A DNA stretch of 64,000 nucleotides from Clostridiales bacterium Firm_08 (GTDB lineage Bacteria > Bacillota > Clostridia > Oscillospirales > QAKW01): the NCBI GenBank assembly GCA_001604045.1, contig LVAN01000009.1, positions 1 through 64,000 on the forward strand. The letters run 5' to 3'. Shown here in pieces: positions 1-64,000 of this stretch. Every line of letters starts with the position of its first letter. The stretch's first letter is position 1. The translations under genes were made by a program, and so were the position numbers. The notes beneath the pieces were generated by a model that saw only the letters and a list, made by a program, of their open reading frames with translations, had not been told where the DNA came from and ran no database searches.

Positions 1-439
1 ATAAAATCCCCTAATTTGTGGATATTTATTGGTTATTTTATACTGTTTTTTATAAAAAGTTACAAAAAAATAAAGGGAAAGGCTTTACGCGTTTCCCTGA
101 AATATACGAAAAACCGCGGGAAATTCCCGCGATTTTTCGTCAGCGTGTTAAAGAACCTCTTTAACACGCTGGCAGACTGCAAAAAAGGAAGTTGCACTCG
201 TCGGCGTACGTGGGTACGGTAGAGAGCGGATCGGTGGAAAACAGAGAAAAGCCTTGCAGAGCAAGGCTTCCTTGGGAGAGAACATTTGTTTTTTCTCTGT
301 TTCGATTTCAGGTTTTGAACTTTTATGAAAACGAAACTATTTAAAACATTGTTTCTGTTTCTCTGTGGTGAAACGACTTTTTTGACAGTCTGTACGAAAA
401 CCGCGGGAATTTCCCGCGGTTTTTCGTTAAATGATATTT
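1..439. repeat. Gene-free leading tract with stacked hairpins and a possible palindromic element
   Basis: I see no convincing gene here. The tract holds two near-copies of one GC-rich terminator-like hairpin (about 113-140 and 393-427, each with arms around CCGCGGGAA flanked by A and T runs). A perfect hairpin built on GCGTGTTAAAG lies at about 142-171. Around 170-200 and 370-394 are imperfect inverted copies of a CAGACTG-AAAAAA segment. Between them, ACAGAGAAAA (near 240) and TTTTCTCTGT (near 291) are also complementary and enclose a smaller AGCCTTGC hairpin. The segment from about 170 to 394 therefore folds back on itself, as a small non-coding palindromic element might. The right-hand hairpin probably ends the rubredoxin transcript. 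Confidence 0.4.
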
Positions 440-592
440 TTACTGCGCCTCAAAAGCGTCCTTCCCGAGTCCGCAGATGGGACAGACGAAATCTTCCGGC
501 ACGTCTTCCCACGCCGTGCCCGGCGCGATGCCGTTCTCGGGATCGCCGATCTCGGGATCGTACTCATAGCCGCAGGGGCATACGTATTTCAC
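440..592 (-). CDS. Rubredoxin (small, GTG start)
   Basis: A 50-residue rubredoxin that reads [20 protein letters not shown] at its N-terminus. It has the two iron-binding knuckles, C-P-C-G-Y near residue 5 and C-P-I-C-G near residue 38. The first knuckle is CxC (Cys5-Pro-Cys7) instead of the canonical CxxCG, while the second is normal. The start is GTG at 592, preceded by a strong AAGGAGG at 8 nt. It lies 42 bp downstream of the flavodiiron gene on the same strand, so it is probably co-transcribed and is a natural electron donor to that enzyme in oxygen or NO reduction. The length is typical of the family (about 50-55). Confidence 0.85.
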
Positions 593-633
593 ACAAAACG
601 CCTCCTTTCTTTCCTATATTTATATAGTAAATA

Positions 634-2424
634 CTATTTGATCTCCTCAAAATCCGCCGCGCCGTGCTTGCAGAGCGGACAGACGATGTCTTCCGGCAGG
701 GTATCGCCTTCATAGACGTAGCCGCAGACCTTGCAGACAAAACCTTTTTTACCCTCGGTCTCGGGTTTGGGTTTGACGTTTTGCTGATAGTAGGTGTAGG
801 TCATCGTCTCGGCGTTCGACATCACGCGGCACTCCTCCAGAGAGCAGATGAACATACCGTGGGTGTCCAGATCGATATATTGCTCCACTTTGAGCGACAT
901 AAAGGAGTTGATATAGCGGGGCAGGAACACAAGCCCGTTATCCGAGCGGAGCAGTTCCTCCTCCCCGGCGAATTTGTCCACCGTCCTGCCGCTTTGGAAC
1001 CCGAATTGCTCAAACACCTTGAAAGGCGCCTCGACGCTCAGGCAGTTGACGTTCATTTTGCCGGTCTGTTTGATGATATGGTGAGAGTAATTCTGTTTAT
1101 TGATGGTAACGGCGATACGGTTGGGGGCGTTAGTGACCTGGGAGACGGTATTGACGATAAGTCCGTTATCCCTGACGCCGTCGCTCGACGTGACGACGTA
1201 CAGACCGTAGCCGATGTTGAACAGCGCTTTAACGTCGTTTTTATCCGCCTTGTCCTGTCTCGCGGCGTATTCGGTGCAGAGTTCGTCCGCGAGACGGGCG
1301 ATCTGCTCTTTATTCTCTCCACTCATCGCGGATAAAATACGGACGCTTGTCGGGGAAAACGTGATGTTTTTGCTGTTTTCAAACATCCCGCGCATTACCT
1401 TTGCCGCCTGCGGCGCCCAACTGCCGTTTTCGATAAGCCCCACGGTGCGGTCACGGTAGCCGCGTTCGGTAAGGTGATCGATAAACGCTTTCATCGGGGG
1501 AAAGATCTCGGCGTTGTACGTGGTGGTCGCAAGTACGAGTTTGCCGTATCGGAACGCGTCCTCCACCGCTTCCGCCATATCCATGCGGGCGAGATCGTGA
1601 ACGGATACTTTGGGGCATCCGCGTTTTTTGAGTTCATCCGCCAGCAGATCCACCGCTTTTTTGGTGTTGCCGTATACCGATGTGTAGGCGATGACGACGC
1701 CGTCGCTCTCCACGCCGTAGGACGACCAGGTGTTATACAGATCAAGGTAATATCCGAGATTTTCCGAAAGCACGGGACCGTGCAGCGGGCAGATGATACC
1801 GATGTCCAGCGCCGCCGCTTTTTTCAGCACCGCCTGCACCTGCGCGCCGTATTTTCCGACGATGCCGAAATAGTAGCGCCGCGCCTCGCACGCCCAGTCC
1901 TCATCCGCGTCCAGCGCGCCGAATTTGCCGAAACCGTCAGCGGAGAACAGCACTTTATCCGTCTCGTCATACGTCATCAGCACCTCCGGCCAGTGGACCA
2001 TCGGCGCGGTGATGAAATGCAGCGTGCGGCGGCCGAGGGACAGTGTGTCTCCCTCCCCGACGACGACGCGGCGGTCGGCAAAGTCGGTGCCGAAAAACTG
2101 CTCCATCATTTTGAACGCCTTGGCGGACGCCACGATGACAGCGTTCGGATACGCTTTCATAAACGTATCGATGTTAGCGCTGTGATCCGGCTCCATATGC
2201 TGAACAATGAGGAAATCCGGTGTTTTGCCATTCAGAGCCGCCTGCAGATTATCCAGCCACTCGTGTTTGAATCGGATATCCACCGTATCCATCACGGCGA
2301 TCTTGTTGTCTCTGATCAGATAGGAATTGTACGCCATACCGTTCGGCACGTCGTATTGTCCCTCGAACAGATCGACGTCATGGTCATTGACGCCGATATA
2401 AAGAATATCTTTTGTAACATTCAT
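634..2424 (-). CDS. Multidomain flavodiiron protein (flavodiiron core, flavin reductase, rubredoxin)
   Basis: Reduces oxygen and/or NO in the cytoplasm of anaerobes. The N-terminal metallo-beta-lactamase-like diiron domain (about residues 1-250) shows HMEPDH, the typical HxExDH ligand set, followed by HWPEV, SADG and CPLHGP. A flavodoxin domain follows (about 250-390, with YTSVYGNTKKAV as the FMN loop). Next are a flavin-reductase-like domain (about 400-540) and a C-terminal rubredoxin (about 550-596) with CKVCGY and CPLCKH. ATG at 2424 is preferred over an upstream in-frame GTG (2433), which has only 2 nt between itself and the GAAGGG site. The start region is buried in a 23-bp perfect hairpin. 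A separate rubredoxin gene follows. Which gas is the main substrate cannot be told from sequence. Confidence 0.93.
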   Translation of the reverse strand: MNVTKDILYIGVNDHDVDLFEGQYDVPNGMAYNSYLIRDNKIAVMDTVDIRFKHEWLDNLQAALNGKTPDFLIVQHMEPDHSANIDTFMKAYPNAVIVASAKAFKMMEQFFGTDFADRRVVVGEGDTLSLGRRTLHFITAPMVHWPEVLMTYDETDKVLFSADGFGKFGALDADEDWACEARRYYFGIVGKYGAQVQAVLKKAAALDIGIICPLHGPVLSENLGYYLDLYNTWSSYGVESDGVVIAYTSVYGNTKKAVDLLADELKKRGCPKVSVHDLARMDMAEAVEDAFRYGKLVLATTTYNAEIFPPMKAFIDHLTERGYRDRTVGLIENGSWAPQAAKVMRGMFENSKNITFSPTSVRILSAMSGENKEQIARLADELCTEYAARQDKADKNDVKALFNIGYGLYVVTSSDGVRDNGLIVNTVSQVTNAPNRIAVTINKQNYSHHIIKQTGKMNVNCLSVEAPFKVFEQFGFQSGRTVDKFAGEEELLRSDNGLVFLPRYINSFMSLKVEQYIDLDTHGMFICSLEECRVMSNAETMTYTYYQQNVKPKPETEGKKGFVCKVCGYVYEGDTLPEDIVCPLCKHGAADFEEIK

Positions 2425-2427
2425 TTT

Positions 2428-2475
2428 AAGCACATCCCTTCTATGGTATTAGAATACCATAGAAGGGATGTGCTT
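2428..2475 (-). promoter_or_regulatory. Perfect 23-bp inverted repeat over the flavodiiron ribosome-binding site
   Basis: The arms 2428-2450 and 2453-2475 are perfectly complementary, with only 2 nt (AG) between them. On the minus strand the downstream arm contains the GAAGGG Shine-Dalgarno of the flavodiiron gene and ends 3 nt before its ATG. No U-run follows on that strand; on the plus strand a T-rich run follows. It could be an operator for an oxygen/NO-sensing repressor, an mRNA structure that hides the ribosome site, or a read-through attenuator between the MFS gene and the flavodiiron gene. Confidence 0.7.
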
Positions 2476-2509
2476 TCAAGTCTTTTTTATACAAAAGCCT
2501 TCCTGAAGG

Positions 2510-3688
2510 TCATTTCGAAAGATTTTTCTTTATCATCGGCACCAGCGGGAAAATGGAGATGACAGATATTGCCGCCCAGGACAGGAACATCGGCGTATAT
2601 CCCGCCACGGAAACGGTATAACCGTATACCGCCGAGCCGATGCCCGCGCCCATATAGGACACGAAATCCATCACACCGCTGACCGACGCGACGCGGTCTG
2701 TCGCGGCGTAACTCATCGGCAGGATGCTGAGGAAGGTGGCGTTGATCATACTGGTGAACGCGTATACAAGACTCATGCACGCCACGGCGATGATGGGCAC
2801 GCCTGCGCCGAACACCAGCGGCAGACAGGCAAGCGCGCACCCGCCGAACGCGGCGGCGGTGATCACGTATTCACGGTATCCCGAGATCTTATAGAGCAGC
2901 GGGTAGACCAGCCGTCCGCCCAGCCCCACCAGCGGCACGAGCAGAACGTAATACGTCGAACTTCTGAGATCCAGCCCGAAACGATCGACGACGAACGCCG
3001 CCATCCAGAAACTGACGTTGTCTTTCATTACGCCGTGCAGCAGCGCGGGCAGCAGTACCCGGCGGATCTGCGCGTCGCGGAACAGTTCCCGTATTTGTCC
3101 GTTTTGTTTGGTCTCCTTTGGCGCGGGGCAGGCACCGCGCGTTTTCCACAGTACGAGCAGCGCGAAAAAGAACGTGATACATCCCGGAACGATGAAGGCG
3201 TATGTAAGTCCCGCCGCGGAGATCAGCCATCCGTTGATAAGAATGCCGATAACACTGCCCGCCGCCACGGCGGAGGACAGCAGAGAGGCGCGTTTTTTGG
3301 CGGTCTCACCGTCATAGACGGCGGAAAACATCCGCAAAAGGGATCCCCACAGCATCGACTGGCCAAACGCTCCCGTGCCCCACAGCACAGCCATCGCGGC
3401 AAAGGGCGGGAAAAAACTGAACGCGATGTTGGAAATGCCCACCGTCACAAGTCCTGTCACTACCATCTGCCAGGGCGGACGTTTGTCACTGACAGGGCCG
3501 GCCAGCAGCCGCCCCAGCGCGTAGACCACCGAAAAAATACCGGCAAGCCAGCCGAGCTGTACGGCGTCCGCGATACCCGCGTCCTGAAAGGACTTGTTCG
3601 CCATCGTCAAATTCAGTCTCGCGATATATAAAGAAGTATGTGAAAGATAGCATAGGATGAAAATGACCCACGCCTTTTCCCGTTTCAT
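2510..3688 (-). CDS. MFS transporter, organophosphate/OPA-like
   Basis: A polytopic protein of about 392 residues with roughly 12 hydrophobic segments. Its start resembles the glycerol-3-phosphate/hexose-phosphate branch (YIARLNL near the first helix, GPVSDKRPP in the first cytoplasmic loop). ATG at 3688 is chosen because GGGGGAG precedes it by 5 nt; an upstream GTG has no site. It is the fourth gene of the Leu T-box transcription unit, 26 bp after the amidohydrolase. By context it could import a carboxylate or ester precursor used by the neighbouring acyl-CoA synthetases, but the family alone does not define a substrate. Confidence 0.8.
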   Translation of the reverse strand: MKREKAWVIFILCYLSHTSLYIARLNLTMANKSFQDAGIADAVQLGWLAGIFSVVYALGRLLAGPVSDKRPPWQMVVTGLVTVGISNIAFSFFPPFAAMAVLWGTGAFGQSMLWGSLLRMFSAVYDGETAKKRASLLSSAVAAGSVIGILINGWLISAAGLTYAFIVPGCITFFFALLVLWKTRGACPAPKETKQNGQIRELFRDAQIRRVLLPALLHGVMKDNVSFWMAAFVVDRFGLDLRSSTYYVLLVPLVGLGGRLVYPLLYKISGYREYVITAAAFGGCALACLPLVFGAGVPIIAVACMSLVYAFTSMINATFLSILPMSYAATDRVASVSGVMDFVSYMGAGIGSAVYGYTVSVAGYTPMFLSWAAISVISIFPLVPMIKKNLSK

Positions 3689-3714
3689 TCCGTCTCCCCC
3701 GATCACGGCGTTTT

Positions 3715-4521
3715 TTATTTAAATCCGAATACCTTTTTCGCGTTTTCCGACAGGATGATCCGGCGTTCATCGTCGGTCAGCGGGATCCGCCAAAAGGTGT
3801 CCAGTTCAGTGTTCGGCTTCCACATCGGGAAATCGGTGCCGAACAGTACCCGCTCCGCGCCGTACGCTTTGATAAGCTCTGTCGCGACGTCCGTCGAGAT
3901 CATATAAAAACTTGACGAACAGTCCACATAAAGATTGGGTTCGCCCGCGAGTTGTTCCCATGCCGTTTCCCACAGCGACCAGCCGCCGAAGTGGGCGCCG
4001 ACAAAGGTAACGTCCCGGTACTTGCGGAGCATGGGGAGCAGGCGGTCGGGATTGGAATTGTCGTACCGCTTGTCGCCGGTGTGCATCAAAAGGGGCAGGC
4101 CGTTTTCCGCGCACAACTCATAAATGCGCTGACAGCGCGGGTCGTCCACTTTGAAATCCTGAATGTCGGGGTGGAGTTTCACGCCTTTCAGTCCCAGCGC
4201 GATCAGGTCTTTGACGTCCGCCGCCTGATCCTCACTGTCGGGATGGAGCGTGCCGAGTCCTATAAAACGTCCGCCGCTTTGCTCGACGCTCTGCGCGATG
4301 AAGCGGTTGATGCTCGCCACCTGTTTGGGCGTGGTGGCGACGCTTTGCACAACGCAGCGGTCAACGCCCGCCTCGTCGCTCTGCTTCAGCAGATCCGCCG
4401 CCGTGCCGACGCACGCCGCGACGGTGCCGTAAAAGTGATCCGTGCCCGCCACCGCGCGGGTGACGATCTTTTCGGGATAGATATGACAATGCGCGTCGAT
4501 GACCTCAAGTCCGTTTCTCAT
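3715..4521 (-). CDS. Amidohydrolase-2 family protein
   Basis: A TIM-barrel metal hydrolase or decarboxylase of the amidohydrolase-related (ACMSD-like) family, 268 residues. The metal motifs are visible: DAHCHIYPE at residues 9-17 (HxH), GVKLHPD, LLMHTGD, VGAHFGG, and FGTDFPMW near the C-terminus (metal Asp). Its ATG overlaps the TGA of the preceding synthetase gene (ATGA), which implies translational coupling in the Leu T-box operon. The substrate is unknown. Members act on small acids, lactones or anilides, so a role in freeing a carboxylic acid for the synthetase next door is a guess. Confidence 0.85.
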   Translation of the reverse strand: MRNGLEVIDAHCHIYPEKIVTRAVAGTDHFYGTVAACVGTAADLLKQSDEAGVDRCVVQSVATTPKQVASINRFIAQSVEQSGGRFIGLGTLHPDSEDQAADVKDLIALGLKGVKLHPDIQDFKVDDPRCQRIYELCAENGLPLLMHTGDKRYDNSNPDRLLPMLRKYRDVTFVGAHFGGWSLWETAWEQLAGEPNLYVDCSSSFYMISTDVATELIKAYGAERVLFGTDFPMWKPNTELDTFWRIPLTDDERRIILSENAKKVFGFK

Positions 4522-7028
4522 GCCGTTACCACCTTATCCGCTTTGTGCAGGCCGAGTTTTTCGACGGCGTCTTTCCGCATTTGATATTTGAGGATCTTGC
4601 CCGCCGCGTTCATCGGGAAACTCTTTACGAAATCGACGTAGCGGGGGACCTTGTGCCGTGCCATATGGTCGCCGATATACTGTTTCATCTCATCCTCGGT
4701 CATCGTCTCGCCTTCTTTGAGGATGATGCACGCCATAATTTCCTCGCCGTACTGTTCGTCCGGCACGCCGATGACCTGCACGTCGCTGACTTTGGGGTGG
4801 GTGTAGATGAACTCCTCGATCTCCTTGGGGTAAATATTCTCGCCGCCGCGGATGATCATATCCTTGAGCCGCCCGGTGATCCGGTAGTTGCCCTCTTTGG
4901 TGCGGCAGGCGAGGTCGCCGGTGTGCAGCCAGCCGTCCGCGTCGATGGCGGCGGCGGTGGCTTTGGGCATTTTGTAGTACCCTTTCATAATATTATACCC
5001 GCGCGCGACGAACTCTCCCGTCACTTCGTCCGGGCAGTCTTTGCCGGTCTCGGGATCGACGATCTTACATTCGATCTCCGGCATCGCCCGGCCGACGGTG
5101 GCGACCCGCACTTCCAGCGGATCGTCGGTGGAACTCATGGTGCATCCCGGCGACGCCTCGGTCTGGCCGTAGACGATGACGATCTCTTTCATATTCATCT
5201 TGTCCACGACGTCCCGCATCGCGGAGATGGGGCAGGGGCTGCCCGCCATGATGCCGGTCCGCATATAGGAGAAATCGGTCTTGGGGAAATCCGGATGTTC
5301 CAGCAGCGCGATAAACATGGTCGGCACGCCGTGGAACGCCGTGATATGCTCGTTATGGATGCAGGACAGCGCCGGTTTGGGGGAGAAATAGGGCAGGGGG
5401 AGCAGGGTGGCGCCGTGCGTCATAGAGGCGGTCATCGCCAGCACCATACCGAAACAGTGGAACATCGGCACCTGGATCATCATACGGTCGGCGGTGGACA
5501 GATCCATCCGGTCGCCGATGCACTTGCCGTTATTGACGATGTTGTAGTGGGTGAGCATAACGCCTTTGGGAAATCCCGTCGTGCCGGAGGTGTACTGCAT
5601 ATTGCAGACGTCGTCTTTATCGACGGTCGCCGCGATACGGCGGACTTCCTCCACCGGCACCTGCGACGAACGCTCGATGGCCTCCTCCCAGGTCAGGCAC
5701 CCTTTCTGACGGAAGCCGACGGTAATGACGTTGCGCAGGAAAGGCAGACGTCGGCTGTGAAGCGGCCGGCCCGGTTTGGTGTTTTCAAGTTCGGGGCAGA
5801 GTTCAGCGACGATCTTGCCGTAATGGTTGTCTTTGGCGCCCTCGGTCAGCACCAGGGTATGGGTGTCCGACTGTTTGAGCAGATACTCCGCCTCGTGGAT
5901 CTTGTAGGCGGTGTTGACGGTCACCAGCACCGCGCCGATCTTGGTGGTCGCCCAGAAGGCGATATACCACTGCGGAACGTTGGACGCCCACACCGCGACG
6001 TGATGCCCCGGCCGCACGCCCAGCGCGAGCAGGGAACGGGCGAAGGTGTCCACGTCATCCCGAAACTCGCTGTACGTGCGGGTGTAGTCCAGCGAGGTGT
6101 ATTTGAACGCGTATTGGTCAGGAAATTCCTCCACCATACGATCCAGCACCTGCGGGAAGGTCTCGTCGATGAGCAGGTCTTTTTTCCAGACGTACTGCCC
6201 AGTGTGACGGTTGTTGTAATAGAGGGTCTTTTTGTGGCGGGAGGTATCGCCGAACTGCTTCATAAAGCCCGTAAACTGCGCGAGGATCAGCTCCATGTCG
6301 TCAAGTTCGGGACACCAGGAGGGATCCCACACCAGCGACAGGAACCCGTCGTAGTTGACGGAACGAAGCGCCAGCATGATATCGCCGACCGGCAGGTCGC
6401 CCTCGCCGAGCAGGCGAAAAGAAATGCCGTCCTCCGTTTTGACGCCGTCGTTCAGCTGAACGTGACGGACATAGGCGCCGAGGTTTTTGATGACCTCCTC
6501 CGGCTCCTCGCCCCGCTCGAAATAGGCGGCGGTGGTCTGCCACAGCGCGCCGACGTTATCGCAGGCGAAACGCTCCAACATCGTCCGAAGCACCGCTGTG
6601 TCGGCGAACGCGCCGGACGTTTCGATCAGCAGAACGACGCCTTTTTCCTCGGCGTCGGGCAAAACGCTCTCGATCAGCGCCGCCGTCCGATCAGCGGCGC
6701 CATCCGCGGCAAATGCCCGCAGACGGATATTGGGGATGTGGAGGTTGGAGGCGATCTCCAGACAGCGGAGCGTCTCCTCCCTCGCCTCATTTTCGTCACC
6801 CGCGGCGTCCGCTACGACGTCGATACAGGGCAGAGAGAGTTTCTGCTCATAGAGCTTGCGCAGCGTCGCCGCGGCGGCGTAGTCATGGAACGCGCCGTCC
6901 TTGGCGGTGAAAAGCGGGTTTTTGATGTTGTGCAGTTCAATGCCCTGCATTTTGAGATCCCGCGCCGCGGCGCAGAACTGCTCAAAGGTCCGGCCGTGCC
7001 AGCCTTTGGTGGAAAAGGAGAGTTTCAC
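4518..7028 (-). CDS. TIM-barrel (sugar-phosphate isomerase-like) / acyl-CoA synthetase fusion
   Basis: An 836-residue two-part protein. Residues 1 to about 260 match the xylose-isomerase-like TIM-barrel superfamily (start KLSFSTKGW, then GIELHNI and LLIETSG). Residues about 288-836 are a complete AMP-forming acyl-CoA synthetase: the AMP motif YTSGTTGFPKG, YGQTEASP, GWLHTGDLA, GRLKDMIIRGGENIYP, and the catalytic lysine in AAGKILKYQ. The start is GTG at 7028, with GGAGG at 8 nt inside the end of the preceding gene. It sits second in the Leu T-box operon. In the scheme proposed here it would activate isovalerate (3-methylbutyrate) to its CoA ester for carboxylation to the leucine 2-oxoacid. The barrel's job is unknown. 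Confidence 0.85.
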   Translation of the reverse strand: MKLSFSTKGWHGRTFEQFCAAARDLKMQGIELHNIKNPLFTAKDGAFHDYAAAATLRKLYEQKLSLPCIDVVADAAGDENEAREETLRCLEIASNLHIPNIRLRAFAADGAADRTAALIESVLPDAEEKGVVLLIETSGAFADTAVLRTMLERFACDNVGALWQTTAAYFERGEEPEEVIKNLGAYVRHVQLNDGVKTEDGISFRLLGEGDLPVGDIMLALRSVNYDGFLSLVWDPSWCPELDDMELILAQFTGFMKQFGDTSRHKKTLYYNNRHTGQYVWKKDLLIDETFPQVLDRMVEEFPDQYAFKYTSLDYTRTYSEFRDDVDTFARSLLALGVRPGHHVAVWASNVPQWYIAFWATTKIGAVLVTVNTAYKIHEAEYLLKQSDTHTLVLTEGAKDNHYGKIVAELCPELENTKPGRPLHSRRLPFLRNVITVGFRQKGCLTWEEAIERSSQVPVEEVRRIAATVDKDDVCNMQYTSGTTGFPKGVMLTHYNIVNNGKCIGDRMDLSTADRMMIQVPMFHCFGMVLAMTASMTHGATLLPLPYFSPKPALSCIHNEHITAFHGVPTMFIALLEHPDFPKTDFSYMRTGIMAGSPCPISAMRDVVDKMNMKEIVIVYGQTEASPGCTMSSTDDPLEVRVATVGRAMPEIECKIVDPETGKDCPDEVTGEFVARGYNIMKGYYKMPKATAAAIDADGWLHTGDLACRTKEGNYRITGRLKDMIIRGGENIYPKEIEEFIYTHPKVSDVQVIGVPDEQYGEEIMACIILKEGETMTEDEMKQYIGDHMARHKVPRYVDFVKSFPMNAAGKILKYQMRKDAVEKLGLHKADKVVTA

Positions 7029-7031
7029 TTG

Positions 7032-8408
7032 TTATTCCTCCTCGTAAACGATTTTGTTGACAGCATTGAGATACGCGCGGATGGACGCGCCGAGGATATC
7101 GGTGGAGATACCGCTTCCCGAATAAAGCTTGCCGTCGGAACGGAGTTTGACGACGGCGTTGCCGACGGAATCCTTGCCCTCAGTGACCGCCTGGATCTGA
7201 AAATCGTCCAGCTCGAAATGATGTCCGATGATCTGCTCGATGGCGAGGAACGCCGCGTCCACCGGACCGTCGCCCAGGGCTACGCCCTGTAAGGTCTTGC
7301 CGGCTTTTTCCAGCGTGATCTGCGCGCTGGCGGTAACGACGTTGCCGCTGTTGATGACGTAACTGATGAGTTTATAGGTGGCGGGTACCTGCAGGGCGGA
7401 ACTCGCGACGATGGCGTCCAGTTCCTTGGCGCCCACCGTCTTTTTGACGGCGACGCGCTGGAACTCCTCGTAGACTCTCGCGCTGTCCTCCTCCGAGAGG
7501 TCATAGCCGAGCTTCGCCGCCGCCGCTTCCACGGCGGCGCGGTCGTCGTTGCGATCGAGTTTCAGGTCGTCCTCGCCGTTTCTTTCGATGGGAGAGGCCT
7601 CTTTTTCCCCGCGGGACGTGTCGGAGATCCAGCGGATCTGCCGCGCGGTGCGGTGGAGTTCGGTATACCGCAGTAAAGTGGTTACGGCAAGATGCTCGCC
7701 CCTGGCCTGCAGCAGTCCCGCGAAAGTCTCCAACGGTGTGATATCGCCGTCCACGGCGGTCTTGACCGCCGCCGCGCCGTTTTTGGCGGCGAGGACCGCC
7801 GCGGCGCAGGCGCATCCGTAGCGGTCGCCGCAAAGGACTCCCAGCGGCGCGCCGCAGCTCTCAGCGAGCTCTTTGGTAAACGCGGCGAACTCATCGGGCG
7901 GCAGGATCGCCTTGTCGTCGCATACGGTGACAAACTTCGCGCCTGCCGTAACGGCGGCTTTGATCGCCTCTTTCAGAAAGTCCGGCTCGGCGCTGCCGGC
8001 GTCAACGGCGCAAAACTCAACGTCGATACCCGTCGCCGCGGCCGCGGCAACGGTTTTCGCGATGTATTCGAGCATTTTGGGCGGTTTTTTGTGGCACTGG
8101 TATTCCATACAGGCGGGGGAGACGGGCAACTCGACCCGAAGCCGCGCTTTCGCCGCGTTTTGCAGAGCTTCCGCCGCGAGTTTCACGCCCGCTTCGCTGT
8201 TCGCCGCGACGGACAGCGCGCTTTCCTTGACAAAAGACGCCGTCGTCTTGACAAGCAATGTGTCGGCGCGCTCGTCTTTGATCTCCGGCAGTTCAATGAC
8301 GTCGACGCGGAGTTGTTCAAGACGTCTCGCGATCTCCAGCTTTTCCTTGAAATTGTAGGCGCCGCTCTCACGGCAGAGCGTTCGATCGGCAATGTTGATC
8401 TGTTTCAT
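7032..8408 (-). CDS. Isopropylmalate/homocitrate synthase-like protein with altered active site
   Basis: 458 residues, with the fold order of LeuA-type synthases: an N-terminal HMGL-like barrel (1 to about 270), a linker, and a C-terminal LeuA allosteric domain (about 330-455, with LGDGPVDAAF and SVGNAVVKL). The usual DTTLRDGEQ at the start of the barrel reads DRTLCRESG, and the metal-binding HxHND segment is replaced by LCGDRYG. The catalytic Arg and both metal histidines therefore appear lost, while the leucine-sensing domain looks intact. It is the first gene behind the Leu T-box. It may have a different reaction or be a regulatory pseudo-enzyme; ordinary 2-isopropylmalate synthase activity is doubtful. 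Confidence 0.8.
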   Translation of the reverse strand: MKQINIADRTLCRESGAYNFKEKLEIARRLEQLRVDVIELPEIKDERADTLLVKTTASFVKESALSVAANSEAGVKLAAEALQNAAKARLRVELPVSPACMEYQCHKKPPKMLEYIAKTVAAAAATGIDVEFCAVDAGSAEPDFLKEAIKAAVTAGAKFVTVCDDKAILPPDEFAAFTKELAESCGAPLGVLCGDRYGCACAAAVLAAKNGAAAVKTAVDGDITPLETFAGLLQARGEHLAVTTLLRYTELHRTARQIRWISDTSRGEKEASPIERNGEDDLKLDRNDDRAAVEAAAAKLGYDLSEEDSARVYEEFQRVAVKKTVGAKELDAIVASSALQVPATYKLISYVINSGNVVTASAQITLEKAGKTLQGVALGDGPVDAAFLAIEQIIGHHFELDDFQIQAVTEGKDSVGNAVVKLRSDGKLYSGSGISTDILGASIRAYLNAVNKIVYEEE

Positions 8409-8430
8409 AATCGTGTCCTCCTTTGAAAAT

Positions 8431-8702
8431 AAAAAACCCTGAAAATGACATTGTCATTTTCAGGGACGAAAAATTCCGCGGTACCACCCTGCTTACCGCT
8501 ATTATAAGCGGTCTGCTCTGTAAGGCTCCAGCAAGCCTTTTGCCATGATAACGGGGCAAACCGGGATGTCCTACTTGGTTCAGAGATCCTGCTCCGGAAT
8601 GAGACTTCTCCGCTTAACCGTGCTGCCTCACACCATCCGGTAGCTCTCTGTAACGGTTTCGGAAACGGAAAATAGTTCCATCAACGCATTTTCAAACGAT
8701 TT
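8431..8702 (-). promoter_or_regulatory. T-box riboswitch, predicted leucine specifier (CTC)
   Basis: The minus strand contains the diagnostic T-box sequence AGGGTGGTACCGCGG (8476-8490). Upstream are the stem I motifs AGAGAG and GGATGGTGTGAG. The intrinsic terminator lies at 8437-8465 (14-bp arms, then a U run). Taking the codon 6 nt before the conserved GAGC gives CTC at 8601-8603, followed by A, as in known leucine leaders. Uncharged tRNA-Leu would favour the antiterminator and turn on the downstream LeuA-like/synthetase operon. The T-box call is near certain; the specifier is hand-read. Confidence 0.9.
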
Positions 8703-8708
8703 GAAAGT

Positions 8709-8737
8709 ATTATAGCACCACCGTTGCCGCTTGTCAA
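8709..8737 (-). promoter_or_regulatory. Promoter of the Leu T-box unit
   Basis: On the minus strand, TTGACA (8732-8737) and TATAAT (8709-8714) are separated by 17 nt, a consensus sigma-A promoter just upstream of T-box stem I. Confidence 0.85.
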
Positions 8738-8783
8738 GTATTTTTTCCCGACATCGTCCGCGTATTTCGCGTTTGAACAAACG

Positions 8784-8812
8784 AAAACCCGCAAGCGACG
8801 CTTGCGGGTTTT
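8784..8812. terminator. Bidirectional-looking terminator after the aminotransferase
   Basis: A perfect 14-bp inverted repeat (8784-8797 and 8799-8812) with GC-rich arms and AAAA/TTTT at the two ends. It lies 26 bp past the aminotransferase stop and would end the Val T-box transcript before the Leu promoter. Confidence 0.85.
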
Positions 8813-8838
8813 GTCCGTTCCTGGTGATCAGTTTTCGG

Positions 8839-9900
8839 TCAGATCTCGACGGTCCAGCCGAACGGGTCGGGGGTCTTGCCCCACTGGATACCGGTCAGTG
8901 TGTCGTACAGGTGCTGGGTGACAGGCCCGATCTTACCGCCGCAGACGGTAAAGACCTGATCCTTATAGCACAGCTCGCCGATGGGGGAGACGACGGCGGC
9001 GGTGCCGCAGCCCCACGCTTCCTCCAGCGTGCCGTTTTCCATCGCTTTTTCAAGTTCATCAACGCTCAGCAGGCGCTCGGAGACGGTGTAGCCTTCTTTT
9101 TTGAGGATCTCGATGCAGGACTTGCGGGTGATGCCGGGCAGGATGGAGCCGGTGAGTTTCGGAGTGACGATCTCGCCGCTGATTTTGAACATGACGTTCA
9201 TCGCGCCGACTTCCTCGATGTATTTACGCTCAACGCCGTCCAGCCAGAGCACCTGGGAATAACCCTTCTGCTCGGCGCGTTCGCCGGCACGGTTGCTCGC
9301 GGCGTAGTTGCCGCCGCATTTGGCGTAGCCCGTGCCGCCTCTGACGGCGCGGACGTCCTCGTCCTCGATCATGATGCGCACCGGGTTGATGCCTTCCTTG
9401 TAGTAGCTTCCCACCGGGGAGGCGATGATGAGGAACGTCGCGTTATGCACGGCGTGCACGCCCAGTGTCTCATCGTTGCCGAACATAAAGGGACGCAGGT
9501 AGAGCGAGGTGCCGGGCGCGGAGGGCGTCCAGTCCTGCTCGACGGAGACGAAGGTTTTGAGGATCTCGAAGGCGTCCTCCTCCGGGATCTGCGGCAGGCA
9601 GAGGCGCTCCGCGGAGTTGTTCATCCGGCGGATGTTCTCCATCGGGCGGAACAGTTGCACTTTGCCGTCGTCGCGGCGGTAGGCTTTGAGTCCCTCAAAG
9701 ATCTCCGAGCCGTAATGCAGTACCGTGCTGGCGGGGTGGATGCTCAGTCTTTCAAAGGGAACGATGCGGGCGTCGTGCCAGCCCTGCTCACGGTTGAAGT
9801 CCATCACGAACATATGATCGGTAAAGATCCTGCCGAAACCGAGGGTGGAGGGATCCGGCTTTGCCGCGGGGGCCGCGGTCTTTGTGATCTTGATATCCAT
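8839..9900 (-). CDS. ilvE: Branched-chain amino acid aminotransferase
   Basis: A PLP-dependent class IV aminotransferase that interconverts Val, Leu and Ile with their 2-oxoacids, using glutamate. It has 353 residues, the length of the BCAT group. It shows YGSEIFEGLKAYR near residue 62, the PLP-site segment YAKCGGNYAAS, and GSILPGITRKS. The start is ATG at 9900 behind AAGGAG. It is the last gene of the Val T-box unit, 12 bp after the oxidoreductase gamma subunit. Linkage to a 2-oxoacid:ferredoxin oxidoreductase and to acyl-CoA synthetases fits amination of 2-oxoacids made by reductive carboxylation. Confidence 0.95.
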   Translation of the reverse strand: MDIKITKTAAPAAKPDPSTLGFGRIFTDHMFVMDFNREQGWHDARIVPFERLSIHPASTVLHYGSEIFEGLKAYRRDDGKVQLFRPMENIRRMNNSAERLCLPQIPEEDAFEILKTFVSVEQDWTPSAPGTSLYLRPFMFGNDETLGVHAVHNATFLIIASPVGSYYKEGINPVRIMIEDEDVRAVRGGTGYAKCGGNYAASNRAGERAEQKGYSQVLWLDGVERKYIEEVGAMNVMFKISGEIVTPKLTGSILPGITRKSCIEILKKEGYTVSERLLSVDELEKAMENGTLEEAWGCGTAAVVSPIGELCYKDQVFTVCGGKIGPVTQHLYDTLTGIQWGKTPDPFGWTVEI

Positions 9901-9912
9901 ACTGAAAACTCC

Positions 9913-10452
9913 TTACTCTTGATATTCCGCGCCAAGGCGCATCGCTTTGGCGTTGATGTCCATCATATCGGCGTGTTTTGCGGAAATGACCTTTTTGAGC
10001 GCCGCCGCCACGCTGTCATCACCGAAATCGTCCAGCACTTTCAGCACCTTGCCGATGATGATCATATTGGCGAGGTTGCCGAGCCCGTTCTCGCTCGCGA
10101 GTCTTGTCGCGGGAACGTAGTATACGGTGACGTCGGTGCGCTTGACTTTGCGCTCGATAAGGGTGCTGTCCGCGAAAATGATGCCGCCCGGTTCCACCGC
10201 GTCTTCGAAGCGGTCAAGGGAGGGCAGGTTCATCGCGACCAGAACGTCGGGTTTGGAGACGATGGGGGAACCGACCGCGCTGTCGCTGACGATGACGCTG
10301 CAGCTCGCGGTGCCGCCCCGCATCTCAGGGCCGTAGGAGGGAAGCCAGCTGACCTGCTTTCCGTCCGTCAGCCCTTTGTAGGCGATGAATTTGCCGGCAA
10401 ACAGGATGCCCTGTCCGCCAAATCCGGAGAATAGGAATTTCGTCGTGCTCAT
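9913..10452 (-). CDS. 2-oxoacid:ferredoxin oxidoreductase, gamma subunit
   Basis: 179 residues of the pyruvate/ketoisovalerate oxidoreductase catalytic domain (gamma) family, with the typical start FLFSGFGGQGILFAGK. Its ATG overlaps the TGA of the beta subunit gene (ATGA), so the two are translationally coupled. Together with the alpha, beta and delta genes upstream it forms a four-subunit VOR/KOR-type enzyme that reversibly converts an acyl-CoA, CO2 and reduced ferredoxin into a 2-oxoacid and CoA. The neighbouring branched-chain aminotransferase points to branched 2-oxoacids. Confidence 0.93.
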   Translation of the reverse strand: MSTTKFLFSGFGGQGILFAGKFIAYKGLTDGKQVSWLPSYGPEMRGGTASCSVIVSDSAVGSPIVSKPDVLVAMNLPSLDRFEDAVEPGGIIFADSTLIERKVKRTDVTVYYVPATRLASENGLGNLANMIIIGKVLKVLDDFGDDSVAAALKKVISAKHADMMDINAKAMRLGAEYQE

Positions 10453-11207
10453 TTCGCTTCCTCCTTCGCCGCGCTGCGGTCTTTGTATACGCCGAGCGGA
10501 TAGTACGCCAGCATATTCTCTTTCAGCCAGTCGATCGCCTTCTGCGGCGTCATGCCCCAGTTGGTGGGGCAGGTGGAAACGACCTCGATCAGCGAAAAGC
10601 CCTTGCCGTCGATCTGATTTTGGAACGCCTTTTTGATCGCCTTTTTGGCGTTGCGGACGTTTTTAACGTCGGCGACGGTGACCCGCTCAAGATATTCCGG
10701 ACCTTCCAGCTCGGACAGCATTTCGCACACCCGCACGGGATAGCCGCAGAGTTTGGGATCTCTGCCGTAAGGCGAGGTCTGCGTGACCTGACCGGGCAGG
10801 GAAGTGGGCGCCATCTGACCGCCCGTCATACCGTAGATCGCGTTGTTGATGAAAATGACGGTGATATTCTCATTGCGCGCCGCGGCGTGCACCGTCTCTG
10901 CCATACCGATGGAGGCGAGGTCGCCGTCACCCTGATAGGTGAAAACGATGTGGTTTTCGGGATCGGCGCGCTTGACGCCGGTCGCGACGGCGGGGGCTCT
11001 GCCGTGCGCCGCCTCGATCATATCACAGTTGAAATAATTGTACGCCATGACCGAGCAGCCGACCGGCGCGATGCCGATGGTCTTGCCCTCGATGCCGAGC
11101 TCGTCGATGACTTCCGCCACCAGCCGGTGCACGATACCGTGCAGACAGCCGGGGCAGTAATGCATCGGGACGTCGGTCAGCGCGTGGGGTTTCTCAAATA
11201 CGACCAT
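10449..11207 (-). CDS. 2-oxoacid:ferredoxin oxidoreductase, beta (TPP-binding) subunit
   Basis: 252 residues. The thiamine diphosphate site is clear: YQGDGDLASIGMAE (GDGD) followed about 30 residues on by NNAIYGMTGGQ. MHYCPGCLHG near the N-terminus is the usual CPGC segment, and PVGCSV follows. The start ATG shares its first base with the last base of the alpha stop codon (TAATG). It works with the alpha, gamma and delta subunits. The beta subunit carries the TPP on which the acyl-CoA and CO2 are joined, or from which CO2 leaves. Confidence 0.94.
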   Translation of the reverse strand: MVVFEKPHALTDVPMHYCPGCLHGIVHRLVAEVIDELGIEGKTIGIAPVGCSVMAYNYFNCDMIEAAHGRAPAVATGVKRADPENHIVFTYQGDGDLASIGMAETVHAAARNENITVIFINNAIYGMTGGQMAPTSLPGQVTQTSPYGRDPKLCGYPVRVCEMLSELEGPEYLERVTVADVKNVRNAKKAIKKAFQNQIDGKGFSLIEVVSTCPTNWGMTPQKAIDWLKENMLAYYPLGVYKDRSAAKEEAK

Positions 11208-12274
11208 TATCTCACACCTCCGTTTTTCGCCGCCGCTTCAATGGCGCGCAGTACCTGTTCGGGATCGGGGATCATACCGCCGGCGCGGTTGCAGAGCGTA
11301 ACGGGACGCTTGCAGCTTGTCGCGAGTTTGACGTCCTCGATCATCTGACCCATGGAAAGTTCCACCGAGATGAATTCTTTGACCTTATCCGCCGCCTTCG
11401 CGAAGGGCGCGACGGGGAAAGGCCACAGCGTGATGGGGCGGATCATACCCGCCTTGATGCCGCGTTTTCTCGCTTCGTCCACCGCGTTTTTGGAAACGCG
11501 GGCGGCAATGCCGAACGCGGTGACGCAGATGTCCGCGTCCTCCATCATATATTCCTCGTACATCGTCTCTTTTTCTTCGACGATCTTATAGCGCTCGTAG
11601 CGGTCGAAGTTGAATTTCTCCAGCTCCTCCGGGATCAGCGAAAGGGAATTGATGATGTTATGCTCTCTTTGCAGTTTGGTGCCGGTGGTCGCCCAGGGCT
11701 TCTCCGGCGCGGGGTTTACTTTGAGATCCAGCGCGACCGGCTCCATCATCTGTCCCATCGTGCCGTCCGCCAGGATCATCGAGGTCATGCGGTAGGTATC
11801 CGCAAGCTCAAATCCTTTGATGGTGAGTTCCGCCATTTCCTGTACCGAGGCGGGCGCCAGCACGATCATGTGATAGTCGCCGTGACCGCCGCCGCGGGTC
11901 GCCTGGAAATAGTCGGACTGGCTGGGCTGAATGCCGCCCAGTCCCGGACCGCCGCGCTGAACGTTAACGATCAGCGACGGGAGATCCGCGCCTGCGAGGT
12001 AGGAAAGTCCCTCGCCTTTCAGCGATACGCCGGGGCTGGAGGACGACGTCATAACGCGCTTACCGGCGCTGGCGACGCCGTAGACCATATTGATCGCGGC
12101 GATCTCACTTTCCGCCTGCAGGAACACCCCGCCGATCTTGGGCATCTTTTTCGCCATATAGGCGGCGATCTCCGTCTGCGGCGTGATGGGGTAGCCGAAA
12201 TAGTGGCGACAGCCCGCGATGATCGCGGCTTCCGCGATGGCTTCGTTGCCTTTCATCAAAACTTTGTCTGCCAT
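11207..12274 (-). CDS. 2-oxoacid:ferredoxin oxidoreductase, alpha subunit (VorB/KorA-like)
   Basis: 355 residues. It opens with KVLMKGNEAIAEAAIIAGCR and GYPITPQTEI, the hallmarks of the alpha subunit of 2-oxoacid:ferredoxin oxidoreductases. It continues with QAESEIAAINMVYGVASAG and SSSSPGVSLKGEGLSYLAG, as in 3-methyl-2-oxobutanoate (VorB) and 2-oxoglutarate (KorA) enzymes. ATG at 12274 is used, with GGAAG upstream and only 5 nt from the delta stop; a longer reading into the delta gene has no support. The operon context favours VOR (branched 2-oxoacids) over KOR. Confidence 0.93.
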   Translation of the reverse strand: MADKVLMKGNEAIAEAAIIAGCRHYFGYPITPQTEIAAYMAKKMPKIGGVFLQAESEIAAINMVYGVASAGKRVMTSSSSPGVSLKGEGLSYLAGADLPSLIVNVQRGGPGLGGIQPSQSDYFQATRGGGHGDYHMIVLAPASVQEMAELTIKGFELADTYRMTSMILADGTMGQMMEPVALDLKVNPAPEKPWATTGTKLQREHNIINSLSLIPEELEKFNFDRYERYKIVEEKETMYEEYMMEDADICVTAFGIAARVSKNAVDEARKRGIKAGMIRPITLWPFPVAPFAKAADKVKEFISVELSMGQMIEDVKLATSCKRPVTLCNRAGGMIPDPEQVLRAIEAAAKNGGVR

Positions 12275-12279
12275 ATCGC

Positions 12280-12483
12280 TCACTTCCTTTCCACCGTGAT
12301 GACGCAGTCGGGGCACATCATGGCGCAGAACGCGCAGGCGATACATTTCTCCTGATCGACGCATTCCGCGGGGTGATGCCCCTTCTTATTGATCTGATCC
12401 GGCGCGACGCGCAGGATCTGCTTGGGGCAGGCGTCCACGCACAGACCGCACCCCTTGCAGTTGTCTTTCTTGAAAGAAACCAT
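12280..12483 (-). CDS. 2-oxoacid:ferredoxin oxidoreductase, delta (2x[4Fe-4S]) subunit
   Basis: A 67-residue ferredoxin-type subunit with two CxxCxxCxxxCP clusters: CKGCGLCVDACP near residue 9 and CIACAFCAMMCP near residue 47. It passes electrons between the TPP centre of the oxidoreductase and free ferredoxin. It is first of the four oxidoreductase genes and sits 16 bp after the ParA-like ATPase gene, with a good GGAGG site upstream. Its size matches VorD/KorD. Confidence 0.94.
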   Translation of the reverse strand: MVSFKKDNCKGCGLCVDACPKQILRVAPDQINKKGHHPAECVDQEKCIACAFCAMMCPDCVITVERK

Positions 12484-12499
12484 ATATAAACCTCCTTTA

Positions 12500-13162
12500 T
12501 TATACAGGCCTTTTCTGTAACGTAAGCGGGAAAAGATTTTCGATCTTTCCCGAAAGCGCGGGCTCGAGCCTCGCTTCCGCCGTCGTCATCGCCAGCGGCA
12601 GACCGGCGGCCTTCGCGACCGCTTCGGCGTATTCCACCGAGGCGAGGATATCCTCCGGCGTCGTGACCGCGCCGAGGTTGGAATTGTTGACAATACCTGT
12701 CAGCGGCAGACCGCCCGCCGCCTCCACTTCCCGCAGGACCTCAAGCGTTGAGGGAACATCGGGAGTAAGGGGACGGTAGCGGTTGATGACCGCCCACATT
12801 TCATAGTTTTGCTCCTCTTTGAGCGCCGGAGCGATCCGGCCGAGCGCCAGCGCGCCGCGGTCGTCGCCGCCGACGTCGATGACGGCGGTAAGATCTTTGT
12901 CGTCCGTTAGTTGGTAAAGCTGCTGAGGAAGCGCCGGGATATCGACGTTGGAACCGGCGTATTCCGATGCGATCAGCGTTATGCCTGCCGCGGAGAGTTC
13001 CGCGGCGCTGTCTTTGGTGCGGAAATAGGGATTTACGATGTCAAGATCCGCGATGGCGACTTTTTTCCGCTCCTTTTTCAGCGCGAGCGCGAGGTTGACC
13101 GCCACGTTGGTCTTGCCGCTGCCGTAATGACCGCAGAGCAGATATACTCTTTTGTCCATCAT
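12500..13162 (-). CDS. ParA/MinD-like P-loop ATPase of the oxidoreductase operon
   Basis: 220 residues. LCGHYGSGKTNVAVNLALAL is a Walker A of the deviant SIMIBI type, VAIADLDIVNPYF carries the adenine/switch Asp, and TAVIDVGGDDRGA is the switch II/Walker B region. Its ATG overlaps the synthetase stop (ATGA), so it is tightly coupled to that gene, and the four oxidoreductase genes follow directly. SIMIBI ATPases next to metalloenzymes often load metal or Fe-S clusters (CooC, Mrp types), so a maturation role for the oxidoreductase is possible but unproven. A chromosome-partitioning role is unlikely given the operon. Confidence 0.8.
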   Translation of the reverse strand: MMDKRVYLLCGHYGSGKTNVAVNLALALKKERKKVAIADLDIVNPYFRTKDSAAELSAAGITLIASEYAGSNVDIPALPQQLYQLTDDKDLTAVIDVGGDDRGALALGRIAPALKEEQNYEMWAVINRYRPLTPDVPSTLEVLREVEAAGGLPLTGIVNNSNLGAVTTPEDILASVEYAEAVAKAAGLPLAMTTAEARLEPALSGKIENLFPLTLQKRPV

Positions 13163-15447
13163 AACTGATTGCGGCGGATCTTGCCGCTGACCGTCTTGGG
13201 CAGGCTGTCGCGGAACACGACGATCCGCGGATATTTATAGGGCGCTGTTTTTTCCTTGACATAAAGCTGGATCTCTTTTTTGAGTTCCTCGGTCGGCTCG
13301 GTGCCCGGCACCAATACAACGCTTGCCTTGACGACCTGACCTCTTACCTCGTCGGGCGCGGCGGAAACGCCGCATTCCAAAACATAGGGGAGTTCCATGA
13401 TAACGCTTTCGATCTCAAAGGGACCGATGCGGTAGCCGGAGGACTTGATGACGTCATCCACCCGGCCGACGTACCAGTAGAAACCGTCCTCGTCCCGCCA
13501 CGCCGAGTCGCCGGTGTGGTAGTAGCCGTCGTGCCAGGTCTCTTTGGTCTTTTCCTCGTCGCCGTAGTAGCCGACCGCCAGTCCGCAGGGGGAACCGTTT
13601 TTGAGATCGATGACGATCTCGCCCGTTTCGCCGTCCGGGACGGGTTTGCCGTCCGCGTCGATCAGCGCGACGTCATAGATCGGCGCGGGCTTGCCCATCG
13701 AGCCGATCTTGTGGGGCGCGCCTACCATGTTACCGATGATCATCGTCGTTTCGGTCTGTCCGAAGCCCTCAAGGATCTGCAGTCCCGTCAGTTTCTCAAA
13801 CTGACGGTAGACCTCGGGGTTGAGCGCTTCGCCCGCCGTCGTCATATGTTTGACGGAGGAAAAATCGTAATGGGAGATATCCTGTTTGATCATCATGCGA
13901 AGCATGGTCGGCGGCGCGCAGAAGGTTGTGATATGATATTTGGCGAACATCGGCATGATCTCATCCGCGTGGAAACGGTCGAAATCGAACACGAAGGTCG
14001 CCGCCTCGCACAGCCACTGACCGTACAGTTTGCCCCACATCGCCTTGGCCCAGCCGGTGTCCGAAATGGTGAAGTGCAGACCTTCGGGGTCGACGTTGTG
14101 CCAATACCGGGCGGTGTGGAAGTGCCCTAAGGGATATTTGTAGTTGTGCGCGGCGATCTTGGGATAGCCGGAGGTGCCGGAGGTGAAGTACATCATCATC
14201 AGGTCGTCGCCGCCCGGCGCGTCCGCGCCGCGTTTGAAATGGGTGCTGTATAAAACGTATTCCTCGTCAAAGGACCGCCAGCCTTCACGGGCGCCGTTGA
14301 CGATGAGTTTGTGTTTGAGCCCCGGGCAGTTGGCCGCCGCGAGATCCACCTGATGGGCGGTGTCGTCGTCCGCGGTGCAGAGGATGGCGGAGACGCCCGC
14401 CGCTTTGAAGCGGTATTCAAAGTCGTGCTCCTGCAGCTGATTGGTTGCCGGGATGGCGATGGCGCCGAGTTTGTTCAGTCCCAAAATGGCGAACCAGAAC
14501 TGATAGTGGCGTTTGAGCACCAGCATCACGCGGTCGCCCCTTTTGATGCCGAGGGATTTGAAATAGTTGGCGCAGCGGGCGGATGCCTTTTTCATATCTG
14601 TAAAGGTAAAACGCTTTTCAGACAGATCCCTGCCGATATACAGCATCGCGAGCTTGCCGGGATCCCGTTCCGCCAGCGCGTCTACCAGATCGAACGCGAA
14701 ATTGAAATGTTCGGTGTTTTTGAATTTGACGGAGAGAGGCGTGCCGTTTTCGTCCTCCTCCACGTCGATGAAATCGTGCCAGATGCGCTTTTCATCGTTG
14801 CGGGGTGCGGGCGCCTGTCCCGTGATCGCCATGGTGGGCGCGAGTTCCGGGATGGGTTCTCCCGTCGGGTTGAGGACGATGGCGTAAAACACGCAGTCTT
14901 TTCCGTTGACCGCGATCATGCCGTGCGGCGTGTCGCTGTCGAAATAGATACTGTCGCCGGGGCCGAGCACCTCGCGGTGGCCGCCGACCTGTACCATTAG
15001 ATTGCCCTCCACGACGATGTCAAGTTCCTGACCGGCGTGGGTGGTAAGCTCGATGTCTTTCTGTTCCGCGCCAGGATCGTAGCAACTGCGCACGTACAGC
15101 GGCTCGGCGATCTTGTTGCGGAAGGCGTAGGCAAGGTTGTAGTAGGTCATCCCGTGGGCGTTGGCGATCTCCTGTCCGCCGCCCGCGCGGGTGACGGTAT
15201 AGGATTTCAGCGTCGGGCTGTGACCCTCGATGATGTCGGTAACGTCCACGCCAAGCGCCAGCGCGCAGCGATAGATGAACGCGAAGTTGAGATCGCTCTC
15301 TCCCGCCTCGCAGCGCAGATATTCCTGCTCGGTGACGTCTGTTTTCTGCGCCATTTCGCCGACGGTAAGTCCTTCGATCTGCCGCAGCTCGCGGATGCGC
15401 GCCGCCATATCCCGGATCCTGAAATCCAGCCCTGTCATCTTGTTCAT
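13159..15447 (-). CDS. HTH-cupin-acyl-CoA synthetase (MACS-like), Val T-box unit
   Basis: About 762 residues in three parts: an XRE-type helix-turn-helix (about 12-68), a small cupin (about 120-190, with THAGQELDIVVEG and SDTPHGMIAV), and a full medium-chain-type AMP-forming acyl-CoA synthetase. The synthetase shows MYFTSGTSGYPK, EGFGQTETTM, YHTGDSAWRDEDGF and the catalytic Lys in TVSGKIRRNQL. ATG at 15447 with AGAGG upstream is chosen; a longer reading enters the T-box. It lies directly behind the Val T-box and is coupled to the ParA-like ATPase and oxidoreductase genes. I infer that it makes isobutyryl-CoA for carboxylation to the valine 2-oxoacid. The HTH suggests it may also bind DNA. Confidence 0.88.
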   Translation of the reverse strand: MNKMTGLDFRIRDMAARIRELRQIEGLTVGEMAQKTDVTEQEYLRCEAGESDLNFAFIYRCALALGVDVTDIIEGHSPTLKSYTVTRAGGGQEIANAHGMTYYNLAYAFRNKIAEPLYVRSCYDPGAEQKDIELTTHAGQELDIVVEGNLMVQVGGHREVLGPGDSIYFDSDTPHGMIAVNGKDCVFYAIVLNPTGEPIPELAPTMAITGQAPAPRNDEKRIWHDFIDVEEDENGTPLSVKFKNTEHFNFAFDLVDALAERDPGKLAMLYIGRDLSEKRFTFTDMKKASARCANYFKSLGIKRGDRVMLVLKRHYQFWFAILGLNKLGAIAIPATNQLQEHDFEYRFKAAGVSAILCTADDDTAHQVDLAAANCPGLKHKLIVNGAREGWRSFDEEYVLYSTHFKRGADAPGGDDLMMMYFTSGTSGYPKIAAHNYKYPLGHFHTARYWHNVDPEGLHFTISDTGWAKAMWGKLYGQWLCEAATFVFDFDRFHADEIMPMFAKYHITTFCAPPTMLRMMIKQDISHYDFSSVKHMTTAGEALNPEVYRQFEKLTGLQILEGFGQTETTMIIGNMVGAPHKIGSMGKPAPIYDVALIDADGKPVPDGETGEIVIDLKNGSPCGLAVGYYGDEEKTKETWHDGYYHTGDSAWRDEDGFYWYVGRVDDVIKSSGYRIGPFEIESVIMELPYVLECGVSAAPDEVRGQVVKASVVLVPGTEPTEELKKEIQLYVKEKTAPYKYPRIVVFRDSLPKTVSGKIRRNQL

Positions 15448-15483
15448 TGCTTTGTACCTCTTGTCCTTTCCGGGACAGTTTGT

Positions 15484-15765
15484 AAAAAAACACCCGTCCC
15501 AAAGCCTGAAATACTTTGAGACGAGTGTGTCATAAAACTTCACCCGCGGTACCACTCAAATTGCGTGAGGATCACGCCGCTCCTTGGGACCTGACAGTCC
15601 CTATGCCTTTACGCAGCAATCACGGGAGGGTTCTACTAACAGCGTTTCCGCCGCGTTCTTCCCTCCGGCTCGGGAGCTACAAACCACGAACGATCACCTG
15701 CCGGCTCACACCGACCGCCGACTCTCTGCGAGGCTCCTGTTCGCGTCCTCTCCTTCATCGCCATT
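15484..15765 (-). promoter_or_regulatory. T-box riboswitch, predicted valine specifier (GTA)
   Basis: On the minus strand a conserved GTGGTACCGCGG lies within 15544-15560. Stem I has the AGAGAGTCGGCGG...GGTGTGAGCC pattern, and an imperfect terminator hairpin (about 15491-15527) is followed by a U run. The codon 6 nt before GAGC is GTA, at 15678-15680, followed by G. It precedes the synthetase/VOR/aminotransferase genes, so valine starvation (uncharged tRNA-Val) should switch the whole unit on. The specifier reading is by eye. Confidence 0.9.
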
Positions 15766-15771
15766 GTAGCC

Positions 15772-15800
15772 ATTATATTTCAAGTTCGGTGAATTGTCAA
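15772..15800 (-). promoter_or_regulatory. Promoter of the Val T-box unit
   Basis: TTGACA (15795-15800) and TATAAT (15772-15777) on the minus strand with a 17-nt spacer. It lies just 8 nt past the stop of the upstream synthetase, so the two paralogues are separate units. Confidence 0.85.
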
Positions 15801-15808
15801 GTGTTTTA

Positions 15809-18076
15809 TTATAATTTATTACGCTGGATCTTTCCGCTGATGGTTTTGGGCAGACTGTCGCGGAACACCACGATGCGCGGGTACTTGTAAGGCGCGGTGT
15901 GTTGTTTTACGTAGTTCTGGATCTCTTTTTTGAGCTCCTCGGTCGGTTCGGCGCCCTTGACCAGCACGACGCTTGCCTTGACGACCTGTCCTCTCACCTC
16001 GTCGGGCGCGGCGGACACGCCGCACTCCAGAACGTAGGGCAGTTCCATGATGACGCTTTCGATCTCGAAAGGCCCGATGCGGTAGCCGGAGGATTTGATG
16101 ACATCGTCCACTCTGCCGACGTACCAGTAGAAACCGTCCTCATCCCGCCACGCGGTGTCGCAGGTGTGATAACAGCCGTCGTGCCAGACCTCTTTTGTTT
16201 TATCTTCCTGTTGATAATATCCGGCAAACAGACCGCAGGGCGGCTTGTCGCCCACCCGCACGATGATCTCGCCCGTCTCGCCGTCCGGCACGGGATTGCC
16301 GTCGGGATCGACGATGTCGACGTCGTACTGCGGGTTGGGACGGCCCATCGAGCCGAGTTTGTGCGGCGCGCCCAGCAGGTTGCCGATGACCATCGTCGTT
16401 TCGGTCTGTCCGAAGCCCTCCATGATCTGAAGTCCCGTCGCTTTCTCAAACTGGCGGTAGACCTCGGGGTTGAGCGCCTCGCCCGCCGTCGTCATATGCT
16501 TGACGGAGGAAAGATCGAAACGGGAGAGATCCTCCTTGATCATCATGCGAAGCATAGTGGGCGGCGCGCAGAAGGTCGTGATCTGATATTTGGCGAACAT
16601 CGGCAGGATATCGTCGGCGTGGAAGCGCTCGAAGTCATAGACGAACACCGCGCCTTCGCACAGCCATTGGCCGTAGAGTTTGCCCCACAGGGCTTTGCCC
16701 CAGCCGGTGTCGGAAATGGTGAAATGCAGACCGTCTTTGGAAACGCCGTGCCAGTACCGGGCGGTGACGTAATGCCCCAGCGCGTAGGTGCAGGGGTGGG
16801 CGGCGATCTTGGGATAGCCGGTCGTGCCGGAGGTAAAGAACATCAGCGCGATGTCACTGCCGCAGGGTGTTTCCTCACTGCGGTAGAAGTGGGCGGAGAA
16901 AAGCGGGAATTCCTCATCGAAGGACCGCCAGCCCTCACGGGTGCCGTTCACGATGATCTTAGTGCGCACGGTGGGGCAGTTTGCCGCCGCGAGGTCCGCC
17001 TGCCCGGCGACGCCGCCGTCGGCGGTGCAGAGGATGGCGGAAACGCCCGCCGAGTTGAAACGGTACTCAAAGTCGTGCTGCTGCAGCTGGTTGGTCGCCG
17101 GGATGGCGATGGCGCCGAGTTTGTGCAGACCCAGGATGGCGAACCAGAACTGATAGTGGCGTTTGAGCACCAGCATGACGCGGTCTCCCTTTTTGATGCC
17201 GAGAGATTTGAAATAGTTGGCGCACTGGTTGGACGCGCGTTTCATATCGTTGAACGTGAAGCGGCGCTCGGTCTTGTCGTTTGAAACATGGATCATCGCC
17301 AGTTTGTCGGGATCTTTTTTGGCGATCCCGTCCACGATGTCAAAGGCGAAGTTGAAGCGTTCCTCGTTTTTGAAACGGATATCGATCAACTCGCCGGTCT
17401 CGTTCACCGTCGGTTCGACGAACTCGTCGCTGACCAGTCCCCGGTCGCCGGAACGCGCCGAGATGACGCTTTCCCGCAGCACGGTCTCCGCCTCCTCCTC
17501 GCCGGGCAGCACCACCGCGACGAACAGGCAGTCCTGACCGTCCACGGCGATCATGCCGTGCGGGGTGGAACTGTTATAATAGATGCTGTCGCCCTCGCTG
17601 AGGTATTCGATGTTGTCGCCGACCTGTACCTTGAGGCGGCCGCTCATCACAAAGTCGAACTCCTGACCGGAGTGCTTGGTGAGGTGGATGGGTTTGTCCT
17701 GAAGTTCGGGACTGAACGCATAGCGCACCCAGTACGGCTCCGCGATCTTATCGCGGAAATGAGGCGCGAGGTTTTTGATGTCGATGCCGTCCTCCCTGGC
17801 GGTAGACTGTCCCTGTCCCTTGCGGGTCACGGTGTAGGAGGACAGGTGAGCGCTTTGTCCCTCCAGAAGGTCGGTAATGCCGATGCCGAACGCGAGCGCA
17901 CACTTATGGATAAAGGTAAAGGGGAAGTCCTTTTCACCCGCCTCGAACGCGGCGTATTCGGCGGGGGAGACCTCCGTCTTTTCCGCCATCTCCGCCTCGG
18001 TGAAACCGGAGATCTCGCGCATTTCACGAATTCGTCCGGCGACCTCTTTCAGTGTTTTTGACGCGACTGTTGCCAT
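15809..18076 (-). CDS. HTH-cupin-acyl-CoA synthetase (MACS-like), Ile T-box unit
   Basis: 755 residues with the same order as its neighbour: XRE helix-turn-helix (about 10-65), cupin (about 115-185, with TKHSGQEFDFVMSG and SSTPHGMIAV), and an AMP-forming acyl-CoA synthetase (about 225-755, with FFTSGTTGYPKIA, EGFGQTETTM and the catalytic Lys in TISGKIQRNKL). ATG at 18076 follows AAGGAGG at 9 nt. The C-terminal 60 or so residues of the AMP-binding part are identical to the paralogue, while the DNA differs at third positions. The HTH and cupin parts differ more. It sits alone behind an Ile T-box; I infer activation of 2-methylbutyrate for isoleucine synthesis. Confidence 0.88.
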   Translation of the reverse strand: MATVASKTLKEVAGRIREMREISGFTEAEMAEKTEVSPAEYAAFEAGEKDFPFTFIHKCALAFGIGITDLLEGQSAHLSSYTVTRKGQGQSTAREDGIDIKNLAPHFRDKIAEPYWVRYAFSPELQDKPIHLTKHSGQEFDFVMSGRLKVQVGDNIEYLSEGDSIYYNSSTPHGMIAVDGQDCLFVAVVLPGEEEAETVLRESVISARSGDRGLVSDEFVEPTVNETGELIDIRFKNEERFNFAFDIVDGIAKKDPDKLAMIHVSNDKTERRFTFNDMKRASNQCANYFKSLGIKKGDRVMLVLKRHYQFWFAILGLHKLGAIAIPATNQLQQHDFEYRFNSAGVSAILCTADGGVAGQADLAAANCPTVRTKIIVNGTREGWRSFDEEFPLFSAHFYRSEETPCGSDIALMFFTSGTTGYPKIAAHPCTYALGHYVTARYWHGVSKDGLHFTISDTGWGKALWGKLYGQWLCEGAVFVYDFERFHADDILPMFAKYQITTFCAPPTMLRMMIKEDLSRFDLSSVKHMTTAGEALNPEVYRQFEKATGLQIMEGFGQTETTMVIGNLLGAPHKLGSMGRPNPQYDVDIVDPDGNPVPDGETGEIIVRVGDKPPCGLFAGYYQQEDKTKEVWHDGCYHTCDTAWRDEDGFYWYVGRVDDVIKSSGYRIGPFEIESVIMELPYVLECGVSAAPDEVRGQVVKASVVLVKGAEPTEELKKEIQNYVKQHTAPYKYPRIVVFRDSLPKTISGKIQRNKL

Positions 18077-18098
18077 TGTAAATGTCCTCCTTTGTTAA

Positions 18099-18385
18099 AA
18101 AAATAAAATCCGTCTCAAAGCCTTTGCTTTGAGACGGATCAGTATATCCGCGGTACCACTCAAATTGCGACCGGAACGGTCGCCCCTCTTCGGGATCCTG
18201 CAATCCCTATGCCTTGACGCAGCAATCACGGGAAGCGCCTACTGACCGGTTTTACGGTGTTCAGCCTTCCGGCTCGGAAGGGATGGGCGTTGAGGATCTT
18301 TACTGTCGGTTCGCACCGGCCACCGACTCTCTGAAAGTTTGGATCTTCTGCCGTCTTCGTCACAGCCATTATATTATGGAATTTG
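18099..18385 (-). promoter_or_regulatory. T-box riboswitch, predicted isoleucine specifier (ATC)
   Basis: The minus strand contains GAGTGGTACCGCGG (18148-18161) and stem I with AGAGAGTCGGTGGCCGGTGCG. A strong terminator has 13-bp arms at 18108-18120 and 18127-18139, followed by a U-rich tail. The codon 6 nt before GAGC is ATC, at 18282-18284; the base after it is C rather than the usual purine, so this specifier is the least certain of the three. Confidence 0.88.
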
Positions 18386-18390
18386 AAATG

Positions 18391-18419
18391 ATGATAGCAC
18401 AACCTTTTTCGTTTGTCAA
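18391..18419 (-). promoter_or_regulatory. Promoter of the Ile T-box unit
   Basis: TTGACA (18414-18419) and TATCAT (18391-18396) on the minus strand with a 17-nt spacer, directly upstream of T-box stem I. Confidence 0.8.
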
Positions 18420-18435
18420 CACTTTTTTGAAAAAA

Positions 18436-19401
18436 TTACAGAAAAACGCTGCGCGTGAAGAAAACGACACACATCAGAAGGTAGGTGATCATCCCGGCGT
18501 TCGCGGCAAAACGCGCCCGGAAAGGCACCGCGCCTTTGAGAAGCCGGACTTTGCCGCCCTGCAGGATGAACAGCAGGACGCCGCCTGTCGCCATCGCCAT
18601 GATAAAACCGAAATAACCGATCAGGAGTAAAAAGCCGCGCGGATCGTTCAGAAGCCCCTCGATATCGCCCTGCTGAAGGGCGCGCAGATCGACATGCTCC
18701 AGCACTCTGACGCTGACGACAGAACCGAGAAAATTGATAAATATATGAAGCCCCAGGGAATAGCGGATCCTGCCGGTCTTGCAGTAAAGGTAACCAAACA
18801 GCCCGCCGATCGCCGCGGCGTAAAAGAATTGAAAGAAATTGCCGTGGAACAGCCCGAACACGAGCGCGCTGATGAAAATAGCGGGCGCCTCTCCATAGGG
18901 ATAAAGGGCGTCAATGAGAAATTTTCGGAACAGAAGTTCCTCGATAAGCGGCGCGAGCAGAACGACGAACAGGATCGTCGCGAGCGGATCGGTGCCGGAG
19001 ATGAGCTGCGCCGTCGCATTCTGCACGCTGTGACCCGTAAGGACGCCGATGACGGAGGTGACGAGATTGCCGAGCATCGAGCCGGCGAACAGCAGCGCGT
19101 ACGACATCGGGAAAAAGGAGAGATAACGCGCCGCGCCGAGTTTTCGCGCCGGCGGGCGGCCGAAGGTGTTTGCCCGCAGGAGAAGCATCGTCAGCGGCAC
19201 CACCGCGAGATACCAGGGAAGCAGTTGCACCGCGTACCGCCCGAAGGAGTTTTGAAGGAGAGCGGGCGCCCACAAGGAAACGATATAGGACGAGACCGCC
19301 TGTATCAGGACGGTGAGCAGCATCAGCAGCGCAAGCGTTCCGCCCACCAGAGACAGATGACGCCGCGCCGCGCGCGGATCGGCAAGTTTCATATATTCCA
19401 T
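18436..19401 (-). CDS. CPBP-family intramembrane metalloprotease
   Basis: A 321-residue polytopic membrane protein with about eight hydrophobic segments. It carries the CPBP (CAAX protease and bacteriocin-processing) motifs: EELLFRKFLID (EExxxR), FGLFHGN (FxxxH) and HIFINFLG (HxxxN/B). The longer upstream reading has no ribosome site; ATG at 19401 follows AGGGAGG. The substrate is unknown, as for most of the family. Its stop lies 17 bp from the -35 of the Ile T-box promoter, so its transcript probably runs towards that unit. It is divergent from asnS. Confidence 0.88.
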   Translation of the reverse strand: MEYMKLADPRAARRHLSLVGGTLALLMLLTVLIQAVSSYIVSLWAPALLQNSFGRYAVQLLPWYLAVVPLTMLLLRANTFGRPPARKLGAARYLSFFPMSYALLFAGSMLGNLVTSVIGVLTGHSVQNATAQLISGTDPLATILFVVLLAPLIEELLFRKFLIDALYPYGEAPAIFISALVFGLFHGNFFQFFYAAAIGGLFGYLYCKTGRIRYSLGLHIFINFLGSVVSVRVLEHVDLRALQQGDIEGLLNDPRGFLLLIGYFGFIMAMATGGVLLFILQGGKVRLLKGAVPFRARFAANAGMITYLLMCVVFFTRSVFL

Positions 19402-19525
19402 ACGGGATCCTCCCTTTTCGTTTTTCTTATTATATACTATTTTATAAAAAAACGCAAGCGGGGACTTGCAACGGCGAAAAAAATATGATAAACTTTTCTT
19501 TATAAAAACTACAGAGGGTGAAAAA

Positions 19526-20917
19526 ATGGAACTTGTTAACGTTAAAGATCTTTTCCGAAACAGAGAAAAATATATCGGACAGACCGTCACTGTCGGCGGC
19601 TGGATCCGCAGCAATCGCGCGTCTAAAGCGTTCGGTTTTCTCGTGATGAGCGACGGCACCTTTTTCGAGCCGCTGCAGATCGTCTATCATGATGCGGCGG
19701 GCAATTTCGCGGAACTTTCCCGCCTCAACGTCGGCGCCGCCGTCATCGCGACCGGCGTCATCGTGGAAACGCCGGAGGCGAAACAGCCTTTTGAGATGCA
19801 GGCGGAAAGCGTCGTGATCGAGGGCGCGTCAACGCCCGATTATCCCTTGCAGAAAAAGAGACACTCTCCCGAGTATCTGCGCACCATCACGCATCTAAGA
19901 CCCCGTACCAACCTGTTCCAGGCGGTGTTCCGGGTACGGTCGCTCGCGGCGTTCGCGATCCACGAGTTTTTCCAGAAACAGGGATTTGTCTACGTCCACA
20001 CCCCGCTGATCACCGGCGCTGACTGTGAGGGCGCGGGGGAAATGTTCCGCGTCACCACGCTGGATCCGGCGGAACCGCCCAAAACCGAGGACGGCGGGAT
20101 CGACTTTACGCAGGACTTTTTCGGCAAACAGGCGCATCTGACGGTGAGCGGTCAGCTCAATGGTGAGACTTTTGCGCAGGCGTTTAAAAACATCTATACC
20201 TTCGGTCCGACCTTCCGCGCCGAGAATTCCAACACCACCCGCCACGCCGCCGAGTTCTGGATGATCGAACCGGAAATGGCGTTCTGCGACCTTAAGGGGG
20301 ATATGAAAGTCGCGGAGGATATGCTCAAATACGTCATCCGCTACGTTCTCGCGAACGCCCCCGAGGAGATCGCGTTTTTCAACAACTTTGTGGACAAAGG
20401 CCTTTTGGAGCGGCTGGAGCACGTCGCAAGTTCCGATTTCGGTCACGTCACCTACACCGAGGCGATCGAGATCCTCGAAAAGAACAACGACGCGTTCGAT
20501 TATAAAGTCAGTTGGGGCTGCGACCTGCAGACCGAGCACGAACGCTATCTCACCGAGCAGGTGTTCGGCCGCCCGGTGTTCGTTACCGATTATCCGAAAG
20601 AGATCAAGGCGTTCTATATGAAACTCAACGACGACGGCAAGACCGTCGCGGCGATGGACTGCCTGGTGCCGGGCATCGGGGAGATCATCGGCGGCTCGCA
20701 GAGGGAGGACGACTACGAAAAACTGCTTTCCCGCATCCGGGAGTTGGGGCTTCCCGAGGAGGAATACGGTTTCTACCTCGACCTGCGTAAATACGGTTCT
20801 ACCCGCCACGCCGGCTTCGGGCTGGGCTTCGAGCGGTGCGTGATGTACTTGACGGGCGTTTCCAACATCCGCGACGTCCTGCCCTTCCCCCGCACCGTCG
20901 GCAACTGCGAACTGTAA
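19526..20917 (+). CDS. asnS: Asparaginyl-tRNA synthetase
   Basis: A class IIb aminoacyl-tRNA synthetase of 463 residues, the usual length. The N-terminal OB-fold anticodon-binding domain (1 to about 110) starts [20 protein letters not shown]. Motif 2 is near [20 protein letters not shown] and motif 3 is [15 protein letters not shown] near the end. It charges tRNA-Asn in the cytoplasm. ATG at 19526 is preferred (GAGGG upstream, correct family N-terminus) over an in-frame start 60 bp earlier. Confidence 0.97.
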
Positions 20918-20925
20918 ACCGAAAC

Positions 20926-21045
20926 CCGCGGCTCCCCTGTGTAAGGGGAGCTGTTAAAACCGTAAGCTTTGACTAAGGGATTGTGAATGAAACCAACGGG
21001 TCGTCCATCGAATTGGGAGCGTAGGGGCGGCAACCTGCCGCCCGT
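20926..21045. repeat. Degenerate dispersed intergenic repeat
   Basis: GCTCCCCT...AGGGGAGC forms a short hairpin at about 20931-20951. After it come a stretch ending ACTAAGGGATTGTGAATGA and a GTAGGGGCGGCAACCTGCCG-type segment at about 21023. This layout recalls intergenic repeats that recur in gut Clostridia. No coding potential is seen. Only one copy is in the window, so the family assignment rests on memory of such elements. Confidence 0.45.
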
Positions 21046-21051
21046 AAAAAG

Positions 21052-21093
21052 AAAAAGCCGTTGTAAAGGCAAGCACCTTTACAACGGCTTTTT
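21052..21093. terminator. Bidirectional terminator between asnS and the phosphatase pair
   Basis: Perfect 18-bp arms (21052-21069 and 21076-21093), ending in A5 on one side and T5 on the other. The genes on either side converge on it. Confidence 0.9.
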
Positions 21094-21104
21094 ACTTGAT
21101 CCGC

Positions 21105-21971
21105 TTACACTTCGATCTCCGGAAGTTCCGTCTTATAGGTCGCGTAGGTCATAATGGCGCGGTGGTCGCTGGGGTAGCCCGCGAGTTTGCAGTCCGCGTC
21201 GGAGGGGAAGGTATCGCGAATGACGCGATAGGCGTCAATGTCTGTCGCCTCGGGATTGACATAGCAGAAATCAAGGGTGTAGAACTGCCGGCTGGAATAC
21301 ATGCTGCCGCAGTCGTCCCATTCTTTCGCGACGAGGTTGGAGGGTTGGAACTGTTTGCTGCGCAGTACTACCTGCGGATCCGCCGACGGGATGGAATTGT
21401 AGTCGCCGGTGGCGAACAGCGCGGTGTCCGGCGGGCAGTTTTCCGCCCAGAAATTGATAAGACGGACCGCCTCCACGGTGCGGAAGGCGTTGCCGGCAAC
21501 GCTGACGCGCGCGTCCACTACCTTTTGGTTGATGGAGAAGTGGGTGTTGGTGAACAGCACCGACCGGCCGTATTTCTCATCGGTCAGTTTGACCCAGTGG
21601 TAAAAGCGCACTTTGTCGTGCGGGAACTGGTACAGTCCGCTGTCGTTGAGAGTGAAGCGATCCTTTTTATAAAAGATGATCAGCCCGCAGCCGATGTTTT
21701 GTTTTTCCCGCTCGAACGCCTCACCGTGGGATTTGAGGGAGGAAAAGGCGTAGCCGCGCTCGTCCATCGCCGCTATCATTTCACCGTACCAGTCAAAGAC
21801 CGAGTCGCCGCCGCTGTCCTTTTCGCAGGCTTCCTGCACGCCCAGAAGATCCGGCGCGTATTTGTCGATGGTGGCGAGAACGTAAGGAAAACGATCCGCC
21901 GGCGGCTCAAAACCGCTTTTGTGAGTATCGTAGGACAGCAGGTTGAAACTCATACAGGAAATATCACTCAT
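21105..21971 (-). CDS. Endonuclease/exonuclease/phosphatase family protein (copy 1)
   Basis: 288 residues of the EEP (DNase I-like) fold: SFNLLSYD near the start (metal Asn), GVQEACE (metal Glu), FTNTHFSINQ (catalytic His), ATGDYNSIPS, and SDHRAIMTY at the end (catalytic Asp-His). No signal peptide is seen, so it acts in the cytoplasm. The start codon overlaps the stop of copy 2 (ATGAGTGA). The two products are clearly paralogous along their whole length. The substrate (nucleic acid, phosphoester or phospholipid) cannot be told. Confidence 0.88.
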   Translation of the reverse strand: MSDISCMSFNLLSYDTHKSGFEPPADRFPYVLATIDKYAPDLLGVQEACEKDSGGDSVFDWYGEMIAAMDERGYAFSSLKSHGEAFEREKQNIGCGLIIFYKKDRFTLNDSGLYQFPHDKVRFYHWVKLTDEKYGRSVLFTNTHFSINQKVVDARVSVAGNAFRTVEAVRLINFWAENCPPDTALFATGDYNSIPSADPQVVLRSKQFQPSNLVAKEWDDCGSMYSSRQFYTLDFCYVNPEATDIDAYRVIRDTFPSDADCKLAGYPSDHRAIMTYATYKTELPEIEV

Positions 21972-22839
21972 TGTTTTCTACCTCTTTTAATTCATTATAG
22001 GAAACGTAGGTCATGATGGCGCGATGGTCGCTGGCATAACCCGCGAGTCTGCAGTCGGATGCGGAGGGGAAATGATCCCGCGCCACAAGGTACTCGTCGA
22101 CGGTAGTGGCGTCGGGGTTGACATAGCAGAAGTCGATGGTGTGCTCACGGCGGGCGAAGTTGACGGAGTTGGACTCGTCAAAAATTTTCGCGACATTGCG
22201 GGAGGGCTTGAAAACGCTGCTCGCCAGCAGTTTCTGCGCCAGCGTCGTAGGATCGGAGTTGTAGTCGCCGGTGGCGAACAGCGCGGTGTTCGCGTCGCAG
22301 TTGTTATACCAGAAATTACAGAGTTTGATCGCTTCGACGGCGCAGGCAGCGTGACCCGCCTCGCCGCTGAATTTGCCCGCCACTTTCTGGTGGATGGAAA
22401 AATGGGTGTTGGTAAAGACGATCCTGCGGTCGAATTTTTTATCGGTGAGTTTGACCCACTGGAAGTAGCGCACCGTGTCGTGGGGGTACTCAAAGGCGCC
22501 GCTTTCCGTCAACTCAAAACGATCCGCTTTATAGAAGATGATCAGCCCGCAGGCAATGCTCTGCATCTCACGTTTGAAGCCCGGCTGATCCCGCAGGACG
22601 GAGGCTCCATAGCCCCGCTCCTTCATCGCGGCGGTCAGCTCGCCCGGCCAGTCGAAGTCCGCGGAGACCTTGTCTCCGCTGCTGCCCTTTTCGCAGGCTT
22701 CCTGCACGCCGATCAGATCCGGCGCGTACTTGTCGATGGTTTTGACAACGTAGGGGAAACGGTCCGCCGCGGGTTCATAGCCGCTGTGGTGCGTGTCGTA
22801 GGCCAACACGTTGAAACTCATACAAGACAGATCACTCAT
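21964..22839 (-). CDS. Endonuclease/exonuclease/phosphatase family protein (copy 2)
   Basis: 291 residues, paralogous to the overlapping downstream gene: SFNVLAYD, GVQEACEKG, FTNTHFSIHQ, ATGDYNSDPT and SDHRAIMTY. The metal and catalytic residues are all present. It is the first gene of a two-gene unit driven by the promoter at 22875-22903. The pair has probably diverged in substrate, since the regions between the motifs differ (for example the residue 40-60 and 180-220 loops). Confidence 0.88.
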   Translation of the reverse strand: MSDLSCMSFNVLAYDTHHSGYEPAADRFPYVVKTIDKYAPDLIGVQEACEKGSSGDKVSADFDWPGELTAAMKERGYGASVLRDQPGFKREMQSIACGLIIFYKADRFELTESGAFEYPHDTVRYFQWVKLTDKKFDRRIVFTNTHFSIHQKVAGKFSGEAGHAACAVEAIKLCNFWYNNCDANTALFATGDYNSDPTTLAQKLLASSVFKPSRNVAKIFDESNSVNFARREHTIDFCYVNPDATTVDEYLVARDHFPSASDCRLAGYASDHRAIMTYVSYNELKEVENNE

Positions 22840-22874
22840 AACTCTCCGCTCCTTTTCAAGAATATGTTACTTTG

Positions 22875-22903
22875 ATTATAAAATACGAGAAAAGTAAAGT
22901 CAA
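22875..22903 (-). promoter_or_regulatory. Promoter of the EEP pair
   Basis: TTGACT (22898-22903) and TATAAT (22875-22880) on the minus strand, 17-nt spacer, 35 bp upstream of the start codon. Confidence 0.75.
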
Positions 22904-22980
22904 CCTCTCCGAGAAAAAAAGAGAAAAACAACACGGCACGTAAAATAGCAATAATTGTCTGTTTTTTAATCATAAATTGC

Positions 22981-23009
22981 TTGTCAAACGGTGCGCGGGA
23001 TCTTATAAT
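22981..23009 (+). promoter_or_regulatory. Promoter of the ThuA operon
   Basis: TTGTCA (22981-22986) and TATAAT (23004-23009) with a 17-nt spacer, 33 bp before the GTG start. Confidence 0.75.
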
Positions 23010-23042
23010 AGGATATAGAGTTAAAAAAAGGAGGGTCACACA

Positions 23043-23750
23043 GTGATCAAAGTAACGATCTACAATGAATATCTGCATGAGCGCGCCAGCGAACGGGTCG
23101 CGAAGGTCTACCCCCACGGTATTCACGAGGCGCTGAAGGAAAACCTCACGGATGAGGATATTTCCGTCAAGACCGTAACCCTCGACAACGTCGAGGATAT
23201 CACCGACGAGCTTCTTGCCGATACCGACGTCTTTATGTGGTGGGGCCACAAGGCGCACGAAAAGGTGCCCGATGAGATCGCCGTGCGGGTACAGCAGGCA
23301 TGTCTTGCCGGCATGGGTATGATCTTTCTGCATTCCGGCCACCATTCCAAGCCTTTCAAACTGCTGATGGGCACGCCCTGCAACCTCTCCTGGCGGGAGG
23401 ACGGCGACAGAGAATATCTGTGGGTCTGCGATCCCTCTCATCCCATCGTGCAGGGCATCGGAAACTATATCAAACTGGAACATGAGGAAACGTACGGCGA
23501 GCCTTTTATGATCCCCGAACCCGACAAACTGATCTTTATCGGCAACTATGAGGGCGGAGAGGCGTTCCGTTCCGGCTGTTGTTATCGCAGAGGGTATGGA
23601 AAGATCTTCTATTTCCAACCCGGGCACGAGACTTTCCCGACGTTTTACCATCCCGACGTGATCCGCGTGCTGAAAAACGCGATCCGCTGGGCGGTATCGG
23701 ACTATCGGGGCGTTCTGGAATGCCCGCATATCAAAAAGATCGAGGAGTAA
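23043..23750 (+). CDS. ThuA domain protein
   Basis: 235 residues of the ThuA (glutamine-amidotransferase-like, trehalose utilisation) family: KVTIYNEYLHE at the start, FMWWGHKAHEKVPDE, FLHSGHHSKPF and FYFQPGHETFPTFYHPDV. The start is GTG at 23043, behind AAAGGAGG. It is the first gene of a three-gene set with a Gfo/Idh/MocA oxidoreductase and a TIM-barrel isomerase. In related sets these proteins process glycosides through 3-keto-sugar intermediates. The exact substrate here is not shown by sequence. Confidence 0.88.
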   Translation: MIKVTIYNEYLHERASERVAKVYPHGIHEALKENLTDEDISVKTVTLDNVEDITDELLADTDVFMWWGHKAHEKVPDEIAVRVQQACLAGMGMIFLHSGHHSKPFKLLMGTPCNLSWREDGDREYLWVCDPSHPIVQGIGNYIKLEHEETYGEPFMIPEPDKLIFIGNYEGGEAFRSGCCYRRGYGKIFYFQPGHETFPTFYHPDVIRVLKNAIRWAVSDYRGVLECPHIKKIEE

Positions 23751-23757
23751 TACATAT

Positions 23758-24804
23758 ATGAAAAAGCACATTGCCGTCATCGGGTACGGCGGGCAGGGCG
23801 CGTGGCATTGCCGTCAGATCGAAAAAAGCGATGTCGTGACGCTTGCCGGCACGTATGATATCAAGGAAGCGCGGATGGAAGCCGCGAAGGCGGACGGCGT
23901 CAGGACGTACCCGTCGAGCAAGGCGATCTTTGAGGACCCGGCGGTCGACGCCGTCGTCATCGCCACGCCCAACGACGACCATAAACGGCTGGTCGTGGAC
24001 GCTCTTGCCGCCGGCAAACACGTCATCTGCGAGAAACCCGTCGAAATGAGCGTCGCGGCGCTGGACGAGATGATAGACGCCGCCCGGAAAAGCGGCAAGA
24101 TCTTTACCGTTCATCAGAACCGCCGGTGGGACGTTGATTTCCTCGGCGTCAAAAAGATCATCGAGGACGGCGACATCGGCGAGCCCCTGCGGGTGGAAAG
24201 CCGCATCCACGGCTCCCGCGGCATCCCGAGCGACTGGAGATGTCAGAAAAAACACGGCGGCGGTATGATCCTTGACTGGGGCGTTCATCTGATCGATCAG
24301 ATGCTTCAGTTGTTTGGGCAAAAGATCGTACGCGTGTACTGCACCGTTACCCATATCACCAACGATGAGGTGGACGACGGTTTCCGGCTCGAACTTTTCT
24401 TTGAGGACGGCAAGACCGTGTATATCGAGGTCGGCACGTACAACTTTATCGCCATGCCGCGCTTCTATATGCAGTGCAAAAAGGGCAGCGCGATCATCGC
24501 CGACTGGACGCAGAAAGCGAAGGTCGCCAAAATGACCGCGTGGCACGAGAGAGACGTTTTGCCGGTACAGACCGCCGCGGGCATCACCAAGACGATGGCG
24601 CCCCGCGACGAGATCACGCTGAAAGAATACGAAGTCGACCGTCCGGTCAGCGACGTACACGATTTCTACCGCAACTTCTGCGCCGCCGTTGACGGCAGGG
24701 AGCCGCAGCTTATCACCCATGCCGAGGTGCGGCGTGTGATGCAGGTCATGGAAGCGGCGTTCGCCTCCGCGGAGAGCGGGCAGACCGTGACCGTATCTAT
24801 ATAA
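23758..24804 (+). CDS. Gfo/Idh/MocA family oxidoreductase
   Basis: 348 residues. The N-terminal Rossmann domain (1 to about 125) has VIGYGGQGAWHCR as the NAD(P) loop, and ATPNDDHKRLV and CEKPVEMS (the EKP lysine). The C-terminal alpha/beta substrate domain has DWGVHLIDQML (the DxGxHxxD motif). It oxidises or reduces a sugar or inositol hydroxyl with NAD(P). It follows the ThuA gene by 7 bp, so the two are co-translated. A short gap leads to the isomerase. Confidence 0.93.
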   Translation: MKKHIAVIGYGGQGAWHCRQIEKSDVVTLAGTYDIKEARMEAAKADGVRTYPSSKAIFEDPAVDAVVIATPNDDHKRLVVDALAAGKHVICEKPVEMSVAALDEMIDAARKSGKIFTVHQNRRWDVDFLGVKKIIEDGDIGEPLRVESRIHGSRGIPSDWRCQKKHGGGMILDWGVHLIDQMLQLFGQKIVRVYCTVTHITNDEVDDGFRLELFFEDGKTVYIEVGTYNFIAMPRFYMQCKKGSAIIADWTQKAKVAKMTAWHERDVLPVQTAAGITKTMAPRDEITLKEYEVDRPVSDVHDFYRNFCAAVDGREPQLITHAEVRRVMQVMEAAFASAESGQTVTVSI

Positions 24805-24854
24805 GGACGCCTCTTTTTAAGAGGTCCCCATAAAAAAGAAAAGGAGACAGTGTT

Positions 24855-25769
24855 ATGAAACTCGGTATCGTTAGCGCAATTTATGACGGATTTACCTTTG
24901 AGGAAATGATCGATCACGCCGCCGCCACCGGTTATGAGTGCGTGGAGGTCGCCTGCTGGCCGCAGGGCAAGGCGGAGCGCCGTTACGCCGGCGTCAGCCA
25001 CATCGACGTGGGCAACACGTCGAAAGAGTATATCGACTATGTGAAAAAATACTGCGCCGATCACAAGATCACCATTTCGTCCCTCGCGTTCTATCCCAAC
25101 ACGATGGACGGAGACCTTGCCAAACGGCAGGCGAGCATCGACCATCTTAAAAAGGTCATCCATATGAGCAACCTGCTTGGCGTCGGACTTGTCACGACGT
25201 TCATCGGCAGAGATCAGACCAAGACCGTTGAGGACAACCTTGAGATCTTTAAGGAAGTCTGGCCGCCCATCATCAAGTTCGCCGAGAGCGAGAACGTAAA
25301 GATCGGCATCGAGAACTGCCCGATGCTGTTCGGCGCGGATCAGTGGCCGGGCGGGCAGAACCTGTTCACCACCCCCAAACTGTGGCGGAAAATGTTTGAG
25401 ATCTGCCCGAGCGACAATTTCGGCATCAACTACGATCCCAGCCACTTTATCTGGCAGCAGATCGACTATGTCAAGCCGATCTACGAGTTCAAAGACAAAA
25501 TCTTTCACGTCCATTACAAAGACATCAAACTTTATAAAGACAGAATGGACGACGTCGGTATCATGGCGTATCCGCTGGAGTATATGAGCCCGAAACTGCC
25601 GGGTCTCGGCGACGTCGACTGGGGCAAATACGTTTCCGCGCTGACCGATATCGGTTATGACGGTCCGACCTGTGTGGAGGTCGAGGACAAGGCGTTCGAG
25701 GGAAGCCGGGAAAAGATCCTTGACTCCGTCGTGCTGTCCTACCGCTATATGCGGAATTTTGTCATCTGA
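24855..25769 (+). CDS. Sugar phosphate isomerase/epimerase (AP2-endonuclease-like TIM barrel)
   Basis: 304 residues of the xylose-isomerase-like TIM-barrel family: KLGIVSAIYDG at the start, GYECVEVACWPQG, IGIENCPML (metal Glu), FGINYDPSHF (metal Asp-His), VHYKDIK and CVEVEDKAFEG (metal Glu). It probably isomerises, epimerises or eliminates on a keto-sugar made by the neighbouring oxidoreductase. Its start has AAAAGGAGA at a good distance. Confidence 0.9.
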   Translation: MKLGIVSAIYDGFTFEEMIDHAAATGYECVEVACWPQGKAERRYAGVSHIDVGNTSKEYIDYVKKYCADHKITISSLAFYPNTMDGDLAKRQASIDHLKKVIHMSNLLGVGLVTTFIGRDQTKTVEDNLEIFKEVWPPIIKFAESENVKIGIENCPMLFGADQWPGGQNLFTTPKLWRKMFEICPSDNFGINYDPSHFIWQQIDYVKPIYEFKDKIFHVHYKDIKLYKDRMDDVGIMAYPLEYMSPKLPGLGDVDWGKYVSALTDIGYDGPTCVEVEDKAFEGSREKILDSVVLSYRYMRNFVI

Positions 25770-25794
25770 AAACATCGCGTTTTCCCGCGAACAT

Positions 25795-25828
25795 AAAATT
25801 TCCCGCAGGCAAGCCTGCGGGAAATTTT
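25795..25828 (+). terminator. Terminator of the ThuA operon
   Basis: Perfect 16-bp arms (25795-25810 and 25813-25828), GC core and T-rich end. Confidence 0.88.
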
Positions 25829-25925
25829 CGTTTTCCCGGCAGTCAGCGCGTTATGAACGGGACAAATAAAAAAAGTGTGAGAGTTTTCGCCGTTTCATTC
25901 GTCTAATAAATGGGGGTGTGTAACA

Positions 25926-27188
25926 ATGAAAAAATACATTTCGATCTTTTTGATGGTTTGCCTGATGGCGGCGTTTACCGCCTGCCGCGGAGAGGATACG
26001 CCGGGAATGAGCGTAAAAAAACCGAAGGATGAGCCGCAGACGCCTGTTGTGCGGCAGGATCAGAGCGAAAACTTCCGGGGCGCGATGACTTCTTTCGCCT
26101 CCGCCCTGCTTCGCGCGCAGGCAAAGCGGGAGGAAAAGGGAAGGAATATCCTCATTGCTCCCTACTCTGTTTTGCCAGCGCTGGCGATGACGGCAAACGG
26201 TGCGGCGGGGGAGACGAAAAAAGAAATGGAGCGTGTTCTCGGGCGGGAGATCGGGACGCTCAATAAGGATCTTTCCGCCTATGCCGGCGACCTGCCGGCT
26301 ACCGACGCCGCCAGACTGCGCGCCGCGAACGGCATTTGGATCAACGCAAAAAAAGATTTCAAGGTTTCCGCTTCGTTTGCCGCGGATCTCAAGACCTACT
26401 ACCGCGCCGAGTTGAAAGAGAAGCCGTTCGGTCCCGCCGCCTTCAGAGAGATCAACGCCTTCGTCAAAAAGAACACCGACGGGATGATCCCTGAGATCCT
26501 GGACAGAATGAACGCAGAGGCGGTAATGTATCTTGTCAACGCGCTCGGATTTGACGCGAAGTGGGCGCGTCCGTACGAAAAAAACGATGTTGAGAAGGGT
26601 GTTTTCACGGCGTATAACGGTACGAAACGAACCGTCAAATTGATGCGTTCCTCGGAAGGGACTTATCTTGAAAACGACAAGGCGCTGGGAATGGTCAAAG
26701 ACTACGAGGGTCATCAGTACGCTTTTGTCGCGCTGTTGCCGAAAGAAGGCGTCGACGTTTATGATCTGCTGGAGTCTCTGGATGCCGATACGCTGGATCT
26801 GCTGCTTTCCAACAAAAAATACGGGACGGTGCATGCGGCGCTGCCGAAGTTTACCGTCGAATACGGCGACGATCTTGTCCCGACGCTTGGAGACATGGGG
26901 ATGGTTACGGCGACGAACGCGAACAAAGCGGATTTCTCCGGCATGGGGGTCTGTAAAGATGGAAGGCTTTACATAGAAACTGTTTTGCACAAGGCAAAGA
27001 TCCAAGTGGACGAACTCGGCACTAAAGCGGGCGCCGCGACGGCGGTGTCAATGGATACAGGGGCCGCCTCTCCGGATAACATCATTAGTATCACGCTGGA
27101 TCGCCCGTTTGTGTATTTTTTGATCGACGCGCACAACGACCTGCCGCTCTTTTGCGGTGTTTTGACAGATATTGGCGATCGATCGTGA
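25926..27188 (+). CDS. Serpin-family lipoprotein (serine protease inhibitor)
   Basis: 420 residues. A lipoprotein signal ends in AAFTAC with Cys20 as the lipidation site, so the protein is anchored outside the membrane. The rest is a serpin: NILIAPYSVLPALAMTANGA, NAFVKKNTDGMIPEIL, YLVNALGFDAKW, the hinge ELGTKAGAATAV (about 363-374), and the shutter end RPFVYFLID and PLFCGVL. The alanine-rich hinge is intact, so an inhibitory mechanism is likely. The scissile region, about residues 375-385 (SMDTGAASP), would set the target. It stands alone between two terminators. Confidence 0.93.
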   Translation: MKKYISIFLMVCLMAAFTACRGEDTPGMSVKKPKDEPQTPVVRQDQSENFRGAMTSFASALLRAQAKREEKGRNILIAPYSVLPALAMTANGAAGETKKEMERVLGREIGTLNKDLSAYAGDLPATDAARLRAANGIWINAKKDFKVSASFAADLKTYYRAELKEKPFGPAAFREINAFVKKNTDGMIPEILDRMNAEAVMYLVNALGFDAKWARPYEKNDVEKGVFTAYNGTKRTVKLMRSSEGTYLENDKALGMVKDYEGHQYAFVALLPKEGVDVYDLLESLDADTLDLLLSNKKYGTVHAALPKFTVEYGDDLVPTLGDMGMVTATNANKADFSGMGVCKDGRLYIETVLHKAKIQVDELGTKAGAATAVSMDTGAASPDNIISITLDRPFVYFLIDAHNDLPLFCGVLTDIGDRS

Positions 27189-27198
27189 CTCCTCAAAT

Positions 27199-27241
27199 CA
27201 ACGACAAGTTCCCGAGGTCATTGACCCCGGGAACTTGTCGT
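27199..27241. terminator. Terminator between the serpin and beta-helix genes
   Basis: 15-bp perfect arms (27199-27213 and 27227-27241). The two flanking genes converge on it. Confidence 0.85.
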
Positions 27242-27270
27242 TAAGAGGGATAAAATGAAGCAAGCGGTCA

Positions 27271-29301
27271 TTATTTGTTGATCGCCGTGCCGCCGACGTA
27301 CAGCGTAAAACCGTTAAAGTCGATGTTCGCATACGTTGTGTCGGCATCGTTGAGGGTGGTGACGTAGGTGTCGCCCGTCAGTTTGATATGGGAGTCTTTA
27401 TCCAGCGTCAGCGTGACGGAAGCGGCGGCGTTCGCGGTGTTGATTGCGCCCTCGTAGGTGGAGGCGGTCAGCGTAAGGGTGACGCTTGACAGCGCGTCCG
27501 CTTCGATATTGCCGGTCAGCGTCTGTTTCGTTGCGTTCAGTGTGACGTTGCCGCCGTTTGAACCGCTCTTGCCCCACTCATCGGTGCCCTTCGCGCTGAT
27601 GAGGATACCGCTGCCAAAATCAAGTTTTGTGTTTTCCAGATTGATGACGGCGTTGGTGTTGGTGATGAAGAACATCGGCGCGGTCTTATAATAGTCCGAT
27701 GTCTTTTGGATGGACAGGGAAGAGTCTTTGGCGGTGAAGGTGCCGGTACCCTCGCCGGCGTCGCCCGACATGGACTGGTAGATCATCACGCCCGCCTGAT
27801 CGACGTCGCCTCGGTTGCCGGTAGCGGAAGCGGTGAGGGTGGAATTTGTGACGGTTGCGCTGTTTTTTCCTTCGATGACCGCCATCTGCGCGCCGTTCGC
27901 CGTGCCGGTGGTGTTTTTGACGCTGATATCGCCGGTGGAGTAGATGACGGGAGAGCCGGCGCCGTTCGTTTCCAGCGTGGAATCGGTGACTGTTACGGTA
28001 CCTTCGCCCCGGTCGGTGGCAAGCGCCGCCGAGGACGCGCCTTTGGTGGTGATGTTGACTTTGGTCGCCTCAATGGTGCCGCCGTAGGTGGCGTCCAGCC
28101 CCCGTGAGCCGGAGGATCCGGTCGTCTTGATGGTGACATCCGTCAGAGTGATCTTCGCGTTTTCGCCGGTGGCGAAGACGGCGTTGCTTCCCTTGGCGTT
28201 GGTGGTAATGGTGGTGTTGCTGATGGAGGCGGTGGAACCGCTTTGTACCAGCACGCCGGAGTTGACACCGTTGAATTCCGAGGCCTCAGTATCTGTCGCG
28301 TCACCCGCGGACTTGGTGATGGTAGCGCCCTCTACCGTGGCGTTGCCGCCGTCGGTGACGAGCAAAGCGCTTTCATCGCTTGCGGAAGAAGTGTACTGTC
28401 CGTTCAGAGTCTGTTCGTCAGTCACTTTTGTCGCGCCGCTCACTTCCGCCGCCGCCTGATCGGAAGCGCCGCTCGGCGCTTTCGCCGTTTCGGAGGACGA
28501 ACTGCCGGTCCCGGCAACGGCTTTACTGATCTTACCGCCCGCGAAGGCGAACGCGGTGACAAAGATGACGGTCGCCAGCAGTAAAATGACGACTTTGTCC
28601 ATGCTATGGAGGGTCTCTTTAAGGGTCTTTTTGTTGAACCGGGACATCAGCAGATAGATGAAGGTCAGTCCCGCGATCAGTCCTTCGGTGACAAAGAGGA
28701 TATAGTAGGGAAATACAGGGGTCGAGGATCTTTCGCTTTCACCGCTGTTTTGCGTCGGCATACCCGGCATGGAGGGCATGCCGTTTTGGCTGTCACCGCT
28801 GCCGTTTTGCATATCGGGCGGGGTGGGCATTCCGGTTTGCGTTCCGTTATCCGGTGTCGCGCTTGTCTCAACTTCGATCAAGCTCCCGCTGTCATCCGTC
28901 GAAGTCTGCGTGATCCCCGCGTCGGTCGAACTGCTTTGCCCGTTGCCGTTCGGCATAGAAGGCATCCCGTTTTGGCCGTTACCGTTGCCGTTTTGCATAT
29001 CCGGCGGGGTAGGCGGCATGCCGTTCTGATCGTCGCTGTTCCCGCCGTTCGGCATTTCGGGCGGCGTGTTTTGCGTGCTGTCGGAAGAACTATCCTGTGA
29101 GGAGGAACCGTCCCGCGCGTTTCGGTCGGGACGGGTCATACCGCCGTCCGGACCGCCGCGCGTCTGTGAGATGGAAGCGGCGGCGGAATTTGCCGCGAAG
29201 GCGTCCTTCGCGAAATACGCCGTGAAGGCGGCGGACAGGAACATCGCCGCGATCACCAGGATCATGATGACGTTTTTCAGCGTTCTGTGTGTATTTTTCA
29301 T
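27271..29301 (-). CDS. Membrane-anchored beta-helix surface protein with Met/Pro/Asn-rich linker
   Basis: 676 residues. There is a hydrophobic N-terminal segment (about 10-30) and a low-complexity region rich in Gly, Asn, Pro and Met (about 45-195), where the unit PPDMQNG...QNGMPSMP occurs twice. Two further membrane helices follow (about 198-220 and 235-256). A long Thr/Ser/Asn-rich parallel beta-helix (about 310-670) is built of short repeats such as ATVEGATITKSAG and ITLTDVTIKTTGS. It is probably a cell-surface adhesin or carbohydrate-binding protein. ATG at 29301 with AAAGGAG is chosen. An OmpR-type repeat pair at its promoter links it to the adjacent two-component system. Confidence 0.8.
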   Translation of the reverse strand: MKNTHRTLKNVIMILVIAAMFLSAAFTAYFAKDAFAANSAAASISQTRGGPDGGMTRPDRNARDGSSSQDSSSDSTQNTPPEMPNGGNSDDQNGMPPTPPDMQNGNGNGQNGMPSMPNGNGQSSSTDAGITQTSTDDSGSLIEVETSATPDNGTQTGMPTPPDMQNGSGDSQNGMPSMPGMPTQNSGESERSSTPVFPYYILFVTEGLIAGLTFIYLLMSRFNKKTLKETLHSMDKVVILLLATVIFVTAFAFAGGKISKAVAGTGSSSSETAKAPSGASDQAAAEVSGATKVTDEQTLNGQYTSSASDESALLVTDGGNATVEGATITKSAGDATDTEASEFNGVNSGVLVQSGSTASISNTTITTNAKGSNAVFATGENAKITLTDVTIKTTGSSGSRGLDATYGGTIEATKVNITTKGASSAALATDRGEGTVTVTDSTLETNGAGSPVIYSTGDISVKNTTGTANGAQMAVIEGKNSATVTNSTLTASATGNRGDVDQAGVMIYQSMSGDAGEGTGTFTAKDSSLSIQKTSDYYKTAPMFFITNTNAVINLENTKLDFGSGILISAKGTDEWGKSGSNGGNVTLNATKQTLTGNIEADALSSVTLTLTASTYEGAINTANAAASVTLTLDKDSHIKLTGDTYVTTLNDADTTYANIDFNGFTLYVGGTAINK

Positions 29302-29349
29302 AATGATTTCTCCTTTCACGAGAGCCGCGGCTCTTTGCTTGTTGGCATT

Positions 29350-29382
29350 ATTATACCCGTCGTTTGTTAAACGAAAGTTAAA
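29350..29382 (-). promoter_or_regulatory. Promoter with OmpR-type direct repeat before the beta-helix gene
   Basis: On the minus strand TTTAAC occurs twice with an 11-bp period (29377-29382 and 29366-29371), covering the -35 position, and TATAAT lies at 29350-29355. Direct repeats with this spacing at the -35 are typical of OmpR/PhoB-type activators, and the gene next upstream is a histidine kinase paired with such a regulator. Confidence 0.6.
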
Positions 29383-29394
29383 GAAACAAAAAAA

Positions 29395-29428
29395 ATTCGT
29401 CCCCCGAAAAAATTCTTCGGGGGACGAA
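29395..29428 (-). terminator. Terminator of the AraC/two-component operon
   Basis: 13-bp GC-rich arms (about 29396-29408 and 29416-29428), followed on the minus strand by a T-rich stretch, just past the kinase stop. Confidence 0.75.
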
Positions 29429-29436
29429 ATACATTT

Positions 29437-30657
29437 TTATTTTTTAAACGTCACGGTAAAGGTCGTTTTGCCGTTTTCCGAGGCGGCGCGGATGGCGCCG
29501 CCGTGCAGGGAGACGATATTTTTCGCGATGGCGAGCCCCAGACCGTAGCGGTCGTCATTACGGTTGCGGGAAGCGTCGACGCGGTAAAACCGCTCAAAGA
29601 TCTTTTCCTCCTCGCCTTTCGGGATGCCTTCGCCCTCATTGGTGACGGTAAGAATGATATCACGGTCCCGCTTGAGCCGAACTTTGATCTCGCCGTTCGG
29701 CGCGCTGTGCTTTACGGCGTTGTCCAGCAGGATGGAGACAAGCTGACGGATCCGGTCCTGCGCCATCGGCATCTCAATGCCGTCCTCGATGTCATCCCGC
29801 AGCGTCAGCCCTTTTTCGAACAGCACCGCCTCGAAGTTGAGAGCCGCGATCTGTACCGTTTTGGAAAGTGAGGCGGTCGTAAGACTTTCAGGCGTATCGC
29901 TTTCGGTTTTCGCGAGCGTGAGCAGGTCGTGGATCAGTTTGTTCATCCTCTCGCTCTCGCTTTTGATGTTTGAAAGCCATTTTGTCTCCTCCGGCTGACG
30001 TTCCAGCGCGTCGGCGCTCGCCATGATGACGGCAAGCGGCGTTTTGAGTTCGTGGCTCGCGTCGGCGATGAAGCGGCGCTGTTTATCAAATGACTCCTGC
30101 ACCGGGCGGATGATCCTGCGGGTAATGGCTTTTGTGAGGAAAAAGGCGATCAGATCGAACGCGGCGAACGCGGCGAGCGAGATCAGCAGTTTGCCGCGAA
30201 GCCGCGCGCCCGTCCTGCGGTCGTCCACGATGACGAGCCGGTCTCCTTTTTTATAGGAATAGGAATATTTCGTGAAATAGAGGTTGCCGACGGATCTGCT
30301 TTTCGGACCCGACGCGAGATACTCCCGCGCCAGCGCCCGCACGGCGGCTTCGTCCATACTGTCGGGGGAGAGGTTGAGGATCTCCTCGATACTGTCGTCG
30401 TCCTCCAGCATCACGGTATAGACGGTGCTGTCCATAAACATAACGCCCTTGAGGTCGCCAAGTTCCCGTCTTTCATCGGGCGGCGCGATATCCTCCATAT
30501 CGTCCCGTTTGTCCATCGCGATCCGGTTCAGACTGTCCTCCACCCGGCGGCGCTCCTCAGTATAGTTTTGCGCGTTGTATGTGACCGCTACGGTGACGGC
30601 GAACGCCGTGAGCAGCAGGAACAACACGAGAAAGATCTTTGTTTTAAGCTTTTTCAT
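29437..30657 (-). CDS. Sensor histidine kinase
   Basis: 406 residues. There are two membrane helices (about 8-28 and 155-175) around a roughly 125-residue extracytoplasmic sensor region rich in acidic residues. The H-box DASHELKTPLAVIM carries the phosphorylated His. The ATPase domain has an N-box DNAVKHS, NEGEGIP in place of the usual DxGxG, and the G2 box RYGLGLAI. It overlaps the response-regulator gene by 14 bp and pairs with it. The G1 Asp replaced by Asn-Glu is slightly unusual. Confidence 0.93.
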   Translation of the reverse strand: MKKLKTKIFLVLFLLLTAFAVTVAVTYNAQNYTEERRRVEDSLNRIAMDKRDDMEDIAPPDERRELGDLKGVMFMDSTVYTVMLEDDDSIEEILNLSPDSMDEAAVRALAREYLASGPKSRSVGNLYFTKYSYSYKKGDRLVIVDDRRTGARLRGKLLISLAAFAAFDLIAFFLTKAITRRIIRPVQESFDKQRRFIADASHELKTPLAVIMASADALERQPEETKWLSNIKSESERMNKLIHDLLTLAKTESDTPESLTTASLSKTVQIAALNFEAVLFEKGLTLRDDIEDGIEMPMAQDRIRQLVSILLDNAVKHSAPNGEIKVRLKRDRDIILTVTNEGEGIPKGEEEKIFERFYRVDASRNRNDDRYGLGLAIAKNIVSLHGGAIRAASENGKTTFTVTFKK

Positions 30658-31336
30658 CGGTCTTCTCCAATCTGTATCCCATCCCGCGCACCGATTTGAT
30701 GTTGACGGCGGCGCCGATGGCTTTCAGTTTGCGGCGGATGAACGAGAGATAGGCTTCAAGGTTATTGCTCTCGATCTCGTTATCATAGCCCCATACCTTG
30801 TCGTAGATCTGCTCTTTGGACAGGATCTGCGCGGGATTGCGCAGAAAATATTCCATGAGCTGAAATTCCTTTTTGACGATGCCGATCTCCTCGCCGGTCG
30901 AGGCGCAGGAAAGGCGGGAGGTTTTAAGGTGCAGGCGGATGTCGCCGTATTCGAGGTAGTCTTTTTTCTCCGCGCTTCCCGTGCCGCGCAGCTGCACGTT
31001 GATCCGTGCGACAAGTTCATCCATATGGAAAGGTTTGGTCAGGTAGTCGTTGGCGCCGCCCTCAAATCCCTGCATTTTATCCTCCAGCAGGGTTTTGGCG
31101 GTCAGCATGATGACTTTGGCGTCGACGCCGCCGGCGCGGATCTCCTTTAAAATTTCAAAACCGTTCATTCCCGGCAGCATGACGTCCAGTACGATGAGAT
31201 CGTAACTGCCGCTTTGCGCCATATAAAGCCCGTTCTCGCCGTCGGTGGCGATATCAGCCTCGTATTTTTCCTGCCGAAGCCTGCTCGCGACAACGTCCGC
31301 GAGTTTGTATTCATCTTCTACGATCAATATTCTCAT
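30644..31336 (-). CDS. OmpR/PhoB-family response regulator
   Basis: 230 residues. The receiver domain (1 to about 118) has EDE near residue 7, the phospho-acceptor in LIVLDVMLPGMNG, TAK and KPF. The winged-helix output domain (about 130-225) has NLEAYLSFIRRKLK and VRGMGYRLE. It is activated by the following kinase. Its ATG overlaps the TGA of the AraC gene (ATGA), so AraC, regulator and kinase form one operon. Confidence 0.95.
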   Translation of the reverse strand: MRILIVEDEYKLADVVASRLRQEKYEADIATDGENGLYMAQSGSYDLIVLDVMLPGMNGFEILKEIRAGGVDAKVIMLTAKTLLEDKMQGFEGGANDYLTKPFHMDELVARINVQLRGTGSAEKKDYLEYGDIRLHLKTSRLSCASTGEEIGIVKKEFQLMEYFLRNPAQILSKEQIYDKVWGYDNEIESNNLEAYLSFIRRKLKAIGAAVNIKSVRGMGYRLEKTDEKA

Positions 31337-32196
31337 GATTTTTTCTCCTTATCTGCCTGTCGGCGGAAGGTTGAAGGCGAGACGCCGTATGTTTTTTTGA
31401 ACAGCTTGTAAAAAAATCTGACGTCCCTATATCCGATCGCCTCGGCGATCTGCGCGACCGGCTGATTTTCCGTCAGCAAAAGATGGCACGCCATTTCCAG
31501 ACGGTAAAACTGCAGGTATTCTGTAAAGGAGATCCCGACGTTTTCAGAAAATATACGGGAGAGATAGGGAACGGTATACCCCAGCCGGTCGCCGATGGTT
31601 TTCAACGTGAGAGGCTCGGCATATTTTTGATGGATGATGGTCAGGATGTCCTGCGTCAGCGTGGAATAACCGCTCTGCCGCGTTTCGCCTGACTGCCGCA
31701 TTATGGTGACGAGCAATTCAATGAGTTGTGCCCTCACCATCGCCTCTTTGCCGGAGCGGTTCTGCCTGAGCTCTCGTGAGATACTGCCGATCAGCCGCAG
31801 CACGCTGCCGTCGCTGTCATGAAAAATGTAATAGGAAAATTTCCCGATGTTGCGGGGCAAATAGTTGATGAGAAAGTGGCTGACAAGCCGTGAAAGATCA
31901 CGGCATCCGTCCAGCGCCGGGTCGATGACGCGGGGAAAAAACAAGAGGTTCACCATTTGGCATTCGCTGTCCCCGTAGTAGGCGTGGATGGAATTGAGAT
32001 CCATGATGAAAAAATCGCCGGGACGAATGATCGACAGATCTCCGTTCATATAGTGCTTCGCCGTGCCGCGCAGCATATAGCCGAGCTCAAAGTAAACGTG
32101 GGAATGGTTACCGTTGTTGGGCTGATCCGCTTCCATCACGACAATGCCGTGGCGATCTACGTAATCCCGCCAATGATCGGCGACCTGATACTGCAT
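31333..32196 (-). CDS. AraC-family transcriptional regulator
   Basis: About 287 residues. The N-terminal cupin sensor (1 to about 150) has NHSHVYFELGYMLRG and RPGDFFIMDLNSIHAYYG. The C-terminal double helix-turn-helix (about 180-285) has LKTIGDRLGYTVPYLSRIF and IAEAIGYRDVRFFYKLFK. It is divergent from the large rhamnosidase gene (99 bp apart), so it probably activates that gene in response to rhamnose or a rhamnoside. The unusual part is the ATGA overlap with a two-component system downstream. ATG at 32196 is preferred over an upstream TTG. Confidence 0.92.
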   Translation of the reverse strand: MQYQVADHWRDYVDRHGIVVMEADQPNNGNHSHVYFELGYMLRGTAKHYMNGDLSIIRPGDFFIMDLNSIHAYYGDSECQMVNLLFFPRVIDPALDGCRDLSRLVSHFLINYLPRNIGKFSYYIFHDSDGSVLRLIGSISRELRQNRSGKEAMVRAQLIELLVTIMRQSGETRQSGYSTLTQDILTIIHQKYAEPLTLKTIGDRLGYTVPYLSRIFSENVGISFTEYLQFYRLEMACHLLLTENQPVAQIAEAIGYRDVRFFYKLFKKTYGVSPSTFRRQADKEKKS

Positions 32197-32295
32197 ATTA
32201 TCATCACCACACTTTTTTGGCAATAAATGAAGGATATAATAATGGTATCACGTTTGGTATACTGATGTCAAGAAAAAAAGAAGGGAACGATCAGT

Positions 32296-35200
32296 ATGGC
32301 AAAAATCATTCGCTCCGGCTTTCTCATTGTTCTTTTGCTGTGCCTGATAGCGGCGCAACTGCCGTTTTCTGCGGTCGCGGAGGGGGGAACGCCGTTGAAA
32401 GATCTGCGCGTCAACGGAGAGATCTCTCCGATCAACGTAGGGGAGGAGTGCGTCTTTTCCTGGAAGCTGGACAGCACGCTCCGCAACGTCGTGCAGACCG
32501 CTTACCGCGTTCGCGTGGGAAGCGCCCCGGGCGGTTCCGACCTGTGGGACAGCGGTAAGATCGACGACTATCATCAAAGCGTCTCTTACGGCGGCGCGGC
32601 GCTGGCATCCGCGACAAAGTATTACTGGAGCGTGACGGTGTGGGATGGAAACGACGGGTTTGAGAGCGCGTCATCGACCTTTGAGACCGCGCTGTTCCCG
32701 TCGGACATCACGGGGCGGATGGTCGCCTGCGGCGATGAGATCCTCGACCGTGACAATTACAGCGTGGAGGCGGACGTACGGATCGAAAACGCCACTTTCG
32801 GACTGATCATCGGCGGCACCGACGTGGATAATTTTGTGGCGGTGCAGGTCAACATCAAGACCAGCCGCACCATTTTGCGTTGTATCTATGTGGTGAGCGG
32901 ATCGACGACGAAACTCAAAGATATCGATGTGACCTCTCAGCTCTCCCGTGCGCAGGCGCAGGCGGGCTTCCATATCAAAGTGGACGTCACCGAGGGCGGC
33001 GTAATGTCGTACTACATCGACGGCGTTTATGCCGGCACGGCGACGCATGCCCTGGCGGTGCTGAACGGCATCGGTCTGCGGCAGATGGCAAGCGCGACGG
33101 ATGACGAGCGGGTGTGGTTTGACAACATTTGCGTAAAAAGCGGCACCGGACAGCAGATCCTCCTGCTGGACTTTGCCGACGGCACGCCGACGGGAGGCAC
33201 CGTGACGGACGGCGAGTTGTACGTTGTGGATCTGCTGGAATTCTATGATTTGGAGGACCTGCTGCGCGTCCGGTCCTATTCGATGGAAACGGATATCACG
33301 ATTCAAAATCACGGCGCGGGCGTTATCATCGGCGCCCTGGATGCGAGCAATTACGTTTGTGCGCAGATCAATATCAAGTCGGATCCCGTGCGCGTCGATT
33401 TCATCGTAGCAACAAACGGCACCGCTAAAAATAAGCAGAAAACATCCTGCGCCGCGGCGATCCCGTACGCGAACCGGTTTGACACGTTTCACTTCAAAGC
33501 TGTTGTCACAACGGACGGGACGGCAAAGATCTACATTAACAATACCTATATCTGCTCTTACCAAAGTGAGCTTTGCGTGATGGATCGTTTCGGTTTCCGC
33601 CAATGGTATTCCGCCAGCGACAACGAGATCGCGCAGTATGATAATCTCACCATCATCACGGCGGACGGGAAAACTCTTGTGGACTTTGATTTTTCCGGAG
33701 GATACGATCCCTTTGACATTGGCACGGTGACAGACGGAAAGCTGACGGTGCAGAACTTTACCGGCGTCTTTTCTCCCGATGTCATCCGTCCTTATGTCAT
33801 TGATACCGATTTTGCGGTGGAGGCAGGCGCCTTCGGACTTTCCTTTTCGGTCGAGGACAGCAAGAACTTTTTGTTCTGGCAGGTCAACATTACCCGCGGC
33901 GCGGCAAATGAAAAGATCTATCTCAATCCCCATACCTGTATCGCGGGGACCAATTCACGGCTTGCCAACGTGGATATCACGAGCGTTCTCCCCTGGACGG
34001 AGCGAAATGATACGCATCATATCCGGGTGGAGATCTCTCCCTTCCGCGTCATCAAAACATATATCAATTCGACGCTTGTCGATACGCGCACCGTGGCGCA
34101 GGCGTCGTTCAGCGGCGTCGGTTTCCGGCAGAATTACAACGATGAGAAGGCACGCGTCGACAATTACGTTCTGACCGACCTTTCGTCGGGGACGACGCTG
34201 ATCAGCGGAGATTTCAACGATCATACCGATCCGTTTTCGACGGGGAGAACCAAAGATGGAAAACTGGTATTGGATGGAGTCGGCATTTTTTACCGCCCGA
34301 TCATCGGCGGCGCGCCGCTGTTCCGTAAAGAATTCTCCACCATCGAGGGCAAGACCGTCGCCTCCGCGCGCCTGTACGCGACGGCGCTCGGCGTGTATGA
34401 GGCGTGGCTGGACGGCGTAAAAGCGGGGGACGAGGTGATGGCACCCGGTTCCTCTTCATACAGCGAGATCCTGAAATATCAGTGTATCGACGTCACCTCC
34501 GCGCTGACCGCCGGCAGTCACGCGCTGTGCGCCGCCGTCGGAGACGGCTGGTATCTGAGCCATTTCGGCTGGGGAAATAACTGTGATCAGACCTGGGGCG
34601 TGGAAAAAGCGTTTCTTGCCCAGCTCGTCATCACTTATACTGATGGCACGATGCAAACGATCGTCACTGATGATACTTGGAAAACAACGGATCAGTCGCC
34701 TTTCATCATCACCGACAACCAAAACGGCGAAACCTATGATGCGCGTTTGGAACAGGATGGCTGGATGTTGACGGGCTTTGACGACAGCGACTGGAAAGAC
34801 GTCAAACTGCTGACCGCAGGCAACAGCAATACCAAGGTGGATCCCCATACTGTTTCTTTGGAGCCGGCAAGCGGAAAGGTGATCTGCGAGCGGGAGATCA
34901 CCCCTGTTGCGATCACACGCAAAGGCGACGTGTTCATCGTGGATATGGGGCAGAACTTCGCGGGCGTGGTCCGTTTGGACGTCACCGGCACCGCGGGACA
35001 GACCGTGCGCCTGCGCTACGGCGAGATCCTTGACAACGAAGGTGATCTCTATACCGACAACCTGCGCACCGCTTTCGCGACGGACTACTATACCTTTAAG
35101 GACAGCTCTCCGGTCTCCTATATGCCGCGCTTTACCTATCACGGCTTTCGGTACGTCGAGGTGGCAGGGCTGTCCTCGCTGACCGCGAGCGAGATCACCG

Positions 35201-37032
35201 GCATCGTGCAGACGCAAAAGATGTCTTACGGCGGCAGCGTGCGGACCGGCAGCGAGCTTCTCAATCAGATCTTTAGTAATACGCTTTGGAGTCAGCGCTC
35301 CAATTTCTTCTCTATCCCGACCGACTGCCCGCAACGGGACGAGCGGCGCGGATGGACGGGCGACGCGCACATCTTCGCCCGCACCGCCGCCTACAATTCG
35401 GATATATACATCTTTATGAAGGACTACCTCGATCAGCTGCGACTGACACAGCGTCCAAACGGATGTGTCGCGACCTTCGCGCCCAATTTCTCAACGCTCT
35501 ACGGCAACGCCGCTTCCGCGGGTTGGGGCGATGCGGCGGTCATCCTGCCCTGGGTGCTTTACACCGAATACGGCGATGTGTCGGTGCTTTCGGAATACTA
35601 CGATATGATGAAGGGCTGGACATCCTATCAAATTTCACAGACGACCTTTGAGACGGACGGGAAATATATCCTGCCCACCTGTACCTACGGGGATTGGCTG
35701 TCCATCGGAGAAACCTCTCCGAAGGACGTCGTGGCGACGCAGTTTTTGATCTACACGCTCTCTTTGATGGAAAAGACAGCGACGGTGCTGGGAGAGACGT
35801 CGGATGCGGCAACGTATTCGTCCCTGCTTGCGGCGGCGAAAGCGGATTTCATTGCAGAATACGTCTCCGCCGGCAGGATCACCGGCGATACGCAGACGAT
35901 CTATGTGCTGGCGCTCAAATTTGACATTGATCCGTCCAACGCCGCGGCGTTTGCCGCGAGACTCGCGGAAAAGATCGTCGCGAACGGAAACCATCTGACC
36001 TGCGGCTTTATGGGGCTCAGTTATCTTTGCCCGATGCTCAGCAAATACGGATATAGTGAGCTCGCCCATACGTTGGCGTTGCAAACCTCTTATCCGTCCT
36101 GGGGATACAGCATCGCGAACGGCGCGACGACGATCTGGGAGGCGTGGGACGCCTGTGTGAACGGTGTGGTGAGAAATCCCGCGTCCGCTTCTTTCAATCA
36201 CTATTCCTACGGCTCGGTCGTCGAATGGATGTACGAAAGTATCGGCGGCATCTCCGCCGATGAAAGCGATCCCGGATACCATCATATCCTTCTGAATGCG
36301 GAAATGGACGCGCGGATCGGCTGGGCAAGCGTCGCGACAGAAACGCCGTACGGCACCGTTTCCAGCCGTTGGTCGCTAGACGAAAACGGCTGTTTTATCT
36401 GGAAGGTCTGCCTGCCGCCCAACACGACGGCGACGATCTGTTTGCCCGAAAACGTGCGCCGTGATGAGCCGGAACTGTTCGAGGGAGCGGTGTCGCGGGA
36501 CGGAAAACTGTATCTGACGCTGGGAAGCGGCGCCTACACTTTCACCGATCGAGCGCGCTTCTTTACGATCGGGATAGACGACGGTACCGTGGAACGCATG
36601 AGCAGCGATCTGTCTAAGTACAAGATCCTCTGGCGGATGGAGCAGGCGATTAACTCTGCCTCGTGGACGAATGACCCCGACGTTCGGGTGCTGGAATACG
36701 GCATCCATTTGTCGCCTTCCATCGATACTCTGACACAGTATATCAAGGAAGTCGATGAGGGGACCTATGAGGGCGGTTACGACGGCAGAGTGGCGTCGCT
36801 CGTATATGCGTCAAGTGAAACAGGACTGTTAAGAGTGTACAGCCGCTATAGCTTTTTGGTCACCAACGTATCTCCCGGAAAAGCAAGGTGCGCTGCGGCG
36901 TATATCCGGTATACCGTGGGCGGTGAAACGTATGAAGACCACAGCGCTATCAGCGCTGTTACAACAATGGCCGAGGGATACATCAACGGCATCGGCTCGC
37001 TGATGGAGCTAAACGATTTTTTACAGGACTGA
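32296..37032 (+). CDS. Secreted GH78 alpha-L-rhamnosidase with three LamG-like repeats
   Basis: 1578 residues. A signal peptide (cut near 29) is followed by a rhamnosidase N-terminal fibronectin-like domain (about 33-130) and three related domains of about 180 residues each (about 140-300, 320-480, 490-650). Each has a 'VxxDxxI...A.G..IG..D..N' start and a GFRQ or GLRQ near its end, as in concanavalin/LamG-type folds. The GH78 module spans about 660-1410: SIPTDCPQRDERRGWTGDAH, GNAASAGWGDAAVILPW, YGDWLSIGET and GATTIWEAWD. A C-terminal domain of about 150 residues is unassigned. It would free L-rhamnose from plant glycosides or polysaccharides outside the cell. Confidence 0.93.
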   Translation: MAKIIRSGFLIVLLLCLIAAQLPFSAVAEGGTPLKDLRVNGEISPINVGEECVFSWKLDSTLRNVVQTAYRVRVGSAPGGSDLWDSGKIDDYHQSVSYGGAALASATKYYWSVTVWDGNDGFESASSTFETALFPSDITGRMVACGDEILDRDNYSVEADVRIENATFGLIIGGTDVDNFVAVQVNIKTSRTILRCIYVVSGSTTKLKDIDVTSQLSRAQAQAGFHIKVDVTEGGVMSYYIDGVYAGTATHALAVLNGIGLRQMASATDDERVWFDNICVKSGTGQQILLLDFADGTPTGGTVTDGELYVVDLLEFYDLEDLLRVRSYSMETDITIQNHGAGVIIGALDASNYVCAQINIKSDPVRVDFIVATNGTAKNKQKTSCAAAIPYANRFDTFHFKAVVTTDGTAKIYINNTYICSYQSELCVMDRFGFRQWYSASDNEIAQYDNLTIITADGKTLVDFDFSGGYDPFDIGTVTDGKLTVQNFTGVFSPDVIRPYVIDTDFAVEAGAFGLSFSVEDSKNFLFWQVNITRGAANEKIYLNPHTCIAGTNSRLANVDITSVLPWTERNDTHHIRVEISPFRVIKTYINSTLVDTRTVAQASFSGVGFRQNYNDEKARVDNYVLTDLSSGTTLISGDFNDHTDPFSTGRTKDGKLVLDGVGIFYRPIIGGAPLFRKEFSTIEGKTVASARLYATALGVYEAWLDGVKAGDEVMAPGSSSYSEILKYQCIDVTSALTAGSHALCAAVGDGWYLSHFGWGNNCDQTWGVEKAFLAQLVITYTDGTMQTIVTDDTWKTTDQSPFIITDNQNGETYDARLEQDGWMLTGFDDSDWKDVKLLTAGNSNTKVDPHTVSLEPASGKVICEREITPVAITRKGDVFIVDMGQNFAGVVRLDVTGTAGQTVRLRYGEILDNEGDLYTDNLRTAFATDYYTFKDSSPVSYMPRFTYHGFRYVEVAGLSSLTASEITGIVQTQKMSYGGSVRTGSELLNQIFSNTLWSQRSNFFSIPTDCPQRDERRGWTGDAHIFARTAAYNSDIYIFMKDYLDQLRLTQRPNGCVATFAPNFSTLYGNAASAGWGDAAVILPWVLYTEYGDVSVLSEYYDMMKGWTSYQISQTTFETDGKYILPTCTYGDWLSIGETSPKDVVATQFLIYTLSLMEKTATVLGETSDAATYSSLLAAAKADFIAEYVSAGRITGDTQTIYVLALKFDIDPSNAAAFAARLAEKIVANGNHLTCGFMGLSYLCPMLSKYGYSELAHTLALQTSYPSWGYSIANGATTIWEAWDACVNGVVRNPASASFNHYSYGSVVEWMYESIGGISADESDPGYHHILLNAEMDARIGWASVATETPYGTVSSRWSLDENGCFIWKVCLPPNTTATICLPENVRRDEPELFEGAVSRDGKLYLTLGSGAYTFTDRARFFTIGIDDGTVERMSSDLSKYKILWRMEQAINSASWTNDPDVRVLEYGIHLSPSIDTLTQYIKEVDEGTYEGGYDGRVASLVYASSETGLLRVYSRYSFLVTNVSPGKARCAAAYIRYTVGGETYEDHSAISAVTTMAEGYINGIGSLMELNDFLQD

Positions 37033-37076
37033 ACAAGGGATCGAAAAACTGTCTCTTTCGGAGAAACAAGTCAATA

Positions 37077-37118
37077 AAAGACGCTCCCGGTGGATCTACA
37101 GCCACCGGGAGCGTCTTT
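37077..37118. terminator. Terminator between the rhamnosidase and YdcF-type genes
   Basis: Perfect 17-bp arms (37077-37093 and 37102-37118), convergent genes on both sides. Confidence 0.88.
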
Positions 37119-37134
37119 CCGCAACCGTCTTTTT

Positions 37135-37896
37135 TCAGTCATTTGTGGCGTTGCCGTCGCCGGAAATGGGGATGGCGTCGCCGAGATAGGTGGGTTTGGG
37201 TTTAAAAATGGCAGTCCAAAAATCTTTATTTCTCGCAAGTACTTCCCGCCGGTCCCGCATGCTTTGTCCCACGTAGGTGCGTTGGTCGGCGGCAACGCCC
37301 ACGGCGTCAAGTCCCAGATGTTTCGCGATATACAGAGCGCGGTAGAGGTGATATGTCTGCGTGACGATGACAATTTTTTTCGCCCCGAAAACGTCTCTGG
37401 CGCGGTACAGGCTTTCGTAGGTGGAAAATCCCGCGTGATCCATAAATACGTCGCTTGACGGTACGCCCGCTTGCTCGGCAAGCTGTTTCATCACCGCCAC
37501 CTCGTTGTAATCGGTGCGACCGTGGTCGCCGCTCATCAGGAGTTTTGGCGCGATACCCGCCTGATAGAGTTCAATTCCACGTTCCACGCGGTCTTGCAGC
37601 ATATGGCTGGGACTGCCGTCGTCCCGCACCTGACAGCCCGGCACGAGGATGCAGTCGATCCCCGTCAGATCCGCCGCCTGTTCTATCGTGATGATATCCT
37701 TTTTGGTACTGCCCTTGACATAGGCGTCCACGGACAGTATAAAGACCGGCGCGGCGGCGACAAGACACAAAAATATGATGTAGAGCACACGTATCCCCTT
37801 TCTTTTTTTGCCGCTTTTTTTGCTCGCGCGGCGGAGCAAAAGCCCTGTCAAAAGAATGACAAGCAGAAAAACGATATACAAAACCGCAAATTTCAT
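37135..37896 (-). CDS. YdcF/SanA-family (DUF218) membrane protein
   Basis: 253 residues. Two N-terminal membrane helices (about 3-22 and 37-58) are followed by an extracytoplasmic DUF218 domain: ILVPGCQVRDDGSPSHMLQDR, LLMSGDHGRTDYNEV, DHAGFSTYESLYRA, IVTQTYHLYRALYIA. SanA-type proteins are linked to envelope integrity and vancomycin sensitivity in E. coli, but the chemistry is not settled. It is divergent from the deacetylase gene, which also acts on the envelope. Confidence 0.88.
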   Translation of the reverse strand: MKFAVLYIVFLLVILLTGLLLRRASKKSGKKRKGIRVLYIIFLCLVAAAPVFILSVDAYVKGSTKKDIITIEQAADLTGIDCILVPGCQVRDDGSPSHMLQDRVERGIELYQAGIAPKLLMSGDHGRTDYNEVAVMKQLAEQAGVPSSDVFMDHAGFSTYESLYRARDVFGAKKIVIVTQTYHLYRALYIAKHLGLDAVGVAADQRTYVGQSMRDRREVLARNKDFWTAIFKPKPTYLGDAIPISGDGNATND

Positions 37897-37969
37897 ACCA
37901 TATCGCCTCCGTCATTTTTTTATATTATAACGCATACCGGACCGGTAAGGCAAGGCGTTTTTTGAAAAC

Positions 37970-37998
37970 TTGCAATTTACGCGGCGCTGTGATATGAT
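37970..37998 (+). promoter_or_regulatory. Promoter of the polysaccharide deacetylase gene
   Basis: TTGCAA (37970-37975) and TATGAT (37993-37998) with a 17-nt spacer. Transcription would start right before the hairpin at 38006. Confidence 0.7.
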
Positions 37999-38005
37999 AA
38001 AACAA

Positions 38006-38040
38006 GGCTGACCCGTGATAAAGATCATCGCGGGTCAGCC
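38006..38040 (+). promoter_or_regulatory. 5'-terminal mRNA hairpin
   Basis: 14-bp arms (38006-38019 and 38027-38040, one G-U pair) that should form at the very 5' end of the deacetylase mRNA, 18 nt before the ATG. No U-run follows. It may stabilise the mRNA or modulate its translation. Confidence 0.55.
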
Positions 38041-38058
38041 AGCGAAGGAGAGGGAAAA

Positions 38059-39540
38059 ATGAACGAGGAGAAAAAACAGGGAAAGATCCGTGTATTTTTG
38101 ATCAGTCTGCGTTCGCCGCGCGTCATTGCTATCATTTGCGGCATTGTCGTACTGCTCGCCGCCATCGCGCTTTTTTTCGCCAACCGGTGGGAGATCGTGT
38201 TCGACCCGGCGTCGGGACAGACGGACACCGTTGAGGCGCCGTCGCTGTATCAGGCGCCGGACGTCACCGCGCGTCTGCGCGGCAGGCTGTTTTTCCGCAA
38301 GGGGGTTTCGCTATCCACGTCCTTTGACGGCGCGGCGGACGGCGGCAAAACCGGCAGTTATGAGTTGACATGGGCGGCGCGCTGGCTTTGGATCGAAGGT
38401 GTCTGCACCCGCACCGTCAACGTGGTGGATACCACGCCGCCTGTCATCGCGCTGGTGGAGGAAACACGGGAATACGTCCTGCCGGACGGAGAATATGACG
38501 ATCCGGGGTTTACCGCCAAAGACGCGGTGGACGGCGATCTGACGGACAAGGTACTCAAAACGCCGGACGGCGATAAAATGATCTATACGGTGGCGGATCG
38601 CGCCGGCAACGTCGCGAGCGTGACCCGCGTCATCCCGTACAAAGATCCAGAGCCGCCGGTCATCACCCTCAAAGGGGACAAGACCGTTACGGTGGAGGTT
38701 GGCAAGGGCTATAAAGAGGCGGGTTACACCGCAACCGACAACCTTGACGGCGACCTGACGGATAAGGTCGTCGTGACCGGCGACTTCAATAAAAACGTCG
38801 CGGGCGTTTACACGCTGATCTATACCGTGGAGGACGCCCACCGCAATATCGCCACCGCCAAACGCACGGTCATCGTGCGCGCCGGGGAACAGGAAGCGCC
38901 CGCCGACCCGGCTTCCGGCGCGGGCAAGGTGATCTTTCTTACCTTTGACGACGGACCGGGCCCTTATACACCCAAACTTCTGGACGTACTGAAAAAATAC
39001 GGCGTCAAGGCGACCTTTTTCGTGACCGGCAACGGACAGACCGATCTCATCGCGAGAGAGGCCGCCGAAGGGCACACTGTTGCCATCCACACCATGACAC
39101 ACGATTACGCCCGCCTTTACGCGAGTGAGGAGGCGTATTTTAAGGATCTGAACGCGATCAATGAGATCATCAAACAACAGACCGGCTCCTATTCCTATCT
39201 GCTCCGTTTCCCCGGCGGCAGTTCCAACACCGTCAGCCGCCGCTATTGCCCCGGCATTATGACAAAACTTGCAAGGTCGGTGCAGGAAAAGGGCTATCAC
39301 TATTTTGACTGGAACGTGGACAGTAACGACGCGGGCGGCGCGGCAAGCGCCGATGCCGTTTACCGCAACGTGATAAACGGCGCGAGCGGCAGGGCGCAGT
39401 CCGTCGTGCTGCAGCATGACATCAAAGGGTTCAGCGTAGACGCCGTCGAGCGGATCATTCAGTGGGGGAAGGCAAACGGTTACACCTTCGCGCCGCTGAC
39501 GGCAAGCAGTCCCGGCGCCCATCACGGCATCAATAATTGA
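38059..39540 (+). CDS. Membrane-anchored polysaccharide deacetylase with two Ig-like domains
   Basis: 493 residues. A single N-terminal membrane helix (about 22-40) is followed by two DUF5011/bacterial Ig-like domains (about 130-195 and 205-275; both with YDDPGFTAKD or YKEAGYTATD, then DGDLTDKV). The catalytic NodB domain (about 285-485) has TFDDGPGPYTPKLLD (Asp base and metal Asp), HTVAIHTMTHDY (metal His pair) and RFPGGSSN. It removes acetyl groups from peptidoglycan or another cell-wall glycan outside the membrane. An SDR gene follows after 19 bp. Confidence 0.93.
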   Translation: MNEEKKQGKIRVFLISLRSPRVIAIICGIVVLLAAIALFFANRWEIVFDPASGQTDTVEAPSLYQAPDVTARLRGRLFFRKGVSLSTSFDGAADGGKTGSYELTWAARWLWIEGVCTRTVNVVDTTPPVIALVEETREYVLPDGEYDDPGFTAKDAVDGDLTDKVLKTPDGDKMIYTVADRAGNVASVTRVIPYKDPEPPVITLKGDKTVTVEVGKGYKEAGYTATDNLDGDLTDKVVVTGDFNKNVAGVYTLIYTVEDAHRNIATAKRTVIVRAGEQEAPADPASGAGKVIFLTFDDGPGPYTPKLLDVLKKYGVKATFFVTGNGQTDLIAREAAEGHTVAIHTMTHDYARLYASEEAYFKDLNAINEIIKQQTGSYSYLLRFPGGSSNTVSRRYCPGIMTKLARSVQEKGYHYFDWNVDSNDAGGAASADAVYRNVINGASGRAQSVVLQHDIKGFSVDAVERIIQWGKANGYTFAPLTASSPGAHHGINN

Positions 39541-39559
39541 ACAGAAAGGTTTATATAAT

Positions 39560-40309
39560 ATGAGAGTTTTGATCACCGGCGCGTCCTCCGGCATCGGACG
39601 GGAACTGGCGCGCCTTCTCGCCGCGGAGAGCGACGAGATGATCCTCGTGGGCAGAAACGAGGAGCGCCTTGCGGCGCTGAAACAGGAACTGACGTCGGAC
39701 AAACTGACCGTTCGGACGGTTTCTATGGATCTTGCCGATACTGAAAACTGCGTCAAACTGCACAGCGACTATCCCGATATCGATTTTCTTATCAATAACG
39801 CCGGTTTCGGTGATTTCGGCGCCTGGGAGGAGACCTCTCCTGACAAGGATCGAAAAATGATCGCCACCAACGTTACAGCGCTGCACGTTTTGATGAAACT
39901 GTACCTTGCCGATATGGTGAAACGGAACAGCGGACGGATCCTCAACGTCGCCTCCATCGCCGGCTTTATGCCGGGACCGCTGATGGCGACTTATTACGCG
40001 ACCAAAGCGTATGTCGTACGCCTGAGCGAGGCGGTGCGCAAGGAACTTAAACAGAAACGTTCCGCCGTGCGGATCAGCATTCTTTGTCCGGGGCCTGTCA
40101 AAACGAACTTCGCCAAGAACGCGAACATCGGCTTTTCGTTTTACGGCAACGACGTGAAAAAGATCGCGAAGTACGCGCTGTCCCGCCGCGACCGGTTTTA
40201 CATCGTGCCTGTGTTCGCCGTGCGTCTGTCCCGCTTCTTTTTGAAAATCGCGCCCGCGCCGCTTGTCTCCTCCATCATCTACAAATTCCAAAGCACACGG
40301 AAAAAATAA
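39560..40309 (+). CDS. Short-chain dehydrogenase/reductase
   Basis: 249 residues. The Rossmann glycine motif is TGASSGIGREL (residues 6-16), with NNAGFG and the catalytic Ser in ASIAG and Tyr/Lys in YYATKAY. It is a classical SDR using NAD(P)H; C-terminal LSRFFLKIAPAPLVSSIIYK looks amphipathic. It sits 19 bp after the deacetylase gene. The substrate is unknown. Confidence 0.92.
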   Translation: MRVLITGASSGIGRELARLLAAESDEMILVGRNEERLAALKQELTSDKLTVRTVSMDLADTENCVKLHSDYPDIDFLINNAGFGDFGAWEETSPDKDRKMIATNVTALHVLMKLYLADMVKRNSGRILNVASIAGFMPGPLMATYYATKAYVVRLSEAVRKELKQKRSAVRISILCPGPVKTNFAKNANIGFSFYGNDVKKIAKYALSRRDRFYIVPVFAVRLSRFFLKIAPAPLVSSIIYKFQSTRKK

Positions 40310-40320
40310 AAAAGACAAAA

Positions 40321-40349
40321 AAGAAAGACGCCCTTTGGGCGTCTTTCTT
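40321..40349. terminator. Terminator between SDR and oppA
   Basis: 13-bp arms AAGAAAGACGCCC and its complement around a TTT loop, with a T-run. The two flanking genes converge here. Confidence 0.88.
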
Positions 40350-40365
40350 TTTTTATGCGGTTCGC

Positions 40366-42000
40366 TTATTTCGCGGGAGCTTCCTCGACGTAACCGTACT
40401 GGAAGTACCAGTAGCCGTACGGGCTGTGCCAGACACCCTTGAGAGAGGAGCTCTGGAGCCAGAAGTCGTTGTAGTAAGCGACAGGAACGTTGGCGTAGTC
40501 AGCCATCATGATCTTCTCCGCTTCGTGCAGCGCGCTGAAGTGCGCCGGGATGTCAGCGACTTTGGAGTCGTCGATCGCCTTGTCGAACGCGGGGTTGTTG
40601 TACTTACCGTCGTTGTTGCCGTTGGTGGAGTACAGCAGCTCGATCATGTTGGAAGCGTCGTTGTAGTCCATGACCCAGCCGTTTCTCGCCATCTCGTAGT
40701 TACCTTCGCGGCGCTGCGGCGTGAAGGAAGCCCACTCGACTTTGTCGATGTTCATCGTGATGCCGAGGACTTCTTTGTAGCACTGCTGCAGATACTCCGC
40801 GACCGCGACGTGATAGCCGGAATCGTTGGTGGAGTAGGTGATGGTCGGGAAGCCTTTACCGTCGGGATAGCCCGCTTCGGCAAGCGCTTCTTTCGCGGCT
40901 TTCTTGTTGGCTTCGTAATCTTTGCTGATGTAGGTCTCGCCGCCGTTGGCTTTGACAGCGTTGTCAAAGAAGGAGCCTTCCGCGTCGGCAACGCCGGGGC
41001 CTACGAAGTTGTAAGCCGGGGTGTAGGTGCCCTGCATGATGGTGTTCGCGATGTAGTCGCGATCGATCGCCAGGTTCAGAGCTTTACGGACGTTGACGTT
41101 GTTGAAGGGCTCTTTTTTGCAGTTGAGGTTGAGATAGTAGGTGCCGAGGATGGTGTCGACATAGAAGTCGCCGCCGTCGGTGGATTTCTTGAGACTGGGG
41201 ATCTCTTCGGTGGGAACGTCTTTGATCATCTGAGCCTCACCGCTGGTGTAAGCGGCGTAAGCGGCGCTGGAGTCTTCCAGAAGCAGGAAGTTGATGGTGT
41301 CAGTGACGATCTTTTCGGAATCCCAGCCGCCTTTGTAGTTGGGGTTCTTGGTGCAGACGATGCGCTCGCCGGGAGTCCAGGACGAGATCATGTAGGGGCC
41401 GTTGCAGACATAGGTCTCGGGTTTGGTCGCCCAGGTGTCGCCGTTGGTCTCGATGGTGGCCTTCTGAACGGGGCTCATCGTACCGAACGCGACGATCTTG
41501 TCGAAGTACGCGCAGGGATAGGACAGAACGATGGTCAGCGTCTTGCCGTCTTCGCTCGCCTTGACGTCGAGTTTATCGGCGTCGGGATAGCCCTTGATCA
41601 TACCGACAACAGTCTCGCCGTAGGGGGCGGCAGTGTCGGGATCGCAGATACGCTTCATGGTGTACTCGAAGTCTTTCGCGTTCAGTTCGCTGCCGTCGCT
41701 CCACTTCAGACCGTCACGCATGGTGAAGGTCCAGGTGAGACCGTCTTCACTGACGGTGTAGCTCTCGGCCTGACCGGGTTGGACTTCATTGTTCTCATCG
41801 ATGATGAGAAGGGTCTCGAACAGCGTGATCAGCATGTTGCCGCCGTCAACAGCGCTGTTCAGAGCGGGATCCAGCGTCTCGGGGTTCGGCCCGATCTGCA
41901 CGGTCATCTCGCTCGCGGCTTTGTCCTTCTTGCCGCAGGATGCCAGCGTCAGCATCACACAAACGACCAGAAGGATGGCAATGAGTCTTCTTGCCTTCAT
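40366..42000 (-). CDS. oppA: Oligopeptide ABC transporter, substrate-binding lipoprotein
   Basis: 544 residues. A lipoprotein signal ends LTLASC, followed by a mature family-5 extracellular solute-binding protein: IGPNPETLDPALNSAVDGG, AESYTVSEDGLTWTFTMRDG, LNLAIDRDYIAN. It binds peptides outside the membrane and hands them to OppBC. It is last in the operon, 73 bp after oppF. Two small palindromes in that gap could set a separate mRNA end and so higher expression. ATG at 42000 with AAGGAG is chosen over an upstream in-frame start. Confidence 0.95.
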   Translation of the reverse strand: MKARRLIAILLVVCVMLTLASCGKKDKAASEMTVQIGPNPETLDPALNSAVDGGNMLITLFETLLIIDENNEVQPGQAESYTVSEDGLTWTFTMRDGLKWSDGSELNAKDFEYTMKRICDPDTAAPYGETVVGMIKGYPDADKLDVKASEDGKTLTIVLSYPCAYFDKIVAFGTMSPVQKATIETNGDTWATKPETYVCNGPYMISSWTPGERIVCTKNPNYKGGWDSEKIVTDTINFLLLEDSSAAYAAYTSGEAQMIKDVPTEEIPSLKKSTDGGDFYVDTILGTYYLNLNCKKEPFNNVNVRKALNLAIDRDYIANTIMQGTYTPAYNFVGPGVADAEGSFFDNAVKANGGETYISKDYEANKKAAKEALAEAGYPDGKGFPTITYSTNDSGYHVAVAEYLQQCYKEVLGITMNIDKVEWASFTPQRREGNYEMARNGWVMDYNDASNMIELLYSTNGNNDGKYNNPAFDKAIDDSKVADIPAHFSALHEAEKIMMADYANVPVAYYNDFWLQSSSLKGVWHSPYGYWYFQYGYVEEAPAK

Positions 42001-42073
42001 TTTGGGTCCACTCCTTTTTTTAATTTGCGGTGTCACCGCATTTATTTATTCAGCGCCTTGGCGCTTGAATACC

Positions 42074-43069
42074 TTATTGTACCTTGTCCAGGTGATGACA
42101 CGCCGCCCAGTGCCCGGGGGACACTTCGTTCAGGGCGGGCTCCTCCGCGGCGCAGCACTCGTCCGCGTAGGGACAGCGGGTGCGGAAGCGGCAGCCGCTG
42201 GGCGGGTTGACGGGGCTGGGCACGTCGCCCTGCAGGGGAATGCGCTTGTTGGCGCGCGCGGTCACAGGATCCGCGACGGGAATGGCGGAGATCAAACTGC
42301 GCGTGTAAGGATGCACGCTGTGCGTGATCAGCTCGTAACTATCGGCAAGTTCAACAAGTTTGCCGAGATACATAACGCCGATCCGGTCGGAGATATGCCG
42401 CACGACGCTGAGATCGTGCGCGATGAAAAGATAGGTGAGTCCCAACTCTTTCTGCAGATCCTCGAACATATTGACGACCTGCGCCTGGATGGAAACGTCC
42501 AGCGCGGAGACAGGTTCGTCGCAGACGATGAATTCCGGATCGACGGCAAGGGCTCTCGCGATGCCGACGCGCTGCCGCTGACCGCCGGAAAACTCGTGCG
42601 GGTAGCGGTTGGCGTGCTCACTGTTCAGTCCGACGCGTTCCAGAAGGGAAATGATCCTGTCCCGGCGCTGCTGTTTGCTGTCCGCCAGTTTGTGGATGTC
42701 GATGGGCTCTCCCACGATGTCTGCGATGGTCATACGGGGATCGAGACTGGCGTAAGGATCCTGGAAAACGATCTGCATCTTGCGGCGGTAGGGCATCATA
42801 TTGACGGCGATATTCTTTTGCTTGTCAAAAAGCACCTTGCCGTCATAGATGATGCGCCCGTCCGTCGGCTCATACAGGCGGAGCATCGTGCGGCCGACCG
42901 TCGTTTTGCCGCAGCCGGACTCGCCGACCAGTCCCAGGGTTTCCCCTTTGTAGATAAAAAACGAGACGTTGTCCACCGCTTGAACGTATTTTTTGCGTTT
43001 GCCGGAACCGCCTGCGGGGAAATATTGCTGTAAATGCTCGACTTCTACGAGCTTATGTTTGTCACTCAT
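42074..43069 (-). CDS. oppF: Oligopeptide ABC transporter ATPase F
   Basis: 331 residues. Walker [13 protein letters not shown], signature [15 protein letters not shown], Walker B FIVCDEP. The C-terminal oligopeptide ATPase region has [14 protein letters not shown], a cysteine pattern typical of OppF/DppF. It drives peptide uptake with OppD. It overlaps the oppD end by 8 bp. Confidence 0.95.
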
Positions 43070-44066
43070 CGGTGCCCGCTCCTTTCTCCATGGCTTCTTT
43101 CTGGCGCAGCCAGCAGCGGGTGTAGTGGGTATCGCTCAGCACCGTTTCAGGCGGCATTTTGCTGAGACAGATCTTCATACAGCTGTCGCAACGCGGCGCG
43201 AAGGGGCAACCCGCGGGCGGGTTCATCAGATCGACGGGCTGTCCTTCGATGGGGACGAGCCGTTCGATCTCCTGCGCGTTGAGCTGCGGGATGGATTTGA
43301 TGAGTCCCTTGGTATATTCATGGCTCGGATGATAAAAGATCTCATCCGTCGTGCCGTATTCCACGATGTGTCCGGCGTACATGACGGCGATCCTTTCGCA
43401 CATACTCGCGACGACGCCGAGATCATGGGTGATCATAATGATGCTCATACCGAGTTTCTCGCGCAGTTCCTGCATAAGTTCCAGGATCTGCGCCTGGATC
43501 GTCACGTCCAGCGCGGTCGTCGGCTCGTCGGCGATCAGCAGTTTCGGCTCACAGGCGAGGGCGATGGCGATCATCACACGCTGCCGCATACCGCCGGAAA
43601 GTTCATGCGGATATTGCCTGAGCCGTTTTTCCGGCTCGTTGATGCCGACTAGTTCCAGCAGTTCTCTCGCGCGGTCGTGCGCTTCAGCGGCGGTCTTGTT
43701 GGTGTGGAGTTTGATGACTTCCTCGATCTGATTGCCGATGGTATATACGGGGTTGAGGCTGGTCATCGGATCCTGAAAGATGATGGAGACCTCATTGCCG
43801 CGCATTTTACGGAAGTCCTTTTCCGTCATCTGATCGACCTGGTGTCCGTTGAAGCGGATGGTGCCGCCGATCAGTTTGCCGGGGAAGGCGGTCAACCCCA
43901 TAATGGAATACGCGGTGACCGATTTGCCGGATCCCGACTCTCCGACGATGCCCAGCACTTCGCCCTCCTCCAGAGAGAAGGATACGCCGTTGAGTGCCTT
44001 GACTTCACCCGCGGGGGTGAAAAAGGAAAGTCTTTCGTCTTTGATTTCCAAAAGTTTTTCTTTCAC
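43062..44066 (-). CDS. oppD: Oligopeptide ABC transporter ATPase D
   Basis: 334 residues. Walker [14 protein letters not shown], signature [15 protein letters not shown], Walker [13 protein letters not shown], and the C-terminal [14 protein letters not shown] segment, which binds an Fe-S cluster in some family members. It follows oppC by 13 bp. Confidence 0.95.
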
Positions 44067-44079
44067 TGTATCCGTCTCC

Positions 44080-45120
44080 TCAGTTTTTCAGCTTGGGGTC
44101 GAACGCGTCGCGCAGTCCGTCCCCGAACAGGTTGAATACGAGGATGGTCACGCTGATAAAGATCGCGGGGAACAACAACAGGTGGGGGAAGGTGTTCATA
44201 CCCTTGACCGCGTCGGTCGCGAGCGATCCGAGCGACGGCATCGGGGCGGCGACGCCGAGCCCCAGGAAGGACAGATAACTCTCGGTAAAGATCGCAGAGG
44301 GGATCTGCAGCGTTGTCGTAACGATCAGCGTTCCGATACAGTTGGTCAAAAGATGCTTGCGGATGATCCTGCCGTTGCCGGCGCCCATCGCGCGGGCGGC
44401 GGTCACATACTCCGATTCTTTCAGCACGAGGACCTGTGAACGTGTGATCCGCGCCATGCCGACCCAGTACAACAGAACGAAAACGATAAAGATCGCGATG
44501 AGGTTCGGACCTACGGTCTGCATCCACTGGAAGCCCTTGACGGTCGCCAGTGTTTTCAGCGGATCGCGCAGCACCATCGCGAGGATGATGATGAGCAGGA
44601 TATCCGGGATGGTGTAAAGGATGTCGGTGAACCGCATCATGATGTTGTCGATCCACCCGCCGGCAAATCCGGCGATGGCGCCGAACAGGGAACCGACGAG
44701 AAGTACCAGCGCCGCGCAGACGAGACCGACCGTCAGACTGATGCGGGTGCCCATCATCAGGCGGACCGCGAAATCACGGCCGAGTTTGTCGGTGCCGCAG
44801 ACGTGCGGGAATACTTTTTCTCCCGCGTCGATGCGCGCCTGCTCCGCCGTGCTGTATTTGAAAGGAGCGAGGTTCTCGCTGCCCTGGATCTGCTGTTCGT
44901 AACTGTACGGCCAGAAGGCGGGCAGGAAATACGCGAATATAACGATGAGAATGATCACGGCGAGACTTACGACGGCGATCTTGTTGCGGAACAGGCGGCG
45001 GAAGCCGTCTTTCCAGAAACTGACGCTTTCCCGCATGATGACGAGGCTTTCTTTTTCCTCCGACGTCGCGGGCGCGAACTCGTCCGGATCTATGTGAAGG
45101 CTGATCGGATTTTTCTTCAT
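44080..45120 (-). CDS. oppC: Oligopeptide ABC transporter permease C
   Basis: 346 residues with six membrane helices in the DppC/OppC pattern. The N-terminal region before helix 1 (RMLFRNKIAV-type segment FRNKIAVVSL) and the EAA-loop-like MGAGNGRIIRKHLLTN are present. A charged 30-residue N-terminal extension (DPDEFAPATSEEKE) precedes helix 1. It forms the channel with OppB. Confidence 0.95.
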   Translation of the reverse strand: MKKNPISLHIDPDEFAPATSEEKESLVIMRESVSFWKDGFRRLFRNKIAVVSLAVIILIVIFAYFLPAFWPYSYEQQIQGSENLAPFKYSTAEQARIDAGEKVFPHVCGTDKLGRDFAVRLMMGTRISLTVGLVCAALVLLVGSLFGAIAGFAGGWIDNIMMRFTDILYTIPDILLIIILAMVLRDPLKTLATVKGFQWMQTVGPNLIAIFIVFVLLYWVGMARITRSQVLVLKESEYVTAARAMGAGNGRIIRKHLLTNCIGTLIVTTTLQIPSAIFTESYLSFLGLGVAAPMPSLGSLATDAVKGMNTFPHLLLFPAIFISVTILVFNLFGDGLRDAFDPKLKN

Positions 45121-45133
45121 GTTTCGGCTCCCC

Positions 45134-46051
45134 TTACTTCAGATTGATACGCGGATCGATGACCTTGTAGAGAATGTCGACGATCACGTTTGCCGTGATG
45201 ATGAGCGTGGCAAGGATGATGGTCGTGCCCATCACCATCGTGTAGTCACGGTTGACGATGGAGGAGACGAATTCTCTGCCCAGCCCCGGGATCGTAAAGA
45301 TCTTTTCCACGACGAAGGATCCGGTCATCAGTCCCGCGAGCATCGGTCCGACGTAGGTAATGACGGGCAGGACCGCGTTGCGGAGAGCGTGCTTGAAAAT
45401 GATCTTGAAATTGGCAAGTCCTTTGGCTTTTGCCGTACGGATGTAATCCTGCCCCATCACGTCCAGCAGACTGGAACGCATCAGACGCGTGATATACGCG
45501 GTGGGGTAGATGGCGAGCGCCGTGACGGGCATTATGTAGGAAGCAAGGGAGTTGAGCCCGACGGTCGGCAGGATATTGAGCTTACTGCCGAAAAAGTACA
45601 GCAGCAGCACACTGCTGATAAAACTCGGTATCGCGATGCCGCACGTTGTAAAGACTATGATGGTATTGTCCGCGAGCTTTCCGCGGTTGTACGCCGACAG
45701 GCATCCGAGCGGTATGCCGAGCAGCAGCGCGATAAGCACCGCGATGCCGGCAAGTCTAGCGGAAACGGGGAATTTCGAGAAAATAATGCCGGAGACCGTC
45801 CGCCCTCTCTGCCGCAGGCTGACGCCCATATCGCCTTTCAGAAAGTCGGTCATATAGGTGGCGTACCGCTGCATGATGGGCTTGTCCAGGCCGTATTTCG
45901 CGGCAAGCGCCGCCTGCGCCTCCTGACTGATGGATTTTTCCGCGACGAACGGGCCGCCCGGCACCATATTCATCAGAAAGAACGTCAGTGTCGCGACGAT
46001 GAAAATGCTGAGAAGCCCCATCGCCACTCTCTTGACTGCGTATTTTAACAT
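45134..46051 (-). CDS. oppB: Oligopeptide ABC transporter permease B
   Basis: 305 residues with six membrane helices and the EAA-type loop TAKAKGLANFKIIFKHALRN. ATG at 46051 is used, with GGAGG 8 nt before it; an in-frame start 60 bp earlier has no site. It is the first gene of the opp operon (B-C-D-F-A). Confidence 0.95.
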   Translation of the reverse strand: MLKYAVKRVAMGLLSIFIVATLTFFLMNMVPGGPFVAEKSISQEAQAALAAKYGLDKPIMQRYATYMTDFLKGDMGVSLRQRGRTVSGIIFSKFPVSARLAGIAVLIALLLGIPLGCLSAYNRGKLADNTIIVFTTCGIAIPSFISSVLLLYFFGSKLNILPTVGLNSLASYIMPVTALAIYPTAYITRLMRSSLLDVMGQDYIRTAKAKGLANFKIIFKHALRNAVLPVITYVGPMLAGLMTGSFVVEKIFTIPGLGREFVSSIVNRDYTMVMGTTIILATLIITANVIVDILYKVIDPRINLK

Positions 46052-46131
46052 TCCATGCGCCTCCGATTTTTTTTGAAAATCATCCGCGCACACGTCGTGT
46101 CGCACACGCACACAATTTCCTATCTTAACTT

Positions 46132-46160
46132 ATTTTACAGTATCCTGTTACTTTTGTCAA
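46132..46160 (-). promoter_or_regulatory. Promoter of the opp operon
   Basis: TTGACA (46155-46160) and TAAAAT (46132-46137) on the minus strand with a 17-nt spacer. Confidence 0.75.
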
Positions 46161-46207
46161 GGCGAATTTGTGCAAAATGCCGAACGATGACCGCCTTTAT
46201 CTCAGTC

Positions 46208-46744
46208 TCATTTTTTCGCGGGGAATATCCACCAGCAGGATACGACGGCGACGATGATAAACGCGGCGATGGGACAGAAACCGCCCAGTCCCGCCGCCCC
46301 GAAATAGGTGATCAGGCTGATGACGCTTCGCGCGGTCCATTTGAATTTTTGACCGGCCTCTTTCAGAATGAGGTAATACATCAGGTGGAAGGCGACGCTC
46401 GCCAGCGACATATCCGCGAAGTAAAGACAAAGCGGGATCCATGAGGTCGGATAGGTCCCGACCCATGCCGTGGCAAAGGGAATGAAGGACATCACGAACA
46501 TCCAGGCAATGTTGCACCACAGGATACCGACGTTGATCCTTTCTCCCATTTGAAAGATCAGATGATGGTTGACCCAATAAATAGCGATGAATAAGAAACT
46601 TAGAAGATAGGCAAGCAGTGTTGGCCCGAGCGCCAGCAGATCGCCGAACCTGTCGCCGACCGGCTGCTTGAGTTCCAGTACCATAATGGTGATAATGATC
46701 GCCAGCACACCGTCGCTGAACGCTTCCAGTCTGTTCTTTTCCAT
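46208..46744 (-). CDS. TMEM175/DUF1211-family membrane protein
   Basis: 178 residues, six hydrophobic segments. The N-terminus NRLEAFSDGVLAIIITIMVL carries the FSD motif that defines bacterial TMEM175 (DUF1211) proteins, which form potassium-permeable channels in characterised members. Its Trp/His-containing second helix (IYWVNHH) is also typical. It stands alone, divergent from the branching-enzyme gene. Confidence 0.9.
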   Translation of the reverse strand: MEKNRLEAFSDGVLAIIITIMVLELKQPVGDRFGDLLALGPTLLAYLLSFLFIAIYWVNHHLIFQMGERINVGILWCNIAWMFVMSFIPFATAWVGTYPTSWIPLCLYFADMSLASVAFHLMYYLILKEAGQKFKWTARSVISLITYFGAAGLGGFCPIAAFIIVAVVSCWWIFPAKK

Positions 46745-46909
46745 ATGATCCCCCTGATATCATAATATACAAAAGGCGGCGCCCTTTTTTGTCAGATCCT
46801 GACTTTTTACTTTGTGCCCTGTTTTATCCATTATAGCGCGCAAACCCGTCAAATGCAAAGATTTTTTGCCGGAATTGAAAACGCGTCAATACATACGCTT
46901 TCACAGAGA

Positions 46910-46939
46910 TTGACAAAACGTGCCGGTATGGTATATAGT
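46910..46939 (+). promoter_or_regulatory. Promoter of the branching-enzyme gene
   Basis: TTGACA at 46910-46915, followed by TATATA (46932) or TATAGT (46934), which gives a 16- or 18-nt spacer. Confidence 0.65.
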
Positions 46940-46971
46940 TATTATATAAGAAAGTTTTGCGGGAGGGAAAA

Positions 46972-48963
46972 ATGTATCAGATCATAGACAGATTTCCGGA
47001 ACTCACGCCTTTCAGCGGCGACATCGATCTGCGCATGGAGCGTTATAAACAAAAACGTGAGCAGCTGGTGGGAGCGGGCGGATCGCTGGTCGACTTCGCC
47101 AACGCTCACAACTGGTACGGTTTTCACAAAACAGAGGACGGTTGGGTGTATCGTGAGTGGGCGCCCGCCGCGGATATGGTGTATCTTACCGGGGATTTCA
47201 ACGATTGGCACTGGACGGACACGCCCCTGACAAAAACGGACGGCGGAAGCTGGGAGTTGTTTTTGCCCGGCGACACGCTGCGGCAGGGAAGCAGGGTGCT
47301 GACGATCGTCAGAAACGGCGACAGACTTACCCAGCATATCCCGCTGTATGCCCGCCGTGTGACGCAGGACCCCGCCACGATGAGCTGGTGTTGTGAAGTG
47401 TGGGACGATACCGAAAAGTATCCGTGGACCGACGACGGCTTTTGCCGCAACGACGCGCCGCTGATCTATGAGGCGCATATCGGTATGTGCGGCGAGGACT
47501 TCCGCATCGAGACCTACCGCACCTTTGCGGATAAGGTCCTGCCTCACGTGCAGTATCTGGGATACAACACCATCCAGCTTATGGCGATCATGGAACATCC
47601 CTATTACGGTTCGTTCGGCTATCAGGTCAGCAGTTTTTACGCGGCTTCCAGCCGGTTCGGATATCCGGATGAGCTCAAATATCTCATCAACAAAGCGCAC
47701 AGTATGGGGATCCGCGTTTTGCTCGACGTGGTGCATTCTCACGCGGTCGGCAACACGCTGGAAGGCATCAATATGTTCGACGGGACCGAATACCAGTTCT
47801 TCCACAGCGGCGCCAGGGGCGATCATCCGGCGTGGGGGACCAAACTGTTTGATTACGACAAGCCCGAAGTGCTTCATTTTCTGCTCAGCAATCTGCAATT
47901 CTGGATGGAGGAATATCATTTTGACGGATTTCGTTTTGACGGCGTGACCTCCATGCTTTATCACGATCACGCCCTCGGCACGAATTTCAGCGATCTTTCC
48001 ATGTATTTTACGATGAACACCGACATCCAGGCGCTGAATTATCTCCAGCTCGCGAACGAACTGGTGCACAGTATAAAGCCGCATTGCCTGACCATTGCCG
48101 AGGATATGAGCGGTATGCCCGGTATGTGCGATCCGATCGGCGACGGCGGCATAGGCTTTGATTACAGACTGGGTATGGGGCTCCCGGATATGTGGATCAA
48201 ACTGATCAAGGAGTGTCCTGACGAGCATTGGAACCTTGGGGCGATCTGGCATGAACTCACCAACAGAAACGCCATGACCGTATCTTACGCCGAAAGCCAC
48301 GACCAGGCGCTTGTGGGCGATCAGACCATTATGTTCCGGCTGGCGGGCGCCGCCATGTATGATCAAATGAAAAAAGACTGTCATACACCGGTCATCGACC
48401 GCGCGATGGCGCTGCACAAAATGATCCGTCTGCTGACGCTTGCCGCCGGCGGCAACGGATACCTTGATTTTATGGGAAACGAATTCGGGCACCCCGAATG
48501 GATCGATTTTCCGCGCGAGGGCAACGGCAACAGCTTTATGTACTGCCGCAGACAGTGGAGCCTTTTGTTCGATCCCTCGCTCAAATATCAGGATCTGGGT
48601 TATTTTGACCGGGATATGGTGCATACGGCGTCATATTACAGGATATTCGATCAGTGCTGGCCGGATATCAAATGGATCCATGAGGACGACAAGGTGATCG
48701 CTTTCGAGCGGGGCGGGCTTTTGTTCGCGTTCAATTTCTCGCCGGACAGGGATCACGCCGACTACGCGATCCCCGTCAGCCGCGGCGAGGACTATGAGGT
48801 GCTTTTCACCAGCGACGACGGCATTTACGGCGGCTTTGGCAGGATCGCGCGCGGCGCGCACAGCGCGTTCACGCCGGGGATGGACGGCAATTTCGTGAAA
48901 CTGTATATGCCGGCAAGGACCTGCGTCGTCCTTTGTCCGAAAAGCCTTCGCGAAAAAGAATAG
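46972..48963 (+). CDS. 1,4-alpha-glucan branching enzyme, eukaryote-like type
   Basis: 663 residues of GH13. The CBM48 N-terminal domain has REWAPAADMVYLTGDFNDW. The catalytic regions are DVVHSHAV, FHFDGFRFDGVTSM (nucleophile in GFRFDG), TIAEDMSG (acid/base Glu) and AESHDQAL (the stabilising Asp). The order and sequence resemble the eukaryotic/GBE1 branch more than classic bacterial GlgB. It makes the alpha-1,6 branches in glycogen. No other glycogen genes are in the window. ATG at 46972 follows GGGAGGG. Confidence 0.9.
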   Translation: MYQIIDRFPELTPFSGDIDLRMERYKQKREQLVGAGGSLVDFANAHNWYGFHKTEDGWVYREWAPAADMVYLTGDFNDWHWTDTPLTKTDGGSWELFLPGDTLRQGSRVLTIVRNGDRLTQHIPLYARRVTQDPATMSWCCEVWDDTEKYPWTDDGFCRNDAPLIYEAHIGMCGEDFRIETYRTFADKVLPHVQYLGYNTIQLMAIMEHPYYGSFGYQVSSFYAASSRFGYPDELKYLINKAHSMGIRVLLDVVHSHAVGNTLEGINMFDGTEYQFFHSGARGDHPAWGTKLFDYDKPEVLHFLLSNLQFWMEEYHFDGFRFDGVTSMLYHDHALGTNFSDLSMYFTMNTDIQALNYLQLANELVHSIKPHCLTIAEDMSGMPGMCDPIGDGGIGFDYRLGMGLPDMWIKLIKECPDEHWNLGAIWHELTNRNAMTVSYAESHDQALVGDQTIMFRLAGAAMYDQMKKDCHTPVIDRAMALHKMIRLLTLAAGGNGYLDFMGNEFGHPEWIDFPREGNGNSFMYCRRQWSLLFDPSLKYQDLGYFDRDMVHTASYYRIFDQCWPDIKWIHEDDKVIAFERGGLLFAFNFSPDRDHADYAIPVSRGEDYEVLFTSDDGIYGGFGRIARGAHSAFTPGMDGNFVKLYMPARTCVVLCPKSLREKE

Positions 48964-48978
48964 ACTTGTTAAGGCGAT

Positions 48979-49010
48979 AAAAAGCAGCAGATATCATCTG
49001 CTGCTTTTTT
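48979..49010 (+). terminator. Terminator of the branching-enzyme gene
   Basis: Arms AAAGCAGCAGAT and its complement (48981-48992, 48996-49007) with a 3-nt loop and a T-run. Confidence 0.88.
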
Positions 49011-49037
49011 GCGATCAGTTGACGCCGCGGTTGCATA

Positions 49038-49097
49038 CCAAGCCTCCTTCGGCGGCTTGGATAAAAAATCAAGCAGCCATCGGCTGCTTGATTTTTT
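49038..49097. terminator. Two further hairpins before the tRNA piece
   Basis: A CCAAGCC...GGCTTGG hairpin (49038-49060) and a perfect 16-bp hairpin (49063-49078 and 49082-49097) with A6 and T6 ends. The second looks like the terminator of the minus-strand tRNA-Ser gene whose 3' end abuts it. Confidence 0.7.
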
Positions 49098-49153
49098 GGC
49101 GGAAGCGGTGGGATTCGAACCCACGAGCCCGTGAGGACTACCTGATTTCGAGT
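49097..49153 (-). pseudogene. tRNA-Ser(CGA) 3' piece (anticodon loop to CCA)
   Basis: The minus strand reads from ACTCGAAATC through TCAGG, a long variable arm (AGTCC-TCAC-GGGCT, five pairs), the T arm GTGGG-TTCGAAT-CCCAC, the acceptor strand CGCTTCC, discriminator G and CCA. No matching 5' half is upstream at this place; the match stops in the anticodon loop. The missing parts are found at 55784-55806 and 55920-55937, in the right order and orientation. Confidence 0.8.
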
Positions 49154-49696
49154 TACACTCTGTGTAAGAACCTACCTGCTGTTACAGTGTGTTTTTTGAT
49201 GTCGAAAAGTTGTCGAATTGCTCGTAATTACAAGAGAGAACGCCTTTTTTGATACACTTGTATTCTGTGAGTGCGAATAGGCGAAAATTCAGTGCATTAT
49301 TGGCTAAATAGCGGACGAAAAAGACGTTTGGGGAGAAAAAAGAGAGAAAAATGGATTTCTGTTGTTGACTCGACCGAAAATCACATCCCACGTAATACCG
49401 TTTCTATTGCGGCGATGAAAACGGCGCCGTGGCGGTCAAGCATGAATTTGAGCCTTTTCAAAATCTTTGCGGTTTATTCTTCTCTTACGACAGTCGGTGG
49501 AATTGCGCTCTGTCCGCCGTCGTTCTTATTATTTTCTTTATATCCTTTGTTATTTTTCCTGCTCTTGTGAGGATACCATGGCAGTCAATCTCGCGAGAGC
49601 GGTTGCAAGAAAGTGATGAGGTTCCTCACTTTTCGGCATTCTCCGGACCTGATAAATATTGAACGATTTGTAAAAAAAGATTTTTCCGGGCTAAAA
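49154..49696. other. Gene-free tract at the edge of the insertion
   Basis: About 540 bp without a supported gene; only short open frames with no good ribosome sites are present. It is AT-richer than its surroundings. ACACTCTGTGT-like and TACCTGCTGTTACAG-like segments lie next to the tRNA break (49155-49195), as recombination-arm sequences might. No integrase gene is recognisable. Confidence 0.5.
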
Positions 49697-49699
49697 CTA

Positions 49700-49749
49700 T
49701 TGACACCGTGTCAGCAAAGTGCTATAATACTGTTACTGACACGGAGTCA
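49700..49749 (+). promoter_or_regulatory. Promoter with two TetR-type operators
   Basis: TTGACA (49700-49705) and TATAAT (49723-49728) with a 17-nt spacer. TGACACCGTGTCA (49701-49713) is a perfect palindrome over the -35, and TGACACGGAGTCA (49737-49749) is a near-copy at the transcription start. The TetR gene starts 28 bp later, so autorepression is very likely. Confidence 0.85.
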
Positions 49750-49777
49750 GAACGCTGAATGAAAAAGGAGAGCTGCA

Positions 49778-50386
49778 ATGTCAACAAGGGAACCGGCGGA
49801 AGTCCGGGAGGAAGAGATCCTTAACGCCTGCGAAAAGCTTTACGAAAAAAAGAACTTCAGGGACGTCACCATAAAGGATATAGGAGCTGAGACGTCATTC
49901 TCACGTCCGTCCATTTACAACTATTTTCAGACGAAGGAGGAAATATTCCTGAAACTGTTCGAGCGCGAATACCTTCTCTGGTGCGACGATCTTGAAGGGA
50001 TAGGAGGCGAAGAAACATCCGCCTCCGATCTCCCGGAAAAGATTGCAAGGAGTCTGGAGAAGCGCGCGCTTATGCTTAAACTCCTTGCCGTCAATCTATA
50101 CGATATGGAGGAAAACAGCCGAATCGAACGTCTCGTCTCATTTAAGAAGGCTTATGGAAAAAGCGTTGCGTTGTTTGACGGAATACTGGCGAAGGTGTTT
50201 CCGGAAAAATCAGATACGGAGCGCAGACAAACACTTGTAACTGCGTTTCAGTTCCTTCACGGCGTGTATCCCCACGCTCACGCCACGCCGAAGCAGATCG
50301 AGGCGATGAAAGAAGCCGGCTGCCGGTACGACAGGAAAAGCATATACGAGCTTTCGCTCGCGGGGCTTACAAAGATATTAAAATAA
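49778..50386 (+). CDS. TetR-family transcriptional regulator
   Basis: 202 residues. The N-terminal helix-turn-helix (about 10-58) has EEILNACEKLYEKKNFRDVTI and SFSRPSIYNYFQTKEEIFL. The C-terminal ligand domain is of the TetR_C type with no clear assignment. It heads an apparent operon of redox enzymes (Fe-ADH, flavodoxin, aldo-keto reductases, extracytoplasmic flavodoxin, DUF4405), so it probably senses an aldehyde, electrophile or quinone-like compound. Operators at 49701-49749 fit its type. Confidence 0.93.
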   Translation: MSTREPAEVREEEILNACEKLYEKKNFRDVTIKDIGAETSFSRPSIYNYFQTKEEIFLKLFEREYLLWCDDLEGIGGEETSASDLPEKIARSLEKRALMLKLLAVNLYDMEENSRIERLVSFKKAYGKSVALFDGILAKVFPEKSDTERRQTLVTAFQFLHGVYPHAHATPKQIEAMKEAGCRYDRKSIYELSLAGLTKILK

Positions 50387-50402
50387 TCGGAGGACAAACA
50401 AA

Positions 50403-51575
50403 ATGATCGGAAATTTCACCTATTACACACCCACAAAGCTCTGTTTCGGCAAGGATTGCATAAAAGACCTTCCCGGCGTTATCGGACGGTACGGCAGAAA
50501 CGTACTGCTAACCTACGGCGGAGGTTCCATCAAAAAAATGGGGCTTTACGACAGAGTAAAAGAGCTGCTTAAAGATTTCAATATCGTCGAGCTTTCGGGA
50601 ATCGAGCCGAACCCCAAATACGATCCGTCGGTCATTACCGGCGCGAGACTTTGTAAAGAAAACAATATCGACGTCATCCTCTCGGTAGGAGGCGGCTCGG
50701 TACTCGACTGCTCCAAAGCGATCTCCGCCTGCGCCAAATACGACGGCGAGGGCTGGGACCTGATCTCCAGCAAGGTCAAGGCGAAAGAAGCGCTTCCCGT
50801 GGTGGACATCATCACGCTCGCGGCGACCGGCAGCGAATACGACGCCGGCTGTGTTATCTCCAATACCGCGATAAACGACAAACGCGGCTATATGGACGAT
50901 CATCTTTACCCCGTCGCGTCCTTCCTTGATCCCGAATATACATTCAGCGTCAATAAATGGCAAACCGCCTGCGGAACCGCCGACGCGATCAACCACGTAC
51001 TGGAGCAGTTCTTCGCAGACCCGCACTCGACTTTCAACGACGGCGTCATGATCTCCGCGCTTCGCTCGCTTATGACAAACGTTAAGATTGCGCTTGAGAC
51101 GCCGGACGACTACGCCGCTCGCTCGGAGCTAATGTATGTCTGCTCCTGGGGATGCAACGGCATCCTCTCAAACGGCGCGGGTTATTCCGGCTGGCCGATG
51201 CACTCGATAGAGCACGCGCTTTCCGCCTATTTCGATATCACGCACGGTGCCGGGCTTGCAATCATCACGCCGCGCTGGATGAGAGAGATCTTATCGGATA
51301 AAACAATCGAAAGATTTGTGACGCTCGGCGTCGAACTTTTCGGATTTGACAAGGCTCTGCCCGATACGGATATGGCGGAAAAGGTCATCGAAGAGTTTTA
51401 TCGGTTCTTTGAATCTATCGGTATCCCGATGCACCTCGGCGAGCTCGGCGTAAAGGCGGAATCAATAGAAGAAATGGCGGATCACATCCTTGAAAACGAC
51501 AGCACAAACGAACCCTGGATGTACGCACCGCTTGATAAAAACGCGCTTATTCGCATTCTGAGCGCAAGTATGTAA
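50403..51575 (+). CDS. Iron-containing alcohol dehydrogenase (YqhD-like)
   Basis: 390 residues of the Fe-ADH family: GGGSVLDCSKAI (NAD(P) loop), TGSEYDAGCVI, DAINHVLEQFF and the metal-binding IEHALSAYFDITHGAGLA with His-His. It resembles butanol/aldehyde reductases (YqhD, BdhA) that use NAD(P)H to detoxify aldehydes. It starts 16 bp after the TetR gene and 14 bp before a flavodoxin. Confidence 0.93.
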   Translation: MIGNFTYYTPTKLCFGKDCIKDLPGVIGRYGRNVLLTYGGGSIKKMGLYDRVKELLKDFNIVELSGIEPNPKYDPSVITGARLCKENNIDVILSVGGGSVLDCSKAISACAKYDGEGWDLISSKVKAKEALPVVDIITLAATGSEYDAGCVISNTAINDKRGYMDDHLYPVASFLDPEYTFSVNKWQTACGTADAINHVLEQFFADPHSTFNDGVMISALRSLMTNVKIALETPDDYAARSELMYVCSWGCNGILSNGAGYSGWPMHSIEHALSAYFDITHGAGLAIITPRWMREILSDKTIERFVTLGVELFGFDKALPDTDMAEKVIEEFYRFFESIGIPMHLGELGVKAESIEEMADHILENDSTNEPWMYAPLDKNALIRILSASM

Positions 51576-51589
51576 AGGAGAACAAAGTT

Positions 51590-52060
51590 ATGAAAAAGAT
51601 TTTAGTGGCATATTTCAGCGCAAGCGGCGTTACAAAAAAGGTCGCGGAGAAAATGGCGAAAGCCGTCGGAGGCGATCTGTTTGAAATAACGCCGGAACAG
51701 CTGTACACCCGCGCAGACCTTAACTGGATGGACAAACAAAGTCGCAGTACGGTCGAAATGAAGGACAGAGACTGTCGTCCCGCTATGGCGGCAAAGCCGG
51801 ACGTGAGCGGTTACGACGTTATCCTCGTCGGCTTCCCGGTATGGTGGTACCGTGAGCCGTCGATCATCGATACCTTTATGGAAAGCGCTGACTTCACCGG
51901 AAAGACCGTCGTGCCCTTCTGTACGTCGGGCGGCTCGGGTCTTGGCGATAGCGCAAAGAATATGCAGTCGCTCGCACCCGGCGCAAATGTGCTTGACGGA
52001 AAACGCTTTTCGTCTTCCGCCTCGGAGGACGAACTGAAAAAATGGGCTGAACAATTCTGA
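51590..52060 (+). CDS. Flavodoxin family protein
   Basis: 156 residues. The FMN phosphate loop is SASGVTKKVAEKMAKA. VGFPVWWYREPSIIDTFME and PFCTSGGSGLGDSAKN are the other FMN loops, as in WrbA-distant 'flavodoxin-4' proteins. No signal peptide, so cytoplasmic. It is 15 bp from the aldo-keto reductase. Confidence 0.92.
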   Translation: MKKILVAYFSASGVTKKVAEKMAKAVGGDLFEITPEQLYTRADLNWMDKQSRSTVEMKDRDCRPAMAAKPDVSGYDVILVGFPVWWYREPSIIDTFMESADFTGKTVVPFCTSGGSGLGDSAKNMQSLAPGANVLDGKRFSSSASEDELKKWAEQF

Positions 52061-52075
52061 AAAACGGAGGTTTTT

Positions 52076-52939
52076 ATGTTTAACGAATCATTGAAACTTT
52101 CAAACGGAGTGACGGTGCCGCAGCTCGCGCTCGGCACGTGGCTGATCGATGACGGCATCGTCGCTGATGCAGTAAGGTCGGCAATAGAAATAGGATACCG
52201 TCATATTGACACCGCGCAGGCATACGGCAACGAAAGAGGCGTCGGAGAAGGCGTCCGCACCTGCGGGATACCGAGGGATCAGATCTTCGTCACGTCAAAG
52301 GTCGCGGCGGAGAACAAGGACTATGAATCCGCCGCAGACGGTATTGACGAAACCCTTCGCAAAACGGGATTCGACTATCTCGATATGATGATCATACACA
52401 GCCCGCAGCCGTGGGTGGAGGTCAATCAATCGGACAATCGCTACGTTGAGGGAAACCGCGAAGCCTGGCGTGCGCTTGAGGATGCGTATAAAGCGGGCAA
52501 ACTTCGCGCCATCGGCGTATCCAATTTTCTGAAAGAGGACGTCGACAGCTTGTGGGAAGTCGCAGAGATCAAGCCGATGGTCAATCAGGTGCTTTGCCAC
52601 ATTTCAAACACACCGCTCGATCTGATCGGGTATTGTCAGAGCAAGGGGATCGTTATGGAAGCGTATTCGCCCGTAGCGCACGGAGAGGCGATGAAGATCC
52701 AAGCTATCGCGGAGATGGCAAAGAAATACGGCGTGTCCGTGCCGCAGCTATGCATTCGTTACGACATTCAGCTCGGTATGATAGTTCTGCCCAAGACCGC
52801 CAATCCGGATCACATGAGATCGAACGCCGAAGTGGATTTCGAGATATCGTCCGAAGATATGGAAATTCTCAAACACGTTGAAACGATCAAAGATTACGGC
52901 GCACATAGCTTCTTCCCGGTGTTCGGAGGAAAATTGTAA
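52076..52939 (+). CDS. Aldo/keto reductase (copy A)
   Basis: 287 residues of the AKR family: GYRHIDTAQAYGNERGVG (catalytic Asp/Tyr), FVTSKVAAENKDY (Lys), LDMMIIHSP (His) and IGVSNFLKEDV. It reduces small aldehydes or ketones with NADPH. It is cytoplasmic. A second, distinct AKR lies 137 bp on, so the pair is not a simple recent duplication. Confidence 0.93.
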   Translation: MFNESLKLSNGVTVPQLALGTWLIDDGIVADAVRSAIEIGYRHIDTAQAYGNERGVGEGVRTCGIPRDQIFVTSKVAAENKDYESAADGIDETLRKTGFDYLDMMIIHSPQPWVEVNQSDNRYVEGNREAWRALEDAYKAGKLRAIGVSNFLKEDVDSLWEVAEIKPMVNQVLCHISNTPLDLIGYCQSKGIVMEAYSPVAHGEAMKIQAIAEMAKKYGVSVPQLCIRYDIQLGMIVLPKTANPDHMRSNAEVDFEISSEDMEILKHVETIKDYGAHSFFPVFGGKL

Positions 52940-52965
52940 TAATTCCCGGAGGTTTCAGAACACAG

Positions 52966-53031
52966 ATGAACTACCGTTTTACCAACATGCGCGATCTGAA
53001 CGGCTCGCTTACAGCCGAAAGAGTGAATTAA
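52966..53031 (+). CDS. Possible 21-residue peptide or gene remnant
   Basis: ATG to TAA, reading MNYRFTNMRDLNGSLTAERV then N. GGAGG lies 14 nt before it, farther than usual. It sits in the gap between the two aldo-keto reductases. I do not recognise it; it could be the leftover N-terminus of a deleted gene or noise. Confidence 0.2.
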   Translation: MNYRFTNMRDLNGSLTAERVN

Positions 53032-53076
53032 TATAAACTAATATAAAAGATATGATTTAATAAATCGGAGGTCAAT

Positions 53077-53919
53077 ATGGAATACGTCACACTTAACAAC
53101 AAAATCAAATGCCCGGTCGTGGGGATTGGAACGTTTATGCTCTCGCCCGAAGACGCGGAAAACAGCGTCAGAGAAGCGCTGAATATGGGCTATCGCCTGA
53201 TCGACACGGCAAACGCCTACGTCAACGAGCGCGCGGTCGGTCGCGGCATGCGTGAAAGCGGAGTGCCTCGTGAAGAGGTTTTCCTGTCCACAAAACTCTG
53301 GCCGAGCGAATATGAAAATGAAAACGCGGTAGATGCAACGCTTGAACGCCTCGGCGTCGATCACGTCGATCTGCTCTATATCCATCAGCCTGCAGGAAAC
53401 TGGCTCGCCGGTTACCGTCAGCTTGAAAAGGCGTACTGTGAGGGCAAAGCGAAAACTATCGGCATATCCAATTTCGAGGGTAAGTACATCGCCGAGCTTG
53501 AAACCAAATGGGAGATCGTTCCGCAATTCATTCAGGTCGAGGCGCATCCCTATTTCGCACAGGGTGAATTACGCAAGACTCTCGATAAGTACGGTATCAA
53601 GCTGATGTCGTGGTATCCGCTCGGACACGGCGACAAGTCGCTCATAAACGAGCCTGTTTTCAGCGAACTCGGTAAGAAATACGGCAAATCAAGTGCTCAG
53701 ATCATTCTGCGCTGGCATACACAGATGGGCTTCGTCGTGATCCCCGGCAGCAAAAACGTCGATCATATAAAAGACAATCTCGATATTCTCGATTTTTCTT
53801 TGACAGACGATGAAATGGCGGGAATCGCAAAGCTGGACAAAGGAGTCCGTTATTACAACCGCACCGACGCGCAGCTTGAGCAGTTTGCCGCGTGGCAGCC
53901 GACTTATGAGGAAGAGTAA
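53077..53919 (+). CDS. Aldo/keto reductase (copy B)
   Basis: 280 residues: GYRLIDTANAYVNERAVGRG, FLSTKLWPSEYENE, VDLLYIHQPAGNW and IGISNFEGKYI. The 2,5-diketo-gluconate reductase-like subgroup fits. It is followed at once by the flavodoxin lipoprotein gene (TAAATG), so the two are coupled. Confidence 0.93.
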   Translation: MEYVTLNNKIKCPVVGIGTFMLSPEDAENSVREALNMGYRLIDTANAYVNERAVGRGMRESGVPREEVFLSTKLWPSEYENENAVDATLERLGVDHVDLLYIHQPAGNWLAGYRQLEKAYCEGKAKTIGISNFEGKYIAELETKWEIVPQFIQVEAHPYFAQGELRKTLDKYGIKLMSWYPLGHGDKSLINEPVFSELGKKYGKSSAQIILRWHTQMGFVVIPGSKNVDHIKDNLDILDFSLTDDEMAGIAKLDKGVRYYNRTDAQLEQFAAWQPTYEEE

Positions 53920-54630
53920 ATGAAAAAGATTATTGCGATAATTCTCGCCGCGGTAACGCTGTTTGCGCTCGCGGCGTGCGGAACAACGAATGAGCCGGCG
54001 ACTTCGGGCAGTACGCAAAGCACGCCTGAAAGCACGGCGGCGAAAAGCGAAACGTCAAATTCAAACGCTGCGTCTGAAACGGAACAAACAACCGAACCGG
54101 GCGCTGAAACAAAGATACTCGTCGTGTACTTCTCCCGCACCGGAGAGCAGTATACGGTCGGAACGATAGACAAGGGCAACACCGCGATCGTCGCGGAGAT
54201 GATCGCCGAAAAAACCGGCGCGGATCTGTACGAGATCCTGCCGGAAACCGATTATTACCCATATACCTATAAAGAACTAACCGACGTTGCGAAGAAAGAA
54301 CAAAATGACAACGCACGTCCGAAGATCAAGGGCGAATTGCCCGACGTTTCAAAATACGATACGGTATTTATCGGCGCACCGGTATGGTGGGGAGACTGGC
54401 CGATGATCTGCTATACGTTCTTTGAGAGTGTCGATCTTTCCGGTAAGAATCTCGTGCCGTTCTCCACACACGAGGGCAGCGGTTTGTCAGGTTTTGACAG
54501 AAAGCTCGCGTCAGCCGTTCCCGGAGCGACAGTGCTGACCGGTCAGGCGTTTCGAGGAGGCGACTGCCAGAATAAGCAGTCGGACGTCAGAACAACCGTG
54601 AACAACTGGATCGACGGACTCAGTTATTAA
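53920..54630 (+). CDS. Lipoprotein-anchored extracytoplasmic flavodoxin
   Basis: 236 residues. A lipoprotein signal ends FALAAC (Cys20), followed by a Ser/Thr/Glu-rich linker of about 40 residues (about 22-62). The rest is a flavodoxin-4 domain: VVYFSRTGEQYTVGT (FMN phosphate loop), IGAPVWWGDWPMICYTF, STHEGSGLSGFDRK. Flavodoxins are normally cytoplasmic. The signal and linker put this one on the outside face of the membrane, where it would need a membrane electron donor; the next gene could supply it. Confidence 0.9.
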   Translation: MKKIIAIILAAVTLFALAACGTTNEPATSGSTQSTPESTAAKSETSNSNAASETEQTTEPGAETKILVVYFSRTGEQYTVGTIDKGNTAIVAEMIAEKTGADLYEILPETDYYPYTYKELTDVAKKEQNDNARPKIKGELPDVSKYDTVFIGAPVWWGDWPMICYTFFESVDLSGKNLVPFSTHEGSGLSGFDRKLASAVPGATVLTGQAFRGGDCQNKQSDVRTTVNNWIDGLSY

Positions 54631-54631
54631 T

Positions 54632-55312
54632 ATGAAAAAGAAAACGGTAAAAACGATAATCGATATCCTGATGACCGCCGCACTTCCCGTGCTGATGGCG
54701 TATTCTCTCGTCGGCGAGACGCTGCACGAGATTGTCGGCACGGCTATGCTCGCACTGTTCATCACGCACCACATCCTAAACATAAAAGCGACGGCGGCGA
54801 TGTTCAGGGGGAAACAAACGCCCGCGAGGATCGTCAACACGGCGCTGAATATCATTTTGTTCGTTGTGATGATTGCGCTTCCCGTCAGCGGGATCGTGAT
54901 GTCGAAACACCTTTATACATTCCTTCCGACGGACGGACTTTCCGCGATCGCGCGCACGGCGCATCTTCTCCTTTCCTATTGGGGCTTTGCGCTGATGAGC
55001 CTGCACCTCGGATTTCACGCAGATATATGGCTGAACCTGCTGAAAAAGAAAAAGGCGGCGTTTATTACTTTCTCCGTCATACTCACGCTGATCGCCGCGT
55101 TCGGCGCGTATGCGTTTATTTCAAACCGCTTGTACGAGTACATGTTCCTTCAAACGCAGTTCGTCTTCTTCGATTTCGACAAACCGCTGATCCTAACGTT
55201 CGGCGAACACCTTTCAATGATCGTCTTGTTCGCGTGGATCGGGTACTGGCTGAAAGAACTGCTGAAACGGTTTAACAAAAAGAATACTATCACAAAGAAA
55301 GCCGACGTCTGA
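54632..55312 (+). CDS. DUF4405-type membrane protein (cytochrome b-like)
   Basis: 226 residues, about six membrane helices. HEIVGTAMLALFITHHILN (helix 2) and HLLLSYWGFALMSLHLGFH (helix 4) carry paired histidines spaced as in b-type haem-binding membrane proteins. The gene starts one base after the flavodoxin lipoprotein stop. I infer a membrane electron-transfer partner that reduces the outside flavodoxin. Haem binding is not proven by sequence. Confidence 0.8.
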   Translation: MKKKTVKTIIDILMTAALPVLMAYSLVGETLHEIVGTAMLALFITHHILNIKATAAMFRGKQTPARIVNTALNIILFVVMIALPVSGIVMSKHLYTFLPTDGLSAIARTAHLLLSYWGFALMSLHLGFHADIWLNLLKKKKAAFITFSVILTLIAAFGAYAFISNRLYEYMFLQTQFVFFDFDKPLILTFGEHLSMIVLFAWIGYWLKELLKRFNKKNTITKKADV

Positions 55313-55353
55313 CCGCCGGCTTTTCTTATAGGGCAATAAACAGAATCGCAGAT

Positions 55354-55382
55354 TTGAGAATATTCAACGATTGAAATATAAT
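55354..55382 (+). promoter_or_regulatory. Promoter-like sequence before the small ORF
   Basis: TTGAGA (55354-55359) and TATAAT (55377-55382) with a 17-nt spacer, 42 bp upstream of the 31-residue ORF. Confidence 0.5.
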
Positions 55383-55423
55383 AGGTTAAGTCAGCAGCAG
55401 AGAAAAAGCAAAGGAGCGTGATG

Positions 55424-55519
55424 ATGAATAACTGGAACAAGAATAAAGGCAATTTTCGCAAGTTGAACCAAAACTCCCTGATAGTTGCAGACGCACAAAA
55501 AAGAGTCTGCAAACGGTAG
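55424..55519 (+). CDS. Possible 31-residue basic peptide
   Basis: Reads MNNWNKNKGNFRKLNQNSLI and ends VCKR. It has its own promoter-like sequence, an AAGGAG site at 7 nt and a GAGTCTGC/GCAGACTC hairpin over its stop (about 55503-55537). It is Asn/Lys-rich and has no recognised family. All gene signals are present, but chance cannot be excluded. Confidence 0.4.
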   Translation: MNNWNKNKGNFRKLNQNSLIVADAQKRVCKR

Positions 55520-55543
55520 TGAACCGCATGCAGACTCATCTTT

Positions 55544-55632
55544 TGGCGGAGGGTGTGGGATTCGAACCCACGTGAGATTGCTCTCAAACTGATTTCGAAT
55601 CAGCCCCGTTATGACCACTTCGATAACCCTCC
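55544..55632 (-). tRNA. tRNA-Ser (anticodon CGA)
   Basis: 89 nt including encoded CCA. Acceptor strands GGAGGGT and ACCCTCC, anticodon stem CTGAT/ATCAG with loop TTCGAAA, a long type II variable arm, T arm GTGGG-TTCGAAT-CCCAC, discriminator G. All parts are intact, unlike the broken tRNA-Ser(CGA) pieces that flank this region. Confidence 0.93.
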
Positions 55633-55783
55633 GTGTGTATTTCGACCATCTAAATCCTCAAATCAAACCTTGAATAATGAGGAGAAAAGATGGAGAGAAA
55701 ACGAGTATTCAGTTGTAATCGAATCCGCAAAAACCCTTATAAATCAAGGCTTTGCGGGGTGTATGCTTCCGAAGTGTATCAAA

Positions 55784-55806
55784 GATTTCGAGTCAGGCCC
55801 GTTATG
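55784..55806 (-). pseudogene. tRNA-Ser(CGA) middle piece (D-loop to anticodon loop)
   Basis: The minus strand reads CATAACGGGCCTGA then CTCGAAATC. CCTGA pairs perfectly with the TCAGG of the piece at 49097-49153, and the last 10 bases (ACTCGAAATC) are shared by both pieces, as a recombination core would be. Sequence beyond it (55783 and down) is unrelated to tRNA. Confidence 0.7.
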
Positions 55807-55818
55807 TCCTGTTGCAAC
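55794..55818. repeat. 25-bp direct repeat, copy 1
   Basis: This 25-bp sequence (starts CAGGCCCGTTATGTCC, ends TGTTGCAAC on the plus strand) recurs identically at 55990-56014. It covers the D-loop part of the broken tRNA. The two copies bracket a 171-bp GC-rich segment that holds the tRNA 5' piece. Confidence 0.85.
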
Positions 55819-55919
55819 ATCGGTTCTGTCGGCGCAAGCGCGGCTTGCTTGCCACTCACCGTGTTGCGGCCACTCCTCGCCCTCCCTGTTTCCGCCACCG
55901 GCGGCGGTCGGGCTCGTCC

Positions 55920-55937
55920 CCACTTCGATACGCTTCC
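55920..55937 (-). pseudogene. tRNA-Ser(CGA) 5' piece (acceptor and D arm)
   Basis: The minus strand reads GGAAGCGTATCGAAGTGG. GGAAGCG is exactly complementary to the acceptor strand CGCTTCC of the 3' piece at 49097, and TATCGAAGTGG matches the same positions of the intact tRNA-Ser nearby. A GC-rich insert of about 110 bp separates it from the middle piece. Confidence 0.7.
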
Positions 55938-55989
55938 GAATGTATTTTATATTGGTTTACCCGTGCTATGTTTGGTAGGAACTATCGGG

Positions 55990-56014
55990 CAGGCCCGTTA
56001 TGTCCTGTTGCAAC
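55990..56014. repeat. 25-bp direct repeat, copy 2
   Basis: Identical to 55794-55818 but without the anticodon sequence beside it. With copy 1 it suggests a small inserted or duplicated element within the tRNA gene. Confidence 0.85.
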
Positions 56015-56074
56015 TTTATGAAATTGACTAATGGCTATTATAGCACATTATCAAGGCGTGCGCAAGTGTTTTTT

Positions 56075-56170
56075 TCAGTGCGTCGGATCGTAAAGCAAGT
56101 CGGACAGATCTTTGTGCCGGATGACGCGAAGCGTTTTGTTTTTGACAAAAGGGAAACCGGCTTTGCCGGC
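56075..56170 (-). pseudogene. 3' fragment of a duplicated thiamine pyrophosphokinase gene
   Basis: The minus strand encodes a tail reading RHKDLSDLLYDPTH then stop, matching the intact gene's WHKDLSDFLYDLTH and preceding KN.TL segment. The DNA from about 56060 to 56165 parallels 58190-58298, including about 20 bp past the stop. No upstream part of the gene is present. Confidence 0.8.
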
Positions 56171-56210
56171 GGGGGAAATTTCATCCGGGCGTGAGGGAAC
56201 CCGTTTTTAT

Positions 56211-56966
56211 TTAATAGTATGCCTCGCGGCGTATTTCCAGCGGCGTCTTTCCGGTGTGCTTTCTCAATATCTTTCTGAAATATGACGTTGAGCTGAAGCC
56301 TAACGTGTCGCTGATCTCCTGGACGGATCTGTCCGTGGTCGACAGCAGGGTCACGGCTTTGTCACACAGGATCTCCAGCCTGACGGCGTTCGGCGTTTTT
56401 CCCGTATGTCTTTTGAAAAGCAGGTAAACAGCGGACTCGCTGATAAAGCATTTTTGCGCGACGTCCGATATTTTAATCTGCGGATCCTTCGTCAGATATG
56501 AGATCGCTTTTTCAAACATAAAGTTCTGGCGCGGCGCTTTGGATCGTTCCATCCCGCCCGCCACTTCACCGAAAAAAGAATACAAAGCGCCGACGCTCTT
56601 TTCCATATCCGCCCAGCACCCGCATAACCTATCAAATATCTTTCTCGCTGCCGTGTCACAGTTGATTTTTTGCAAAGTAAAGGATTTGTCTGAAGGAAGG
56701 TTCGCAAAACCAAAGGAATAGAATTCCACCTGCTTTCCGTTTTCGCCGTACCAGTGCGATTGGTAGGTAAGTCCTTTCGGGATATAAAATATCTCGCCCG
56801 GCCTGACCCGTAATTCATTTTTTTGCGTTTTGATCATAGCGGTGCCCCTGATCAGACAGGCGAAAAAATGCAGGGGGACCGGTTTTTTCATATTATTGGT
56901 CAAATGGTATTTTTCGAATTGGATGACCCGGAAATGAAAACTTTTCAAGAAATTTGTTTCATACAT
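56211..56966 (-). CDS. AraC-family transcriptional regulator
   Basis: 251 residues. N-terminal cupin-like sensor (1 to about 130; LHFFACLIRGTAM and RPGEIFYIPKGLTYQSHW), then the AraC double helix-turn-helix (about 145-248; ISDVAQKCFISESAVYLLF and VQEISDTLGFSSTSYFRKIL). ATG at 56966 follows AAGGAGA. It is divergent from the epimerase gene (122 bp apart) and probably regulates it. Confidence 0.92.
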   Translation of the reverse strand: MYETNFLKSFHFRVIQFEKYHLTNNMKKPVPLHFFACLIRGTAMIKTQKNELRVRPGEIFYIPKGLTYQSHWYGENGKQVEFYSFGFANLPSDKSFTLQKINCDTAARKIFDRLCGCWADMEKSVGALYSFFGEVAGGMERSKAPRQNFMFEKAISYLTKDPQIKISDVAQKCFISESAVYLLFKRHTGKTPNAVRLEILCDKAVTLLSTTDRSVQEISDTLGFSSTSYFRKILRKHTGKTPLEIRREAYY

Positions 56967-57088
56967 TGGATATCTCCTTAAAACCGTAGAGGATATTACC
57001 TCTTTTTTAACAGTATACAGCATTGCGCCTTCACTCGTCAAGAGATATAATGATCCTAACAACATTAAACAAAACGGAGGGGAACTGT

Positions 57089-58018
57089 ATGAAAAAGGTT
57101 TTATTGATCGGCGGCGGCGGGACGCTCGGGAGCTATACCGCCGGGGAATTGCTGGACAAGGGACATTCTGTTGACATCATCTGTCTGGAGGATAAGACCT
57201 CGGACAATAAAAATCTCGTATTCTATAAAGGCGAGGCGTCTTTTGACTTCCTGTCGGAATTTTTAAAGGATAAAATGTACGACGGGATCGTAAATCTGAT
57301 CCACTACCGGGAGGTCGAGGAATATCCGAGGATCCACGATCTGCTGATGGCGCATACCCGGCATCTGATCGTGCTTTCTTCCTACCGCGTCTACGCCGAT
57401 GAGCAGCATCCGGTCACCGAGGGGGCGCCTATGCTGCTGGACGTGTCGAAGGATCAGGATTTCCTGGCGGCCGAAAAATATGCTTTGTCTAAAGCAAAGC
57501 TTGAAAAGTTTCTGACCGGTGAGCGCAAGGGACAACAATGGACCATCGTCCGTCCCGTGATCTCTTTTTCGAAGCTTCGATTTGATCTGGTGATGTATTC
57601 CGGTCACAAATTGCTCGACAGGATCAAAAACGGAGAAACGATCCTGCTGCCGGCAGAAGCAAAAGATCAGACGGCGGGACTTGATTGGGCGGGCAATTCC
57701 GGAAAACTCATCGCCGCGCTGCTCTTCAATGAAAAAACATACGGCGAGGCGTACACCGTTTCGTCTGCTCAGAATTTGACGTGGGGCGAGGTGGCGGATC
57801 TGTATGCTGAACTGCTGGGCGCCGTGATCAAGTGGGTACCTCTCGAGGAATACCTCAAAGCGGTGGAAACCTCTCAGTCAAAATACTTTGCGCTGCTGTA
57901 TGACCGCCTTTTCGACCGGAAGATCGATAACAGCAAGATCCTGAAAGCGACCGGCTTGAAAAAAGATGATTTCCTCCCGGTAAAAGAAGGCTTAAAAAGA
58001 GAGATCTCATACCTGTAA
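57089..58018 (+). CDS. NAD-dependent epimerase/dehydratase family protein
   Basis: 309 residues of the extended SDR type. The N-terminal LLIGGGGTLGSYTAGELL is the NAD loop (GxxGxxG), and VVLSSYRVYAD-type segment IVLSSYRVYADEQ holds the catalytic Ser/Tyr region. It probably acts on a nucleotide sugar or similar. ATG at 57089 follows CGGAGGGG. A TATAAT lies at 57046-57051. Confidence 0.88.
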   Translation: MKKVLLIGGGGTLGSYTAGELLDKGHSVDIICLEDKTSDNKNLVFYKGEASFDFLSEFLKDKMYDGIVNLIHYREVEEYPRIHDLLMAHTRHLIVLSSYRVYADEQHPVTEGAPMLLDVSKDQDFLAAEKYALSKAKLEKFLTGERKGQQWTIVRPVISFSKLRFDLVMYSGHKLLDRIKNGETILLPAEAKDQTAGLDWAGNSGKLIAALLFNEKTYGEAYTVSSAQNLTWGEVADLYAELLGAVIKWVPLEEYLKAVETSQSKYFALLYDRLFDRKIDNSKILKATGLKKDDFLPVKEGLKREISYL

Positions 58019-58066
58019 CGCGCGGCTTGCGCCGTGATGATCGGGCATCTTCTTTTTCGGTGAATA

Positions 58067-58102
58067 AAAAAAACGAGCGACCTGCGGTTGCTCGTTTTTT
58101 CT
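58067..58102. terminator. Terminator between the epimerase and thiamine pyrophosphokinase genes
   Basis: AAAACGAGC...GCTCGTTTTTT hairpin (with one G-U pair) and A/T runs on both sides. The flanking genes converge. Confidence 0.8.
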
Positions 58103-58205
58103 AACAGATGAAATAGTCCGAGAGTCACGTTATGCCTTGCGGTACAGTTAAACTCATCAACGGCGAAGGCGTTGTATGCGATCACCTGCAAGCGCAAGTA
58201 TTTTT

Positions 58206-58850
58206 TCAGTGCGTCAGATCGTAAAGGAAGTCGGACAGATCTTTGTGCCAGATGATGCAAAGCGTTCCGTTTTTGACGGAAATAAAACTGGTCTTGCCGG
58301 TAAAACTGTTGCCGGCGCCGAGCGGCGTATCGGCGGTCAGCGTACCGTTGAGCAGCGGGTACTTCAGCCCGCTGATGTCCACGCCCTCGGCGTCGGCGCC
58401 GAGGCAGAAGACCGATATCTCGCCGCTTTCCCGCGCGTCGAACATCAACTTGCTGTTGCGGATGACGGTCACGACGGTGCCGTTGTCCAGCAGAAAGCCG
58501 ACGGCGCCGTGAGAGGCGAGATAATGAAGCGTCTGGATATTGGCGATGGTATGAGACAGACGGTCACCGCCCGCACATCCATAAAGCAAAAACACTTTAT
58601 ATCCGCGCGCCAGCGCTTCTTTGGCGGCAAGCATGCTGTCGGTATCGTCCTTCTCGACGGGCATACGGATGACCGGCACGTCGGTCGGCGCGAAACCGAG
58701 GCTGTCAAAATCCCCGATCGCGAGATCGGGATAGATGCCGTGCTTTTTCAGATACTCATAGCCGCGGTCGGCGGCGATGACGAAGGCGTTTTCGGGGAAC
58801 CGGTATTCCGGCTGTTCCACGGCGCCTACGATACAGGCTATACGTTTCAA
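58206..58850 (-). CDS. thiN: Thiamine pyrophosphokinase
   Basis: 214 residues. Makes thiamine diphosphate from thiamine and ATP. It shows AADRGYEYLKKHGIYPDLAIG then DFDS (the DFDS catalytic motif), EKDDTDSMLA, GCAGGDRLSHTIANIQ and C-terminal SFTG-type binding segment. Length is typical. Thiamine diphosphate is the cofactor of the 2-oxoacid oxidoreductase elsewhere in the window, but no linkage is implied. Its 3' end has a degenerate duplicate at 56075. Confidence 0.93.
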   Translation of the reverse strand: MKRIACIVGAVEQPEYRFPENAFVIAADRGYEYLKKHGIYPDLAIGDFDSLGFAPTDVPVIRMPVEKDDTDSMLAAKEALARGYKVFLLYGCAGGDRLSHTIANIQTLHYLASHGAVGFLLDNGTVVTVIRNSKLMFDARESGEISVFCLGADAEGVDISGLKYPLLNGTLTADTPLGAGNSFTGKTSFISVKNGTLCIIWHKDLSDFLYDLTH

Positions 58851-58886
58851 GAGAGGATCTCCTTTTCGTCTTTTTTCGACTTATGC

Positions 58887-58915
58887 TTGCAATCGGGGGG
58901 AATATCCTATATAAT
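58887..58915 (+). promoter_or_regulatory. Promoter of the cobalamin-riboswitch operon
   Basis: TTGCAA (58887-58892) and TATAAT (58910-58915) with a 17-nt spacer. Confidence 0.75.
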
Positions 58916-58919
58916 AATA

Positions 58920-59184
58920 CTATATTTCGGTTGTTCCGTCAACCGGGATCACAAAAAAATCACTTTTCCTGCCATGGAAGCGGAGTGAAATTCTCCCACG
59001 AACTCGTCGCCGTGAAACATGAGACGTCCTTTATTATGTCACTGTCCGAACAGGATGGGAAGGCAAGGGACGTTGCCTGAGTGTAAAGTCGAAATACTTG
59101 ACAGGAAAAGGTCGCCCGCAAAGCGTCACGAGTTCTTGATGGTTTTGCAGATCGGAAGAGGTGAGGCAGTACACCTCTTTTTGA
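58920..59184 (+). promoter_or_regulatory. Cobalamin riboswitch with terminator
   Basis: GGAGTGAAATTCTCC followed by CACG...CGCCGTGA (58981-59014) fits the cobalamin core. GTCACTGTCC, then GGATGGGAAGGC (59037-59064), is the strongly conserved CACTG/GGGAAGGC region. A B12-box-like AGTCGAAATACTTGACAGG (about 59087-59105) follows. The expression platform ends in an AGAGGTG...CACCTCTTTTT terminator (about 59157-59183). B12 should turn the downstream genes off. Confidence 0.85.
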
Positions 59185-59243
59185 GGTTGTAAAATTCTCC
59201 TTTGCGGCGGCGGATTTAAAAAATCGTAAAGGGGAAATGTATT

Positions 59244-59636
59244 ATGACGAAACAGCAAAAGATTTGGATCATCGTCGCCGCTGTCGTTTTGGCGGCGCTG
59301 GTCGTCGGACTTCTGATCTGGCAGCCCTGGAAAGAGCAGGCGCAGGAGGGAAGCAAGACCGTCACGGTGACGATCATCGACAATGAAAAGAAAAGCACAG
59401 AGGTCGTTCTTAAGACCGACGCGGAGTATCTGGCGGACGCGCTGCTGGAAAAAGGCGTGATCACCGAGAAAGCCGCGGACGGCTTTTACACGACCTTCAA
59501 CGGCGTTACGGCCGATTACAGCAAAGACCAAAGCTGGTGGATGATCACCAAGGACGGACAGATGACCGACAAGGGACTCAACGATCTTGCCATCGCGGAT
59601 GGCGACAAATATGAGATCACTTACACGATCGGATAG
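59244..59636 (+). CDS. DUF4430 (transcobalamin-C-like) membrane-anchored protein
   Basis: 130 residues. A membrane helix (about 8-26) leads to an extracytoplasmic DUF4430 domain (about 40-130): VTIIDNEKKSTEVVLKTDA, YTTFNGVTADYSKDQSWWM and YEITYTIG. The family resembles the C-terminal domain of transcobalamin/intrinsic factor. With a cobalamin riboswitch upstream and an ECF S-component overlapping its end, a role in capturing B12 (or a B12-like corrinoid) is well supported. Confidence 0.88.
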   Translation: MTKQQKIWIIVAAVVLAALVVGLLIWQPWKEQAQEGSKTVTVTIIDNEKKSTEVVLKTDAEYLADALLEKGVITEKAADGFYTTFNGVTADYSKDQSWWMITKDGQMTDKGLNDLAIADGDKYEITYTIG

Positions 59637-60132
59637 TCGAACTCTGATCCTTTTATCCCTGTACGGCGCTATTATGTTCGCTTTACAACTGGCGCTGGTG
59701 GGGCTCCCCAATATCGAACTTGTGACACTGTTTGTAATACTGCTGACAACGGTGTACGGCGTAAAAACGCTGATCTCCATATATCTTTTCGTGATGCTGG
59801 AAGGCCTGTACTGGGGCTTTGGCACATGGTGGATCGGCTATCTTTACGTCTGGACGATCCTGTTCGGGATCGTGATGCTTTTGAGAAAGTACTCCCACGT
59901 CGCTCTTTGGACGGTTGTGGCGGGGGCGTTCGGGCTTTCGTTCGGTACGCTGTTCGCGCCGATCTATCTCGTGATCGGAGGTCCCGGCGCCGCCGTCGGC
60001 TGGATCGTCAGCGGGTTGGGGCTGGACGTCATGCATTGTATCGGCAACGTGGCGACGACGGCGTTGCTTTTCATCCCGCTCCAAAAAGTCATGCTAAAGG
60101 GAAAAACAGGCTTTTTCAACAAAAAGAAATAG
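59611..60132 (+). CDS. ECF transporter S-component (predicted cobalamin type)
   Basis: About 173 residues, five to six membrane helices, with GAIMFALQLAL near the start and GWIVSGLGLDVMHC near the end. The best start is ATG at 59611, inside the end of the DUF4430 gene (26-bp overlap); ATGs earlier in frame have no site. It belongs to the S-component group that gives substrate specificity to ECF vitamin transporters. The riboswitch suggests B12, as in the CbrT type. EcfA/EcfT are not in the window. Confidence 0.85.
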   Translation: MRSLTRSDSRTLILLSLYGAIMFALQLALVGLPNIELVTLFVILLTTVYGVKTLISIYLFVMLEGLYWGFGTWWIGYLYVWTILFGIVMLLRKYSHVALWTVVAGAFGLSFGTLFAPIYLVIGGPGAAVGWIVSGLGLDVMHCIGNVATTALLFIPLQKVMLKGKTGFFNKKK

Positions 60133-60193
60133 AGAGGCGTGAAAACGCCTCTTTATTTATAAAAAAACACTTGTTTTTTTTGTCGGGACGTGA

Positions 60194-60224
60194 TATACTA
60201 ATTTGCGAATGATTATCAAATTCG
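60194..60224 (+). promoter_or_regulatory. -10 and Fur/Zur-type operator before the Fur-family gene
   Basis: TATACT (60194-60199) is followed by GCGAATGATTATCAAATTCG (60205-60224), an AT-rich imperfect palindrome around AATGATTATC as found at Fur/Zur sites. It would overlap the transcription start, giving autorepression. Confidence 0.6.
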
Positions 60225-60236
60225 GGAGAATGTCAT

Positions 60237-60626
60237 ATGCCGCAGTATCAGACCAAACAACGAAAAGAATTGCTTGACTATCTGGCCTTTCATTCGGACG
60301 AACAGATCTCAGCGCGCCGTATCGCGCGGGACCTGCCGCATGTCAGCCTGAGCGCCGTTTACCGCAACCTCGCGCTTTTGGAGCGGGAGGGAAAGATCAG
60401 CCGCTGTACCAATGCCGACGGACGGGAGACAAGTTACCGGTTCGTTCCCGGCGAGGCGTGCCGGGGACATATGCACCTGTCCTGCCGCCGGTGCGGACAT
60501 CTCTATCACCTGAACGATGAAAAGTCCAAACTGCTCATTGAAAGCATCAAGGCGTCGGAAGCGTTCAGCGTGGATCCCGCGGACACCGTTTTGTACGGCG
60601 TCTGCGCCAGATGCAGGAGGGCGTGA
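60237..60626 (+). CDS. Fur-family transcriptional regulator
   Basis: 129 residues. The winged helix (about 1-75) has SLSAVYRNLALLEREGKISR. The dimer domain has CRGHMHLSCRRCGHLYHL (HxH and CxxC) and ends GVCARCRRA (CxxC), the structural-zinc cysteines. It stands just before a Znu-like ABC transporter, which suggests a zinc-uptake regulator (Zur) rather than iron, though Fur and Zur cannot be told apart surely. Confidence 0.9.
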   Translation: MPQYQTKQRKELLDYLAFHSDEQISARRIARDLPHVSLSAVYRNLALLEREGKISRCTNADGRETSYRFVPGEACRGHMHLSCRRCGHLYHLNDEKSKLLIESIKASEAFSVDPADTVLYGVCARCRRA

Positions 60627-60628
60627 GC

Positions 60629-61333
60629 ATGGCGCAGATCATTTGTGAAGACGTAACGCTCGGATATGACGGCAAAGCCGTGCAGACGGGTATCACCTTT
60701 GCCGTAGAGGCGGGGGATTACCTTTGTATCGTCGGGGAAAACGGTTCCGGCAAAAGCACGCTGGTCAAAACGGTATTGGGGCTTCTGCCGCCGCTGGACG
60801 GGCGGATCACATTCGGGGACGGACTGCGTGCCGGGGAGATCGGCTATCTGCCGCAGCAGACCATCGTTCAGCAGGATTTTCCCGCCTCGGTGCGGGAGAT
60901 CGTGCTGTCCGGCTGTCAGGGACGGCGGGGATTTTCGCCGTTTTATACCGCGCAGGACAGGCAAAGAGCCGCCCGCGCGATGGAACGGATGGAGATCACG
61001 GACCTTGCCGGGCGCTGTTACCGGGAACTTTCCGGCGGGCAGCAGCAGCGGGTGTTATTGGCGCGCGCTCTGTGCGCCGCGAAAAAAGTATTGCTGCTGG
61101 ACGAGCCGACGGCGGGGCTGGATCCTTATGTGACAGAGGAAATGTACGCGCTGGTGCGCTCTCTCAACCGTGAGGACGGGATGACGATCATGATGATCTC
61201 TCACGATATGACGGCGGCGCTTAAATACGCCGACCACATCCTGCATGTCGGAGCGTGCCCGTTTTTCGGTGCCAAAGAGGAATACATCCGCACCGACCTT
61301 GCCAAAAAATTCGCGGGGGAGGGAGAAAAATGA
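60629..61333 (+). CDS. znuC: Metal ABC transporter ATPase (ZnuC-like)
   Basis: 234 residues. Walker A GENGSGKSTLVK, signature ELSGGQQQRVLLARAL, Walker B VLLLDEPTAGLD, switch His ISHDM. The ATG at 60629 follows AGGAGG. It overlaps the permease gene (ATGA). The cargo is most likely zinc or manganese given the Fur-family neighbour. Confidence 0.9.
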   Translation: MAQIICEDVTLGYDGKAVQTGITFAVEAGDYLCIVGENGSGKSTLVKTVLGLLPPLDGRITFGDGLRAGEIGYLPQQTIVQQDFPASVREIVLSGCQGRRGFSPFYTAQDRQRAARAMERMEITDLAGRCYRELSGGQQQRVLLARALCAAKKVLLLDEPTAGLDPYVTEEMYALVRSLNREDGMTIMMISHDMTAALKYADHILHVGACPFFGAKEEYIRTDLAKKFAGEGEK

Positions 61334-62184
61334 CGCAGATCTTTGAAAAGCTCGCGCTGTATTTCACCTATCCCTTTGTGCGGTACGCGCTGATCGTCGG
61401 CGTGCTGATCGCGCTCTGTTCCTCGCTGTTCGGCGTCACTCTGGTCCTGAAACGGTTTTCCTTCATCGGGGACGGCCTGTCCCACGTCGCGTTCGGCGGG
61501 ATGGCGGTGGCGGCGGTCGTCGGCGTTACCAACGATATGCTCGTGGTCCTGCCGGTCACCGTGATATGCGCCATCCTGCTTTTGAAAAGCAGTACCCGCG
61601 CGAAGATCAAAGGAGACGCCGCCGTCGCGATGATCTCGGTCGGAGCGCTGGCCGTCGGATACCTTTTGATGAACATTTTTTCCACCTCCTCCAATCTCGC
61701 GGGGGACGTGTGCGGCACACTGTTCGGATCGACCTCTATCCTGACCCTCAACAAGATCGAGGTGTGGGCCTCGGTCATACTGTCGGTGCTGGTCGTGATC
61801 TTTTTCATTCTGTTTTACAACAAGATCTTTGCCGTGACTTTTGACGAGGATTTCGCCCGTACCGCCGGCACGCCGGTCGGGGCGTACAATCTGCTGATCT
61901 CCGTCATCATCGCGGTCATCATCGTGCTGGCGATGAACCTTGTGGGTTCGCTTCTGATCTCGGCGCTGGTGATCTTTCCGGCGCTGTCCGCGATGCGTGT
62001 TTTCAAAAACTTCAAAAGCGTGACCATTTGTTCCGCCGTTCTCTCGGTATGCTGCGCGGCGCTGGGGATCCTCATTTCCATTCTGGCGGGTACGCCCGTC
62101 GGCTCCACCATCGTGGCGGCGGACATCACGGCGTTTTTCATATTTTGGATCATCGGAACTGTCAGAAAGGGTGTCGGAAAATGA
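61330..62184 (+). CDS. znuB: Metal ABC transporter permease (ZnuB-like)
   Basis: 284 residues with about eight to nine membrane helices of the ABC-3 family: GDGLSHVAFGGMAVAAVVG near residue 40 (the usual DAxSHA segment) and NLVGSLLISALVIFPALSAM. It overlaps the genes on both sides by ATGA junctions, so three genes are translated as a block. Confidence 0.9.
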   Translation: MTQIFEKLALYFTYPFVRYALIVGVLIALCSSLFGVTLVLKRFSFIGDGLSHVAFGGMAVAAVVGVTNDMLVVLPVTVICAILLLKSSTRAKIKGDAAVAMISVGALAVGYLLMNIFSTSSNLAGDVCGTLFGSTSILTLNKIEVWASVILSVLVVIFFILFYNKIFAVTFDEDFARTAGTPVGAYNLLISVIIAVIIVLAMNLVGSLLISALVIFPALSAMRVFKNFKSVTICSAVLSVCCAALGILISILAGTPVGSTIVAADITAFFIFWIIGTVRKGVGK

Positions 62185-62606
62185 AAAAAAGATGGATCGC
62201 GGCTTTGCTCGCTCTTGTCACGGCGCTGTCTTTGACGTCGTGCGGCGCGGGCGGTGGGAACACGGCGACGGATGTCGACCTGACCGTGCTTTCCAGCACG
62301 ATGGTGTACACCGAGGTGTACAATATGGTGACGACGCCGGAAAACTATCTCGGGAAAACCGTTAAGATGGCAGGCACGTTTTCCATTTATCACGATGAGA
62401 AAGCGGATAAATACTATTTCGCCTGTCTGATCGCGGACGCGACCGCCTGCTGTTCGCAGGGCATCGAGTTCGTGTTGAAGGGGGAACACTCCTATCCGAA
62501 GGATTATCCAAAGGTCGGCTCCGAGATCACGGTGATCGGTTCTTTCAATACCTATAAGGAAAACGAGATCGTTTACTGCCAGCTTACCGACGCGGAATTT
62601 GTATAA
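62181..62606 (+). CDS. Small lipoprotein of the Znu operon
   Basis: 141 residues. A lipoprotein signal ends LSLTSC (Cys21). The mature part looks like a small beta-barrel (TVKMAGTFSIYHDEKADKYY, IGSFNTYKENEIVYCQL), of the OB-fold type. TACCSQG holds two adjacent cysteines. It overlaps the permease gene (ATGA). A typical ZnuA binding protein is absent here, so this lipoprotein may help in metal capture, but this is a guess. Confidence 0.75.
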   Translation: MKKRWIAALLALVTALSLTSCGAGGGNTATDVDLTVLSSTMVYTEVYNMVTTPENYLGKTVKMAGTFSIYHDEKADKYYFACLIADATACCSQGIEFVLKGEHSYPKDYPKVGSEITVIGSFNTYKENEIVYCQLTDAEFV

Positions 62607-62619
62607 CAAAATAAAGAGA

Positions 62620-62658
62620 CCGTCCGTAAAGCATAATCGCTTTACGGACGGCTTTTTA
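62620..62658. terminator. Terminator between the Znu operon and the aldolase gene
   Basis: 13-bp perfect arms (62620-62632 and 62639-62651), 6-nt loop and T-run; convergent genes. Confidence 0.88.
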
Positions 62659-62668
62659 TGAATAAATA

Positions 62669-63628
62669 TTATTTTTTGATCAGATGCACGGCAAAACCGC
62701 CGATCTCTTTCGCAAGATACGCGAATTTGATCTCGCCCTTCGCGTCATACAGGAAACTGCTCTCATCGAACGCGACGCCTTTGCTTGCCAGATACCGCAT
62801 CGCGCGGCGGACGCTGTTGGTTTTGATGGCGATATGTCCGCGCTCGCCTCTGCCGTTCTCGTTCATCACTTCCACGTCTCCCGCGAAAACGCTGGCGGGG
62901 CGTTTGTCCTGCTCAAAACCGAACAGCCCGGTGAATATGTCGGCGACGCTCTGCGCCTCATCGGCGTTCGCCGCGTTGATGCCGATGTGTCCGAGTTCGA
63001 AACCGAGCATTACGCGCACGGCTTGTTCGGTCTCCCGGCGGATGGTATCGAAGTCTCCGGCGGCGATCTTGTCCGTCTTGACCATCCAGCTGCCGCCGCA
63101 GGCAAAGATCTTGTCAAACGAGAGGTATTCGTTGACGTTTCCGGCGTTGATGCCGCCTGTCGGCATAAACTTTACGCCGGTATAGGGGGCGCTCATCGCG
63201 CGGATCATCGCCACGCCGCCCGCCGCCTCGGCGGGGAAAAACTTGACGACGTCAAGACCGAGTTCCAGCGCCGCTTCGACGTCGCTTGGATTGGATGTTC
63301 CCGGCGTGATGGTGTAGCCTTTTTTCAGGCAGTGTTTAACAACGTTGGGATTGAGCCCCGGACTGACCAAAAACTTCGCGCCGGCTTTCACGGCTTTGTC
63401 CGCCTGCCCGGCGGTCAGCACCGTGCCCGCGCCGATCAGCATTTCTGGATAGGCGCTCGCCATCATTTTGATTGCTTCCTCCGCCGCGTCAGTGCGGAAG
63501 GTGACCTCGGCGCAGGGAAGCCCGCCGTCGATCAGCGCCTTGGCGAGCGGCAGCGCGTCTTTCGCGTCGTTGATGACGACGACCGGTACGATACCGATAT
63601 CGGACAGTTTTTGCAGTGTATCATTCAT
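62669..63628 (-). CDS. KDPG/KHG aldolase fused to a VOC (glyoxalase-like) domain
   Basis: 319 residues. The N-terminal part (1 to about 208) is a class I 2-keto-3-deoxy-6-phosphogluconate/4-hydroxy-2-oxoglutarate aldolase: CAEVTFRTDAAEEAI (catalytic Glu), GAGTVLT, KFLVSPGLNP, VVKFFPAEAAGG (Schiff-base Lys) and KFMPTGGI. The C-terminal part (about 212-319) has ELGHIGINAANADEAQSVAD and HIAIKTNSVRRAMRYLASKG, a VOC-type fold. ATG at 63628 with AAGGAGGAG is used. The extra domain is unusual in textbook Eda proteins. Confidence 0.92.
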   Translation of the reverse strand: MNDTLQKLSDIGIVPVVVINDAKDALPLAKALIDGGLPCAEVTFRTDAAEEAIKMMASAYPEMLIGAGTVLTAGQADKAVKAGAKFLVSPGLNPNVVKHCLKKGYTITPGTSNPSDVEAALELGLDVVKFFPAEAAGGVAMIRAMSAPYTGVKFMPTGGINAGNVNEYLSFDKIFACGGSWMVKTDKIAAGDFDTIRRETEQAVRVMLGFELGHIGINAANADEAQSVADIFTGLFGFEQDKRPASVFAGDVEVMNENGRGERGHIAIKTNSVRRAMRYLASKGVAFDESSFLYDAKGEIKFAYLAKEIGGFAVHLIKK

Positions 63629-63649
63629 TTTTATCTCCTCCTTGTTTTT

Positions 63650-63678
63650 ATTATAAAATCTTTTGTCGGAAAATGCAA
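63650..63678 (-). promoter_or_regulatory. Promoter of the aldolase gene
   Basis: TTGCAT (63673-63678) and TATAAT (63650-63655) on the minus strand with a 17-nt spacer. Confidence 0.7.
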
Positions 63679-63710
63679 ACAGTTTTTGATCATATCCCCT
63701 GATTTTCGGA

Positions 63711-63740
63711 TTGACGAACGGAGGGCAGAAGGAGTATAAT
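63711..63740 (+). promoter_or_regulatory. Promoter of the terminal gene
   Basis: TTGACG (63711-63716) and TATAAT (63735-63740) with an 18-nt spacer, 29 bp before the ATG. Confidence 0.75.
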
Positions 63741-63769
63741 ACTTTCAGTACGAAAAAAGGGGAGCAAAT

Positions 63770-64000
63770 ATGGCACATCCATGGAAGCATTTTAAAACGA
63801 TCACCCGCCACCGCCACGCCGTCATCCGGCATTGCGGGAGAGCGGGGATCCTCTGGCAGGGGCTGCGGCACGATCTGTCCAAGTATTCTCCGACCGAATT
63901 CATCCCCGGCGCGCGATACTATCAGGGAAACCGCTCTCCCAATGAGGCGGAGCGGGAGGATCGCGGACACAGCGCCGCGTGGATGCACCACAAGGGGCGC
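63770..64000 (+). CDS. DUF5662-like protein (partial, runs off the window)
   Basis: The first 77 residues, starting MAHPWKHFKTITRHRHAV and containing GLRHDLSKYSPTEFIPGARY and AAWMHHKGR. It matches my memory of a conserved Firmicute family of unknown function (DUF5662), which is sometimes mislabelled catalase; the His/Asp pairs (RHDLSKYSPTEF, HHKGR) suggest a metal site. AAAGGGGAG precedes the ATG. The gene continues past the window. Confidence 0.7.
   Translation, partial: MAHPWKHFKTITRHRHAVIRHCGRAGILWQGLRHDLSKYSPTEFIPGARYYQGNRSPNEAEREDRGHSAAWMHHKGR

Follow-up and report, generated by a model that had tools for sequence, protein, structure and literature searches.

A catalytically degenerate isopropylmalate synthase homologue of gut and rumen Clostridia as the probable leucine sensor of leucine synthesis from short branched fatty acids

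Gene content of the locus and its T-box leader

The locus described here lies in a window of 64,000 nucleotides (the whole stretch of Clostridiales bacterium Firm_08 DNA that was analysed) and centres on a gene for a LeuA-like protein at 7032–8408 (−). The protein has 458 amino acids and consists of a degenerate HMGL-like barrel, a linker and an intact LeuA_dimer domain; the ATG start codon of its open reading frame is preceded by AAAGGAGG. The coordinates, strand and motifs that an earlier note had read from the letters agree with the open reading frame, the Pfam matches and our alignment. The gene is followed by a gene for a fusion protein of 836 amino acids (4518–7028, −), in which Pfam recognizes an AP_endonuc_2 barrel (residues 1–265) joined to an AMP-forming acyl-CoA ligase; the ligase motifs are conserved, and no NCBIfam model matched the fusion ligase above its cut-off. 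Next comes an Amidohydro_2 family hydrolase (3715–4521, −; Pfam), which follows the fusion gene in most loci, and then an MFS transporter (2510–3706, −; Pfam), possibly the last gene of the operon and absent from the other loci compared.

A T-box leader RNA at 8459–8693 (−), with the fold and the antiterminator sequence of the class, precedes the LeuA-like gene (Rfam RF00230, 117.4 bits vs. a gathering score of 93). The Rfam alignment places its specifier codon, CUC (Leu), at 8601–8603 (−), and fold and sequence reveal an intrinsic terminator, a hairpin followed by a U run, at 8431–8465 (−). Of the 110 family loci, 95 have a T-box core upstream of the LeuA-like gene. Reading the specifier by hand from the 79 leaders that were parsed gave a leucine codon every time (75 with CUC, three with CUG and one with CUU). 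A valine specifier (GUC) is excluded because the base ahead of CUC varies between U and C, and a serine specifier (UCA) is excluded because the four relatives with CUG or CUU still read leucine, whereas the serine frame gives Trp or Phe. These results bear out the proposal that a leucine T-box heads the operon. In one genome (G005; L005/L019), the T-box before the LeuA-like gene seems to be cut to its antiterminator part (GGGTAGTACC), without Stem I.

Immediately upstream of the T-box lies ilvE, encoding a branched-chain aminotransferase (8839–9900, −; NCBIfam equivalog above cut-off), preceded in turn by genes for the subunits of a 2-oxoacid:ferredoxin oxidoreductase: gamma (9913–10452, −), beta (10449–11207, −), a VorB-type alpha (11207–12364, −; NF005507, 535.9 bits vs. 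a cut-off of 399), and a small two-cluster ferredoxin (12280–12483, −) that, with its two Cys-rich cluster motifs, is the probable delta subunit. Thus, the earlier note's view of the operon as lacking further genes of the leucine pathway holds downstream of the T-box and fails for the region directly upstream, where ilvE and the VorB-type genes lie on the same strand.

Further upstream are two genes for XRE/cupin/AMP-ligase proteins (13159–15555, − and 15809–18076, −). Their best NCBIfam match is MbcS, the methylbutyryl-CoA synthetase of S. aureus (NF047394; 413.8 and 424.4 bits, respectively), which activates 2-methylbutyrate and isobutyrate (PMC10026030); the scores are half of the cut-off of 850, and the two proteins differ from MbcS by their extra XRE and cupin domains. 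The fusion ligase adjoining the LeuA-like protein belongs to a ligase group other than this MbcS-like pair. This arrangement, in which an acyl-CoA ligase carries both a cupin and a regulator-like helix-turn-helix and which occurs twice in a row at 13159–18076, is conserved beside VorB genes: in many loci, the region upstream of the LeuA-like gene holds two XRE/cupin/AMP-ligase genes, an ATPase gene, the 2-oxoacid:ferredoxin oxidoreductase subunit genes and ilvE. Elsewhere in the window, a cobalamin riboswitch was found at 58912–59119 (+; RF00174, 55.5 bits).

Catalytic site and leucine domain of the LeuA-like family

Residues 1–256 of the LeuA-like protein (7641–8408, −) form a degenerate barrel of the isopropylmalate synthase (IPMS) type: Pfam matches HMGL-like at residues 17–256 with 98.5 bits, and the AF2 model (mean pLDDT of 87) predicts an eight-stranded TIM barrel with the IPMS fold. 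The modelled barrel matched 3ewb and 3eeg in the PDB with a target TM of 0.90, and the PDB matches of the model include 3FIG, a leucine-bound LeuA. The C-terminal LeuA_dimer (leucine allosteric) domain spans residues 327–453 (7050–7430, −; PF08502, 1.1e-31, 109.9 bits) and is intact, as had been supposed; it is present in all 45 family members scanned. In domain order, fold, possession of LeuA_dimer and position in the tree, the protein is closest to LeuA (EC 2.3.3.13; PRK00915/TIGR00973 group).

Alignment of the protein with two canonical LeuA sequences from its own taxonomic family, L021 and L022, shows that the active site has been dismantled. The sequence DRTLCRESG (8361–8387, −) replaces DTTLRDGEQ, such that the catalytic Arg is Cys12 and the metal-binding Asp is Arg13 (residue roles from PMC11532901); and LCGDRYG (7815–7835, −) replaces HCHNDLG, such that both metal-ligand His residues are gone (L192 and G194). 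Both replacements had been reported before, as DTTLRDGEQ to DRTLCRESG and VHCHNDLG to VLCGDRYG, and the alignment agrees with them; the loss goes further than was reported, as the GLGERAGN and NAFAHESGIHQHG segments are deleted and SAEDATR has become CAVDAGS, which changes the catalytic Glu to Val.

The loss is shared by the whole family. Among 105 distinct LeuA-like sequences, drawn from gut and rumen Clostridia, all lack the GERAGN segment and all lack the segment bearing the general-base His and its partner Tyr (HESGIHQHG); the catalytic Arg is kept in one of 104 members, the site otherwise being Cys, Ser or another residue; the metal Asp is kept in 14 and lost in 90 of 104; and the two metal His residues of HxHND are found in 0/105 and 2/105 members, no member having both. 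The D-R-E metal and catalytic signature of DRE-TIM metallolyases is therefore missing from the family, and the catalytic loss in the window is neither a one-off nor an assembly error. In the related methylthioalkylmalate synthase (MAMS), for which a mechanism common to IPMS has been proposed, an Asp and two His residues bind the metal; none of three mutants of Arg89 was active, and mutants of Glu227 and His388 were inactive save E227Q and H388N, respectively (PMC11532901). None of the equivalent metal-binding and catalytic positions (Arg, Glu, His and metal ligands) is kept in the window protein. That the LeuA-like family has lost IPMS catalysis is thus well supported by its sequences.

Selection has acted differently on the two domains. 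In close pairs, the barrel has a median dN/dS of ~0.11 and the leucine domain one of 0.06, and the mean pairwise identity within the family is 50% for the barrel and 72% for the leucine domain, whereas the corresponding values for canonical LeuA of the same order (n = 13) are 65% and 46%. Of the positions invariant in canonical LeuA, the LeuA-like family retains 40 of the 147 that lie in the barrel and 14 of the 23 that lie in the leucine domain. The residues of its ligand loops, GDGPxD and G-x-G-x-STDI, hardly vary within the family. The leucine domain is better conserved than the barrel, the reverse of canonical LeuA, indicating that constraint has shifted to the leucine domain.

The barrel has conserved residues of its own: E102 and K108 are invariant and position 106 is His in 99 of 105 members, unlike in canonical LeuA. 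Four Cys residues (C12, C133, C163 and C193) lie at the former active-site strand ends; all four are present in 54 of 105 members, and the set is incomplete in about half of the family, with only the pattern “..CC” in 18 members and none of the four in two. As judged from their positions, residues 12, 133, 163 and 193 could form a metal, iron-sulfur or redox site.

Distribution, the fusion synthetase and leucine supply

A search of the same order found the LeuA-like protein in 65 out of 295 genomes, in which full-length hits fall into two groups separated by a clear gap (at least 505 bits for LeuA-like vs. at most 318 bits for canonical LeuA). A scan of GTDB genomes recovered 80 LeuA-like loci, nearly all from gut or rumen Clostridia, and 398 genomes drawn from the phylum yielded only one additional member, which has its own T-box. 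This phylum genome lies outside the order and carries the LeuA-like/fusion pair together with the T-box (L187; G347:C2), probably through horizontal transfer. In the tree, the 26 LeuA-like members tested form one branch (SH-aLRT of 100%) beside canonical LeuA. An artefact of metagenome assembly is ruled out by orthologues from the same genus and the same family with identical gene order. Two assemblies, G191 and G253, carry the LeuA-like/fusion pair twice; the copies in G253 share one contig and have identical scores.

The fusion gene directly follows the LeuA-like gene in 63 of the 63 genomes of the order in which no contig end intervenes, usually after a gap of 1–5 bases, and likewise in those of the family loci compared that extend far enough. 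The converse does not hold: at least 52 genomes of the order have the fusion without the LeuA-like protein, which rules out the latter as an obligate partner of the synthetase. The solo fusions form a clade apart from the paired ones; among the 13 solo loci inspected, no T-box and no branched-chain amino acid gene was found nearby, and the Glu-Asp-His-Glu (EDHE) metal tetrad of the AP barrel is intact in all 13, whereas it has been lost in 50 of 60 members of the paired clade. This comparison indicates that the LeuA-like protein was added along with leucine control and is not needed by the ligase, and that the AP barrel beside it mostly lost its metal site afterwards.

For their branched-chain amino acids, many Clostridia of the rumen and gut are known to require or draw on branched short-chain acids, and we know of no described control of this synthesis. 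The genes at the locus fit a pathway in which isovalerate, 2-methylbutyrate and isobutyrate are activated, reductively carboxylated and transaminated to yield Leu, Ile and Val. In particular, the VorB-type oxidoreductase, IlvE and the acyl-CoA ligases fit the carboxylation of isovalerate, a route to leucine that a passage of PMC7356843, citing Allison 1962 and 1966, treats as long-established rumen physiology. Our search of the literature found no control mechanism and no leucine-sensing gene described for the route from isovalerate to leucine, and nothing relevant on a dead or pseudo isopropylmalate synthase, the annotation name or the gene set.

Genome content is consistent with such a supply of leucine. 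Canonical LeuA and IlvD are both missing from the window's assembly (86% complete), whose LeuC match is of the aconitase type only; another genome, 99% complete (G002), has no canonical LeuA, no IPM-type LeuC and no IlvD. IlvD occurs in 10 of the 65 genomes that have the LeuA-like protein and in 138 of the 230 that do not (Fisher p of 7e-11, with shared ancestry ignored). Strict exclusivity of the LeuA-like protein and de novo synthesis of branched-chain amino acids is ruled out by the same 10 genomes, G005 among them, which have both; because these genomes keep IlvD, the LeuA-like protein is not a strict replacement. Taken as a whole, the leucine-supply context of the locus is well supported. 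The sole other HMGL-like protein found in the window's assembly, of 477 amino acids, lies beside an aconitase (G000:C41:62724–65798) and is possibly a Re-citrate synthase.

Candidate roles and a proposed mechanism

A lost catalytic site, a leucine domain under selection and adjacency to a synthetase under leucine control together suggest that the LeuA-like protein is probably a leucine sensor regulating leucine synthesis from short branched fatty acids. The earlier note had offered two interpretations, a leucine-sensing regulator of the neighbouring synthetase or a catalyst of some new reaction of a branched acyl group; the clade-wide catalytic loss, the reversal of conservation, the invariant order of the two genes, the leucine T-box and the neighbourhood argue for the first, and the second fares less well. 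In its specific form, in which a catalytically dead IPMS homologue serves as the leucine-sensing regulatory subunit that controls the adjacent synthetase, we regard the regulatory reading as having an even chance of being correct. Counting against it are the 10 genomes that keep IlvD, the solo synthetases, the fusion ligase's failure to pass any NCBIfam cut-off, and the barrel, which is still under selection and whose family-specific conserved residues (E102, H106, K108 and the Cys sites) exceed the needs of a bare scaffold.

Those same residues speak for the main rival reading, in which the barrel has gained a new catalytic activity towards a branched acyl group or an acyl-CoA, carried out by a rebuilt site (the four Cys residues, for example) and regulated by the leucine domain. 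Purifying selection on the barrel is in line with such a reading, and a leucine-regulated enzyme would suit the context of a leucine operon. However, about half of the family lacks the full Cys set, no fresh invariant polar set has taken the place of the metal site, the formerly catalytic positions are variable, and the catalytic segment bearing His and Tyr is deleted; we therefore consider new catalysis unlikely.

It is possible that the control acts on another target, such as VorB or IlvE, because solo fusion synthetases exist without a LeuA-like protein. The LeuA-like protein would then be a leucine-sensing subunit of one of these neighbours or a general switch of the pathway, and VorB, IlvE and the LeuA-like protein are indeed often encoded in one gene row, in some loci with no T-box in between. 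However, adjacency to the fusion gene is invariant, whereas IlvE/KOR genes are located elsewhere in several loci (L066, L077, L090, L092, L100, L143 and L019), and the T-box puts the LeuA-like protein and the fusion in one transcript; regulation of a different neighbour is accordingly also improbable.

Slightly less likely still is a purely structural role, in which the protein would hold the synthetase as a scaffold or assembly factor without sensing leucine and would keep the leucine domain for dimerisation only. LeuA_dimer is also a dimerisation domain, and many family-specific invariant residues lie within it, but the near-invariant GDGPxD and G-x-G-x-STDI loops are not obviously required by dimerisation alone.

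An ordinary LeuA with tolerated substitutions is very improbable: the protein groups with LeuA in the tree and in NCBIfam, where its best models are all bacterial LeuA, but its top score of 254.8 bits is half of the 532 set as the equivalog cut-off, it has lost Arg, Glu, the metal ligands and the segment bearing His and Tyr, and such an enzyme would be of little use in G002, with its lack of canonical LeuA, IPM-type LeuC and IlvD; the catalytic residues and the NCBIfam score rule it out. A decaying pseudogene, which the lost catalytic residues might suggest, is ruled out by open frames of constant length in ~110 loci, a dN/dS far below 1, the spread of the family and the conservation of start codon, T-box and neighbour.

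We propose the following mechanism for a leucine-sensing LeuA-like protein. Isovalerate, which would be the main source of leucine in these bacteria, would be activated to isovaleryl-CoA; the VorB-type ferredoxin oxidoreductase would reductively carboxylate isovaleryl-CoA, and IlvE would transaminate the product to leucine. The LeuA-like protein and the fusion synthetase would be made together, because the T-box would permit readthrough of their operon when leucyl-tRNA is uncharged. Leucine, when plentiful, would bind the LeuA_dimer domain. The dead barrel would be docked on the synthetase, or on its AP_endonuc_2 barrel, and would pass inhibition on, thereby restoring the end-product control once given by IPMS in the normal pathway. 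The steps rest on different kinds of evidence: conservation of the domain suggests that the LeuA-like protein binds leucine; adjacency points to the synthetase as its target; analogy with IPMS argues for inhibition rather than activation; and the T-box and the genomic context suggest isovalerate as the substrate of the fusion ligase. The broader proposal, that the whole clade turned IPMS into a stand-alone leucine sensor exerting feedback control on a different first enzyme, an acyl-CoA synthetase, for making leucine from isovalerate, we advance tentatively, at a little under an even chance.

In methylthioalkylmalate synthase (MAM), catalysis was kept and the leucine domain was lost, the opposite direction to that of the LeuA-like protein, in which catalysis is gone and the leucine domain remains. 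HisZ, a dead paralogue of HisRS, regulates the short form of HisG; like the LeuA-like protein in its putative role, it is a catalytically dead enzyme relative that serves amino-acid biosynthesis as a regulatory subunit, although it differs in fold, amino acid and pathway. MAM, like the LeuA-like family, is an offshoot of IPMS that arose through domain modification (PMC11532901). The reuse of a dead enzyme as an amino-acid sensor would therefore be of a known kind, and what would differ here, by this analogy, is the recruitment of the IPMS family and its deployment in a different pathway.

In conclusion, hits to PF08502/PF00682 in these genomes should not be annotated as isopropylmalate synthase, a misannotation that would lead to a false call of leucine prototrophy in metabolic models. 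If the proposed role is correct, the branched-acid route has a leucine sensor of its own, for which a probable target can be named, and the LeuA-like gene would be a genomic marker for organisms that derive leucine from isovalerate. The family would then exemplify feedback control that moves between pathways after catalytic loss, with end-product control transferred between unrelated biosynthetic routes through the reuse of a dead enzyme.
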